Assembly (NCBI GenBank): GCA_016280445.1
Contig: JAEEGS010000076.1
Location: 1 to 44,585, forward strand
Origin: Bacteroidaceae bacterium
GTDB taxonomy: Bacteria > Bacteroidota > Bacteroidia > Bacteroidales > Bacteroidaceae
Direction of reading: 5' to 3'
Length of the DNA: 44,585 nucleotides
Part shown: in pieces, positions 1-44,585 of the stretch
Numbering within the stretch: the stretch's first letter is position 1
Layout of the letters: each line of letters starts with the position of its first letter
Program-made: the position numbers and the translations under genes
Notes under the pieces: generated by a model
What the model saw: the letters and a program-made list of their open reading frames with translations, nothing else
Told to the model about the DNA's origin: nothing
Database searches by the model: none

Positions 1-1356
1 GAGGGCAGCCATACGAACGGCAGGCTTCATGTAGTCGGAGAATACGAAGAAGGTACCGCATGCTGGAATAACACCACCATGAAGTGCCATACCGATGCAG
101 CAGCAAGCCATGGTCAACTCTGCCACACCTGCCTGGAAGAATGCACCTGAGAAGTCACCCTTCGTGAAGGCGTGAGTCTTCTTGAGGAATCCGTCTGTCT
201 TGTCTGAGTTGGAGAGGTCGGCAGATGCACAAATCATGTTAGGAACCTGTTCTGCGAGTACGGAGAGACATGCAGCAGATGCGGAACGAGTGGCATCGTT
301 GTCTTTCTGAACGCACTTGCTCCAGTCAATCTTTGGAGCCTTTCCGCTGAACCAGTCAGCCTGTGCAGCAGCCTTCTCTGGGTTGGCAGCAGCCCATGCT
401 TTCTCTTCAGCATAACGCTCTGCGCAGATGCTTTCGAGTTCCTTGGCGCGGTTGGCATAGAGTTCCTTCACGTCGTCGAAAATCTGGAATGGATTCTCTG
501 GGTCACCACCGAGGTTCTTCACGGTATTGATGAAAGCATCGCCACCGAGAGGAGCACCGTGAGTCTTGCAGTTAGCCTCGTAAGATGTGCCGTCGGCCTT
601 GAGGGCACCCTTACCCATGATGCACTTACCGATGATGAGGGTTGGCTTGCCTTCCACCTTCTGTGCAGCATCGAGCGCACAACGAATCTGAGCGGCATCG
701 TTACCAACAATCTCAATCACTTCCCAACCGAGTGCACGATACTTGGCTGCAGTGTCCTCAGTCATCACTTCCTTAGGTTCGGTCGAAAGCTGGATGTCGT
801 TTGAGGCGTAGAACATGATGAGGTTGTCGAGCCCGAGAACGGCTGCGATACGTGCACCGCCCTGAGAAATCTCTTCCTGAACACCACCGTCGGAGATGTA
901 TGCGTAGATGGTCTCCTTGGCAAATGTTGGGTTGCCTGTGTGAGCAGCCAAGAACTTGGCAGCGATGGCAGCACCAATAGCGAATACATGACCCTGACCG
1001 AGAGGACCAGAGGTGTTCTCGATGCCACGAGCAATCTCAAACTCTGGGTGACCAGTAGTAGGAGAACCCCACTGACGGAGTTGTGCCAACTCTTCGAGTG
1101 AGAACTTGCCGATGAGGCAAAGTTGAGAGTAGAGCATTGGAGCCATGTGGCCAGGATCGAGGAAGAAGCGGTCGCGGCCTACCCATTCTGGGTTCTTTGG
1201 GTCATATTTCAGATATTCAGAATACAAAACGTTGATGAAGTCGGCACCGCCCATTGCACCACCTGGGTGACCAGACTTAGCCTTCTCTACAGCTGATGCA
1301 GCGAGGATACGGATGTTGTCCGCTGCATGATTCAAAACTTGAATAGAATTTGCCAT
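1..1356 (-). CDS. tkt: Transketolase, 3' end cut by the window edge
   Basis: Thiamine-diphosphate enzyme that moves two-carbon units between sugar phosphates in the non-oxidative pentose phosphate pathway. The 452 visible codons start at ATG 1356 (MANSIQVLNHAADNIR) and are still open at base 1, so about a third of a usual ~670-residue protein is missing. Visible family motifs are SGHPGGAMGG near residue 34, DRFFLDPGHMAPMLYSQL, GPLGQGHVFAIGAA, and the cofactor-binding stretch beginning SDGGVQEE. It lies 23 bases downstream of araB on the same strand, so it is probably the last gene seen of the arabinose operon and would consume the D-xylulose-5-phosphate made by araD. A housekeeping paralogue elsewhere in the genome is possible. 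Confidence 0.93.
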   Translation of the reverse strand, partial: MANSIQVLNHAADNIRILAASAVEKAKSGHPGGAMGGADFINVLYSEYLKYDPKNPEWVGRDRFFLDPGHMAPMLYSQLCLIGKFSLEELAQLRQWGSPTTGHPEFEIARGIENTSGPLGQGHVFAIGAAIAAKFLAAHTGNPTFAKETIYAYISDGGVQEEISQGGARIAAVLGLDNLIMFYASNDIQLSTEPKEVMTEDTAAKYRALGWEVIEIVGNDAAQIRCALDAAQKVEGKPTLIIGKCIMGKGALKADGTSYEANCKTHGAPLGGDAFINTVKNLGGDPENPFQIFDDVKELYANRAKELESICAERYAEEKAWAAANPEKAAAQADWFSGKAPKIDWSKCVQKDNDATRSASAACLSVLAEQVPNMICASADLSNSDKTDGFLKKTHAFTKGDFSGAFFQAGVAELTMACCCIGMALHGGVIPACGTFFVFSDYMKPAVRMAAL

Positions 1357-1379
1357 AATACTTTGTTTAATTAGAAATA

Positions 1380-2969
1380 TTATCTTTTGTTGTCTACTGC
1401 GGCTTGTTCGATAGCAAGACCCTTCTTGTAGTTCTCGATGTAGGCGTTGAAGCCTTCCACATCTTCTGGTGTTGGCTTAATCTCTTCACCTGCATTGCCT
1501 GCAAACACCACTTGGTCGAGGTAATCTGCCAAAGACAATTGCTTGTCATTGTTGACAGCGTATGCAGCGAGGAGCGCGATACCCCAAGCGCCACCTTCAC
1601 CTGCTGTCTCCATCACGGAGATAGGGGAGTTGAGGGCTGCTGCGAGCATCTTCTGACCTACACCCTTGGTGGTGAAGTAACCACCGTGACCAGTGATGCG
1701 GTCAACTTGCACTTTCTCTTCTTTCAGCAGAATGTCGTTGCCAATCTTCAATACGCCAATAGCGCCATACAAGTGTGCGCGCATGAAGTTGGCGAGGTTG
1801 AACTTGTCGTTGGCAGAACGCACGAAGAGTGGACGGCCATCTGCAAGACCCGTCACGGGTTCGCCAGAAACGTAGTTGTAAGAGAGGATTCCACCGCAAT
1901 CAGCGTCGCCCTTCACGGCGGCATTGAAGAGGTTCGTGTAGAGTTGGTTCATGTCAACTGGCATGCCCATGAGTTCCTGGAACTCCTTGAAGATTTTCAC
2001 CCATGCGTTGATGTCGGAGGTGCAGTTGTTGCAGTGTACCATTGCGACGAGTGAACCGTCAGGTGTGGTCACCATATCAATCATCTCGTATGGCTTGGAG
2101 AGTTCTTTCTCCAACACAATCATGGAGAAGGAAGAAGTGCCTGCGGACACGTTGCCGGTACGCTGCTTCACAGCATTGGTGGCCACCATGCCTGTACCTG
2201 CATCGCCTTCAGGAGGACATACTGGGATGCCTGGCTTCAGGTGACCAGACACATCGAGACGGTTGGCACCTTCAGGAGTGAGGAATCCTGCGTTTTCGCC
2301 AGCATTGAGCGACTTGGGAAGGATGTCGAGCAACTTCCAACCGAAACCCTTTGGTGCGATAAGTTTGTCGAACTTCTCCACCATCGTGGCATCGTAAGTC
2401 TTCGTCTTGGGGTCAACAGGAATCATACCTGAAGCATCGCCTACACCAAGCACCTTCTGACCTGTAATCTGCCAATGGATGTAACCAGCGAGAGTGGTGA
2501 GGAACTCGATGTCCTTCACGTGCTCTTCGTTGTCGAGAATGGCTTCGTAGAGGTGTGAGATGCTCCAACGGAGTGGAATGTTGTAGTTGAACAGTTCAGA
2601 CAATTCTGCGGCAGCCTTGCCAGTGTTGGTGTTGCGCCAAGTGCGGAAAGGAACAAGAATCTCGTTGCCCTTGAATGGCATATAGCCGTGCATCATGGCA
2701 CTGATACCGATGGCAGCAAGTGTCTCAATCTCAACTTCATACTGCTCGAGCACATTTTTGCGGAGTTGAGCGTAGCAGTCTTGCAGACCATACCAGATAG
2801 CCTCTGTGCTGTATGTCCAGAGACCATCCACCAACTGGTTTTCCCATGTGTGGCTGCCCTGTGCGATAGGCTTGTTCTCTTGGTCGATGAGAACGGCCTT
2901 GATGCGGGTAGAGCCAAACTCGATACCGAGAATGGCTTTACCTGCTTCTATGGTTTGTTTTGCGGTCAT
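1380..2969 (-). CDS. araB: L-ribulokinase (FGGY-family carbohydrate kinase)
   Basis: ATP-dependent kinase expected to phosphorylate L-ribulose to L-ribulose-5-phosphate in the cytoplasm. The 529 residues have the FGGY fold signatures: an N-terminal phosphate-binding GIEFGSTRIKAVLID (15-29), a probable catalytic Asp256 in PPEGDAGTG, a second phosphate-binding region RTGNVSAGTSSFSM, and a C-terminal GHGGYFTTKGVGQKML adenosine-site segment. The sequence alone could equally fit a xylulokinase-like subfamily. The position between araA (15-base gap) and the transketolase decides for ribulokinase. The start ATG at 2969 is 15 bases after the araA stop, consistent with translation from one mRNA. Confidence 0.9.
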   Translation of the reverse strand: MTAKQTIEAGKAILGIEFGSTRIKAVLIDQENKPIAQGSHTWENQLVDGLWTYSTEAIWYGLQDCYAQLRKNVLEQYEVEIETLAAIGISAMMHGYMPFKGNEILVPFRTWRNTNTGKAAAELSELFNYNIPLRWSISHLYEAILDNEEHVKDIEFLTTLAGYIHWQITGQKVLGVGDASGMIPVDPKTKTYDATMVEKFDKLIAPKGFGWKLLDILPKSLNAGENAGFLTPEGANRLDVSGHLKPGIPVCPPEGDAGTGMVATNAVKQRTGNVSAGTSSFSMIVLEKELSKPYEMIDMVTTPDGSLVAMVHCNNCTSDINAWVKIFKEFQELMGMPVDMNQLYTNLFNAAVKGDADCGGILSYNYVSGEPVTGLADGRPLFVRSANDKFNLANFMRAHLYGAIGVLKIGNDILLKEEKVQVDRITGHGGYFTTKGVGQKMLAAALNSPISVMETAGEGGAWGIALLAAYAVNNDKQLSLADYLDQVVFAGNAGEEIKPTPEDVEGFNAYIENYKKGLAIEQAAVDNKR

Positions 2970-2984
2970 ATTCCAAATTCTTAA

Positions 2985-4520
2985 TTACTTGAGTGCCTTG
3001 TTAATCATGTAGTACACCTCGTTCATCTGGAGGTCGTGCTTGAACTCGCTGATAGTGGTGTTCTTGTTAATCTTGACATACTCGATGCCGAGCATCTCAG
3101 CGAAGTCTTCCCAATACTCTTCTGTGATGTCGTATGAGAAAGCGCTGTGGTGTGTACCACCTGCGAGAATCCATGCACCTGCACCAATCTCGAAACTTGG
3201 CTGTGGAACCCAAAGAGCCGATGCAACAGGAAGGTTTGGCATTGGCTTTGGCTCGATGCACTCAACCTCCTGAGAAATGAGACGGAAGCGGTTGCCAAGG
3301 TCAACAACTGTTGCCTTGATACCACGACCCACCTTAGAAGTGAACACGAGACGAGCAGTCTGCTGCTTGCGGATACCGATGCCGAGGAAATGAACTTCGA
3401 GTTTTGGCTTGTCGACTGCGATGAGCGGACAAACTTCGAGCATGTGGCTCTGGAGGCAAGAAGAACGGTCGCCTGCAAAGTTGAGAGTGTAGTCCTCGAG
3501 GAATGAGCAACCGATTGGCATGCCCTGCTGAATCACCCAAAGTGCGCGATAGAGGCAAGCGGTTTTCCAGTTACCTTCAGCACCGAATCCGTAGCATTCT
3601 TCCATCAGACGCTGTGAAGCGAGACCTGGAATCTGGTCGAAACCAACGAAGTTAGGATCGTTGATGTCAGCATCGCCGAGGTCGTCGAAGTTGGTCGTGA
3701 AGGCACTTGCACCCTCATCCTTCAATACGCGACGGAGCGCGATTTCAGCCTTAGCGGCGTTCTTCACTTTCTCCCAATATACTTCCTCACCGCTCTCGTC
3801 AATCTTGATGGTGTAGAGTTTCTTGTATTCTTCAACGAGTGCATCAGCCTCAGCGTCAGTTACCTGCTTGAAGTATTCCATAAGAGAGGAAACGGGGTAG
3901 TAGTCAACGTGGTAACCCATGCGCTGCTCGAACTCAACACGGTCGCCATCAGTAACGGCCACATTGTTCATGTTCATACCAAACATGAGGCAACGTACGT
4001 TCTTGGCATCGGCAACACCTGCTGCCACACGTGCCCAAACAGCAATCTGCTTCTGTGCTGCTTCGTCCTTCCAGAATCCACAAACCACCTTGCGAGGAAC
4101 ACGCATGCGAGTGCAGATGTGACCGAACTCGATGTCACCGTGAGCCGACTGGTTCAGGTTCATGAAGTCCATGTCAATCTCGCTCCATGGAATCTCGGCG
4201 TTGTATTGAGTGTGGAAGTGAAGGAGAGGCTTCTGAAGTGCCTGCAAACCCTTAATCCACATCTTGGCAGGAGAGAAGGTGTGCATCCAAGTGATGATAC
4301 CTGCGCACTTCTCATCGTTGTTGGCTGCCTTCATCACGGCTTCCACTTCCTTTGAAGAGTTGGCTGTTCCTTTGTAAACCACCTTGATAGGGATGAGACC
4401 ACCATTGTTGAGACCATCCACCATTTCTTTTGAGTGACCGTCAACAATCTTCACTGTTTCGCCACCATAAAGCAACTGTGCACCAGTCACCCACCAGAGT
4501 TCCAAATTTTCAAATGCCAT
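2985..4520 (-). CDS. araA: L-arabinose isomerase
   Basis: Converts L-arabinose to L-ribulose, the first step of the pathway; the enzyme is Mn-dependent in this family. The 511 residues align throughout with the AraA family. By comparison with the E. coli metal/catalytic set (Glu306, Glu333, His350, His450), I read Glu315 in GFGAEGNWKTA, His359 in QSHMLEVCP and His457/458 in GGTHHSAFS as conserved. The first position is Asp279 in TTNFDDLG, where Glu is expected, and it is followed by a loop about nine residues longer than in E. coli. The gene is 45 bases downstream of araD and 15 upstream of araB. Identity is not in doubt; the Glu-to-Asp reading rests on my manual alignment. Confidence 0.95.
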   Translation of the reverse strand: MAFENLELWWVTGAQLLYGGETVKIVDGHSKEMVDGLNNGGLIPIKVVYKGTANSSKEVEAVMKAANNDEKCAGIITWMHTFSPAKMWIKGLQALQKPLLHFHTQYNAEIPWSEIDMDFMNLNQSAHGDIEFGHICTRMRVPRKVVCGFWKDEAAQKQIAVWARVAAGVADAKNVRCLMFGMNMNNVAVTDGDRVEFEQRMGYHVDYYPVSSLMEYFKQVTDAEADALVEEYKKLYTIKIDESGEEVYWEKVKNAAKAEIALRRVLKDEGASAFTTNFDDLGDADINDPNFVGFDQIPGLASQRLMEECYGFGAEGNWKTACLYRALWVIQQGMPIGCSFLEDYTLNFAGDRSSCLQSHMLEVCPLIAVDKPKLEVHFLGIGIRKQQTARLVFTSKVGRGIKATVVDLGNRFRLISQEVECIEPKPMPNLPVASALWVPQPSFEIGAGAWILAGGTHHSAFSYDITEEYWEDFAEMLGIEYVKINKNTTISEFKHDLQMNEVYYMINKALK

Positions 4521-4565
4521 AATCTTGATTATTTTTTGAGTTATTATTTTTGTTAGTTAATCGAA

Positions 4566-5276
4566 TTAGTGTTTTTGACCTTTTTGGCCGTAGTAAGCGT
4601 TGGGGCCATGCTTACGGTTGTAGTGTTTCTCAACCAGCAGTTGATTCATGGTCAGGTTTGGATTGACAGAGAAGGCGACGAATGCCATCTTTGCACATTG
4701 TTCCATCACTTTTGCGTTGTACACTGCATTGTCGGGAGAGGTGCCCCATGAGAAAGGACCGTGATTCTTCACCAGCACTGCTGGGGTGTGGTCGGGGTTA
4801 ATCTTGCGGATGTTGAGGATTTCGTCCACAATGACATTGCCGGTTTCCAATTCGTATTGACCTTCCACTTCCTCTTTTGTCATGTCGCGAGTGCATGGAA
4901 TGGCTTTGTAGAAGTAGTCAGCATGTGTGGTGCCGATGTTGGGAATGTCTTTTCCTGCCTGTGCAAAAGCAGTTGCGTAGGTGGAGTGTGTGTGAACGAC
5001 TCCCTGAATGTTGGGGAACGCTTTGTAAAGAACGAGATGGGTTGGGGTGTCGGAAGAAGGATTGAGGTCACCTTCCACCACTTTTCCACTTTCTAAATCA
5101 ACGACAACCATATCGCTCGCTTTCATCTCATCATAACTTACTCCCGATGGTTTAATCACTACGAGACCCTTTTCGCGATCGATGCCGGACACGTTGCCCC
5201 AAGTGAAGATGACCAAACCTTGCTTTACCAAGTCAAGGTTTGCCTTGAATACTTTTTCTTTCAGTTCTTCTAACAT
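4566..5276 (-). CDS. araD: L-ribulose-5-phosphate 4-epimerase
   Basis: Class II aldolase-family zinc enzyme that inverts C4 of L-ribulose-5-phosphate to give D-xylulose-5-phosphate. The 236 residues match the usual length of about 230. The zinc ligands are visible as His95 and His97 in VVHTHSTY and His172 in KNHGPFSWG. Asp120 (THADYF) and Tyr228/229 (NAYYGQ) match the catalytic Asp120 and Tyr229 described for E. coli AraD. The N-terminal TWGNVSG and KPSGVSY phosphate-binding segments are also present. The gene sits between araR and araA in the same operon. A fuculose-phosphate aldolase, the close relative, is less likely because of the neighbours. Confidence 0.93.
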
Positions 5277-5310
5277 AGTATAACCATTTTAAGATTTATA
5301 GAAATTCGTG

Positions 5311-5949
5311 TTACTTAAACTCATATAGTGTTGCACCACGACGTGAGGACACCTTGTCCACCATGCCTGTGGGCTTGATATAGTCTTTTTCGGAGATAGA
5401 ACGACGGAAGTTCCGCTTGTCTATCGAGGTGCCGAGAATGCTCTCGTAGAGGGTCTGCAAGAGGCTCAGCGTGAAGTATCGGGGCAAGAGATTGCTGCCG
5501 ATGGGTTCGTTTTTAATGGTTTCGCCAATTGTGCGGCGAGCCTGCTGCACCATGTCGTTGTGGTCGAAGCAGAGGGTGGGGAGATGCTCCACATCCACCC
5601 ATTTGGCGTTGTGGAGTTCGGAGAGATGGGCGTCGTAATTGTCGACGTTGATGAGTGCGTAGTACACGATGCTGACAACCCGCTCGCCAGGGTCGCGTTC
5701 CACTTCACCATAGGTGGCCAGTTGTTGCATGTACACGTTGTCAAGACCGGTGAACTCTTTGAGAATGCGTTTGGCGGATGAGTCCACACTTTCGTCAGAT
5801 TGAACAAAGCCTCCAATCAGTGACAGTTCGCCCATGCCCGGTTCGTAAGGACGCTGGTGTATCAGCACCTTCAGATGTCCTTCTGCAAATCCGAAGATGA
5901 TACAATCGACGGACACGTAGAATTTCGGGTATGACTTGTATACTGTCAT
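5311..5949 (-). CDS. araR: AraR-type transcriptional regulator, degenerate Nudix domain plus winged helix
   Basis: The 212 residues have an N-terminal Nudix-like fold (about 8-145) and a C-terminal winged-helix region (about 150-212). The Nudix box region, residues 47-69, keeps the leading Gly and first Glu but has RI in place of RE, and KE in place of the EE pair. Catalysis is therefore unlikely, as expected for an effector-sensing domain. In Bacteroidetes this architecture inside arabinose operons is the known repressor of L-arabinose utilisation, characterised in Bacteroides thetaiotaomicron. It lies between the symporter and araD in the operon it should control. A candidate palindrome near the operon promoter is listed separately. 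Role by context; effector and operator not proven here. Confidence 0.88.
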   Translation of the reverse strand: MTVYKSYPKFYVSVDCIIFGFAEGHLKVLIHQRPYEPGMGELSLIGGFVQSDESVDSSAKRILKEFTGLDNVYMQQLATYGEVERDPGERVVSIVYYALINVDNYDAHLSELHNAKWVDVEHLPTLCFDHNDMVQQARRTIGETIKNEPIGSNLLPRYFTLSLLQTLYESILGTSIDKRNFRRSISEKDYIKPTGMVDKVSSRRGATLYEFK

Positions 5950-5996
5950 TGATTGGAGGCTCTTATATATAAATAATGTGTAAGTCTAAATCTGGA

Positions 5997-7961
5997 TTAC
6001 CAGAGCAGGATGTAAAGAATCATTGTGATGACACAGATACCGATAGTGCCATAGGTGTAACCACGAGTAGTGGCGAACAGCGAGAGGTCGATAGGGAGTG
6101 CCTTAGGATCGGCCTTCGTGTCTTTCGAGTTGCTGTAAAGCCATATTGCATTGCAACCAACAAGCACACCGAAGAAGATGAATGCCTGGAAGCCGATGTC
6201 GTTCAAATAAGCGGTCAGCTCTGTAGAGTTGCCCATTGCAACAACGATGATGGCTACAAAAATCATCACGAGACCTGCACAACCAAGAACCTTCGACCAG
6301 GTCAACATAGCCTTCTGATCTGCTTCTGATGGAGTTTTAACGCTGACATACTTCTTGTCGAGGTAGCTGACGAGGATGAAGAAGCTGACGAGAATGATGA
6401 AGATGTAGCCTGCACGGAACTGGAATGCCACGTCTGGCAGGAATACCTTGAAGAGCACACCCATTGGGATGGTGAGGATGGCTGTCCATACAGCAGCCGT
6501 AGAAGAGGCGCGCTTCCAAAGAAGACCCAGACCGAATACGGTGATGATACCAGGATAGATGAAGCCTGAATATTCCTGAATGTACTGGAATGCCTGATCG
6601 AGACCACCAAGGAGAGGCTTCACAGCCACAGCTGCTATCACGAGGGCTGCAACGGCTACGATACGTCCAACATTCACGAGCACCTTGTCAGATGCACCCT
6701 TGTTGATGTATTTCTTGTAGATATCCATCGTGAAGAGCGTGGAGGTACTGTTGAACATGGAAGCCAGCGATGAAATGATGGCTGCGGTGAGGGCTGCAAA
6801 CGAGAGACCCTTGATACCTGTTGGCGTGAAGTTGCGAATCAGCCAAGGATAAGCGTCGTCGGCCACATTGATGGAACCTTGCAAGTGAGAGAACTGGTCG
6901 GCGTTCTGTGCCATGTAGTAAGCGCAGATACCAGGAAGCACCACGATGAATGGAATCAAAATCTTGAGGAAACCTGCAAACACGAGACCCTTCTTGGCTT
7001 CGTCGATGCTCTTGGCTGCCAGACCTTTCTGAATGATATACTGGTTGAAACCCCAGTAACCCAAGTTGGTCAACCACACACCACCCACGATGGCAGCGAT
7101 ACCAGGCACATTGTCGAAGGCGTTGGAACCATCGGCGTGTGGGTGTGCCATAGCGTTGGAACGCTGGATGACCAAATGGAAGTGGGTGTCGTTGGCGAAA
7201 TCACCAGTGGTGAGATAGGTGTACACCTTGTTGAAACCGTCAATGAATGTGCCGTCATCACCTGCCACAGAGCAGAGGGCGAAGTAAGCCGTCACAAGAC
7301 CACCACCCACGAGGAAGGTCACTTGCATCACGTCTGTCCATGCAACAGATGCAAGACCGCCGTAGATGGAGTAGATACCAGCGATGAGGAAAAGGGCGAT
7401 GATGATAACCATGCGCATTGAGATGGCCATGCCTCCGATGGTGACAGTCAATCCCTGAAGACCAAGAATCTGCTCGATGGCGAGAGCACCCAGCCAAGCC
7501 ACGGAGGTCAGGTTCACAAATACGTAGAGGAAAAGCCACAGGATGGAGAATGCGAGACCCACACCGTCGTTGTAACGTTCGCGGAGGAACTGAGGAATGG
7601 TGAAAATCTTGCGTTCAATCATGGTCGGAAGCAGGAATTTGCCGATGACCACCAGTGTGACTGCTGCCATCACCTCGTAGGCTGCGATGGCGATACCGTC
7701 AGCATAACCGGTACCAGACATACCGATGAACTGCTCTGCCGAAATGTTAGCGGCAATGAGCGAAGCACCTACAGCCCACCATGTCAGTGTGTTGCCGGCA
7801 AGGAAGTAGTCGTTGGCGCTCTTGCCCTTACCATCCTTGTCGCGGCTGAGGAACATGCCGAGGCTTACGAGCAGGATGATGTAAACAACCAAAATGATAA
7901 AGTCGATGGTTTCAAAGCCACTCTGACTTATCGCTTCGGTGAAACTCAATTGTGTATCCAT
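5997..7961 (-). CDS. araT: Sodium/sugar symporter (SSS/SGLT family), probable L-arabinose transporter
   Basis: Inner-membrane symporter of 654 residues with roughly fourteen hydrophobic segments, typical of the SGLT branch of the solute:sodium symporter family. Family features visible are the N-terminal FETIDFIILVVYIILLVSLG helix, the ISAEQFIGMSGTGYADG stretch and SIYGGLASVAWTDVMQ. A large loop around residues 260-290 is rich in His, Asn and Asp. The gene starts 62 bases after the lipoprotein mutarotase and precedes araR, so the substrate is probably L-arabinose. The gene symbol follows the usage for arabinose-operon symporters. Galactose or glucose import cannot be excluded from sequence. 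Confidence 0.88.
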   Translation of the reverse strand: MDTQLSFTEAISQSGFETIDFIILVVYIILLVSLGMFLSRDKDGKGKSANDYFLAGNTLTWWAVGASLIAANISAEQFIGMSGTGYADGIAIAAYEVMAAVTLVVIGKFLLPTMIERKIFTIPQFLRERYNDGVGLAFSILWLFLYVFVNLTSVAWLGALAIEQILGLQGLTVTIGGMAISMRMVIIIALFLIAGIYSIYGGLASVAWTDVMQVTFLVGGGLVTAYFALCSVAGDDGTFIDGFNKVYTYLTTGDFANDTHFHLVIQRSNAMAHPHADGSNAFDNVPGIAAIVGGVWLTNLGYWGFNQYIIQKGLAAKSIDEAKKGLVFAGFLKILIPFIVVLPGICAYYMAQNADQFSHLQGSINVADDAYPWLIRNFTPTGIKGLSFAALTAAIISSLASMFNSTSTLFTMDIYKKYINKGASDKVLVNVGRIVAVAALVIAAVAVKPLLGGLDQAFQYIQEYSGFIYPGIITVFGLGLLWKRASSTAAVWTAILTIPMGVLFKVFLPDVAFQFRAGYIFIILVSFFILVSYLDKKYVSVKTPSEADQKAMLTWSKVLGCAGLVMIFVAIIVVAMGNSTELTAYLNDIGFQAFIFFGVLVGCNAIWLYSNSKDTKADPKALPIDLSLFATTRGYTYGTIGICVITMILYILLW

Positions 7962-8023
7962 TTTTTAAGTAGAAATTAGTAATTATTAATGTTGATTGTT
8001 TTCAGAGGATGAATGGTCTATTC

Positions 8024-9253
8024 TCACTTTTCAACAGAGAAGACATATTTGCAGTAAGAGTGATAAGGTTTCTCGGGAGTGACGAATGGGTTGCTCAGTT
8101 CCCAACCTGGCATCATGCACTTGTTGGGTGAATCTGGGAACTTTTGGCTCTCGAGGCAGATGGCACAATGCTTCTGATACATGATGCCACCCTTGCCAGG
8201 ACGGGTGCCGTCTTGGAAGTTAGCCGAGTAGCACTGCACGCCAGGCTCGTTGGTGTACATGTCCATCTTGATGCCCGAACGTGGGTCGCTCATTGTCACA
8301 GCTACCTCTTCCTGATTACCTTTTGTGTTCAACACCCAGTTGTGGTCGTAACCGCCACCAACTGAAACCATCTCTGGATCGTTCTTGTCGAAGTCAGCAC
8401 CGATGGCTTTTGGAGTACGGAAGTCAAACACTGTTCCCTCCACAGGCTTGATTTCGCCAGTAGGGATGAGGTTGTCGTCGCCAGGCGTGTAGTTGTCTGC
8501 GTTCACTGTCAGGATAGATTCGTCGATGGTGTTGTTCAGGTCGCCTGAGAGGTTGAAATAAGTGTGGTTGGTCATGTTCAGCACTGTGGGAGCGTCTGCT
8601 GTTCCGTCGTAAGTGATGACGATGGCATTGTCGTCCGTGAGTTCAAACTTCACTGTTGCCACCACCTTGCCGGGGAACTTGTTGTCGCCATCAGCAGACT
8701 CGCGCTTGATGGTGAGCGACTGCTCAGTGGATTCCACCACGTCGTATACCTGATATTGCCAACCTGTGTAACCGCCGTGCAGACAGGCCACACCGTTGTT
8801 GTTCTTGTCCAGAGTCACTTTCGTGCCGTTGTAGGTGTACTCGCCGTTGTTGATGCGGTTGGCATAGCGACCTACCGAACAGCCGAAGTCGGTCTCAAAG
8901 TTCCAAGGGAAGTAGTTCTCTACCTTGTCGAAACCGCATGCCACGTCCACAAATTCGCCATCTTTGTTAGGCACCATAATGCTCACGATGCGGCCACCAA
9001 AATTGGTGATGCACACCTCCATGCCATTTTTGTTTGTCAATGTGTAGAGTTTCACAGGTTTTGCGTCAGTTGAATCAGCCACGAACTTGTTGGCCTCAGC
9101 ATCGTATGACACAGCGATGCAAGTGTCGTAGTCGGCAGGATTGATGCCGGATTTAGTCAACTGAACTTCAGTGGGTTGCTGTGCTGGATTGCACGCGCAT
9201 AGGAATGCTACGGCCGCAGCACTCCCCATCAAAATCGTTTTAAGATTTTTCAT
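8024..9253 (-). CDS. galM: Aldose 1-epimerase (mutarotase), predicted lipoprotein
   Basis: Interconverts alpha and beta anomers of aldoses. The 409 residues start with a lipoprotein signal (MKNLKTILMGSAAAVAFLCA before Cys21), so the enzyme is probably anchored in the periplasm or outer membrane; the second mutarotase in this window has no signal. Active-site motifs are LHGGYTGWQ, the general-acid His in NHTYFNLSG, and the base Glu in AICLESQKFPDSPN. It is the first gene after the regulated promoter and lies directly before the arabinose symporter, so it may supply the anomer that the transporter prefers (inference). Whether it prefers arabinose or galactose is unknown. Confidence 0.92.
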   Translation of the reverse strand: MKNLKTILMGSAAAVAFLCACNPAQQPTEVQLTKSGINPADYDTCIAVSYDAEANKFVADSTDAKPVKLYTLTNKNGMEVCITNFGGRIVSIMVPNKDGEFVDVACGFDKVENYFPWNFETDFGCSVGRYANRINNGEYTYNGTKVTLDKNNNGVACLHGGYTGWQYQVYDVVESTEQSLTIKRESADGDNKFPGKVVATVKFELTDDNAIVITYDGTADAPTVLNMTNHTYFNLSGDLNNTIDESILTVNADNYTPGDDNLIPTGEIKPVEGTVFDFRTPKAIGADFDKNDPEMVSVGGGYDHNWVLNTKGNQEEVAVTMSDPRSGIKMDMYTNEPGVQCYSANFQDGTRPGKGGIMYQKHCAICLESQKFPDSPNKCMMPGWELSNPFVTPEKPYHSYCKYVFSVEK

Positions 9254-9292
9254 AATTGGGTTAGAAAATGATTTAGTTTATAAACTTTTCGC

Positions 9293-9300
9293 CAAAGGTA
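9293..9300 (-). promoter_or_regulatory. Candidate -7 box of the arabinose operon promoter
   Basis: Read on the minus strand this is TACCTTTG, a match to the Bacteroidetes -7 consensus TAnnTTTG. It lies about 40 bases before the mutarotase ATG at 9253. No TTTG is seen 19-21 bases upstream, where the strong promoters of this window have it, which fits a promoter depending on regulation. Confidence 0.6.
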
Positions 9301-9340
9301 CTGCTTTTTTCATTCATAAAACCCCTCGAAAACATGTTAT

Positions 9341-9359
9341 AAAACATATAGTGTGTTTT
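9341..9359. promoter_or_regulatory. Candidate operator palindrome upstream of the arabinose operon
   Basis: Inverted repeat AAAACA, seven bases, TGTTTT, about 45 bases upstream of the candidate -7 box. Another AAAACAT lies just to its left. It is a candidate AraR or other regulator site on position and symmetry only. Confidence 0.3.
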
Positions 9360-9460
9360 CGACACTTTTCCCATGCTTTGATGAAACCTTATTGTCCAAT
9401 CGGAATCATATTTTGTGTGTCGGCTTTTCGGTTTGTGTAGGTGTTAGTTGTTGATAAAGA

Positions 9461-9495
9461 AAAGGGGAGGCTCGTGCATGGCGAACCTCCCCTTT
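9461..9495 (-). terminator. Hairpin terminator after galK
   Basis: On the minus strand AAAGGGGAGG pairs with CCTCCCCTTT, and the stem continues inward with one mismatch. It is followed by a U-rich TTCTTT and begins about 20 bases after the galK stop. The other strand also ends in a T run, so it may act both ways. It separates the galactose set from the arabinose operon. Confidence 0.8.
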
Positions 9496-9516
9496 GTTGT
9501 TTTTTTCGGTGTTGCT

Positions 9517-10683
9517 TTAAGCGAGTTTGCGTGAGCCGTCACCGATAACTACGTCGATAACGATTGGCTTCTTGCCGTACTTCTCTTGGAACTTGCTGAC
9601 AGCAGTCTTCACGAAGTTGTCGTAGAGTTCCTCTGCCACAAGATTGATGGTGCAGCCGCCGAAGCCGCCACCCATGATGCGTGAACCTGTAACGGAGCAC
9701 TCCTTGGCAATTTCGTTGAGGAAGTCAAGCTCTTCGCAAGACACTTCGTAGTCCTTGGAGAGGCCGTAGTGAGTCTCGTACATCTTTTGGCCGACAGTCT
9801 CGTAATCACCCTTCTCGAGTGCGTCGCAGACAGCCAACACACGGTCTTTCTCACCGAGCACGAAGGTGGCGCGCTTGATGTCCTCTGCAGGTACCTTGCC
9901 TTCGATTTCCTTCAACTCTTCCCAAGTAGCCTCGCGGAGAGTGGTGATTTCCTTGTCTGGGTGGAGTTCCTTGATGGCCTTGACGCAGTTCTCACAAGAG
10001 TTGCGACGGTCATTGTAAGGAGAACCTACCAGTTCGTGCTTCACACAAGAGTTGATGAGTACGAGCTTGTAGCCCTTTGGATTCCATGGGAAATATTCGA
10101 ACTCGCCAGAGCGGCAGTCGAGGCGCATGAGGTTGCCCTTCTTGCCAAATACAGATGCGAACTGGTCCATGATACCGCAGTTTACACCAATATATTTGTG
10201 CTCTGTGGCCTGACCTACCTTGGCAAGAGTCATCTTGTCAATCTTGTTGTCGCCGAAGAGGTCGTTGATGGCGAATGCATAGCAGCTCTCCAAAGCAGCG
10301 GAAGAAGACATACCTGCACCGTTAGGAACATCGCCTGCAAATGCGGTGTCAAAGCCCTGTACGGGAACGCCAAGTGCCATCATCTCGCGAACCACACCAA
10401 AGATGTAGCGGAAGTGGCTTGCCTTTGGTCCCTTCTCATCGTCGATAGAGAACTCGTCATAGTCCTTCAGGTCGATGGAGTAAGCACGAATGGTGCGTGT
10501 GCCATTTGGACGAATCTCTGCAATCATGCCCTGCTCAACAGCGCCAGGGAATACGAAACCACCATTGTAGTCGGTGTGTTCGCCAATCAGATTGATACGG
10601 CCAGGTGAAGCGTAAACTGAACCTGGCTCACCACCAAGATGCTTGATAAAACGTGTTCTTACATCATCAATTTTCAATTTCAT
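9517..10683 (-). CDS. galK: Galactokinase
   Basis: GHMP-family kinase phosphorylating galactose to galactose-1-phosphate in the cytoplasm (Leloir pathway). The 388 residues match the family length. Visible are the galactokinase signature SPGRINLIGEHTDYNGG (26-42) with Arg29, Glu35 and Asp38, the ATP-binding GAGMSSSAA (122-130), the catalytic Asp173 in NCGIMDQFAS, and the C-terminal GGGFGGCTI glycine-rich motif. It follows the MFS permease by 40 bases on the same strand and ends at a strong hairpin terminator, so the two probably form one unit. No galT or galE is in the window. Confidence 0.96.
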   Translation of the reverse strand: MKLKIDDVRTRFIKHLGGEPGSVYASPGRINLIGEHTDYNGGFVFPGAVEQGMIAEIRPNGTRTIRAYSIDLKDYDEFSIDDEKGPKASHFRYIFGVVREMMALGVPVQGFDTAFAGDVPNGAGMSSSAALESCYAFAINDLFGDNKIDKMTLAKVGQATEHKYIGVNCGIMDQFASVFGKKGNLMRLDCRSGEFEYFPWNPKGYKLVLINSCVKHELVGSPYNDRRNSCENCVKAIKELHPDKEITTLREATWEELKEIEGKVPAEDIKRATFVLGEKDRVLAVCDALEKGDYETVGQKMYETHYGLSKDYEVSCEELDFLNEIAKECSVTGSRIMGGGFGGCTINLVAEELYDNFVKTAVSKFQEKYGKKPIVIDVVIGDGSRKLA

Positions 10684-10723
10684 AATTGTTTAGGTTTTAT
10701 TGGGTTAGAAAATTAGGTTATAG

Positions 10724-11953
10724 TTATTTTGCAAGTCCAATCTTGGAACCGAAGTTGCAGAACCAGAAGACGTAGATGTAGTAAACGAACATCATCATGA
10801 TGGCCACACCTACACCGAGTGATGGGTTATCGACTACGGTACCCATGAGGAGTGGGAGGGTTGCACCACCCAGCACACCCATGTTGATGATGCCAGATGC
10901 GCTCTTCGTGTGAGGGCCAAGTTCCTGCAAACCGAGGTTGAAGATGAGCGGCCACATCACAGAGTGGAAGAGACCTGCTGCCAACATGGCGTAAACGGCA
11001 TACATGCCTGGGAGAACGAAGGAAATGCCCACGCAGATGGCACCCAAAATGAGGCAAACAGAGAGCAGTGTGCGTGCTTTGAACTTGGCGAGGATGGCTG
11101 AACCAGCAAAACGACCCACCATCATGCCACCCCAGTAGAAGGGAAGGTAGTCGGTGGCAGAACCTGGAAGAGTGGGGTCAGCCTTCCAATAAGCGGGAAG
11201 CATGGAAGGAATACCGATTTCAAGACCCATGTACATGGCGATGGCCAATGCGCCCAACCATACGTGTGGATACTTGAACACGGAACTCTTGTACTGCTTT
11301 GTATCGGCAGCGCCAGACTCTTCTTCTTCAGCAGCCTTGTCCTTGTCAGGATCTGGCAACTTGATGAAGAACAGGATGGCTGCAATCACCAATGTGAAGA
11401 TACCAAGTCCGAGGAATGGGCCAGGCACGTTCTCAGGAAGTTTTGGCTTGCCTGCAATAATCACGTAAGTGATAAACATGGGGGCAACGGTGGTTGCCAC
11501 AGAGTTCAGCGCCTGAGAGAGAGTCATGCGGAAAGCGCCGCTTTCAGGAGCGCCCAGCACCATCACGTATGGGTTGGCCACCAACTGGAGCATCACAACG
11601 CCCAAAGCAACGAGGCTCATGCAGCAGAGGAAGATGGTGTACACGTTGGCGGTGCCGAGTGCGGCTGTCACACCGAGATAGTTGGCGATGAAACCGCAGG
11701 CAACCACGGTGAGACCCAGCACGAGTGTGGACTTGTAGCCAATCTTGTTCATCATCATCGCAAACGGGATGGAGAAGAAGTAGGCGCCATAGAAGAAGGT
11801 GTTGACCAACTGTCCCTGAGTGTCTGAGAGTTTGAACGCCTCTTTGCAGAACTCAATCATTGAATTGTTCATTGTGGTGACAAATCCGATGAGGAAGCAC
11901 ACAATGAACACGATAATCAATGGAAATAGATAATTTGGTTTTTTCTGTGACAT
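10724..11953 (-). CDS. MFS sugar permease (FucP/GluP-like), probable glucose/galactose transporter
   Basis: Inner-membrane protein of 409 residues with about twelve hydrophobic helices of the major facilitator superfamily. The N-terminal FIVCFLIGFVTTMNNSMIEF and FFYGAYFFSIPFAMMMNKIG segments resemble the fucose:H+ symporter subfamily, which includes glucose/galactose permeases. A charged cytoplasmic loop (about 200-225, DKDKAAEEEE) separates the two six-helix halves. It lies between the cytosolic mutarotase and galK, so galactose or glucose is the likely substrate. A hairpin between it and the upstream mutarotase suggests partial transcriptional separation. Confidence 0.9.
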   Translation of the reverse strand: MSQKKPNYLFPLIIVFIVCFLIGFVTTMNNSMIEFCKEAFKLSDTQGQLVNTFFYGAYFFSIPFAMMMNKIGYKSTLVLGLTVVACGFIANYLGVTAALGTANVYTIFLCCMSLVALGVVMLQLVANPYVMVLGAPESGAFRMTLSQALNSVATTVAPMFITYVIIAGKPKLPENVPGPFLGLGIFTLVIAAILFFIKLPDPDKDKAAEEEESGAADTKQYKSSVFKYPHVWLGALAIAMYMGLEIGIPSMLPAYWKADPTLPGSATDYLPFYWGGMMVGRFAGSAILAKFKARTLLSVCLILGAICVGISFVLPGMYAVYAMLAAGLFHSVMWPLIFNLGLQELGPHTKSASGIINMGVLGGATLPLLMGTVVDNPSLGVGVAIMMMFVYYIYVFWFCNFGSKIGLAK

Positions 11954-12003
11954 AGTGTTAGTGATATGAATGTTTTTGTTAGTTAATTATCAAAAGCAAC
12001 AAG

Positions 12004-12037
12004 CCCTCGCCCACACGTGGAAAGCGGTGGACGAGGG
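12004..12037 (-). terminator. Hairpin between cytosolic mutarotase and MFS permease
   Basis: An 11-bp stem (CCCTCGTCCAC with GTGGGCGAGGG on the minus strand, one G-U pair) lies 15 bases after the mutarotase stop. The following tract, CTTGTTGCTTTT, is only moderately U-rich. It may attenuate rather than fully stop transcription into the permease gene. Confidence 0.6.
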
Positions 12038-12051
12038 AGTCTTTTTCTATG

Positions 12052-13134
12052 TTATTCTACGCCGAATTTGTAAATCGTCTTCTGGGTGTACTTCTCTCTT
12101 GGTTTCAGCACCACCGATGGGAAGTATGGACGGTTAGGAGAGTCTGGGAAGTGCTGGCACTCGAAGCAGATGCCCGAACGACGTGGGAAAGTGGCTCCGT
12201 GCTGACCTGGATAGCCTGTTGCCCAGTTGTCGGTGTAAACCTGAATGCCTGGCTCTGTCGTATAGGTCTCGAGTGTGCGTCCAGACTTTGGATCGGTCAG
12301 ACGAACGGCGAATGAGAGTTCGCCCACCTCTTTCTTGTTCAGCACGAAGCAATGGTCATAACCTGCACCGTTCTTGATTTGCTCATGGTCAGCATCGATT
12401 TCTTTGCCAATGGCCTTGGGCTTGCTGAAGTCGAATGGAGTGCCTGCCACCTTCAAAATTTCACCTGTTGGGATGCACGTCTCATCGATTGGAATGTAGA
12501 AGTCTGCATTCATTTCCATGATTTGGTCATCGATGGTTGGCGTTGGGTTGGCAATGCCTTGAATCGAGAAGAACGCATGGTGTGTCAGGTTGATGATGGT
12601 CTTCTTGTTGGTGGTGGCCAGATACTCGATGATGAGTTCGTTCTCATCTGTCCATGTGAACTCGACAGAGATTTTCAGTTCACCAGAGAACCCCTCGTGT
12701 CCATAGGGGAGAATGCAGTCGAGCGTCAGGTTCTGCTCACCAGTCTGGTAGGCATCCCACACCTGTGCATGCAATCCTGTTGGACCACCGTGCAGGGCAT
12801 TGGGACCGTTGTTGATGGCGAGTTGATACTCCTTTCCGTTCAATTGGAACTTACCTTTCGCGATACGGTTGCCAAAACGACCGATGAGCGTAGAGAGGTA
12901 AGGCTCTGGAGAGTTGATGACATCGTCGATGTTGTCGTGGCCTTGAATGACATTGGCCACATTACCATCCTTGTCAGGTACCATGATGGCCACGATGGCG
13001 CCACCGTAGTTTGTGATTGATACTTCGTAGCCGTCTTTGTTGACGAGCGTGTAGAGGTCTGTTTTCTTGCCTTTCACTTCCTTTTGGAAATTCTCGGCTT
13101 TCAGACCACTCAGTTTGGGCTGGATAGTGCTCAT
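12052..13134 (-). CDS. galM: Aldose 1-epimerase (mutarotase), cytosolic
   Basis: The 360 residues have no signal peptide, so this is an intracellular mutarotase, unlike the lipoprotein paralogue at 8024-9253. Active-site features are ALHGGPTGLHAQVWD, the general-acid His in NLTHHAFFSIQG, and the base Glu in GICFECQHFPDSPNRP. It probably equilibrates galactose anomers after uptake, since GalK acts on the alpha form. It is the first gene of the galactose set, with a 175-base leader region separating it from folC. It ends at a hairpin. Confidence 0.93.
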   Translation of the reverse strand: MSTIQPKLSGLKAENFQKEVKGKKTDLYTLVNKDGYEVSITNYGGAIVAIMVPDKDGNVANVIQGHDNIDDVINSPEPYLSTLIGRFGNRIAKGKFQLNGKEYQLAINNGPNALHGGPTGLHAQVWDAYQTGEQNLTLDCILPYGHEGFSGELKISVEFTWTDENELIIEYLATTNKKTIINLTHHAFFSIQGIANPTPTIDDQIMEMNADFYIPIDETCIPTGEILKVAGTPFDFSKPKAIGKEIDADHEQIKNGAGYDHCFVLNKKEVGELSFAVRLTDPKSGRTLETYTTEPGIQVYTDNWATGYPGQHGATFPRRSGICFECQHFPDSPNRPYFPSVVLKPREKYTQKTIYKFGVE

Positions 13135-13204
13135 AGAGTGTTTATTTTAAGTTTGTAAATAGGTCGGTTTTGGATTATTTCACCCACTGCCGGTGCCACG
13201 ATTT

Positions 13205-13219
13205 GTGAGTGAAACTCAC
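13205..13219. promoter_or_regulatory. Perfect inverted repeat upstream of the galactose set
   Basis: GTGAGT, three bases, ACTCAC, 71 bases before the mutarotase start at 13134. It could be an operator or a small hairpin in the leader. A weak -7-like TTAATTTG lies a few tens of bases farther upstream on the minus strand. Function unknown. Confidence 0.35.
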
Positions 13220-13309
13220 CCTCGTTTTTTGTCCGTTTGTGGATTTGTCTTGCAAATTAAATGAAAATATTTTTACTAAACGAACTTTCTGCTAATTATT
13301 TTTCAGTTT

Positions 13310-14629
13310 TTAGTTTTTTTGACAAATAAGAGAGCTGGAAAGTAAGTCTGCCACTACAAAACTGCTGCCACCAACATAGATGAAGTCCTTTTGCTTGGCA
13401 TCGTTCAATGCGGCTTCGTAGGCTTCGGCCACAGTGGGGTAGCTTTCGCCTTTCAGACCGTATGATGATGCCTTCTTTTTGATTTCTTCGTGTGGCAATG
13501 CTCTTGCCACACTGGCTTGACAGAAGTAATAGGTGGCTTCTTGGGGCATCAACGAGAGCACACCGCTGATATCCTTGTCGTTCACCATTCCGAAAACGAT
13601 GCGTAGAGTGCCTCCCACATTATTTAATATAATGGAGGTTTGTTTTAGTTGCTGTACAATCCAGTCGAACCCGCCCACATTGTGTCCCGTGTCGCACACA
13701 ACGTGTGGTTTTTTGCAGAGGGTTTGCCATCGTCCCATCAACCCCGTCATCTCACAAACATGGGCAAATCCCTTCTTTACATGTTCGTTGGTGATGTGGA
13801 ATCCGCGTCGCTTTAATTGGCTGACAGCACACAGGATGGTGCTTGTGTTTTTCTGTTGACAGAAGCCCCCTAATTCACCTGTAATGTTTCCGTATGATTT
13901 TGTTTGATAATTGATTCTGCCTTTTCTGTTAAACTTATACTCCATCACCTCTTGCTCCTCTTCCGCAAAATGGATAGGGGCATTCATGGCTTGTGCCTTC
14001 TCCTCAAATACGGGTCTTGTCTCTTCTACCGCCTCGCCTATCACCACAGGAATGCCCTCTTTGATGATGCCGGCCTTCTCGCCAGCAATCTTCGTCAAGG
14101 TGTCACCCAGGAATGCCACGTGGTCAAAACTGATGTTGGTGATGATGGAGACTTCGGGTGTGATGATGTTGGTGCAATCGAGCCTGCCACCAAGCCCAAC
14201 TTCCACAACAGCCACATCCACCTCTTGCTCAGCAAAATACTTGAAAGCCATCGCGGTGGTCAACTCAAAGAATGAGGGATGCAGTGGCTCGAAGAAGGAA
14301 CGGTGCTCCACCACAAAGCGCACTACATAGTCTTCGTTCACCATCTCTCCGTTCACACGGATGCGTTCCCGAAAATCCACAAGATGTGGAGACGTGAACA
14401 GACCAACCTTCAGTCCTGAAGCTTGCAGAATGGCGGCCAAAGTGTGGGAACATGACCCTTTGCCGTTTGTGCCAGCCACATGCACCGTCTTGAACTTCTG
14501 GTGTGGGTGTCCGAAATGCTCATCCAGTTGGTGGGTGTTATACAGTCCTTCCTTGTATGCTGCTCCTCCTACATGCTGGAAAAGTGGTGCGGAAGTAAAC
14601 AGATAGTTGATGGTTTCTTGATAAGTCAT
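13310..14629 (-). CDS. folC: Dihydrofolate synthase / folylpolyglutamate synthase
   Basis: Mur-ligase-family ATP-dependent enzyme adding glutamate to dihydropteroate and folates in the cytoplasm. I place the start at ATG 14629 (MTYQETINYLFT, 439 residues) rather than the upstream codon at 14719. A matching -7 box (TAACTTTG) sits at 14656-14663, and the extra 30 residues do not look like a FolC N-terminus. Visible are the P-loop GTNGKGS (53-59), the NISFDHVAFLGDTLTKIAGEKAGI Mur-ligase centre, and HNVGGFDW in the C-terminal domain. It is divergent from the sensor kinase and co-directional with the galactose set, but separated by 175 bases. Confidence 0.93.
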   Translation of the reverse strand: MTYQETINYLFTSAPLFQHVGGAAYKEGLYNTHQLDEHFGHPHQKFKTVHVAGTNGKGSCSHTLAAILQASGLKVGLFTSPHLVDFRERIRVNGEMVNEDYVVRFVVEHRSFFEPLHPSFFELTTAMAFKYFAEQEVDVAVVEVGLGGRLDCTNIITPEVSIITNISFDHVAFLGDTLTKIAGEKAGIIKEGIPVVIGEAVEETRPVFEEKAQAMNAPIHFAEEEQEVMEYKFNRKGRINYQTKSYGNITGELGGFCQQKNTSTILCAVSQLKRRGFHITNEHVKKGFAHVCEMTGLMGRWQTLCKKPHVVCDTGHNVGGFDWIVQQLKQTSIILNNVGGTLRIVFGMVNDKDISGVLSLMPQEATYYFCQASVARALPHEEIKKKASSYGLKGESYPTVAEAYEAALNDAKQKDFIYVGGSSFVVADLLSSSLICQKN

Positions 14630-14655
14630 GGGGTGTGATGTGTTATATTTTGTTA

Positions 14656-14663
14656 CAAAGTTA
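14656..14663 (-). promoter_or_regulatory. -7 box of folC
   Basis: TAACTTTG on the minus strand, 27 bases before the chosen folC ATG. No clear -33 TTTG. It helps decide the start codon. Confidence 0.5.
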
Positions 14664-14733
14664 TGAATAATGCACAGAAAAGAAAGAAGAAAACAAAAAT
14701 TTTGTTTTACTTTGCACACATATTATATATATA

Positions 14734-17700
14734 ATGAGCAAGAAAGTCCACATATTGCCGTCACTTTGGGTGTTGTTGGTGTTCATGTGTCTCGTGGCAT
14801 GTGAGCGCGTCTCTGAAGTGGAACGTGTGCAGATTGATTCACTCAATGCGTTGGCCTATGAGGCAAAATACAGGTCGCTGGAGGAGGCTTCGAAGTATGT
14901 GGATGAGGTGTTGACGAAGTATGCTCATTCGGGTTATCAGGACGGTTTGCAGGAGGCATGGCTGAACAAGGGTGATGTGTATGGCATGCGGATGGCCTAT
15001 GATTCGGCACAGTATTGCTACAAGAAGGTGTTGGAAGAATCGGACAATGACCTGCTCTGCAGCGTGGCTGATGTGGACATGATGTCCATCTGTCTGATGA
15101 CTTCGATGAGCAAGGAGTTCTACGACTATCGCAGCGATGCCCATGAACGTTTCTACAATGTGGAAGAAGCCTTGGAGGATATGACTGTGCACCAGCAGAC
15201 GCTGTGGAATTCGGTGCAGACGGAATATCATTTTGTGTCGGTCAACTATTTTAACAAGGTGCGGCAGGATGAGGGTGTGCGTGAGGAGTTCAAGTGGCTC
15301 GATGAGCATCAGGACATCTTCGTGTCTGACACGACCCAGTGGTCGGCATATCTCTTCTTGAAGGCTTTGTTGGGTTCCCAAGAGGGCGCGGCGAATGATG
15401 CGGGAGAGGAGATGCAGCGCAATCTTCTGCGTCTGTTGTCGGTGAGTCGTCAAAAGGACTATGTGTATTTTGAGGCTTCTGCTCTGAACAGCCTTGCGAA
15501 AGTCATGGTGTCGGGGAACGAGATGAAGCCGTCCCGACAGGTGTTTTTGCGTGAGCAGTTGGGGCATGGTTATGAAGAGGGCGATTTGGCACTCTTGCTG
15601 GCACAAAGGGCTTTGAACTTGGCCTATCAGTATGGAAATAGTTTTGTGGCGACCACGGTGCTGGTCACACTCTCTGAATATTATCTCCAGCGTGGACAGG
15701 ACAGTTTGGCGGTGGCGCAGATGGAACGCGCATTAACTCTCATCAACGAGAACCACTACCAACAACGTCGCGGCAACTCGGAGGAGAAATTATATGCTTA
15801 TGCCCAAACCGACGACTCGCTCTCAACGGAGATGCGTTGGATCGCCGACCAGACAGTGGTGGCAGTTCCTGAGTGGATGGCGATGGTGAGGGAGCAGTTG
15901 AGCATCGTGTATGGTGCGTTGGGCATGAAGGCAGAGTCCGACTACAATCATAATATTTACTTTGACATTCTCGATGCCGCGCGCCAAGATTTGCGTGTGC
16001 AGCAAGAGGAGGAAAACTTGAAACAGGAGGAGCGTGTGCTCAACATCCTCTTGTGGTTCTTTATTGTGGCCATTGTGCTGCTGGCATGGTTGCTTTATGA
16101 GTATAACCGACGAAGCCGTGCACGCTATCGGCAGAAAGTGGAGAAATTGCGTCAGGTGATAGACCTTTGCAAGAAACTTCCCTCTGTGCTTTTGGATGAT
16201 GTGGAGGATGAAGAAGACCTTGCAGCGGCCTTGCATACAGTGGCCGATCAGGAGGTGGAAGCATTGTTCCCTCAATTGAAGGGAGTGGATTGGACTCAAG
16301 AGGATGTGAACCAGATGAAAGGATGGGACAAGGAGATGCTGAGTGTCTTGCAAGTGTTTTATCATTGGATGAAACAGAAGGGTTTGCAATATCTTCAGAT
16401 GGCGGAACGGCAACGTGTGCTGGAGAGCGAGACCTATGTGAATGAGAAGCACCTGCATGATAATAAGCGCCAGTATATCGAGAAACTGACCTCCATGTCC
16501 ATCGTGAATGGTATCACGCCTTTCCTTGACCGCGCTTTGCATGAGGTGCGTAAACAGAAAGGTGGCAAGGATGCATCGTCGGTGTTGCTGCACGACCGCT
16601 TGCAGTATTTGAGCGAGTTGATAGACAAAATCAACGAGTATAATGACGTGCTGGGCCATTGGGTGAAAATACGTCAGGGAATGGTGACGCTCCAAGTCGA
16701 GAACTTTGCTTTGCAGCCACTGTTCGACACGCTGAAGCGGGGTACGAAGACCTTCGAGGCCAAACGGCTTGCCCTGACGGTGGAGGATACCAACAGCGTG
16801 GTGAAGGCCGACAAGGCGCTGACCCTCTTCATGATGAACACCCTCTTGGACAATGCCCGCAAGTATACGCCAGAGGGTGGAGAGGTCACACTCTTCGCAG
16901 AGGAGACCGACCGCTATGTGGAGGTGTCGGTGAAGGATACGGGACACGGCATGTCAGCTGAGGATGTGGACACGCTCAATAACTCCAAAGTGTATGACTC
17001 CGCGAAGATAGGAGCGGAGGGCGAACATGCTTCCGACATCCGGCGCAACAAAGGTTTTGGCTTCGGCCTGATGAACTGCAAGGGCATCATTGGCAAGTAT
17101 AAGAAGACCAATGCGATGTTCGATGTGTGCGAGTTTGGTGTGGAGAGTGAAGTGGGGAAGGGAAGCCGTTTCTTCTTCCGTCTGCCCAAGGGGGTGTTGA
17201 AGGTGCTGGCGGCTCTTCTGATGTTGTGGGGTGGCGTTGATGTCGTGTTTGCTGAAAGTGCACCTCCAGTAAGTTCACGAGCTCACTGGGTAAAAGCTCA
17301 CGAGCTCTCCGACAGTATCTTCGCGGCCAATGTGTCGGGGCATTATGACAAGGCTGTCCTCTTTGCCGATTCGGCTATCCGAAGTCTGAACCGCCATGTG
17401 GCTGAAAACTATGCCGACACCCTTCACCAGATGAAATTGGGAGGTGGTGACATGGCCGAAATGGAATGGTGGAAACGGGGCTATGATACCGACTACGAAC
17501 TCATCATCAGTATCCGCAACGAAGTGGCCATCGCAGCATTGTCGCTGAATCAGAGCCATCTCTATCACTACAACAATGAGGCGTTTACGCGCTTGTACCA
17601 ACTGACCAGCACCGACCCGACGCTCGAGGAATACTGCGACAACATCCGCATGGCCAATCGCAACAAGAAGACCGCCATCATCATGCTGAGTGTGCTGATT

Positions 17701-18954
17701 CTGGGTGTTCTTGCCGTCTACTTCTTCCTCCACTATCGGAACAACCTGCTCATCATATTCAATCTTCGGCAGTTCATCCAACTGAACAACAGCGTCTTCA
17801 CTTCTTCCGAAGCCGATTTGCTCAAGAAGTTGCATCGGGGCTTGTCCGACATCAAACCCGTTGCAACCATCGGAATGATGATGCCGTCGAAGGAAGAGCC
17901 TGGGCGCTTCCAGTTCTTCTTCATGGGTAACACCGATGAACGCAGTCTCTACGAGAACATGATGCAGGAGGCCTGTACAAACGGACAAGAGATGGTGAGC
18001 AGCAATCAGCGTTTCCGTGCCTATCCGCTTGAGGTGGCTGGTGTGGAAGACGACCAACCAACTGGTGCACTTGGTGTATCTTTCACCGAAAGCAAACTCA
18101 CCGACGAGGAGGCGCTCATCATGCGGCTGGTGGTGCAGTTCATGAGCATTCACTCCTATTTCACCTACCATAAGGTGAACGAGATGAATGAGTTGCTCGA
18201 ACTCAAACAGGACGAGTGCCAACGCATTGTGGCCGAATTGCAGAAAGTGCACGTGCGCAACCAGATTATGGACAACAGCCTCTCCACCTTGAAACACGAG
18301 ACGATGTACTATCCTCACCGCATTAAGCAGTTGGTGGATGCAGCCTTGAGCAGTCCTGAAGCCTCCATGGACGATGCGCTCATCAGCGACATCGATGAAC
18401 TCCTGACCTATTACAAGGAAATCTTCACCATTCTGAGTACATGTGCCGCGAAGCAGGTGGAACTGGTGCTGTTCAAGCGCACACAACTTTCGGCGGCAAA
18501 GATAGGCGACATGGCCATGCGTTCCTTCAAACGGCAAGCAGGGAAGTGCGCCTCCTCCAGCAAACTGCAGGTGTCCAAGGCCGATGGTGTGGTGGTGATG
18601 GGCGATGTGATTTTCCTTCAGACCCTTGTCGACAACATCATTTCACTCTTTTTTGAGCATCATTCAGGTGGAGATTTGCAGTTAGATTTTGCCGTTTCGG
18701 ATGGTTTTGCTAAATTTGCATTCACGGACACGGCATACCGATATGCGGAAGAAGACATCGCGCGGCTCTTCTATGCCGACCATGTGAAATATGACCCCAA
18801 GACCGACACGCTCTCAGGGGCGCAGTATCTCATTTGTCGACAGATCGTGCGCGAACACGATGCCTACTCACCTCGCCGTGGGTGTCGCATCTATGTGGAG
18901 AATACGGCCGACGGACAAGGTTCCACCTTTGTCTTCACGTTGCCCGCCAACTAA
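14734..18954 (+). CDS. Double sensor histidine kinase (DUF5112/DUF5113-type), two periplasmic and two cytoplasmic modules
   Basis: 1406 residues in one uninterrupted frame. First half: lipobox-like LVAC at 20-23, TPR-like helical repeats (about 30-430), membrane helix 436-455, coiled linker, and an intact HATPase domain (N-box Asn707 in LLDNARKYTPE, Asp735 in DTGHGM, GFGFGLMN at 774). It has no convincing H-box. Then comes a signal-peptide-like helix (821-840), a second helical periplasmic segment (850-975), and helix 980-1000. The rest is a cytoplasmic sensory domain, an H-box-like TLKHETMYYP with His1188, and a second HATPase-like domain (1290-1404) whose Asp-Gly and Gly-rich motifs are degenerate (FTDTAYRY, SGAQYLICRQ). 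The response regulator starts 38 bases downstream. DUF names are from memory. A weak -7-like box is at 14707-14714. Confidence 0.85.
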   Translation: MSKKVHILPSLWVLLVFMCLVACERVSEVERVQIDSLNALAYEAKYRSLEEASKYVDEVLTKYAHSGYQDGLQEAWLNKGDVYGMRMAYDSAQYCYKKVLEESDNDLLCSVADVDMMSICLMTSMSKEFYDYRSDAHERFYNVEEALEDMTVHQQTLWNSVQTEYHFVSVNYFNKVRQDEGVREEFKWLDEHQDIFVSDTTQWSAYLFLKALLGSQEGAANDAGEEMQRNLLRLLSVSRQKDYVYFEASALNSLAKVMVSGNEMKPSRQVFLREQLGHGYEEGDLALLLAQRALNLAYQYGNSFVATTVLVTLSEYYLQRGQDSLAVAQMERALTLINENHYQQRRGNSEEKLYAYAQTDDSLSTEMRWIADQTVVAVPEWMAMVREQLSIVYGALGMKAESDYNHNIYFDILDAARQDLRVQQEEENLKQEERVLNILLWFFIVAIVLLAWLLYEYNRRSRARYRQKVEKLRQVIDLCKKLPSVLLDDVEDEEDLAAALHTVADQEVEALFPQLKGVDWTQEDVNQMKGWDKEMLSVLQVFYHWMKQKGLQYLQMAERQRVLESETYVNEKHLHDNKRQYIEKLTSMSIVNGITPFLDRALHEVRKQKGGKDASSVLLHDRLQYLSELIDKINEYNDVLGHWVKIRQGMVTLQVENFALQPLFDTLKRGTKTFEAKRLALTVEDTNSVVKADKALTLFMMNTLLDNARKYTPEGGEVTLFAEETDRYVEVSVKDTGHGMSAEDVDTLNNSKVYDSAKIGAEGEHASDIRRNKGFGFGLMNCKGIIGKYKKTNAMFDVCEFGVESEVGKGSRFFFRLPKGVLKVLAALLMLWGGVDVVFAESAPPVSSRAHWVKAHELSDSIFAANVSGHYDKAVLFADSAIRSLNRHVAENYADTLHQMKLGGGDMAEMEWWKRGYDTDYELIISIRNEVAIAALSLNQSHLYHYNNEAFTRLYQLTSTDPTLEEYCDNIRMANRNKKTAIIMLSVLILGVLAVYFFLHYRNNLLIIFNLRQFIQLNNSVFTSSEADLLKKLHRGLSDIKPVATIGMMMPSKEEPGRFQFFFMGNTDERSLYENMMQEACTNGQEMVSSNQRFRAYPLEVAGVEDDQPTGALGVSFTESKLTDEEALIMRLVVQFMSIHSYFTYHKVNEMNELLELKQDECQRIVAELQKVHVRNQIMDNSLSTLKHETMYYPHRIKQLVDAALSSPEASMDDALISDIDELLTYYKEIFTILSTCAAKQVELVLFKRTQLSAAKIGDMAMRSFKRQAGKCASSSKLQVSKADGVVVMGDVIFLQTLVDNIISLFFEHHSGGDLQLDFAVSDGFAKFAFTDTAYRYAEEDIARLFYADHVKYDPKTDTLSGAQYLICRQIVREHDAYSPRRGCRIYVENTADGQGSTFVFTLPAN

Positions 18955-18992
18955 ACATGATTATCATTCAACCCTCAAACTCATACAACACC

Positions 18993-19712
18993 ATGAATCC
19001 TTTCAAAGTGATTATTGTAGAAGATGTGGCCCTGGAGATGAAGGGCACCAAAGAGATTTTCCGTTCTGAAATTCCAGAGGCAGAGATTGTCGGCACGGCC
19101 ATGAATGAGACCGACCTCTGGAAACTGATGCGCGACAATCAGCCAGACCTTGTGTTGCTCGACCTCGGATTGGGTGGCTCCACCACGGCAGGAGTGGATG
19201 TGTGCAAACAGATGCGACGTCGCTATCCCGATGTGCATGTGCTCATCTTCACGGGCGAAATCATGAATGAGAAACTGTGGGTGGATGCGCTCGATGCAGG
19301 TGCCGACGGCATTATTCTGAAGAGTGGCGAATTGCTCACAAAGGGCGATGTGCAGAGTGTGCTCGACGGCAAGCGCATGGTGTTCAATCAGCCCATTCTC
19401 GAAAAGATTCTGCAACGTTTCCGCAAATCTGTCCTCAGCGAATCACTCCGTCAGGAAGCCTTCCTCGACTACGATATTGATGAGTATGACGAGCGTTTCC
19501 TCCGCCATCTGGCATTGGGTTACACAAAAGATATGATTGCAGCATTGAAAGGCATGCCGTTTGGTGTGAAATCCATAGAAAAGCGGCAGAACGATTTGAC
19601 CAACCGACTCTTTGGCGAAGAACATGGCAGCATCAATGCAACTCGCCTTGTCACCAAAGCCATCGAACTGCGCATCCTCGACATCGACCATCTCGAGCCA
19701 GACGACGAGTAA
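18993..19712 (+). CDS. Response regulator, receiver plus LuxR-like HTH output
   Basis: Probable phosphorylation partner of the double kinase just upstream. I start it at ATG 18993 (MNPFKVIIVED, 239 residues), because the longer frame would overlap the kinase end and read through non-conserved sequence. The receiver domain (1-125) has acidic Glu10/Asp11, phosphoacceptor Asp57 in LVLLDLGLGG, Thr87 in IFTGE and Lys110 in ILKSGE. The C-terminal part (165-239) contains LALGYTKDMIAALKGMPF, like a LuxR/GerE-type recognition helix pair, so it is probably a transcription factor. Target genes are not evident; the AbgT-like gene 59 bases downstream is the nearest candidate. Confidence 0.9.
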   Translation: MNPFKVIIVEDVALEMKGTKEIFRSEIPEAEIVGTAMNETDLWKLMRDNQPDLVLLDLGLGGSTTAGVDVCKQMRRRYPDVHVLIFTGEIMNEKLWVDALDAGADGIILKSGELLTKGDVQSVLDGKRMVFNQPILEKILQRFRKSVLSESLRQEAFLDYDIDEYDERFLRHLALGYTKDMIAALKGMPFGVKSIEKRQNDLTNRLFGEEHGSINATRLVTKAIELRILDIDHLEPDDE

Positions 19713-19715
19713 CCC

Positions 19716-19770
19716 CAACTCTCAACTTTAAACTTTAAACTCTCAACTTTAAACTTTACACTTTAAAACT
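19716..19770 (+). repeat. Heptamer array (AACTTTA-type), between response regulator and membrane protein
   Basis: Seven or more near-perfect 7-bp units of AACTTTA or AACTCTC fill the gap from just after the response regulator stop to the next ATG. A related array follows the next gene. No hairpin is seen. Confidence 0.75.
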
Positions 19771-19771
19771 C

Positions 19772-20470
19772 ATGTCCACCTATCGCGACTACATACAAAC
19801 CATCCTGCGATGCATCTTCTGGGGCATTGTCATCATGCTGGTTCTGTTGCTGTTCGCTTCGTGGGTATTGAGCATATATGTGGAAGGAGTGCAGGGATTG
19901 CTCACTCCTCGAGGCATCCGTTGGCTATGTGCCAACATCATCCCCAACTTTGCCACCGTGCATTTGGCCAAGATATTGTTGGGGCTGATGGCCATGAGTG
20001 TGTTGCGTGAGTCGGGATTCCTGAAGGCGTTACGTTCACCCTCTTCGCTCAAGCAGCGGCGTGCCTTGCAAATCACCAGCATCTCCTCCTTGGTGATTCT
20101 TGGCCTCTTCTCGCTATTGTTGCTGTTGCCCAATGCCATTCTTCTCAGCGCCTTTGGCACGATTCATCATTCGGCTTTCTCCAAAGGTGTGGACGGACTC
20201 TTGGCATTGTTCATCATTTTTATAGGGAATGTGTATGGTTTCACGTCGGGACGGTTCACCACCATGCACGATTTCGTGCGGGCGCATGTGTCCATCTTCT
20301 CAGCTCTCGCCAACTATTTCTTCATGCTATTCTTGGCCAGCCAACTTGTGGCATGCATTGACTTTACAGGCATCCTCCCATTGTTGGGCGATGATGGAAC
20401 TGCGTTCTTCCTCTTGAAGGGCTTGCTCTATAATGGTCCCCTTCTGCTTTACATCTTACTGGTTCTCTAA
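19772..20470 (+). CDS. Short AbgT-like multi-pass membrane protein
   Basis: 232 residues with about six hydrophobic helices (roughly 14-35, 60-85, 105-130, 140-160, 175-200, 212-232). The segment VQGLLTPRGIRWLCANIIPN resembles the start of AbgT (p-aminobenzoyl-glutamate) transporters, but the protein is less than half the length of a full transporter and lacks the rest. It may be a truncated relative or a separate small family. It follows the two-component pair on the same strand, separated only by the heptamer array, so co-transcription is possible. Substrate and function unknown. Confidence 0.72.
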   Translation: MSTYRDYIQTILRCIFWGIVIMLVLLLFASWVLSIYVEGVQGLLTPRGIRWLCANIIPNFATVHLAKILLGLMAMSVLRESGFLKALRSPSSLKQRRALQITSISSLVILGLFSLLLLLPNAILLSAFGTIHHSAFSKGVDGLLALFIIFIGNVYGFTSGRFTTMHDFVRAHVSIFSALANYFFMLFLASQLVACIDFTGILPLLGDDGTAFFLLKGLLYNGPLLLYILLVL

Positions 20471-20473
20471 CCC

Positions 20474-20524
20474 CAACTTTAACCTCTAACCTTTAACCTC
20501 TAACCTTTAAACTTTAAACTTTAA
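20474..20524 (+). repeat. Heptamer array (AACCTNT/AAACTTT), after the AbgT-like gene
   Basis: Seven tandem 7-bp units running directly into the left end of MITE copy 1. The last unit provides the ACTTTAA that also occurs on the other side of that element. Confidence 0.75.
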
Positions 20525-20725
20525 TTCAACTTTCGGAAGTTACCGGTTCTTTGCGAGCAAAGCGCTACGCGATGGCGCTCAGGAGTTAAAGGAGTTATAG
20601 GAGTTAAAGCCTATACTCTGTCAACTGTGGAGAGGAGTTTTCACGCCAGCATTACATTCGGCTTTAACTCCTCTAACTCCTCTAACTCCCTTAACTCCAA
20701 GAAGGTGGAGCATGCGAAACTTAAG
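20525..20725 (+). mobile_element. MITE-like fold-back element, copy 1
   Basis: 201 bp. Imperfect terminal inverted repeats: left TTCAACTTTCGGAAGTT; right end, reversed, CTTAAGTTTCGCATG. It is flanked on both sides by the 7-bp ACTTTAA (20518-20524 and 20726-20732). Inside are three GGAGTTAAA-type 9-bp units and four inverted 9-bp units around a central loop, so the element can fold into one long hairpin. There is no coding capacity for a transposase. Its right end supplies the stop codon of nth. About 100 central bases are identical to copy 2, in inverted orientation. Confidence 0.8.
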
Positions 20726-21368
20726 ACTTTAACCCCTTCCCTCCATATTGGCAGAAACTGCTCAATCCGCACTCTTTGCATTGGGGCTTCAGGCTCTTGC
20801 AAACATATCTGCCGTGCAGGATGAGCCAATGATGCGCACGAGGAATCAGTTCTTCAGGAATGTTCTTCACCAGTTCTTTTTCCACAGCGTATGGAGTGGT
20901 GCACTTTTCCGACACCAATCCGATGCGATGGCTCACACGAAACACGTGAGTGTCCACCGCCATGGCAGCCTGATCAAAAACCACACTCAGCATCACGTTG
21001 GCCGTCTTCCTTCCCACGCCAGGCAATGCCACCAGCGCGTCGAAATCGCCGGGCACTTCACCGCCATGACGCTCCATCAGCAGTTGAGCCATTTTCACCA
21101 GATGCTCAGCCTTGTTGTTGGGATAACTGACAGACTTCACATAGTTCAGCACTTCATCCTTCGTTGCGGTCGACATGGCAGCGGGAGTGGGGTAGGCTTC
21201 AAACAAGGCTGGGGTCACCATGTTCACGCGCTTGTCGGTACACTGAGCCGACAGTATCACGGCGCACAGCAACTGAAATGGATTCTCGTAATGAAGTTCC
21301 GTGTTCGCCTCCGGCATCACCTCCTGGAAATAAGCAATGAATCTTCTGTAAATTTCTTTCTTTCCCAT
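20721..21368 (-). CDS. nth: Endonuclease III (DNA glycosylase/AP lyase)
   Basis: Base-excision repair enzyme removing oxidised pyrimidines. The 215 residues match the family length. The helix-hairpin-helix LPGVGRKTA (115-123) contains the catalytic Lys121, and Asp139 lies in MAVDTHVFRVSHR. The C-terminal iron-sulphur cluster has the expected spacing C190-x6-C197-x2-C200-x5-C206. The last residues (KGLKS) and the TAA stop lie at the junction with MITE copy 1. The stop is inside the element's terminal repeat, so the original C-terminus probably ended a few codons later. The gene is co-directional with rpmA but separated from it by a strong terminator; no consensus promoter is visible in the short gap. 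Confidence 0.96.
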   Translation of the reverse strand: MGKKEIYRRFIAYFQEVMPEANTELHYENPFQLLCAVILSAQCTDKRVNMVTPALFEAYPTPAAMSTATKDEVLNYVKSVSYPNNKAEHLVKMAQLLMERHGGEVPGDFDALVALPGVGRKTANVMLSVVFDQAAMAVDTHVFRVSHRIGLVSEKCTTPYAVEKELVKNIPEELIPRAHHWLILHGRYVCKSLKPQCKECGLSSFCQYGGKGLKS

Positions 21369-21422
21369 AATCCGTTATCTCATCAGGTTCTTTTCATTTT
21401 CCGTTCTCTCATGAAAAGAAAA

Positions 21423-21452
21423 ACGGACAACAGCCTGTTGGCTATTGCCCGT
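21423..21452 (-). terminator. Terminator of the rplU-rpmA operon
   Basis: 13-bp stem on the minus strand (ACGGGCAATAGCC with GGCTGTTGTCCGT, two G-U pairs) with a 4-base loop, followed by TTTTTCTTTTC. It lies 22 bases after the rpmA stop. Confidence 0.9.
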
Positions 21453-21474
21453 CAATTTTCTCTTTCAAAAGCAG

Positions 21475-21741
21475 TTAAGCCTCAGCAACTATTGGCTCAA
21501 TGGAAACCGTGCTGCGGTTTTCGCGACCACGCTTGAACACTACCACACCGTCAGTCAGTGCGTAAAGAGTGTCATCCTTGCCAATACCTACATTCTTACC
21601 AGGGTGGTGCTTTGTGCCACGCTGACGAACGATGATGTTGCCAGCCTTTACTGTTTCGCCACCGAAGTGCTTCAAACCGAGTCGTTTAGAGTGTGACTCA
21701 CGGCCGTTCTTAGAACTACCTACACCTTTTTTATGTGCCAT
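21475..21741 (-). CDS. rpmA: 50S ribosomal protein L27
   Basis: 88 residues. The N-terminus [20 protein letters not shown] is the conserved L27 tail that reaches the peptidyl transferase centre, with no cleavable extension of the Firmicutes type. The body has [22 protein letters not shown] and [12 protein letters not shown]. It follows rplU by 69 bases, the usual bacterial order, and ends in a strong terminator. Confidence 0.98.
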
Positions 21742-21810
21742 GTTAAAATAACTGTCTTAGATTGTTTTACATTTGAGTTGTTTAAGAGAATCGCCAAGCG
21801 CGTGGACTTG

Positions 21811-22128
21811 TTATGCAACAACTGACTTAACGAGTACCTGAGTGAACTGCTCACGGTGACCTCTCAGTTTGCGGTAGCCCTTACGACGACGCTTGTGGAA
21901 CACGAGCACCTTGTCGCCCTTGATGAGTGGATCCACCACTTCGAGCACCACCTTAGCACCCTTTACTGTAGGAGTACCTACTGTTACTACACCGTCGTTG
22001 TCAGCCAACAACACTTTCTCAATCTCAACAGTCGCACCGGATTCTACATCCTTGATGTGGTGAACGTAGAGTTTCTTACCCTCTTCAACCTTGAACTGCT
22101 GACCCTGAATTTCTGCAATTACGTACAT
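21811..22128 (-). CDS. rplU: 50S ribosomal protein L21
   Basis: 105 residues of the L21 family: the N-terminus [20 protein letters not shown], central [12 protein letters not shown], and the basic C-terminal [20 protein letters not shown] that binds 23S rRNA. It is the first gene of the rplU-rpmA pair. A full promoter lies about 90 bases upstream. The leader between them can form small hairpins (for example GGCAC with GTGCC), so leader-mediated control is possible but not shown. Confidence 0.98.
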
Positions 22129-22215
22129 TTTGTTTTGAATTGTTTAGGGTTCCATCGGGAGGCGAGGCACCACTCTGTGCCCACTTGTCCGAGCCTTTCC
22201 GACATAAATCGGCTG

Positions 22216-22247
22216 CAAAGGTACAACTTTCTCCTCACATGACCAAA
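22216..22247 (-). promoter_or_regulatory. rplU-rpmA promoter
   Basis: Minus strand TTTG, 20 bases, TACCTTTG followed by C: a full match to the Bacteroidetes -33/-7 promoter. The transcript would have a leader of about 80 bases before rplU. Confidence 0.85.
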
Positions 22248-22293
22248 ACTTTTCCCTCAAATTTCTTGATTTCCTCAAAAAAGATTGAGGAGG

Positions 22294-22932
22294 TTAGTCT
22301 TCGAGTCCGTATGGGCTTATCCCGTAGGTGGTATCCGCCAGATTGTCGTAATTGTTCGAGTTGGCTTCATCCACCGTCATGATCATTCCTCCCAGAATTT
22401 CATCATAAGCAAAGATGATGCATCCGCCAGGAATGTCGATGCAATCCACACCTTCGCAGAAGCCTGTGCTCTGTGTGTTATACTTTTTTTCGTACTCAGG
22501 AATCAGAATCTCATAAACCCTTCTGTCGCCTTCATTTCCCAGTTCCATATCCTCATAGTGCAAGTCGATGTTCACGACATTCCACACTTTGTTGGTTTCG
22601 CTGTCGTAGTAAACCCATAGCGCCTCAAACTGATTGTACATCTTAATCATCTTGTGTGCAGGGTCTTTCTCTCCCAATGCATATCCCTCGTCCTCCAAGG
22701 CCTTTCTGAATTCATCTATCGACATGTCGAGTGATATGCCCTCATACTCAGCATGATTTCCACCCGCCTGCTCGCCTGCTACAGCAAGACTGTCAGTGGT
22801 CATGTCTGATGTTGAATCTGTTGGAGGCTTCTTGTCTCCACAGCTCTCTAACGAAAACATTGCGACCAGCGCAATAACCAGCAATGCAGCCAACGACTTC
22901 ACATTGCAAATGTTGTTCTTTTTCTGTTCCAT
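22294..22932 (-). CDS. Predicted lipoprotein of unknown function
   Basis: 212 residues. A basic N-terminus and hydrophobic helix lead to LESC with Cys31 as the lipidation site, followed by an acidic Ser/Thr/Asp-rich linker (about 32-60). The rest is a compact domain with MSIDEFRKALEDEGYALGEKD and repeated Tyr-rich segments; I do not recognise a family. It lies upstream of the ribosomal operon on the same strand, with that operon's own promoter in between, so it is probably an independent gene. Confidence 0.8.
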   Translation of the reverse strand: MEQKKNNICNVKSLAALLVIALVAMFSLESCGDKKPPTDSTSDMTTDSLAVAGEQAGGNHAEYEGISLDMSIDEFRKALEDEGYALGEKDPAHKMIKMYNQFEALWVYYDSETNKVWNVVNIDLHYEDMELGNEGDRRVYEILIPEYEKKYNTQSTGFCEGVDCIDIPGGCIIFAYDEILGGMIMTVDEANSNNYDNLADTTYGISPYGLED

Positions 22933-23009
22933 AGTTCTGTTTTGATTAGTTTGGATGGATAATCTAATACTCTTCTATTATTATGGTTAAAAACTAAAGC
23001 TACATTGCA

Positions 23010-23165
23010 TTATGGCGTTAGCACTTCTATCTTGAATTTGGGTAGAAAATCATAGGTGCTATCCGTGGACTCCTTATGTATAGTAGAATCTATATTGTCT
23101 GTATTGAGAGAATCTATAAGATGCCCCTCGTCGTATTTTACATCTCTGGGTGTGTCAGAGCAGCC
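23010..23165 (-). pseudogene. Remnant of a small lipoprotein, no usable start
   Basis: A 51-codon open stretch starts at a lipobox-like GCSD and reads TPRDVKYDEGHLIDSLNTDN and on to FKIEVLTP and a stop at 23010. There is no start codon or signal peptide in frame; a stop lies just upstream. A -7 box at 23188-23195 and an ATG at 23167 point at it, but that ATG is in another frame and stops after nine residues (MAALTHPEM). I read it as a gene that lost its signal-peptide region or suffered a frameshift. The 379 bases between 22932 and 23312 hold nothing else except promoters. Confidence 0.45.
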
Positions 23166-23187
23166 ATGGTTAGGTTAGTTGAGGCGA

Positions 23188-23195
23188 CAAAGATA
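23188..23195 (-). promoter_or_regulatory. -7 box facing the lipoprotein remnant
   Basis: TATCTTTG on the minus strand, about 20 bases before the ATG at 23167. It is divergent from the plus-strand box at 23239. Confidence 0.45.
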
Positions 23196-23238
23196 TATCT
23201 TTTTCCGGAAAGGTGCAAAAAATGTGTGGAATTTCTTT

Positions 23239-23246
23239 TATCTTTG
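23239..23246 (+). promoter_or_regulatory. -7 box of the hypothetical gene at 23312
   Basis: TATCTTTG followed by C, a full -7 match; no clear -33 TTTG. The predicted transcript start is about 60 bases before ATG 23312 and about 30 before the out-of-frame ATG 23281. Confidence 0.6.
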
Positions 23247-23311
23247 CAACTGGAATGAGAATGCTGTGCAGAGAGGAAGTATGAACTTAAAAAGCAAAGG
23301 AGACTCAAATT

Positions 23312-24049
23312 ATGATGTGGCTCAACCAACAGAGTGGTCATGGCAATGGGTCTGAAAAACAGAAAGTTGCCAAAGTGGAAAAGACGGACATTTGTGCACA
23401 ATTGAAGTATGGCACGCGGCATTATTCCAACCTGCAGGCGGCCATCAAGGATGTGGACTGGTGGCTGGAATATAAGTTGTTCTCGATCGTGATCTACAAT
23501 GTGCAGTATCGCGATTGCCTGCGCAGAGAGGGAATTGAAGGGTTGATGGCGAGGCTGCTGAAGGAGGCTCCCGAACTGGCCGAAAAAAAGGATGTGCTTG
23601 AAGGGTTGGGGGAGAGGTTGCAGAAGCATTTGCCGCTGGCCGACTTCGACATCCAGTGCTACCGCATCAAGGATGTGGTCACCATTCTGGGGCATGAGTT
23701 CAGAGGGTGGCAGGATGTGCGTGACCATGTTGACCTGATGGGAACGATAAGACGAGGGGAATTCGATGCTTTTAGCGTCAAGCCGAAAACCACGGTGGGA
23801 GGCATGCACGTGGGGTGTCTCTACGCCAGCTATCCTGTTTTCGACAGCTATGATTTGAGTGATGACCGCACCTACGACAACTACCTCATTCGCAATCGCC
23901 CCATCACAGAGGCAGAACTGGCCGAACTCGCCAAAGTGAGCTACAGTTATAACTACAATCGAGTGAACGAGAGCCTTCCTCGCCATCTCCTGCCCGTCCT
24001 CTACTATAGTGGCGAGGGCGACTGTATGCTGTTGGCCACAGAATCATAA
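23312..24049 (+). CDS. Hypothetical protein, 245 residues
   Basis: I do not recognise the family. There is no signal peptide or membrane helix, so it is probably cytoplasmic. It is rich in Tyr, Asp and Leu, with segments such as DVDWWLEYKLFSIVIYNVQY, a helical LMARLLKEAPELAEKKDVLEGL and a C-terminal YYSGEGDCMLLATES. A -7 box upstream supports transcription on this strand rather than the overlapping minus-strand open frame. The start is uncertain: an ATG at 23281 is closer to the promoter but in another frame and stops after 24 codons, so a frameshift near 23355 is possible. Confidence 0.7.
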   Translation: MMWLNQQSGHGNGSEKQKVAKVEKTDICAQLKYGTRHYSNLQAAIKDVDWWLEYKLFSIVIYNVQYRDCLRREGIEGLMARLLKEAPELAEKKDVLEGLGERLQKHLPLADFDIQCYRIKDVVTILGHEFRGWQDVRDHVDLMGTIRRGEFDAFSVKPKTTVGGMHVGCLYASYPVFDSYDLSDDRTYDNYLIRNRPITEAELAELAKVSYSYNYNRVNESLPRHLLPVLYYSGEGDCMLLATES

Positions 24050-24099
24050 CGACAGTGTCGAAGTCGTTCATAAGTGATGAGTAATTGACAATTCGATAA

Positions 24100-24282
24100 C
24101 TTAAGTTTCGCATGCTCCACCTTCTTGGAGTTAAAGAAGTTAAAGAAGTTAAAGGAGTTAGAGGAGTTAAAGCCGAATGTAATGCTGGCGTGAAAACTCC
24201 TCTCCACAGTTGACAGAGTATAGGCTTTAACTCCTATAACTCCTTTAACTCCTGAGCGAAGCGGTAACTTCCGAAAGTTGAA
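24100..24282 (-). mobile_element. MITE-like fold-back element, copy 2 (inverted relative to copy 1)
   Basis: 183 bp. Ends are CTTAAGTTTCGCATG and, reversed from the other side, TTCAACTTTCGGAAGTT. Five GGAGTTAAA/GAAGTTAAA 9-bp units face three inverted units around the same central loop as copy 1. It lacks about 30 bases next to one end that copies 1 and 3 share. Flanking heptamers TCGATAA and TCAAAAA match at only 5 of 7, so a duplication is uncertain. It begins 50 bases after the stop of the hypothetical gene. Confidence 0.8.
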
Positions 24283-24341
24283 TCAAAAAATAGAATTATC
24301 GAAATCGGATGAGAAAATCGAGATTTTTGAGGGGAAAATGG

Positions 24342-24371
24342 TTGTTGTCTCAAATCTTTCAGTTATCTTTG
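24342..24371 (+). promoter_or_regulatory. Promoter of the lipoprotein gene at 24626, cut off from it by MITE copy 3
   Basis: TTG, 19 bases, TATCTTTG followed by C. The next plus-strand gene begins at 24626, so the leader would be about 250 bases and would contain all of MITE copy 3. Confidence 0.6.
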
Positions 24372-24401
24372 CAATTGAAAACCATTCGGAAGGAATAATT
24401 A

Positions 24402-24593
24402 CTCAAGTTTCGCAAGTTCCACTTGCTTGGAGTTAAGGGAGTTAGAGGAGTTAAAGGAGTTAGAGCCGTATGTTATGTACGACAGATGGTAACTTACACC
24501 CCGCATGGTGGTATAGGCTTTAACTCCTATAACTCCTGAGCGCCATCGCGTAGCGCTTTGCTCGCAAAGAACTGGTAACTTCCTAAAGTTAAG
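24402..24593 (-). mobile_element. MITE-like fold-back element, copy 3
   Basis: 192 bp. Ends are CTCAAGTTTCGCAAGTT and, reversed, CTTAACTTTAGGAAGTT, matching at about 13 of 17 positions. It is flanked by a perfect 7-bp direct repeat ATAATTA (24395-24401 and 24594-24600). Four 9-bp GGAGTTA-type units face two inverted units; the loop differs from copies 1 and 2. It shares the roughly 30-base GAGCAAAGCGCTACGCGATG segment with copy 1. The 576 bases between 24050 and 24625 hold copies 2 and 3 and one promoter. Confidence 0.82.
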
Positions 24594-24625
24594 ATAATTA
24601 TATTTACGAACCCTATAAAACCTAT

Positions 24626-25531
24626 ATGATTATGAAAAAGTATGCGATTATGTTGCTGGGATGCTGTGTATCCCTGTTGTTGTGGAACTGCAAGGGCAAA
24701 GGCTCTGATGGTTCTTCTGATGCCGAGAATGCTTTGGCTGAGAGAATGGGATTGAATGCTGTGCCAAAGGTGGATAAGTTTGTGGTGGTGACAGCGGAGA
24801 AGACGCCAGTGTTGAGGGAGCCTGCGAAGGGCAGTGCAAAATTAGTGAATTGCATGGAGGACATGGAGTCTGACATGGCGGATAGCAGGATGCAGTGGAG
24901 CGACGAGAAGGTGCCGAAGGGGTATAGCAATAATGATTGGGACCGCTATGCTGGCACGGTTCTGGCTGTGTTGGGCGAGGAAGGTGACTACTACAAGGTG
25001 AGTGTCAGGGATAGAGAGTGGTGCGACATTGAGTCGGGCTATGTGCTCAAATCTGATACGGAGGAGATGATGCCTGAGGCTGTGACGGCTGAGTGGATTG
25101 AGACGTCTGCAGAACAGGCGTGGATGCCGACGGTCGTGAAAAAGGAAGGAAAGTACAAGGGACTGGTGATACGGGTTGAGGTGAACGAATTGTGGGGTGA
25201 GGAGACGCTGTGGGTTGGCGTGCTGAAAGATGGCGCCATCTATTATCCGGAAGGATTCTATGGATTCATTTCGGGTGGAGGAACGGAGGGACTTGAATTC
25301 CATCCAGACGGGTTTGCTGATGGTCTTGATATCATGTTCATTTATCCGAAGTCGGTTTCTAAGGTGAATGAGTATGGCGATGTGATAAGTCTTGACCCTG
25401 CAAAATTGACCGACGAGCAGATTGAACAGATTTTGGAGGAACTGGGAAAGCGTCCGACAGAATATGTGGGTTGTGAGTATTCCTTCCCGATGACGGAAGG
25501 TAAGAGTGCTCTGTTCTGGCTGAAGAAGTGA
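24626..25531 (+). CDS. Predicted lipoprotein with an SH3-like domain
   Basis: 301 residues. The N-terminus MIMKKYAIMLLGCCVSLLLW ends in an atypical lipobox LWNC with Cys22; ATG 24632 is an alternative start. After a short linker, residues about 50-145 (FVVVTAEKTPVLREPA, then VLAVLGEEGDYYKVSV and CDIESGYVL) look like a bacterial SH3 domain. The C-terminal domain is unrecognised and contains GLVIRVEVNELWGEETLWVG. It probably acts in the periplasm or at the outer membrane. The leader is interrupted by MITE copy 3. A bidirectional terminator follows. Confidence 0.82.
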   Translation: MIMKKYAIMLLGCCVSLLLWNCKGKGSDGSSDAENALAERMGLNAVPKVDKFVVVTAEKTPVLREPAKGSAKLVNCMEDMESDMADSRMQWSDEKVPKGYSNNDWDRYAGTVLAVLGEEGDYYKVSVRDREWCDIESGYVLKSDTEEMMPEAVTAEWIETSAEQAWMPTVVKKEGKYKGLVIRVEVNELWGEETLWVGVLKDGAIYYPEGFYGFISGGGTEGLEFHPDGFADGLDIMFIYPKSVSKVNEYGDVISLDPAKLTDEQIEQILEELGKRPTEYVGCEYSFPMTEGKSALFWLKK

Positions 25532-25597
25532 GCGGAGCGATGTTTGTGCGTCTGTGTGAAAAGGCTTAACGCCTAATACACACTAATTCAAGAAACA

Positions 25598-25629
25598 ACA
25601 AAGTGCTAATCAATCGATTAGCACTTTGT
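25598..25629. terminator. Bidirectional hairpin terminator between lipoprotein gene and tRNA-Val
   Basis: Perfect 14-bp stem (ACAAAGTGCTAATC with its complement) and AATC loop. It is followed by TTTT on the plus strand and a U/G-rich tract on the minus strand. It begins two bases after the tRNA 3' end. Confidence 0.88.
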
Positions 25630-25631
25630 TT

Positions 25632-25709
25632 TGGTAGGGACGATCGGGTTCGAACCGATGACCTCTGCAATGTGACTGCAGCGCTCTAAACCAGCTGGGC
25701 TACGCCCCT
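25632..25709 (-). tRNA. tRNA-Val (anticodon CAC)
   Basis: The cloverleaf reads on the minus strand: acceptor AGGGGCG with CGTCCCT (one G-U), D-arm around AGCTGGTTTA, anticodon stem CTGCA/TGCAG with loop GTCACAT, T-arm ATCGG/CCGAT with TTCGAAC, and an encoded CCA. Position 34-36 is CAC, reading GUG. The D-stem has a C12-A23 mismatch. A full promoter lies upstream and a hairpin directly downstream, so it is a single-gene transcript. Confidence 0.93.
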
Positions 25710-25728
25710 ATCATCTTGTTTTCGGGCA

Positions 25729-25760
25729 CAAAGGTAAGACTATTCGGCGAAACAGCCAAA
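25729..25760 (-). promoter_or_regulatory. tRNA-Val promoter
   Basis: TTTG, 20 bases, TACCTTTG on the minus strand, about 20 bases before the mature tRNA 5' end. Confidence 0.85.
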
Positions 25761-25811
25761 CAAAATCACACATTTTTTCTCATCCGTCTGCTGTTCACCC
25801 CAAAATGCTTG

Positions 25812-27701
25812 TCAACGTTTCATGCCATGACCCAGATAAAAGCCTGGTTCGGGTGGCTGGTTGTAACCTACGTTCTCGGTGGCCACACTGAGGCGGTAGG
25901 GAATGTCGAACATGAGGCAAGGGAAGCGGTGTTCGGTGGGGTGGGTGGTGGAGTAGATGCGTAGTTCGGTGCTCTCGCGGTTGCGTACCACCACTTCTTC
26001 ACGCCAGTCGCCGAAGATGTCGGCTGACAGGCATGGATTCATCTTGGTGCCATTGTTGAAGAGGCATCCCTCATCCTTGAAGTCCTTGATGGTCTCGGTG
26101 ATTTCTTTGTTCCAGTTCCATTTCATCACGGCATTGCGGTCGAGCAGTTCGCGCAACAAATCGCCATCCCACCACACGGCGCTGTTGACGGGGATGCGCG
26201 CATTGGGTGCATGCAGTTGGCCTATGACATCGAAGTAGCCTAACTGTGAGGATGACCACATCTCCACACCTTTGTTGGTGGGGTCGATGTCGGCTGCCAT
26301 GCCTCGTCCCACATCGTCAGAACTTTTGATTTGGAAGATAATGTGTCCTGTACGTGCGTCGCGGAACTCAGAACCGTCCTTCTGATTCTCATGCACATCC
26401 CAGATTTGCAACTGGGTGTTGTCAGGATAGAAGGCCAGTTGGTGAATGGCGTCACCATGTCCCAAGCGGGTGGTGTAAAGCCCTTTCCCGTCATGGTCGA
26501 CCGCCATGGCGCCATAGGTGATTTCATCGCATCCGTCACCGTCCACATCGCCTACCCGAAGGTTGTGGTTGCCCTGTCCGGAATAGCCTGGCTCTTTTTC
26601 GGAGTCGAACAGCCATCGCAGGGTGAGGTCGGTGCCGTTCCAATCGTAGGCAGCCAGATAAGACTTGGTGTAGTAGCCTCGGCACATCACAGCGCTGGGG
26701 TGCTTGCCATCCAGATAGGCCACAGCGGCCAAGAAGCGGTCGCAGCGGTTACCGTAGTTGTCGCCCCAACTGGCCACATCGCCTCGTGGTGGCTGGTAGT
26801 CCACGGTCTTGAGGGCACGTCCTGTGAGACCCTCGAACACGGTGAGATATTCAGGCCCTTGCAGGATTCTGCCAGAGATATTGGTGGCTTTCTTGCTCTT
26901 CTTTCCCTCGATGTCCTTGTTGATGGTTCCGCTCATCACCCAGTTGGCATTGGCATCACCAATGGCTTGCCCTGTTCCGTCCACCGTTCCGTCGGCTGTT
27001 TTCATGATGATTTCGGCACGGCCATTACCATCAAAGTCATAGACGAGGAATTGGGTGTAATGGGCACCTGCACGGATGTTGGGACCGAGGTCGATGCGCC
27101 AGAGAAAGGGAGATTTTGCCGCAGCGGATGCTTCTGCATTTCCTGAAAGGCCAGGAATCTTATAACAATCAATGTACACATGACCCGTGTAGCCTTCGTG
27201 ACTGTTGTCGCGGCTGTTGGAAGGGTCCCATTTGAGAATCAGTTCATATTCTCCATCGCCATCCACATCGCCCACGCTGGCGTCGTTGGCCGAGTAGGTG
27301 TAGGGGCGTCCATCGGGTGTGGTGCCGTCGGCAGGCTTGTTGAGGGGAATGGAAAGATAGTCCCGTTGGTCGGGATGATAAGTCAGCACATAAGAGAATT
27401 CGCGGTTGTCCCGAATGGCTGTCAAGAGGAACTCTGTCTTTTCTTTAGGTGCCAAAGTCTTGAAGAATGTGGCATTCCATATATTCTGATCGTTCAGTCG
27501 TTTACCCTCTTGATAGATGCTGAATGGAACTTTCTCTTCTCCTTCGAGGAAACGCCATGAGAAAGCCAGACTGTCTCCTTCTTTCAGACACACGAAGCCT
27601 CGTCCCAGTTGCTCCTTTTGGATGTCGGAAGCATAGTTGGGTTGGGCTGTAGCGGTAGTGGCAGTGAGCGCGATAAGGGTGGTGAGGAGAGATGTTTTCA
27701 T
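25812..27701 (-). CDS. Rhamnogalacturonan lyase, polysaccharide lyase family 11
   Basis: Secreted pectinolytic enzyme cleaving the rhamnogalacturonan I backbone by beta-elimination. The 629 residues have a Sec signal peptide (MKTSLLTTLIALTATTATAQ). The family's beta-propeller signature is visible: Ca-binding-type blades DGDGEYELILKWD, DFDGNGRAEIIMKTADGT and DVDGDGCDEITYG, plus WRIDLGPNIRAGAHYTQF and DIFGDWREEVVVRN. It resembles YesW/YesX-type lyases. No susCD pair is near, so it is an isolated CAZyme here, though pectin side chains would supply the arabinose and galactose used by Region 1 (inference). Its upstream region is occupied by a MITE-like element 33 bases away, and I see no consensus promoter. 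Confidence 0.93.
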   Translation of the reverse strand: MKTSLLTTLIALTATTATAQPNYASDIQKEQLGRGFVCLKEGDSLAFSWRFLEGEEKVPFSIYQEGKRLNDQNIWNATFFKTLAPKEKTEFLLTAIRDNREFSYVLTYHPDQRDYLSIPLNKPADGTTPDGRPYTYSANDASVGDVDGDGEYELILKWDPSNSRDNSHEGYTGHVYIDCYKIPGLSGNAEASAAAKSPFLWRIDLGPNIRAGAHYTQFLVYDFDGNGRAEIIMKTADGTVDGTGQAIGDANANWVMSGTINKDIEGKKSKKATNISGRILQGPEYLTVFEGLTGRALKTVDYQPPRGDVASWGDNYGNRCDRFLAAVAYLDGKHPSAVMCRGYYTKSYLAAYDWNGTDLTLRWLFDSEKEPGYSGQGNHNLRVGDVDGDGCDEITYGAMAVDHDGKGLYTTRLGHGDAIHQLAFYPDNTQLQIWDVHENQKDGSEFRDARTGHIIFQIKSSDDVGRGMAADIDPTNKGVEMWSSSQLGYFDVIGQLHAPNARIPVNSAVWWDGDLLRELLDRNAVMKWNWNKEITETIKDFKDEGCLFNNGTKMNPCLSADIFGDWREEVVVRNRESTELRIYSTTHPTEHRFPCLMFDIPYRLSVATENVGYNQPPEPGFYLGHGMKR

Positions 27702-27734
27702 GCGTGTGCTTTAATTACTTCTTGGGTTATTGAA

Positions 27735-27924
27735 TTCAACTTTCGGATGTTTATTCGCACACAAATTTCACGAAGGCCATCCGGATGGTTCCCAACACGC
27801 TGTATAGTTCGTGCTATTCGTTGTGCAGTAGGCACACTTCGTGAAATTCGTACTGGTGAAGTATTCGTGTAAGTTCGTGTAATTCGTGTTTAAATAAACT
27901 ATAGTGAAACTTCAGAGACTTAAA
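27735..27924 (-). mobile_element. MITE-like element, copy 4, related ends but different core
   Basis: 190 bp flanked by a perfect 8-bp direct repeat TTATTGAA (27727-27734 and 27925-27932). The left end TTCAACTTTCGGATGTT matches the end of copies 1 and 2. The right end, reversed, is TTTAAGTCTCTGAAGTT, about 13 of 18 positions alike. The core has many TTCGTG(T) units spaced 9-10 bases and an inverted AATTTCACGAAG, instead of the GGAGTTA repeats. No coding capacity. It fills the gap between the lyase start and the lipoprotein stop. Confidence 0.65.
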
Positions 27925-28401
27925 TTATTGAACATAAATATCAACATTCTTCAAAGGTACACCATAGGTGTAGTTGAGCAAGGTGATATGTATCGTGAAG
28001 GGTTGTAGTTGCAAGTCGTCGACACTCAGGATGCCCTCTTGCGTGAAGTGATCCGTGTGGGAGTTGTAGAGTTCGGTCTTCACGGTGGCGAGGTCGAGCG
28101 CTGACGGCACTTTGGCTTGGAAAGTGCTGAGGGCTTTCTGGTCGCACATCTCGATGGCAAGGGAAATCAAGCTTTTGTCGGTCGAGGCGTTTTCTTTGAA
28201 GACGTAAGAAGAGATGCCCTTTTCGGTTGCATAAACTTTCAGGATGGAGTCGTGTTGAGCCTCGTCCTCTGTGGTGAACGTGATGCTGTCGGTTTGCACG
28301 TAGTAAGTACATGATGCATCAGCGTGCGGGTCTTTGGAACAAGATGTGAATGCTGCAATCAGCAGCATGAGGAGTGACAGCAGAAAGATGTTTCTTTTCA
28401 T
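27925..28401 (-). CDS. Small predicted lipoprotein
   Basis: 158 residues. The signal peptide MKRNIFLLSLLMLLIAAFTS precedes Cys21. The mature part has one compact domain with SITFTTEDEAQHDSILKVYA and a C-terminal TYGVPLKNVDIYVQ; I do not recognise a family. Its final codons CAA TAA lie in the 8-bp duplication flanking MITE copy 4, so the gene end survived the insertion intact. It is downstream of the AraC-type gene on the same strand, 54 bases apart. Confidence 0.8.
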   Translation of the reverse strand: MKRNIFLLSLLMLLIAAFTSCSKDPHADASCTYYVQTDSITFTTEDEAQHDSILKVYATEKGISSYVFKENASTDKSLISLAIEMCDQKALSTFQAKVPSALDLATVKTELYNSHTDHFTQEGILSVDDLQLQPFTIHITLLNYTYGVPLKNVDIYVQ

Positions 28402-28455
28402 TGTGTTTTATTGTTATTTTGTTATCATGTAGTTTGAGCCGCGTTGATGGTCGGT

Positions 28456-29412
28456 CTATTGCCCATTCTCGTTTTTGAGGTGGTTGATTCCACGCTGGAT
28501 GACATCGGTGAAGTTGGCGTCCTCTTCGGTCACCTCTGCTTTCCCCTTGCGGTAGTCAAGCGGACTGAGGGTGGTGAGGTTCTTGAACCATTTGCCGAAA
28601 TAACTCTGATTAGGGAAACAGAGTTGGTCGGATATCTCCTTGATGGTCATGTTGGTGTTTTTCAGCATGTTGCGGGCATCGACCAACAGGGCTGTGGCAA
28701 TCCACAGACTGGGCGACTTGCCTGAACGTTCCTTGATGATGGTGCTGAAATAGCGTGTGGTGAGGAACTGGCGGTCGGCATAGTAACTCACTTCGTGCTC
28801 CTTGCGGTAGTGGCGGTAGAGGGTGGAGACAAACTTCTGCAGCACCTCGTCCTTGCGCGAAAGGCTTTCGGAGCTCCGTGTCACGTTGGCATAACATTGC
28901 AACACCTCGAGAATGAGCGCATAACTGAGCAACTCGGCCTGTTTGCGAGCGATTTCGAGGACGGGCTTGTTGAGTTGTTCGGCTTGATCCATACTTTCCA
29001 TATGCGCTTTCTTGGTGACGTTCTTCAGCAGCGAGATGTATTGGCAAAGAGCATGGCACTGTTGCTCGGTAACAACTTGAAGAGGCGCTTGCTTAATGAC
29101 AAAAAGTGCGTTGAAATTCGTCACATTATAGAGCATGGGCTGAATGGTCTCAAGGTTTGCGCCTATCAGAGTGCCACGCAGGTTGGATGAGTGGTTGATG
29201 ATGCGTAACTCACTGTAAGAGAAGTACACGATGATGGAATTTTGAGACATGGAATACTCTTTTCCGTCGATGGTGAGTGTCACGGTTCCCTCTTTGCACA
29301 GGAAGAATCCTGTCTTGTTCAGTTTCACACTGCCATACTCGGCGTTCAGGATGTCCACCTCACCGCCTTCCAACTCCTTGATGGTTACCTTTTCTTCTTT
29401 CATGTTATTCAT
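28456..29412 (-). CDS. AraC-family transcriptional regulator
   Basis: The start is taken at ATG 29412 (MNNMKEEKVTIKELEGG, 318 residues); ATG 29403 is also possible. The N-terminal half has a cupin-like sensor region (about 10-110, TVTLTIDGKEYSMSQNSIIV). The C-terminal 100 residues carry two HTH motifs typical of AraC/XylS, with YYADRQFLTTRYFSTIIKER and MTIKEISDQLCFPNQSYFGK, and the usual LSPLDYRKG end. It is divergent from the RND efflux operon, so it is its likely regulator (inference from arrangement). Confidence 0.92.
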   Translation of the reverse strand: MNNMKEEKVTIKELEGGEVDILNAEYGSVKLNKTGFFLCKEGTVTLTIDGKEYSMSQNSIIVYFSYSELRIINHSSNLRGTLIGANLETIQPMLYNVTNFNALFVIKQAPLQVVTEQQCHALCQYISLLKNVTKKAHMESMDQAEQLNKPVLEIARKQAELLSYALILEVLQCYANVTRSSESLSRKDEVLQKFVSTLYRHYRKEHEVSYYADRQFLTTRYFSTIIKERSGKSPSLWIATALLVDARNMLKNTNMTIKEISDQLCFPNQSYFGKWFKNLTTLSPLDYRKGKAEVTEEDANFTDVIQRGINHLKNENGQ

Positions 29413-29452
29413 ATTTAAGCACAAAATAACTACTTTTTGAACAAATAAACAA

Positions 29453-29460
29453 TATCTTTG
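29453..29460 (+). promoter_or_regulatory. Upstream -7 box of the efflux operon
   Basis: TATCTTTG, a full -7 match, 157 bases before the adaptor start. It overlaps the region where the AraC gene must have its own promoter. No -33 TTTG at the usual distance. Confidence 0.45.
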
Positions 29461-29538
29461 GCGTACTTTTTGGTCAAAAGGTTACAAAAAGGATAATTTT
29501 TATACCATAAACGCTATGTTCGTTGAAAAATTATACTT

Positions 29539-29546
29539 TATCTTTG
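29539..29546 (+). promoter_or_regulatory. Proximal -7 box of the efflux operon
   Basis: TATCTTTG followed by C, 71 bases before the adaptor ATG. No good -33 box, which fits activator control by the divergent AraC protein. Confidence 0.6.
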
Positions 29547-29616
29547 CATCTGAAAATCGTGTTTCATATGCCTTTGTATGGCAACAGGAACAACAACGAA
29601 GAAAGGAAAATAGGAT

Positions 29617-30690
29617 ATGAATCGATGGATTAATTTTGTATTGGGGGCGATTCTTCTGGGAGGCATGATATCTTGTGGCCAGAAGAAAACCTCGCAAGAT
29701 GAAGCGGTCACGGTCAATTTGGCTGTGGCGAAAAGCATCAATGAAGTGGATGCAACGACCTTCACGGGCAGGACGAAACCAGCCTCGGAAGTTCATTTGG
29801 CTTTTCGTGTGGCCGGTCAGATTGAACGCCTGTTGGTGAAGGAGGGCGACCATGTGAGCAAGGGCCAAGTGGTGGCCGTGATGGATGCCCGCGATTATCA
29901 GGTGCAGTTGGCTGCCACACAGGCTGAGTATGCACAGGTGAAAGCGGATGCCGAGCGTGTGATGGCGCTTTATGCTGAGGGCAATACAACGGCGAGCAAC
30001 AATGACAAGGCGCGTTTCGGACTGCAGCAAATCACACAGAAACTGGCCAATCATCAGAACCAATTGGCTGACACGCGTTTGAAAAGCACCATCGACGGAT
30101 ATGTGCAGACGAAGTTTCATGAGGCAGGCGAAACGGTGGGGGCTGGCATGCCTGTGATTAGTGTTTTTGGTAGCGGAAATACTGAAGTAGAAATTAAAAT
30201 CAGTGCATCAGATTTTGCTCATATTGAGAAATTTGTGGATTTTAGTTGCAGATTTGATGTAACTGGCGACAAAGCGTTCCCTCTGAGCGTTGTACGCATG
30301 AATCAAGAGGCAAATTCCTCGCAACTCTACACGGTACGTTTAAGGTTCCTGGAACCCATCGACCCCAAGAAAATCACCCCGGGAATGACGACGATTGTCT
30401 ATGCCCAAGTGTCGAATGATGAGGCTTCGGGTATCGTGAATGTACCTTCATCGGCTGTGCTGGAACAGAAGGGCAAGACCCAGGTGTTTGTCTACGATGA
30501 GAAGTCGGGCAAGGTGAATGCCCGTGCCGTGACCATCTCGACAGTGAATCGCGATGGCACCATGCAGGTGCGTCAGGGATTGAAGTCGGGTGAAAAAGTG
30601 GTGGCATCGGGTGTGCATCACGTACGGGATGGACAGCCAGTGAAGGTGCTGGAGCGACCTTCTGCCTCGAATGTGGGTGGATTGTTGTAA
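29617..30690 (+). CDS. RND efflux periplasmic adaptor (membrane fusion protein), lipoprotein
   Basis: 357 residues linking the inner-membrane pump to the outer-membrane channel. The lipoprotein signal ends in GGMIS before Cys20. It has the two lipoyl half-motifs LAFRVAGQIERLLVKEGDHV and GYVQTKFHEAGETVGAGMPV, a short helical hairpin between them (about 85-150), and the beta-barrel/membrane-proximal segment with VPSSAVLEQKGKTQVFVYDE. First gene of a three-gene operon; the pump starts 34 bases downstream. Substrate unknown. Confidence 0.93.
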   Translation: MNRWINFVLGAILLGGMISCGQKKTSQDEAVTVNLAVAKSINEVDATTFTGRTKPASEVHLAFRVAGQIERLLVKEGDHVSKGQVVAVMDARDYQVQLAATQAEYAQVKADAERVMALYAEGNTTASNNDKARFGLQQITQKLANHQNQLADTRLKSTIDGYVQTKFHEAGETVGAGMPVISVFGSGNTEVEIKISASDFAHIEKFVDFSCRFDVTGDKAFPLSVVRMNQEANSSQLYTVRLRFLEPIDPKKITPGMTTIVYAQVSNDEASGIVNVPSSAVLEQKGKTQVFVYDEKSGKVNARAVTISTVNRDGTMQVRQGLKSGEKVVASGVHHVRDGQPVKVLERPSASNVGGLL

Positions 30691-30723
30691 GTGTCTTTGA
30701 TGATTTATTCTATATAAGAGATA

Positions 30724-33700
30724 ATGATAAACTATAGCAAATGGGCATTGAACAATAGCCGGCTGGTCTATTTTATGGTGGTCGTGCTGGTGATTGGCGG
30801 CATGCTGGCTTATGCTTCGATGTCGAAATTGGAAGATCCTGCCATCAAGGTGAAGCAGGCCATGGTGGTGACCACCTATCCAGGTGCGTCCGCTCATCAA
30901 GTGGAACTGGAGGTGACCGATCCGCTGGAGAAGAGCATCCGCGAGATGTCCACCATCAACAACATCCAATCATCGAGTTATGCTGATCTCAGTCTCATCA
31001 ACGTGGAGTTGCAGACCACCGTGCCCGACAAGGAGGTGGAGCAGCAGTGGGATGCGCTTCGTCGGAAAGTGTCCAATGCACAGAGCAAATTGCCTTCGGA
31101 GGCTTCGGTGCCGCAAGTGCGCGATGACTTTGGCGATGTGTATGGCATGTTTTATGCTTTGACAGGTGACGGGCAAAGTGACAAGGAACTGAACGACTAT
31201 GCGGAACTCATCAAACGGAGTGTCAATGAGATTGATGGAGTGAGCCGTGTGGAGATATATGGCAAGCGCAATGAGTGTATCAACATTGAGTTGCGCGAGG
31301 ATAAGATGGCCAATCTGGGTGTGATGCCTACGGAGGTGATTCAGACGCTGAACAACCAGAACAAGACCAACTATGCGGGTTACTACGACAACGGCAACCG
31401 ACGCATCCGTGTGGCGGTGGGCGACCGTTTCAACAATGTGAATGACATCGCCAATATGATTGTGCAGGGACACGACGATGACCAACTGCGCATCAAGGAC
31501 ATCGCGACGGTGGTGAAGGCCTATGAGGCCACCACTCGCAATCAGATGACCTATGATGGCGAAAGGGCGCTGGGCATCAGCATCGCTTGTTCTTCCGACT
31601 ACGACATCCTGAAGGTGGGTGCAAAGGTGGAGGAACGCATCGCCCAGGTATCGACGCGTTTCCCGGCAGGAGTGGAGTGCCAGAAGGTTTTCTTCCAGCC
31701 CGAACGTGTGAACAATGCCCTCAACACTTTCTTGATTAACCTGATTGAGTCGGTGATTATTGTGGTGCTGCTGCTCATCTTCTTCATGGGGTGGAGGAGT
31801 GGCTATATCATCGGCACCAGTCTCGTGGTGATTGTGTTTGGCTCTTTCTTGGTGCTGCAGGGTTTCGACGGCACTTTGCAACGTGTCTCTTTGGCCAGTT
31901 TCATCTTGGCCATGGGTATGCTGGTCGACAATGCCATCGTCATCGTTGATGGTATTCTGGTGGATCTCAAACAGGGAAAACCCCGTTTGGAGGCACTCAC
32001 CTCGATTGGCGAGAAGACGGCCATGCCGCTGTTGGGTGCCACGCTGATAGCCATCTTGGCGTTCTTGCCCATCTTCATGAGTCCCGATACGGCGGGTGTG
32101 TATGTGCGTGACCTCTTCATCGTCATCGCTGTCAGTCTGCTGCTGAGTTGGCTCTTGGCACTGGTGCATGTGCCAGTGATGTGCGACCGGATTTTCAAGG
32201 AGATGAAAGAAAAGAAAGAGGAGAAAGCGGATGAACTGTATGCGGGGAAGGCTTATGATGTGCTGGAGAAGGTGCTTCTCTTCGGACTGAAACACCGCAA
32301 GACCACCATTGTATGTGCTTTTGTCCTGTTGGGTCTTAGCGCGTTCTGCTACAAGTTTGTCAACCAGGCTTTCTTCCCCGACATGGAATACGACCAGCTC
32401 TACATGGAGTACAAACTGCCAGAGGGCTACAATTCCACACAGACGGCACAGGACTTGCGAGAGATTCGCCAGTTGCTGATGAAACACGACTACATCACGC
32501 ATGTGACTACATCGGTGGGTGGTACGCCTTCGCGCTACAATCTGGTACGTTCCATCGCCACGCCTTCGTTGGCTTATGGTGAGTTGATTATCGACTTCAC
32601 ATCTCCCTCCGCATTGGTGGAACATATCGATTCCTTGCAGAAGGAAATCTCGGCACTCTATCCCGATGCCTATGTGAAGTTCAAGCGCTATAACCTGATG
32701 TTCAAGAAATATCCGATTGAGGCCTGTTTCAGTGGTCCCGATCCAGCGGTGTTGCATCAGTTGGTGGACTCCGCTCGGGCTATTGTCGATGCATCGGACA
32801 AGGTGTATTTGGCCACTACTGATTGGGAACCGCTGGTGCCGGTGCTTAACATCGACTACGATCAGGCTTCGGCACGCAACAGCGCTTTGACACGCAGCGA
32901 TGTGGCCATATCCATGATGGCCTATACGGGAGGTGTTCCCATTGGCACTTTCTACAATGGCATCAATCCTGAGCATATTTATGTGAAGTGTACGGATGAG
33001 AATGGTGAAAATGTGGAGAATCTGGAAAATGCACGTGTGTTTGGTCTGATTCCGAATGTGGGTCAATTCTTCAACCGCTCGACGATGCAGAAACTGATGA
33101 TGGGGGCGGTGAAGCGTGAGGACATCATTGAGAATCTGATACAGACCACTCCGCTCAAGCAGGTGTCACATGGCATTGACATTCTGTGGGAGGAACCGGT
33201 GGTGGTGCGCTACAATGGGCAACGATGTCAGCGACTGCAGTGCTCGCCATGTCCGGGTGTGGGTACCGAAGCTGCTCGTCAGGCCATTGCGGAAAAGATT
33301 GAACAGATGGAATTGCCTGAAGGCTACTCGTTGTCATGGGAAGGTGAGAAGAAGGCCTCCGACCAGTCGATGAAGTATCTCTTCAACGGATTCCCCATCT
33401 GCATCGTCTTCATGATTCTCATTCTGGTGATGCTTTTCAAGGACTACAAGAAGCCCACCATCATTTTCTGCTGCATTCCGCTGGTCATTATCGGCGTCAT
33501 TCCTGTGGTGATGCTCACGGGTAAACCGTTTGGATTTTTGGCCATTGTGGGTGTGCTCGGACTGATTGGTATGATGATTAAGAATGGCATTGTCCTGATG
33601 GATGAAATCACGCTCGAGATATCGCAGGGAATCACTCCTCGGGTGGCACTCATCCAGAGTTCGAAGTCGCGCTTGCGCCCCGTGATGATGGCCAGTCTCA

Positions 33701-33846
33701 CCACTATCTTGGGCATGATACCCTTGGTGCCCGACTCCATGTTCGGTTCGCTGGCGGTCACAATCATGGGTGGCCTCTTCATGGGAACACTCATCACGCT
33801 CATCTTCATCCCTGTGCTGTATGCCATGTTCTTCAAAGTGAAATAA
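30724..33846 (+). CDS. RND efflux pump inner-membrane transporter
   Basis: 1040 residues, the usual length of the AcrB/HAE superfamily. N-terminal helix 13-31, periplasmic porter loops, helices 335-500 including LAMGMLVDNAIVIVDG with Asp402 (proton relay; the AcrB second Asp is Asn403 here), a second helix at about 535, a second periplasmic half and C-terminal helices from about 885. Conserved features are YPGASAHQVELEVTDPLEKS and the terminal GTLITLIFIPVLYAMFF. It works with the adaptor before it and the channel five bases after it. Substrate (drug, bile salt, metal) cannot be told. Confidence 0.95.
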   Translation: MINYSKWALNNSRLVYFMVVVLVIGGMLAYASMSKLEDPAIKVKQAMVVTTYPGASAHQVELEVTDPLEKSIREMSTINNIQSSSYADLSLINVELQTTVPDKEVEQQWDALRRKVSNAQSKLPSEASVPQVRDDFGDVYGMFYALTGDGQSDKELNDYAELIKRSVNEIDGVSRVEIYGKRNECINIELREDKMANLGVMPTEVIQTLNNQNKTNYAGYYDNGNRRIRVAVGDRFNNVNDIANMIVQGHDDDQLRIKDIATVVKAYEATTRNQMTYDGERALGISIACSSDYDILKVGAKVEERIAQVSTRFPAGVECQKVFFQPERVNNALNTFLINLIESVIIVVLLLIFFMGWRSGYIIGTSLVVIVFGSFLVLQGFDGTLQRVSLASFILAMGMLVDNAIVIVDGILVDLKQGKPRLEALTSIGEKTAMPLLGATLIAILAFLPIFMSPDTAGVYVRDLFIVIAVSLLLSWLLALVHVPVMCDRIFKEMKEKKEEKADELYAGKAYDVLEKVLLFGLKHRKTTIVCAFVLLGLSAFCYKFVNQAFFPDMEYDQLYMEYKLPEGYNSTQTAQDLREIRQLLMKHDYITHVTTSVGGTPSRYNLVRSIATPSLAYGELIIDFTSPSALVEHIDSLQKEISALYPDAYVKFKRYNLMFKKYPIEACFSGPDPAVLHQLVDSARAIVDASDKVYLATTDWEPLVPVLNIDYDQASARNSALTRSDVAISMMAYTGGVPIGTFYNGINPEHIYVKCTDENGENVENLENARVFGLIPNVGQFFNRSTMQKLMMGAVKREDIIENLIQTTPLKQVSHGIDILWEEPVVVRYNGQRCQRLQCSPCPGVGTEAARQAIAEKIEQMELPEGYSLSWEGEKKASDQSMKYLFNGFPICIVFMILILVMLFKDYKKPTIIFCCIPLVIIGVIPVVMLTGKPFGFLAIVGVLGLIGMMIKNGIVLMDEITLEISQGITPRVALIQSSKSRLRPVMMASLTTILGMIPLVPDSMFGSLAVTIMGGLFMGTLITLIFIPVLYAMFFKVK

Positions 33847-33850
33847 CTCC

Positions 33851-35293
33851 ATGGAAATGAAAAAGAAACTATTGATATTCTCCTTGGCGCTCGGTGGGTG
33901 CATCGCCGAGGCAACAGCCCAGTCTCTCTCTCTGCAAGAATGTATCGACAAGGCGCTGGAACATAATCATTCACTCTCGTCGGCCAAACTGAAACTGGAG
34001 CAGACGGGCTTCGACATGAAGTCTTATAAAGCGAACTTCTACCCGAAAATCAATCTGCTGGCCACCGATTTCTACAGTACGGCGAAAGGCTCCATCACCA
34101 TAGCTGGCGGTCATCTCCCGATATATAATTATGTGGAGTCGGCAGGAAAATTTGTGCCTAACGTCACGACAAATGCTGATGGTAGCCACAGTCTCAACCA
34201 GTATGCCGACTTTCCGACGCAGAACATGAAGTGGAAACTTCAGAATTTCTTTGTGGGTGGCATCTCGCTGATGGAACCCATCTATTCGGGCGGAAAAATC
34301 ACGACGGCCTATGAGATGTCGAAGATAGGTGTCAACATGGCGCGTGAAAACATACGTCTGACCGAGTCGGAGGTGATTGTGAAGACCTGCGAGGCATATT
34401 ATCAAGCGGTGGAGGCAAAGGAACTGGACGATGTGGCCCATGCTTACGAAGCCATGCTTGCCGAGTTGAAAAAGAATGTGGAGGGGGCTTTCCGTCATGG
34501 AATGAGTACCCGCAACGATGTGATGAAAGTGCAGGTGAAGCAGAATGAGGCGGCATTGTCCATCCAAAAGGCTGACAATGGTTACCGCTTGGCGCTGATG
34601 AATCTCTGCCACATCATCGGCATGCCGCTGGACAGCGAGATTGCAACGGTCTCTCCAACTGCTTCTGGACAGGGAACAAGCGATTCCACTTTGCTGTATC
34701 TTCCGTTCAAGGGTAGAGTGACAACCACTCGGGAAGAGGCCATTTCTCTCCGACCGGAACATGCCATTCTGGCAGACAAGACTGAACTGGCACGCCAGAA
34801 GGTGAAACTGACCAAGAGCGATTACCTGCCCAATGTGATGGTGGGTGCGTCTTATGTCTATGCCAATGGGGGCGAATTGGCTGGCAAGCGTCTGGTGGCC
34901 GACGGCTCCGCCACGGTAGGTGTGGCTGTCAAGGTGCCTGTCGAGTTGTTTGGAGGCACAGCCAACAAGGTGCGCTCGGCGCGTGCGGCATATCAGATTG
35001 CACAGTTGGAACAGCAAGACATCGATGAGCGCATGCAGTTGGAATTGTCGCAGTGCCAGAACCTTTGTGCAGAGCATCAGACTGAACTGAATCTCTGTGA
35101 AGTGGCACTTCGTCAGGCGGCGGAGAACATGCGCTTGTCGAAACAGCAGTACGAGGTGGGACTGGAAACCCTCTCCGACTATCTGGAGGCACAGGCCATG
35201 TGGCAAAAGTGCAGCGCTGACCTTGTTCGTGCCCGTTGTCAGTTACAGTTGGCACAGGTGAAACTTCTCAAGGCATCTGGACAATTGAGATGA
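33851..35293 (+). CDS. TolC-family outer-membrane efflux channel
   Basis: 480 residues with a signal peptide (MEMKKKLLIFSLALGGCIAE to about ATAQ), then SLSLQECIDKALEHN, the usual start of mature TolC/OprM proteins. Two helical-barrel repeats are visible, one around KTCEAYYQAVEAKELDDVAH and one around EVALRQAAENMRLSKQQYEV, with GLETLSDYLEAQAMWQK near the end. It begins five bases after the pump gene, so they are translationally close. No hairpin terminator was found in the 135 bases that follow. Confidence 0.93.
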   Translation: MEMKKKLLIFSLALGGCIAEATAQSLSLQECIDKALEHNHSLSSAKLKLEQTGFDMKSYKANFYPKINLLATDFYSTAKGSITIAGGHLPIYNYVESAGKFVPNVTTNADGSHSLNQYADFPTQNMKWKLQNFFVGGISLMEPIYSGGKITTAYEMSKIGVNMARENIRLTESEVIVKTCEAYYQAVEAKELDDVAHAYEAMLAELKKNVEGAFRHGMSTRNDVMKVQVKQNEAALSIQKADNGYRLALMNLCHIIGMPLDSEIATVSPTASGQGTSDSTLLYLPFKGRVTTTREEAISLRPEHAILADKTELARQKVKLTKSDYLPNVMVGASYVYANGGELAGKRLVADGSATVGVAVKVPVELFGGTANKVRSARAAYQIAQLEQQDIDERMQLELSQCQNLCAEHQTELNLCEVALRQAAENMRLSKQQYEVGLETLSDYLEAQAMWQKCSADLVRARCQLQLAQVKLLKASGQLR

Positions 35294-35380
35294 GAAGGCG
35301 ATGTGTGGACGAAAAATCATTTTTTTTGTCTGAAAGATAAAAAAAACAGGTCTTTATGATGGACGTTGTATTTTTTTTAT

Positions 35381-35388
35381 CTACTTTT
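35381..35388 (+). promoter_or_regulatory. -7 box of the GYF/CD225 genes
   Basis: TACTTTTG followed by C, 41 bases before ATG 35429, preceded by an unusually long T tract. No -33 TTTG at 19-21 bases. Confidence 0.6.
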
Positions 35389-35428
35389 GCAACCGTAATC
35401 TGTATAAATATCTAAAAATATCATTACT

Positions 35429-36034
35429 ATGGGAAAATATTATTATCTCTCTCCTCAGAATGAGCAGAAAGGACCAGTCGACGCCAGCGAACTGATTGCT
35501 AACGGCGTGAAGGCTGATACATTAGTGTGGGCAGCAGGAATGCCACAGTGGTCTTCTGCTTCAGAAGTGCCGGAACTTGCTGCATTGTTTGCTCCAGCTC
35601 CACAAGCAGCACCACCAATTCCAACTCCTCAGCCAGCACCAGCACCTCAACCAGCACCTGCTCCTCAATCCGCTCCACAACCTCAGCCAGCACCTCAACC
35701 CGCTCCGGCTGACAATTATAATAAGAGTGAGCACCAGAATACTTTCCAGACTGTGCCTCCAGCAGGTGTGGCATCAGACCCCTCTGTACAACCCAAGCCT
35801 AATAATAATCTTGTATGGGCTATTCTTACTACAGTGATGTGTTGTTGGCCAGTTGGTATCTATGCCATTATTTGTGCAAACAAGGTTGATTCGCTCTATA
35901 ATGCAGGACAGTATGAAGAGGCCGTGAAACAGGCTGCCGATGCCAAGAAGTGGTCCATTATCGGTGCTGCCGCTGGAGGAATCTTCTTGTTCTTCTATAT
36001 GATTTTTGCTATTATTGCAGCAGTCAATAGTTAA
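35429..36034 (+). CDS. GYF-like plus CD225/dispanin membrane protein, paralogue 1
   Basis: 201 residues. The N-terminal GYF_2-like domain (1-52, YYYLSPQNEQKGPVDASELI and TLVWAAGMPQWSSA) probably binds a peptide or partner. It is joined by a Pro/Ala/Gln-rich linker (about 55-105) to a CD225/dispanin-type domain with two helices: LVWAILTTVMCCWPVGIYAI, then VDSLYNAGQYEEAVKQAADA and a terminal helix. The soluble N-terminus is likely cytoplasmic. A paralogue of the same layout follows 44 bases later. Function unknown. Confidence 0.85.
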   Translation: MGKYYYLSPQNEQKGPVDASELIANGVKADTLVWAAGMPQWSSASEVPELAALFAPAPQAAPPIPTPQPAPAPQPAPAPQSAPQPQPAPQPAPADNYNKSEHQNTFQTVPPAGVASDPSVQPKPNNNLVWAILTTVMCCWPVGIYAIICANKVDSLYNAGQYEEAVKQAADAKKWSIIGAAAGGIFLFFYMIFAIIAAVNS

Positions 36035-36078
36035 CGTCGACTTTTATTGAAAGGATTGTCCATCATAAAAAAAGAATC

Positions 36079-36657
36079 ATGCGACATTATTTTTATATAT
36101 CTCCTCAAAATGAGCAGAAAGGCCCAATAGAGGGTAGCCAACTGCCAGCATATGGTGTCACAGCCCAAACGATGGTGTGGACACAGGGAATGCCTCAGTG
36201 GATGCCTGCTGGTCAGGTGGAAGAGTTGTTACCCGTTCTTCCTCATGTTGCGCAGGCTGCTCCTCAGATGGCTCCACCTCCACAAATGGCTGCTGCCCCT
36301 CAGATGATGGCCGCTCCGCAAATGGCTGCTGCTCCGCAAGCACCACAATCGGTGACTTACATCCAGACGGCTCCGGGTTATGCGCCTCAGCAACCCATGA
36401 TGCCCAAGCCGGGCAGCAACATGGTGCTGGCTGTGCTGTCCACCCTGTTCTGTTGCCTCCCGACAGGCATTTATGCCATCATTTGTGCCTCTCAAGTGGA
36501 CGGATTATATAGCCGTGGCGATTATGCTGGTGCCGTTTCGAAGGCGAATAGTGCCCGCAACTGGTCCATCATCGGTGCCGTTGCTTCAGTGGTGATCTCG
36601 ATTCTCTACATGGTTTTCTATGGTGCGGCTATTGTTGCAGCTTTGGAAAATATGTAA
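36079..36657 (+). CDS. GYF-like plus CD225/dispanin membrane protein, paralogue 2
   Basis: 192 residues with the same order as the preceding gene: GYF_2-like domain (1-52, FYISPQNEQKGPIEGSQLPA, QTMVWTQGMPQWMPAG), a linker of Gln-Met-Ala-Ala-Pro repeats (about 60-95) instead of Pro-Ala, then the two-helix CD225-type domain (MVLAVLSTLFCCLPTGIYAI and VDGLYSRGDYAGAVSKANSA). The differing linkers against conserved ends suggest a tandem duplication with free drift of the spacer. The same transcript probably continues into the DUF2752 gene. Confidence 0.85.
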   Translation: MRHYFYISPQNEQKGPIEGSQLPAYGVTAQTMVWTQGMPQWMPAGQVEELLPVLPHVAQAAPQMAPPPQMAAAPQMMAAPQMAAAPQAPQSVTYIQTAPGYAPQQPMMPKPGSNMVLAVLSTLFCCLPTGIYAIICASQVDGLYSRGDYAGAVSKANSARNWSIIGAVASVVISILYMVFYGAAIVAALENM

Positions 36658-36738
36658 ATCTGTAGAACTAAAACGAAAGGCGCTATCAAAAATAAAGCCA
36701 CATTCTTTATTTATCTGATTCTCATACTTGGTTGTGTC

Positions 36739-37065
36739 GTGCTCTATTTATTTCTCGACCCAGCCAAGTATGTGTGGATGCCCAAGTGTCCGTTCCATCT
36801 GCTCACTGGATGGAACTGTCCGGCATGTGGCGTGCAACGTGCGTTACATGCCCTGCTGAACGGTCGACCAGCGGAGGCTTTGGCGTATAACTACTTTTTC
36901 ATTTTCAGCATTCCCTATGCCGCAGCGTTGGTGGTGGCTGCAGGTCTGAAAGGCTTTGACCGTGGTGAACGATTTGTCAGAGTGGCCGAAAGCCCCATCT
37001 TGTCAAGGGTGTATATCGTGCTTTTCTTTGTCTGGTGGGTGCTGAGAAATGTGCTGGGCATATAA
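36739..37065 (+). CDS. DUF2752-type membrane protein, start codon uncertain or lost
   Basis: From GTG 36739 the protein has 109 residues with the DUF2752 hallmark CPFHLLTGWNCPACGVQRAL, followed by LLNGRPAEALAYNYFF and two hydrophobic helices. The same frame is open back to the stop of the previous gene. Between 36673 and 36738 it encodes a basic start and a full membrane helix (KGAIKNKATFFIYLILILG). There the codon where ATG would be expected (36673) is ACG. So the true protein probably begins at 36673 with about 130 residues, from ACG or in a gene whose start is mutated. GTG would remove the first helix. Confidence 0.72.
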   Translation: MLYLFLDPAKYVWMPKCPFHLLTGWNCPACGVQRALHALLNGRPAEALAYNYFFIFSIPYAAALVVAAGLKGFDRGERFVRVAESPILSRVYIVLFFVWWVLRNVLGI

Positions 37066-37104
37066 GAAAGACACACGTCCTTCTTGTTGTGATGGATTGA
37101 AAGC

Positions 37105-38790
37105 TTAATCGCTTCCGAAGAGAATTTTCCTTTCCCGTTCTGTGGCTTGAGCCACCCAATCTTCAGGCACAAACCGCCAATGGTTCTTGGCCTGTGGATT
37201 GATGGCGCCCAATTCCTGCACATATTCCATCAGGTAGTGACGGATGTCGTGTTGACTCACGCTCAGGATGCGTGAATCCATTTCCTCCTTCGACAATCCC
37301 GCACCTTTGGTCAGCAGTTCGCCACCTCCATTGGCTCTGTAGGCCGTCATGGCCACGGTGTAAGTTTCGTTCATCAGGAAAGGGCGTCCGTCGTCCATCG
37401 AGATGATGTGCACTTTCTCTCCCTCGGGTTTGGTCACGTCCACTTCATAGCGGATGCCCGCTGCCGAGTCGAAATTGAAGATGAAGTTCTTGAATCCCAT
37501 TCTGTCGGGATTGCTCTTCATCGGACTGATGAGCAGCATAGTGTCGGTGGGCGCATGCATTTGCTGTGTCCAACTGGCATAGCTCATCTCCAGATAATCC
37601 TTGATTTCCTGTCCTGTGAGCAACAGGGTGTAGAGGTGGTCCTCAAAGCGGTAAAGGTCGAAAAGGTTGCTGACACAGATGTCACCAGCCTCAATAGAGG
37701 CGTTGAAGAAGAGTGGGGCACTGAACGAGAGGTCGGCACCGCTCACTCTGAGTTGCAAGTCTTGAATGAGGTCAATATATGCCGACGAACCGAAATATGC
37801 ATCAGCCACATCCACACGGTTCAGGAACTTCCCGATTTTTTGCGAGGCAAAGCGCTTCACCTCGTGGAAAGCGTAGGCGAAGTGGCGTCTGAAGGAATTG
37901 GCATGCTGGTTGTGCAGCGTTCCGATATAGTTGAGGGTGCACAGCGTTTCGTGGCTGGTCACCTTGCCCTGTTCGTTGATGCGGAAATCGACATCCACCA
38001 CTGCAACGCTGTAGGCATAGCATCCGGGGTTGATGCACGGCACGTTCCGTCCCTGCTTGGTGGTCACTTCCTCCATGTTGCTCGAATGGTCGTGCCCATA
38101 GAGGATGAGGTCAAACCCTTCCACATTCTCAGCCGTTTCGCGCGTGGCATTCTCCTTGTAGTCGGGTGTCACAATACCCTCGTCCATACCCGAATGCAGC
38201 AGTCCGATGACGAAGTCGGGCTTTTCCTCCTCACGCACAATCTTCATCCACCGTTCGGCACTCTCGCGGATGTCCTCAAAGCGGATGCCTTTCCAGATGG
38301 TCTTTGGAATCCAGTGGGGGATGGCAGGGGTAATGAAACCAATCACGGCAATCTTCAGTCCTTGGCGGTAGAAGATTTCATAGGGTTGGAAATACGGTTC
38401 ACCCGTCTCGGTATTGATGGCATTGGCACCCAGAATAGGGTAGTTGCACTCCTCCACAAATTTGTCGAAGATGCCCTTGCCCATCTCAATGTCGTGGTTG
38501 CCAATCACAGCCACGTCGTAGCCGATGTAGTTGCAGATGTCTGCCACTTTGTGGCGCTTGTTCTCGCAGTGGTTGTTGAAGTAGTAGGCCGTGGGCTCAC
38601 CCTGCAACATGTCACCACCGTCAATCAGCAGCGTGTTGCCAGGACTTTCCTGCACCACTTTGGCCACAAACGCATGCACCCGCTGGAGGCTTCCCTTGCC
38701 CCAGTGTCCGTGACGGAAGTCATACGGGAAGTAATTGCCGTGCACATCCGTCGTGAAGATGATTTTCAGGTGCTTCGTTTCTGTACTCAT
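37105..38790 (-). CDS. UshA-like metallophosphoesterase / 5'-nucleotidase, apparently cytosolic
   Basis: The start is set at ATG 38790 (MSTETKHLKIIFTTDVHGN, 561 residues), because a full promoter ends nine bases before it. The longer frame adds 28 residues across that promoter. The N-terminal calcineurin-like domain has the di-metal motifs TDVHG, DGGDMLQG, GNHDIEMG, GLLHSG and YGHDHSS. The C-terminal 5'-nucleotidase domain has LLTGQEIKDYLEMSY and TVAMTAYRANGGG. Unlike UshA, it has no signal peptide with this start. The likely role is nucleotide or related phosphate hydrolysis; substrate unknown. It converges with the DUF2752 gene 39 bases away. Confidence 0.9.
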   Translation of the reverse strand: MSTETKHLKIIFTTDVHGNYFPYDFRHGHWGKGSLQRVHAFVAKVVQESPGNTLLIDGGDMLQGEPTAYYFNNHCENKRHKVADICNYIGYDVAVIGNHDIEMGKGIFDKFVEECNYPILGANAINTETGEPYFQPYEIFYRQGLKIAVIGFITPAIPHWIPKTIWKGIRFEDIRESAERWMKIVREEEKPDFVIGLLHSGMDEGIVTPDYKENATRETAENVEGFDLILYGHDHSSNMEEVTTKQGRNVPCINPGCYAYSVAVVDVDFRINEQGKVTSHETLCTLNYIGTLHNQHANSFRRHFAYAFHEVKRFASQKIGKFLNRVDVADAYFGSSAYIDLIQDLQLRVSGADLSFSAPLFFNASIEAGDICVSNLFDLYRFEDHLYTLLLTGQEIKDYLEMSYASWTQQMHAPTDTMLLISPMKSNPDRMGFKNFIFNFDSAAGIRYEVDVTKPEGEKVHIISMDDGRPFLMNETYTVAMTAYRANGGGELLTKGAGLSKEEMDSRILSVSQHDIRHYLMEYVQELGAINPQAKNHWRFVPEDWVAQATERERKILFGSD

Positions 38791-38798
38791 ACGGTTGG

Positions 38799-38830
38799 CA
38801 AAGGTACGAATAAGTGAGAGAAAAACCAAA
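38799..38830 (-). promoter_or_regulatory. Promoter of the UshA-like gene
   Basis: TTTG, 20 bases, TACCTTTG, C on the minus strand. The ATG at 38790 lies only nine bases after the -7 box, so the mRNA should have almost no leader. The box is also a perfect GTANNTTTGC, the core site known for the CTnDOT integrase. Confidence 0.8.
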
Positions 38831-38984
38831 TATATTTGAGTTTTTCCGAATGTGAGTACCTTCGACGGAGTCAAAGGTACGACATATTTCTCGTTTAAGC
38901 AACAAAAAACAATGGAAAACAGCCGAACATTATGTAAATCAAGTGGTAATCTTCACGCAAGACCGCCAAATTTGACATTCTCGT

Positions 38985-39051
38985 ATTGTCGAAATTATTG
39001 TCGATTCATCAAAAACATTTCCTTTTTATTGTCGAAAAATTGTCGAAAAAA
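38985..39051 (+). repeat. Four ATTGTCGA boxes upstream of the integrase
   Basis: ATTGTCGA(AA) starts at 38985, 38997, 39028 and 39039: two pairs spaced 12 and 11 bases, close to one helical turn, the last ending at the integrase ATG. They are candidates for arm-type integrase binding sites or an autoregulatory operator. Confidence 0.65.
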
Positions 39052-39052
39052 T

Positions 39053-40219
39053 ATGGCTCAATTATCATTAGTAATAGTACCTGCAAAGGTGCTCACAAGC
39101 GGAAAGCACAAGATCCGCATCGCAGTATCACACAACAGCGAAACAAGGTACATCATCACAGATGTCATAGTAGATAACTCAAAGCAGTTCCGGAACGGAC
39201 AGGTGGCTGGAAGACCTGACGCCAACATTCTCAACGCCAAACTTCGGAAGATTATCTGGAAGTACCAGGGAAGGCTGGATGACATGGAATACATCGAGTC
39301 CATGAGCTGCGCCGAACTTGTCTGTGCGCTGAAGGACAGCACTGGTGACAAGAACATGAGCATCAAGGAGGCTTACAATCAGATGATGAAATACTCCACG
39401 GTGAAGGAGACCACCCAGCGAACAATGGAAACATGCTTCCGCTCTCTTGCCAGATACGTTGGCGAAGACACGCCTATCCGCAAGATTACAAGGCTCACAG
39501 TCTTGGGGTATGAAAAGTTCTTGACGGGCGAAAAGCTCAGTTCCTCGACAAAGAACAACTACATAGGTTTCATGTTCCAAATCATCTCCTTCGCACGGAA
39601 ATGCGGAATCGTCGATGCTGACTTCAATCCTGGCAATGGATACAGAAGAGCACCGAAGACTGTCAGAGATTCGTGGCTGTCATGCAGCGACATCAGGAGG
39701 ATTCGTGACTACCAGTGCAAGACAAAGGAACGCATGATGGCCCGTGACCTCTTCATGCTGTCCTACTACCTCGGAGGCATCAATATGGTGGATCTGAAGG
39801 GACTCGACCTCAACTCCTGCACGAATGAGATGCACTACAAACGAAGCAAGGTCCGAGACAGATGCAACATTGAAGTACGCTACACCATTCCTCCAGAGGC
39901 AAGGGAAATCATCAAGCGCATCAAGACCAAGGATGGCAAACTGCAAATTCCAAAGTGCACAGAGCACTTCATTACGCATCACATGAATGCGTTGCGTGAC
40001 GAACTCGGAATCCCAAACCTCGTCTTTTACTCTGCTCGGAAATCATTCTCCCAGCATGCCTTCGAGCTGGGAGTCTCCACGCAGGTCATAGACTACATTC
40101 TGGGGCATTCTCTACGCGCACACGGTATCATCTACCACTATGTGTCTGTGAAGCCTGAGATGGCAACTGAAGCGATAAGAAAAGTGATTGACAACCTCAA
40201 CAAAGAGGAGGGTGCGTGA
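39053..40219 (+). CDS. int: Tyrosine recombinase / integrase
   Basis: The start is at ATG 39053 (MAQLSLVIVPAKVLTSG, 388 residues), the usual start of Bacteroidetes integrases; the upstream frame reads through repeats. It has an N-terminal arm-binding domain (1-95), a core-binding domain (about 100-190) and a catalytic domain. In the active site, the first Arg is replaced (YYLGGINMVDL, Gly241/242), as happens in some Bacteroidetes integrases such as IntDOT. Lys263 or 266, Arg329 in FYSARKS (with Tyr326 where His is usual), His352 in LGHS and nucleophile Tyr363 in IIYHYVSV are present. ATTGTCGA boxes flank it on both sides. Confidence 0.92.
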   Translation: MAQLSLVIVPAKVLTSGKHKIRIAVSHNSETRYIITDVIVDNSKQFRNGQVAGRPDANILNAKLRKIIWKYQGRLDDMEYIESMSCAELVCALKDSTGDKNMSIKEAYNQMMKYSTVKETTQRTMETCFRSLARYVGEDTPIRKITRLTVLGYEKFLTGEKLSSSTKNNYIGFMFQIISFARKCGIVDADFNPGNGYRRAPKTVRDSWLSCSDIRRIRDYQCKTKERMMARDLFMLSYYLGGINMVDLKGLDLNSCTNEMHYKRSKVRDRCNIEVRYTIPPEAREIIKRIKTKDGKLQIPKCTEHFITHHMNALRDELGIPNLVFYSARKSFSQHAFELGVSTQVIDYILGHSLRAHGIIYHYVSVKPEMATEAIRKVIDNLNKEEGA

Positions 40220-40232
40220 ACACCCTCCAACG

Positions 40233-40262
40233 ATTGTCGAACCTCATGAGATTGTCGAAAAA
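40233..40262 (+). repeat. Two ATTGTCGA boxes downstream of the integrase
   Basis: ATTGTCGA at 40233 and ATTGTCGAAAAA at 40251, 18 bases apart, the same sequence and orientation as the four boxes before the gene. Confidence 0.65.
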
Positions 40263-40276
40263 TCATGAAATCGATA

Positions 40277-40307
40277 CAAAGGTAGCGATTTTGTTCTGAC
40301 AAACAAA
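40277..40307 (-). promoter_or_regulatory. Antisense promoter facing the integrase 3' end
   Basis: Minus strand TTTG, 19 bases, TACCTTTG: a full consensus promoter in the 297-base gap after int, firing into the integrase gene in antisense. No minus-strand gene follows it, so it would make an antisense RNA or be fortuitous. Confidence 0.5.
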
Positions 40308-40401
40308 AATTTTTGCAGAAAAACGAACAATATCCGCTTTCGCTTGTATTCGTTAGTGAAGAACCCAATGTGCAGGTGATACGTGTTGGCGAGGGTTCTT
40401 C

Positions 40402-40438
40402 AAGGTCAGGAACTCACCCATCCTGGCCTTTTCTTTTT
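40402..40438 (+). terminator. Terminator after the integrase
   Basis: 10-bp stem (AAGGTCAGGA with TCCTGGCCTT, one G-U pair), 9-base loop, then TTCTTTTT, on the plus strand about 180 bases after the integrase stop. Confidence 0.82.
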
Positions 40439-40516
40439 GTATGTGGCACAGAAATGGAGCCACTTTCACAAGCGACTCCATCCCCACACATTGTCTAACC
40501 TTAAATACTATGAGAT

Positions 40517-41131
40517 TCACTTCAGCTCTATATACTCTGAATACACTATCCGTGTGTGCGGATTCTTGCTCACGACCTCCTGACGGATGGCCTTCGTGCC
40601 GTACTTGATGAACAGGAACCGCTTAGGTACACGGTGGACAATCTGCACAAGCGTATCGACAGACGCCACATCCAAGTCAACCATGCCGTTCCTGATGGTG
40701 CCAGCGACGGCGACCCAGGGAGGGTCTCTCCATTCGAAATGCTTGAGAGAATCAACATACACAACATTATCTCTCACTTCATAGACGATGCTGTCCTTCA
40801 ATTCAGTCTTCACCATCACGCTGGTCTGCGTGCTGGTGGATGAGAGGCTCTGCAGACGGCTCACCTTCAGACCCAAGTCCTTCACCTCCTTGCATTTCTC
40901 CGGATAGTGCCGTCTCAGCTCGTCGCACGTCAGCTGGAGAGCCTGCACCGATGCGGCACTCTTCCCCTCTGCTGTCTCGTACAGGTCAATCTCCTCCAGA
41001 AGCGCATTCTGGTTGTTCAGAAGCCTTGTGCGCTCTTCCTTAACTCTTGTCAACTCACGTCCCTGCCAGGCACACACGCCCACAAGGATTGCAATCGCTA
41101 TGGCAACTGCCGCATACAGATACTTTTTCAT
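40517..41131 (-). CDS. Rz-like phage protein with one membrane anchor and coiled coil
   Basis: 204 residues. An N-terminal membrane helix (MKKYLYAAVAIAIAILVGVC) is followed by a long helix predicted as coiled coil (about 25-95, LTRVKEERTRLLNNQNALLE), then a beta-rich C-terminal part with VYVDSLKHFEWRDPPWVAVA. By place in the cassette (last gene, 3 bases after the endolysin) and by layout it resembles an inner-membrane spanin or Rz-like protein. In Bacteroides such proteins carry a DUF name that I recall as DUF6549, not checked. No outer-membrane spanin partner is evident. Confidence 0.65.
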   Translation of the reverse strand: MKKYLYAAVAIAIAILVGVCAWQGRELTRVKEERTRLLNNQNALLEEIDLYETAEGKSAASVQALQLTCDELRRHYPEKCKEVKDLGLKVSRLQSLSSTSTQTSVMVKTELKDSIVYEVRDNVVYVDSLKHFEWRDPPWVAVAGTIRNGMVDLDVASVDTLVQIVHRVPKRFLFIKYGTKAIRQEVVSKNPHTRIVYSEYIELK

Positions 41132-41134
41132 AGG

Positions 41135-41581
41135 CTATTTCTCCGATATATAAACTGTTTGACCATTTTTCTTCACTGCACGAAGTACTTGCCGACGTTG
41201 ACGAGCACCGAAAGACACATGTACCCAATCGTACCCGTATTCGTTGATGAGCTGGTCAAATGGCAGCTTCAACTGACGGATAAGGTCGAACAACTTCTTG
41301 TTCTCTGAAGGCAGGTCGCTGACGCTCCTTATATCTGCCGCCTCCCCCTTCACATGCTGTGATGAGGCTGCACCGCCGACAGCCTTGTTCAAGGCAGGGC
41401 AACGATAGCCAGATGTAACGATGATAGGCTTTCCGTATGCCTCTCTCAATGGGTCAAGGACTTTTTCGACCAAAGCGGTCAGACTTCTCTTCACTTCGTC
41501 GCTTGGCTTGAACTGGGACTTAATGCCCTTCCTCTGTGCCGTTGCGCTCTTAATCAATTCTTCAATCGTAAAATACTTCAT
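41135..41581 (-). CDS. M15-family peptidase, phage endolysin
   Basis: 148 residues of a zinc D-Ala-D-Ala carboxypeptidase-type or L-Ala-D-Glu endopeptidase fold. Zinc ligands are His76 and Asp83 in SSQHVKGEAADIR and His121 in DWVHVSFG; the catalytic acid is probably Glu114 (LINEYGYDW). The N-terminal IVTSGYRCPALNKAVGGAA is typical. There is no signal peptide, so it needs the holin to reach the cell wall. It starts one base after the stop of the 30-residue membrane peptide. Confidence 0.93.
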   Translation of the reverse strand: MKYFTIEELIKSATAQRKGIKSQFKPSDEVKRSLTALVEKVLDPLREAYGKPIIVTSGYRCPALNKAVGGAASSQHVKGEAADIRSVSDLPSENKKLFDLIRQLKLPFDQLINEYGYDWVHVSFGARQRRQVLRAVKKNGQTVYISEK

Positions 41582-41582
41582 A

Positions 41583-41675
41583 TCAGTTCTTGTTTTTAAT
41601 CTGTCCCCAAATAAGAGCGGCCAGCACTATCGTGAAGGCTACGCCCCAAATCTCATCTATCAGATGCTCATTCAT
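41583..41675 (-). CDS. 30-residue single-helix membrane peptide in the lysis cassette
   Basis: ATG 41675 overlaps the end of the holin gene by 8 bases; the TGA stop lies one base before the endolysin ATG. The peptide MNEHLIDEIWGVAFTIVLAA continues LIWGQIKNKN: a charged start, one membrane helix (about 9-24) and a basic tail. Tight coupling on both sides argues that it is translated. It may be a second holin or holin modulator (inference). Confidence 0.65.
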   Translation of the reverse strand: MNEHLIDEIWGVAFTIVLAALIWGQIKNKN

Positions 41676-42141
41676 CACAAACCTCACTTTCCTTCACCTT
41701 CAATATATCAACTATCTTCTCTCTCAAATCCTTGTTCTCCGCCAACTGCATCAGCAGTCTCTTGAAGTCATCCTGCTGCTTCTTCTCCTTGATATCTGCC
41801 GGCTCCACGATGCTTGTTATCTCTATGTAGGCAACGTAGCAAGTGCCCCCAAGCGTGAACACGGGAATCATCCAGATGTCGTAATGGTAGAACCAATACA
41901 GGAAGAAAACCAGAGAAATCTGCACAACGTCAACAAGCGTCAACGCAAACAGCATGTTGAAGTACTTGTTGACCTTCTCAACAGTTCGTTTCAAAGCTTC
42001 GCTTGTACGCATTTCACCTCTTTGCTTCGCCTTCCTGACTCCTGCCCATAGGTCTGAGAATATGAGACCAAGCGTCACGATGTAGAACAGCAGTATCACC
42101 GCCCCTACAATCAATAGTGTAGTAATCCTCGGTTCCATCAT
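41668..42141 (-). CDS. Phage holin-like protein
   Basis: 157 residues with three to four membrane helices (about 8-32, 64-84, 88-107), the first followed by DLWAGVRKAKQRGE, and a charged C-terminal tail (KEKKQQDDFKRLL). This is the form of the Bacteroides phage holin family. It should form the membrane lesion that releases the M15 endolysin. ATG 42141 overlaps the stop of the preceding gene as ATGA, and its own end overlaps the small membrane peptide. Confidence 0.78.
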   Translation of the reverse strand: MMEPRITTLLIVGAVILLFYIVTLGLIFSDLWAGVRKAKQRGEMRTSEALKRTVEKVNKYFNMLFALTLVDVVQISLVFFLYWFYHYDIWMIPVFTLGGTCYVAYIEITSIVEPADIKEKKQQDDFKRLLMQLAENKDLREKIVDILKVKESEVCDE

Positions 42142-42611
42142 TCCTCGTAATTAGTCCAGTTAACCAATTCCTTTTGCTCTCTCCCCCAGGCGATGCAGCC
42201 CTCGATGTGCGTCTGGACTTGCACGGCGAATGACACGAACTCGTTAACGTCTTGGAACGTGTACATCTCATAGTCCTCGTCAGTTCCAAGCTTCAGTGTC
42301 GGCAGCGTATGGATGTCACCGCCCTTCGCCATGGCATAGTCCAGGGCGATGTTGCGCTGGTTCTCAGCAGACAGCCACACAATCTTGTCTTTGTACTTGA
42401 GACCTGACAGAATCCGTTCCTGCACAATGGCATTGATCTGCCCAAGAATCATTTCCTTCACCTCATCAAAAGAGGGCTTATATTCAAATTCGTGACCATG
42501 GACGTAAGTGCCCATGTCATCCTCCCCGAAGCCGAAGAAGACTTCCCAGCGTCGGCGACCAATCTGCTTGATGCCGTCGCAACGATTTTCTGCGCCATAA
42601 ATCTTTTTCAT
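42138..42611 (-). CDS. Phage protein, DUF4376-like, possibly tail-associated
   Basis: The start is taken at ATG 42611 (MKKIYGAENRCDGIKQIGRR, 157 residues), because the -7 box at 42639-42646 overlaps the longer frame. The C-terminal two thirds, with YKDKIVWLSAENQRNIALDY and EMYTFQDVNEFVSFAVQVQT, resemble DUF4376 domains found in phage tail or tail-fibre assembly proteins. First gene of the lysis cassette transcript, joined to the holin by ATGA. The family call is by eye. Confidence 0.62.
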   Translation of the reverse strand: MKKIYGAENRCDGIKQIGRRRWEVFFGFGEDDMGTYVHGHEFEYKPSFDEVKEMILGQINAIVQERILSGLKYKDKIVWLSAENQRNIALDYAMAKGGDIHTLPTLKLGTDEDYEMYTFQDVNEFVSFAVQVQTHIEGCIAWGREQKELVNWTNYEE

Positions 42612-42638
42612 ACTTGAAACATTTTTTAGATGACATTG

Positions 42639-42646
42639 CAAAAGTA
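42639..42646 (-). promoter_or_regulatory. -7 box of the lysis cassette
   Basis: TACTTTTG followed by C on the minus strand, 28 bases before ATG 42611 and directly after the T run of the reverse transcriptase terminator. No -33 TTTG. Confidence 0.55.
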
Positions 42647-42647
42647 T

Positions 42648-42678
42648 GAAAAAAAAAGACGCTCGATACCGAACGTCT
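42648..42678 (-). terminator. Terminator of the reverse transcriptase transcript
   Basis: 9-bp stem on the minus strand (AGACGTTCG with CGAGCGTCT) and a GTAT loop, followed by nine T. The next promoter begins two bases after the T run. Confidence 0.85.
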
Positions 42679-42686
42679 AAAACTCT

Positions 42687-42799
42687 GAATCAATGTGATT
42701 CATATTTATATGTATAACAAACAGTTGCGTTATACGCTATTTTTACGTGAACTTGTATTTCACTTGTTTCCATCGAACGGAAAGCCGTCTTGATACAAG
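42687..42799 (-). other. Run of hairpins after the reverse transcriptase gene
   Basis: Four inverted repeats follow each other: GAATCA/TGATTC (42687-42701), GTATAAC/GTTATAC (42712-42735), TTTCC/GGAAA (42767-42783) and CTTG/CAAG (42789-42799). The terminator hairpin is next in line. This may be a structured RNA or a multi-hairpin 3' end; no known RNA family is recognised. Confidence 0.4.
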
Positions 42800-42811
42800 T
42801 ATCATTATCTA

Positions 42812-44479
42812 TCATGTAAATATATAATGTCCGTAGCCATTAGAATCATCATACTCTATCGTTGTGTCAAATGGTATGTTGCCGTTCGCCTCATACGCCT
42901 CAAGATAGTATTTCTGCTCCTTGTCATCCGTAAAGTACTTCTTTAGAATTCCGTTGTCATCAACAGACACCAGATGTCGCAGCCCGTTATCCGTAGGCAC
43001 GTCCCTCTCAAAATCTATAATAACTATGTGCTTGTTCTGGAGGGTCTTGATAGAGACGACTTTTCCCCGGAAGTGCTTCTTACCACTCTCATCACGATAT
43101 GGTGGTATAACACCATCTGGGTCTTCGAAAACCAGAATATAGTGGCCGAAGCCGTCAGAGTCATCATATTCCACAGTGACGGGCTTAGGAAGCATCTTAT
43201 GATCATCAAACTGCTCAACATAGTACTTCATCTCCTTGTCTGCAGTGAAGAACTTCTTTTGTTCCCCTTTGTCATCCACAAGGATGAGATGCCGAGAACC
43301 GTTATCGGTTTTGACATCCTTCTCATAGTCAACAACCAAGACATGCTTGTTCTGCAATGTCTTGATGGAAACGCGTTTTCCCTGAAATCGTTTCTTACCA
43401 TCAGTACCCTTGAACGGGGGCACCGATTTCTTCAATTTACTGAATGAGTCCATTTTCTTGCCTGTTAATATATAAAATAGATGTTTACAGTCTGCATGAC
43501 AGGCCATTCCCTTGAATGACCCGATAATCTCCTGCCTCCGCTTTCTCGACTTCACTTTTGCAAGTTTCCTCGCAGCGTTCTTCTTAGTCCGCTTACGTAT
43601 CAGCGAGTAGTCATCGTAATGAACGAAACCGAGATGGTCAAGCCCCTCCTGGATGGGACGGATAGCCTCATTCGGCTTCACACGTAGGTTCAGCTTCGCC
43701 ACTTCTTTCACATAAATATCTCTCAACTTCCACAGTTCCTTCTTGTCATAATGCCACATCACGACATCATCACAATACCGGTCATACAGATATCGGCATT
43801 CACCATCACGCTCATACTTCAGCACGTGCTCACACATCACATGATCGACTATGGAAAGATACAGGTTGGCAAAGCACTGCGAACTCATCAGACCCTTCGA
43901 CAGGCCTTGTGGCAAGAGCGTGATGAAACTGTCAAGAATTGGCAACAGCAACGCATCTGATATGAACTCACGTATAAGCTCCTTCATCCGCTCCTGACTG
44001 ATGTTGTCATAGAAATGCTCGATGTCGTTCTGGTAATAATACTGCATCATCAGCGGCACATTACGCAGGTCTTCCTCTATGATATGGTGCAGCCAGTGCA
44101 TCCCTCTCCCCTTGATAGAGGCTCCAGTGTTCTTGATGAACGTCGGATAGGTGTATTTCTCCACTATCACCATGATGGCGTGACAACCGACACGCTTGAT
44201 GACACGTGGAGCCTGCACGTCACGCTCCTTGGGACCGTCGGTTACATGAATCTGTCTCACATCAGAGGGAAGGATACGAAAAACACCCCTGCTGATCTCG
44301 TCTTGCAGCAGTGCCACAATCTTTTCTCGCAGAGGTCTGTATATCTCTTTCTGATGACTGTTCTCCAGATGGTCGATGACGTAATCGAAGCTCTCATACA
44401 TATTGTCATCGCTGACGATTTCTGGTATGAGATTGTCAAGAGGATAAACAATTTCGGTGTTCATGCCTTCAGGCTTCAT
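42812..44479 (-). CDS. Reverse transcriptase of diversity-generating retroelement type, with duplicated C-terminal domain
   Basis: 555 residues from ATG 44479, chosen because it forms an ATGA overlap with an open frame entering from the right; TTG 44512 and ATG 44464 are alternatives. RT motifs are: A, Asp152 in YYQNDIEHFYDNIS; B, QGLSKGLMSSQ (191-201) with the GxxxSQ form typical of DGR enzymes; C, YCDD (235-238); then LDHLGFVHYDDYSLIRKR. After the thumb, a domain beginning KKRFQGKRVSIKTLQNKH (362-452) is repeated as KKHFRGKVVSIKTLQNKH (467-555). From memory, related RTs carry this domain once. It would copy an RNA template with adenine mutagenesis to vary a target gene. Template, variable repeat and Avd are not in the window. 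Confidence 0.85.
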   Translation of the reverse strand: MKPEGMNTEIVYPLDNLIPEIVSDDNMYESFDYVIDHLENSHQKEIYRPLREKIVALLQDEISRGVFRILPSDVRQIHVTDGPKERDVQAPRVIKRVGCHAIMVIVEKYTYPTFIKNTGASIKGRGMHWLHHIIEEDLRNVPLMMQYYYQNDIEHFYDNISQERMKELIREFISDALLLPILDSFITLLPQGLSKGLMSSQCFANLYLSIVDHVMCEHVLKYERDGECRYLYDRYCDDVVMWHYDKKELWKLRDIYVKEVAKLNLRVKPNEAIRPIQEGLDHLGFVHYDDYSLIRKRTKKNAARKLAKVKSRKRRQEIIGSFKGMACHADCKHLFYILTGKKMDSFSKLKKSVPPFKGTDGKKRFQGKRVSIKTLQNKHVLVVDYEKDVKTDNGSRHLILVDDKGEQKKFFTADKEMKYYVEQFDDHKMLPKPVTVEYDDSDGFGHYILVFEDPDGVIPPYRDESGKKHFRGKVVSIKTLQNKHIVIIDFERDVPTDNGLRHLVSVDDNGILKKYFTDDKEQKYYLEAYEANGNIPFDTTIEYDDSNGYGHYIFT

Positions 44480-44585
44480 GTGATGTTCCGGCTTTCCGTC
44501 TGGTCGCGACAAATCGCAACTTTAGCAACGCTGTTGCCGAGGCTCAGTCCCCTCGCCCGTACAATGGCAGACTCGCTGCTGCTGC
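44476..44585 (-). other. Open frame entering from the right, possible template-repeat end
   Basis: A frame without start runs from the window edge to TGA 44476, overlapping the RT ATG as ATGA, and reads SESAIVRARGLSLGNSVAKV near its beginning. It is G/C-rich, with hairpins GCAAC/GTTGC and GCGA/TCGC. It is either the end of a coupled gene or the 3' end of the DGR template repeat, which often lies just upstream of the RT. 110 bases are too few to decide. Confidence 0.35.

Follow-up and report, generated by a model that had tools for sequence, protein, structure and literature searches.

Why would a reverse transcriptase (RT) carry the same C-terminal domain twice, and what could such a domain do for the enzyme? 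The question arises at one end of a 44,585-nucleotide stretch from a Bacteroidaceae bacterium, here called the window, which is the whole of contig C10 and ends where the contig ends. The gene lies on the minus strand with its 5' end pointing to the window edge, and its neighborhood is as follows:

42812..44464, minus strand: reverse transcriptase gene of a diversity-generating retroelement (DGR), 550 codons from ATG 44464, with the start placed where the RT-3 RNA match stops
43459..44464, minus strand: RT core with GLMSSQ, YCDD and thumb, 89.8% identical in DNA to the sister prophage L067
44464..44585, minus strand: 3' part of the RT-3 structured RNA; the whole RNA is at L083 6724-6857, between template repeat (TR) and RT
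42138..42641, minus strand: phage protein, phrog_19239; its likeness to DUF4376 is weak and under the Pfam cut-off
41668..42141, minus strand: small protein with a phrog_20732 match, a holin only by a weak Pfam match under the cut-off
41135..41581, minus strand: peptidase M15 endolysin, from profile matches
40517..41131, minus strand: DUF6549 protein, from a profile match
38852..40219, plus strand: tyrosine-integrase-like gene, from a profile match

The tyrosine-integrase-like gene possibly marks the prophage edge. It is adjoined, within window 37105-40219, by a gene that we take from its sequence to be 5'-nucleotidase/metallophosphoesterase-like, and this segment is perhaps the junction between chromosome and prophage. 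Further out, at 35429-36657, two adjacent paralogous small proteins, presumably of the GYF_2 and CD225 types, have SPQNEQKGP in common close to the start and resemble each other in a membrane-like C-terminal part.

The reverse transcriptase and its cassette

The original prediction placed the gene at 42812..44585 and gave no strand; it is indeed at the window edge, with a frame open from TTG 44512 (42812-44512, minus strand), and the start is probably ATG 44464, giving 550 aa, because the RT-3 RNA match stops there (L083 6857 corresponds to window 44464). The two motifs by which the enzyme had been assigned to the DGR type, GxxxSQ and YCDD, are both present, as GLMSSQ at residues 207-212 and YCDD at residues 246-249, and across the window protein and 38 aligned relatives seven of their positions never vary (G207, L208, S210, S211, Q212, D248, and D249). 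The protein matches phrog_1423, “Reverse transcriptase,” at E 2e-72; the match to Pfam RVT_1 is under its cut-off, those to NCBIfam models are far under the curated cut-offs, and those to PADLOC models are spread over many RT families, the best (E 2e-17) being to a general RT model. The closest solved relative is 8ub7 (E 2e-12), which we take, from its length of 328 aa, to be the BPP-1 RT.

The remainder of the cassette is on another contig of the same genome, C39 (locus L083), the end of which is an exact match to the last 141 bases of the window (44445-44585), an overlap of the kind that an assembler would leave. Adjacency of C39 and C10 is supported by L067, which carries both parts on one contig in the same order, C39 and then RT: C39 1-6876 aligns to L067 1184-8068 at 95.8%, and the RT core to L067 7932-9053. 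The target open reading frame on C39 is 5'-open, has at least 2149 codons, ends at L083 6450, and matches phrog_14959 over both halves and the tail family phrog_5302 over its end. The variable repeat (VR, L083 6304-6426) occupies its last codons, and thus a large tail-type gene ending in a VR is found on the side where a tail-protein target had been expected. No Pfam family over the cut-off and no PDB sequence match was found for the C-terminal part of the target, where a C-type lectin or Ig fold was sought.

The TR (L083 6585-6707) and the VR are the anticipated repeat pair differing mainly at adenines: 12 of 123 positions differ, and nine of the 12 are at TR adenines, which make up 29 of the 123 positions (hypergeometric P 1e-4); of the other three mismatches, one is close to the repeat's 5' end and two are close to the 3' end. 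Compared with this VR, those of L067 and L068, the sister prophages, show 21 and 18 differing sites, of which 14 and 13 are at TR adenines, while the TRs show nine and six differences. Between TR and RT, the spacer matches the Rfam RT-3 RNA (RF03068, E 1.6e-11), the match ending on the A of ATG 44464. The prophage DGR is complete.

The same RNA is found in hankyphage (L084 8552-8701) and in L010, L016, L050, and L067, and the L127 spacer matches the RT-17 RNA (L127 9523-9626). No RNA of either kind was matched in L128, and the spacer search gave no match in L126, L092, L123, or L135, the L123 stretch beginning at the RT and so having no spacer. BPP-1 carries the Phage_DGR RNA at its TR-RT spacer; RT-3 and RT-17 sit between TR and RT in the same slot, and look like the tails of DGR template RNAs.

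The doubled OB-like domain and its relatives

The C-terminal part of the RT consists of two copies of one domain:

43127..43414, minus strand: OB-like domain copy A (phrog_19665), from copy comparison and profile matches
42818..43099, minus strand: OB-like domain copy B (phrog_19665), modelled alone with a pLDDT of 90

An extension of about 90 residues present twice had been noticed at the outset, and the copies are indeed 57% identical over 95 residues (E 9e-41). A profile HMM built from relatives and window copy A finds A at 2e-28 and B, which is outside the HMM, at 2e-23, so the repeat is far beyond chance. In DNA, the copies differ at 35% of positions over 90 codons (24/23/48 differences by codon position, mostly third positions); this 65% identity with its codon-position bias rules out a chance repeat or an assembly duplicate. 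Each copy is nearest to the other, the next best relatives reaching 46-49% over shorter stretches, and the invariant positions of 40 aligned domains are kept in both. The phrog_19665 profile matches the region in two stretches (E 6e-19); PHROGs gives this family neither a function nor a DGR link, and no Pfam family matched the domain.

The model of copy B is OB-like, the OB fold being a five-strand barrel with a helix between strands 3 and 4. It has weak structural matches to OB-type nucleic-acid binders, including ssDNA-binding proteins, with no stand-out relative among the VIA-align matches listed. The model of the full-length RT has a pTM of 0.56, too low to place the domain relative to the RT. 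The charge of the domain is near-neutral, which speaks against simple basic RNA binding.

Relatives come from a scan that gave 57 loci in viral contigs and 16 in genome contigs, and 59 of these 73 have a repeat pair with mismatches mainly at the adenines of the second copy. Among the 14 others (L014, L015, L020, L025, L033, L038, L044, L046, L052, L053, L064, L065, L066, and L074), 11 have less than 1.8 kb upstream of the match; no pair appears in L015, L064, or L065 either, despite about 8 kb there. In the loci collected in this analysis, one domain copy is found in 77 distinct RT frames other than that of the window, which is the only complete frame with two; L004, a cut copy of the same frame, also has two. 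A search of viral contigs for a second two-copy RT, with six exact peptide patterns, gave 10 stretches and none confirmed. At the level of genomes, phrog_19665 is matched in 31 of 399 sampled in the family and in two of 395 across the phylum (the source genome and G057); two of the phrog_19665 matches are weak, L124, which is unconfirmed and shows no RT, and G320.

The domain also occurs outside the RT. In L127, L128, and L092 it is a separate gene in the order VR-domain-TR-RT, which parallels the mtd(VR)-avd-TR-brt order of BPP-1, and in L133 the separate gene is placed after the RT; all four loci have an adenine-biased repeat pair. Counting every distinct frame unfused to a whole RT gives 13, of which 10 are in loci with such a pair and the rest in L020, L064, and L066.

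Several RT frames are broken. In LoVEphage (MW660583, L125 10793-12345) the DGR RT runs over three overlapping frames, each shifted by +1 (or −2), which cover RT profile ranges 6-186, 185-271, and 271-336, followed by the OB domain; the LoVEphage-type loci L126, L129, L130, and L132 have the same layout, L132 with nearly the same breaks and hardly any DNA likeness to L125. Between L125 and L130 (80% DNA identity), substitutions by codon position are 15/13/85, 4/1/44, and 15/7/65 in the three pieces, without gaps. Since they favor the third positions of each piece's own frame, the double shift looks, on sequence grounds, conserved and functional, by programmed frameshifting or as a split RT. 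The RT core and OB domain are in different overlapping frames in L043 (8040-9480) and L081 (7791-9355), and a stop lies between them in L020 (1129-2583); these breaks may be real or sequence errors.

In the RT phylogeny, which had been proposed as a check on the DGR assignment, the window RT falls together with that of BPP-1 and further DGR RTs, separate from the group II and retron-like ones (SH-aLRT 98); tree and scores rule out a retron or group II origin. The 27 fused RTs form one group with a support of 100, the OB cassettes are separated from Avd cassettes found in the same family of bacteria, and the RT of the crAssphage LMMB is in the same RT branch as that of the window. The tree (48 rows, quick IQ-TREE search; long branches L091, L181, L185, and L187) draws on the window RT, 26 fused relatives out of about 73, the RTs of LMMB, L091, and BPP-1, four separate-OB RTs, and nine Avd RTs, of which L155 and L167 are cut. 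It omits L139, L148, L149, L094, and the RTs of LoVEphage type; L182, L186, and L188 had no RT-profile match and were dropped. L091 (745-2628) is an RT with an adenine-biased repeat pair, the second copy of which overlaps the RT end, and no OB domain was seen in the stretch examined.

An Avd gene had been expected beside the cassette. There is no match to the bAvd model (PF22296) on C10 or C39, and the only one in the source genome, on contig C33 (E 5e-5), is under the cut-off. The model matched none of 35 phage and virus records (31 IMG/VR records out of the 57 viral loci, and the phages hankyphage p00, BS-TP4, LoVEphage, and BI-TP1), with BPP-1 as a positive control at E 2e-37. In whole genomes it matched 13 of 23, five of them over the cut-off. 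Among the 13, the matches of G000, G044, G039, G057, and G369 were located, and are on contigs other than that of the OB cassette. Approached from the other side, 38 loci found via Avd (L135-L144 and L147-L174) include 12 with an RT and an adenine-biased pair, in 11 distinct places, as L138 and L139 look like near copies; none of these 11 cassettes has an OB domain. The other 26 have no RT within about 1.5 kb, and serve as an informal control for the repeat-pair finder, which was run without shuffling: none of them gave a pair. OB domain and Avd thus exclude each other in the loci examined, an exclusion that does not amount to many independent events because the Avd-type RTs form a branch of their own.

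Exchange of the domain module

Two further features, at the 3' end of the gene, bear on how the doubling came about:

42778..43459, minus strand: segment without blastn alignment to L067 or L068, the swapped-in double-OB module, 682 nt (312 nt in L067)
42744..42777, minus strand: scar after the new stop, where the final 11 codons of the ancestral one-domain RT survive in decayed form

On both sides of the module the sister prophages are close. C39 is 92.2% identical to L068 over its entire length, the RT core DNA is 88.8% identical to the same sister, and 3' of the RT gene (5000 bases compared) identity to L067 and L068 is again 83-98%; a further stretch between the two downstream pieces of L067 is also without alignment. 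The RT core protein is 92% identical to that of L114 (G016:C55, a contig as long as that of L067) and 90% to that of L068, and the domain, with gaps counted, about 32%. Where the window has the double module, L067 and L068 have one divergent domain copy. The first 40 bases past the stop, taken alone, score only a little above shuffles, two of 1000 of which reach the same value; it is continuity with the aligned downstream DNA that carries the case for a scar. The module was exchanged with little change in the spacer RNA.

It seems, then, that a two-copy module, already internally diverged, replaced a single ancestral domain, and the double-OB block probably came from another, unsampled lineage; if so, a two-copy lineage should exist elsewhere. 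Duplication within this prophage lineage is not favored, as the copies look older than the sister split and the sequence after the stop is of the sister type; fast evolution of the module would weaken the argument from age.

What the domain may do, and known systems

We lean toward an explanation in which this is a complete DGR whose C-terminal OB-like domain replaces the separate Avd helper, a single such domain having given way to a double-OB block. The RT would copy the TR RNA with errors at adenines, the mutated cDNA would overwrite the VR with which the tail gene ends, and the fused OB-like accessory, doing the work of Avd in cis, would most likely keep the enzyme in contact with the template RNA (RT-3) or with single-stranded cDNA; two copies in the place of one may alter its activity. 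Its position, its exclusion of Avd, and its association with DGRs make the OB module the best candidate for an Avd-like helper in this lineage. For the wider proposition, that Bacteroidales phages employ a second kind of DGR accessory unrelated to Avd, namely an OB-fold module that replaces it, acts in trans from the Avd slot, in cis on the RT, or doubled, and is exchanged independently of RT core, template RNA, and target, we hold the chances to be about even.

The domain could instead serve a late step, coating cDNA or binding a recombination protein of host or phage in retrohoming, with the RT needing no Avd-like helper for cDNA synthesis. Its near-neutral charge, its weak likeness to ssDNA-binding proteins, the exchange of the module beside a little-changed spacer RNA, and the existence of LMMB, with neither avd nor a detectable OB domain, all fit; left unexplained are the three separate copies between VR and TR, in the avd position, and the exclusion of Avd, and we consider a late-step role rather unlikely. 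Less likely again is that recombination doubled the domain by accident, with a neutral or damaging effect, and that the cassette may be dead in this prophage. A recombination junction lies at the end of the RT, a decayed remnant follows the stop, and one two-copy case is known against 77 single-copy RT frames, yet the RT frame is unbroken with its invariant positions in place, both copies keep those of the domain, and their differences concentrate at third codon positions, as under purifying selection. The age of their divergence, too, suggests a working two-copy lineage, unless evolution was unusually fast.

Compatible with an OB-like helper in place of Avd, and possible though we would not bet on it, is that the domain and a DGR-associated protein put forward by Wu et al. 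2018 are one and the same, leaving only fold, fusion, and doubling as new. Like that protein, the OB-like domain has no Pfam family. The protein is reportedly called CH1. According to PMC10053308, Wu et al. put forward one such protein, without Pfam or CDD attribution. The literature searched, partly in excerpt and with the main accessory-gene survey (Wu 2018) outside it, yielded no description of an OB-fold domain of DGR RTs: PMC8144416 has no mention of accessory, Avd, or fused, and the single OB-fold mention in the passages of PMC7159879 is about effector domains.

About a quarter of DGRs have no known accessory gene, according to PMC7290462, and a domain fused to the RT or standing in Avd's place is a direct candidate for how Avd-less DGRs manage, testable in hankyphage lysogens in culture. 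The same paper describes the Avd-less lineage 3 DGRs of Wu 2018, for example in LMMB, which share the arrangement target-TR-RT without avd. The LMMB RT tail has no detectable OB domain: its hhalign probability of 0.4% is within the range of 20 shuffles (0-2.8%), and reading the tail as a divergent OB domain finds no support.

BPP-1 shares with the window cassette the adenine-biased TR/VR pair, the tail-protein target, a structured TR-RT RNA, and the RT clade, and differs in having a separate Avd gene, the Phage_DGR RNA, and no detected OB-like domain; its spacer RNA recruits the RT-Avd complex, according to PMC12875486.

The sister prophages offer the natural comparison: target, template, and RT core hardly differ, with one accessory domain in the sisters against two here. 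Among described phages, hankyphage p00 (BK010646) has an RT of the same family, 40.5% identical to that of the window, and shares the VR-TR-RT order, the RT-3 RNA, and a large C-terminally varied ORF. Its VR diversifies in culture, marking an active DGR, and a figure legend marks an Avd (both from PMC12135933); Benler 2018 (PMC6199706) names as Avd-like a small ORF close to the RT, on the basis of its isoelectric point and mass. These annotations count against reading the OB domain as the Avd equivalent, while in our searches hankyphage gave no bAvd match. It has a Mu-like transposase (PMC6199706), where the window has a tyrosine-integrase-like gene nearby, and a single fused OB-like domain, where the window RT has two.
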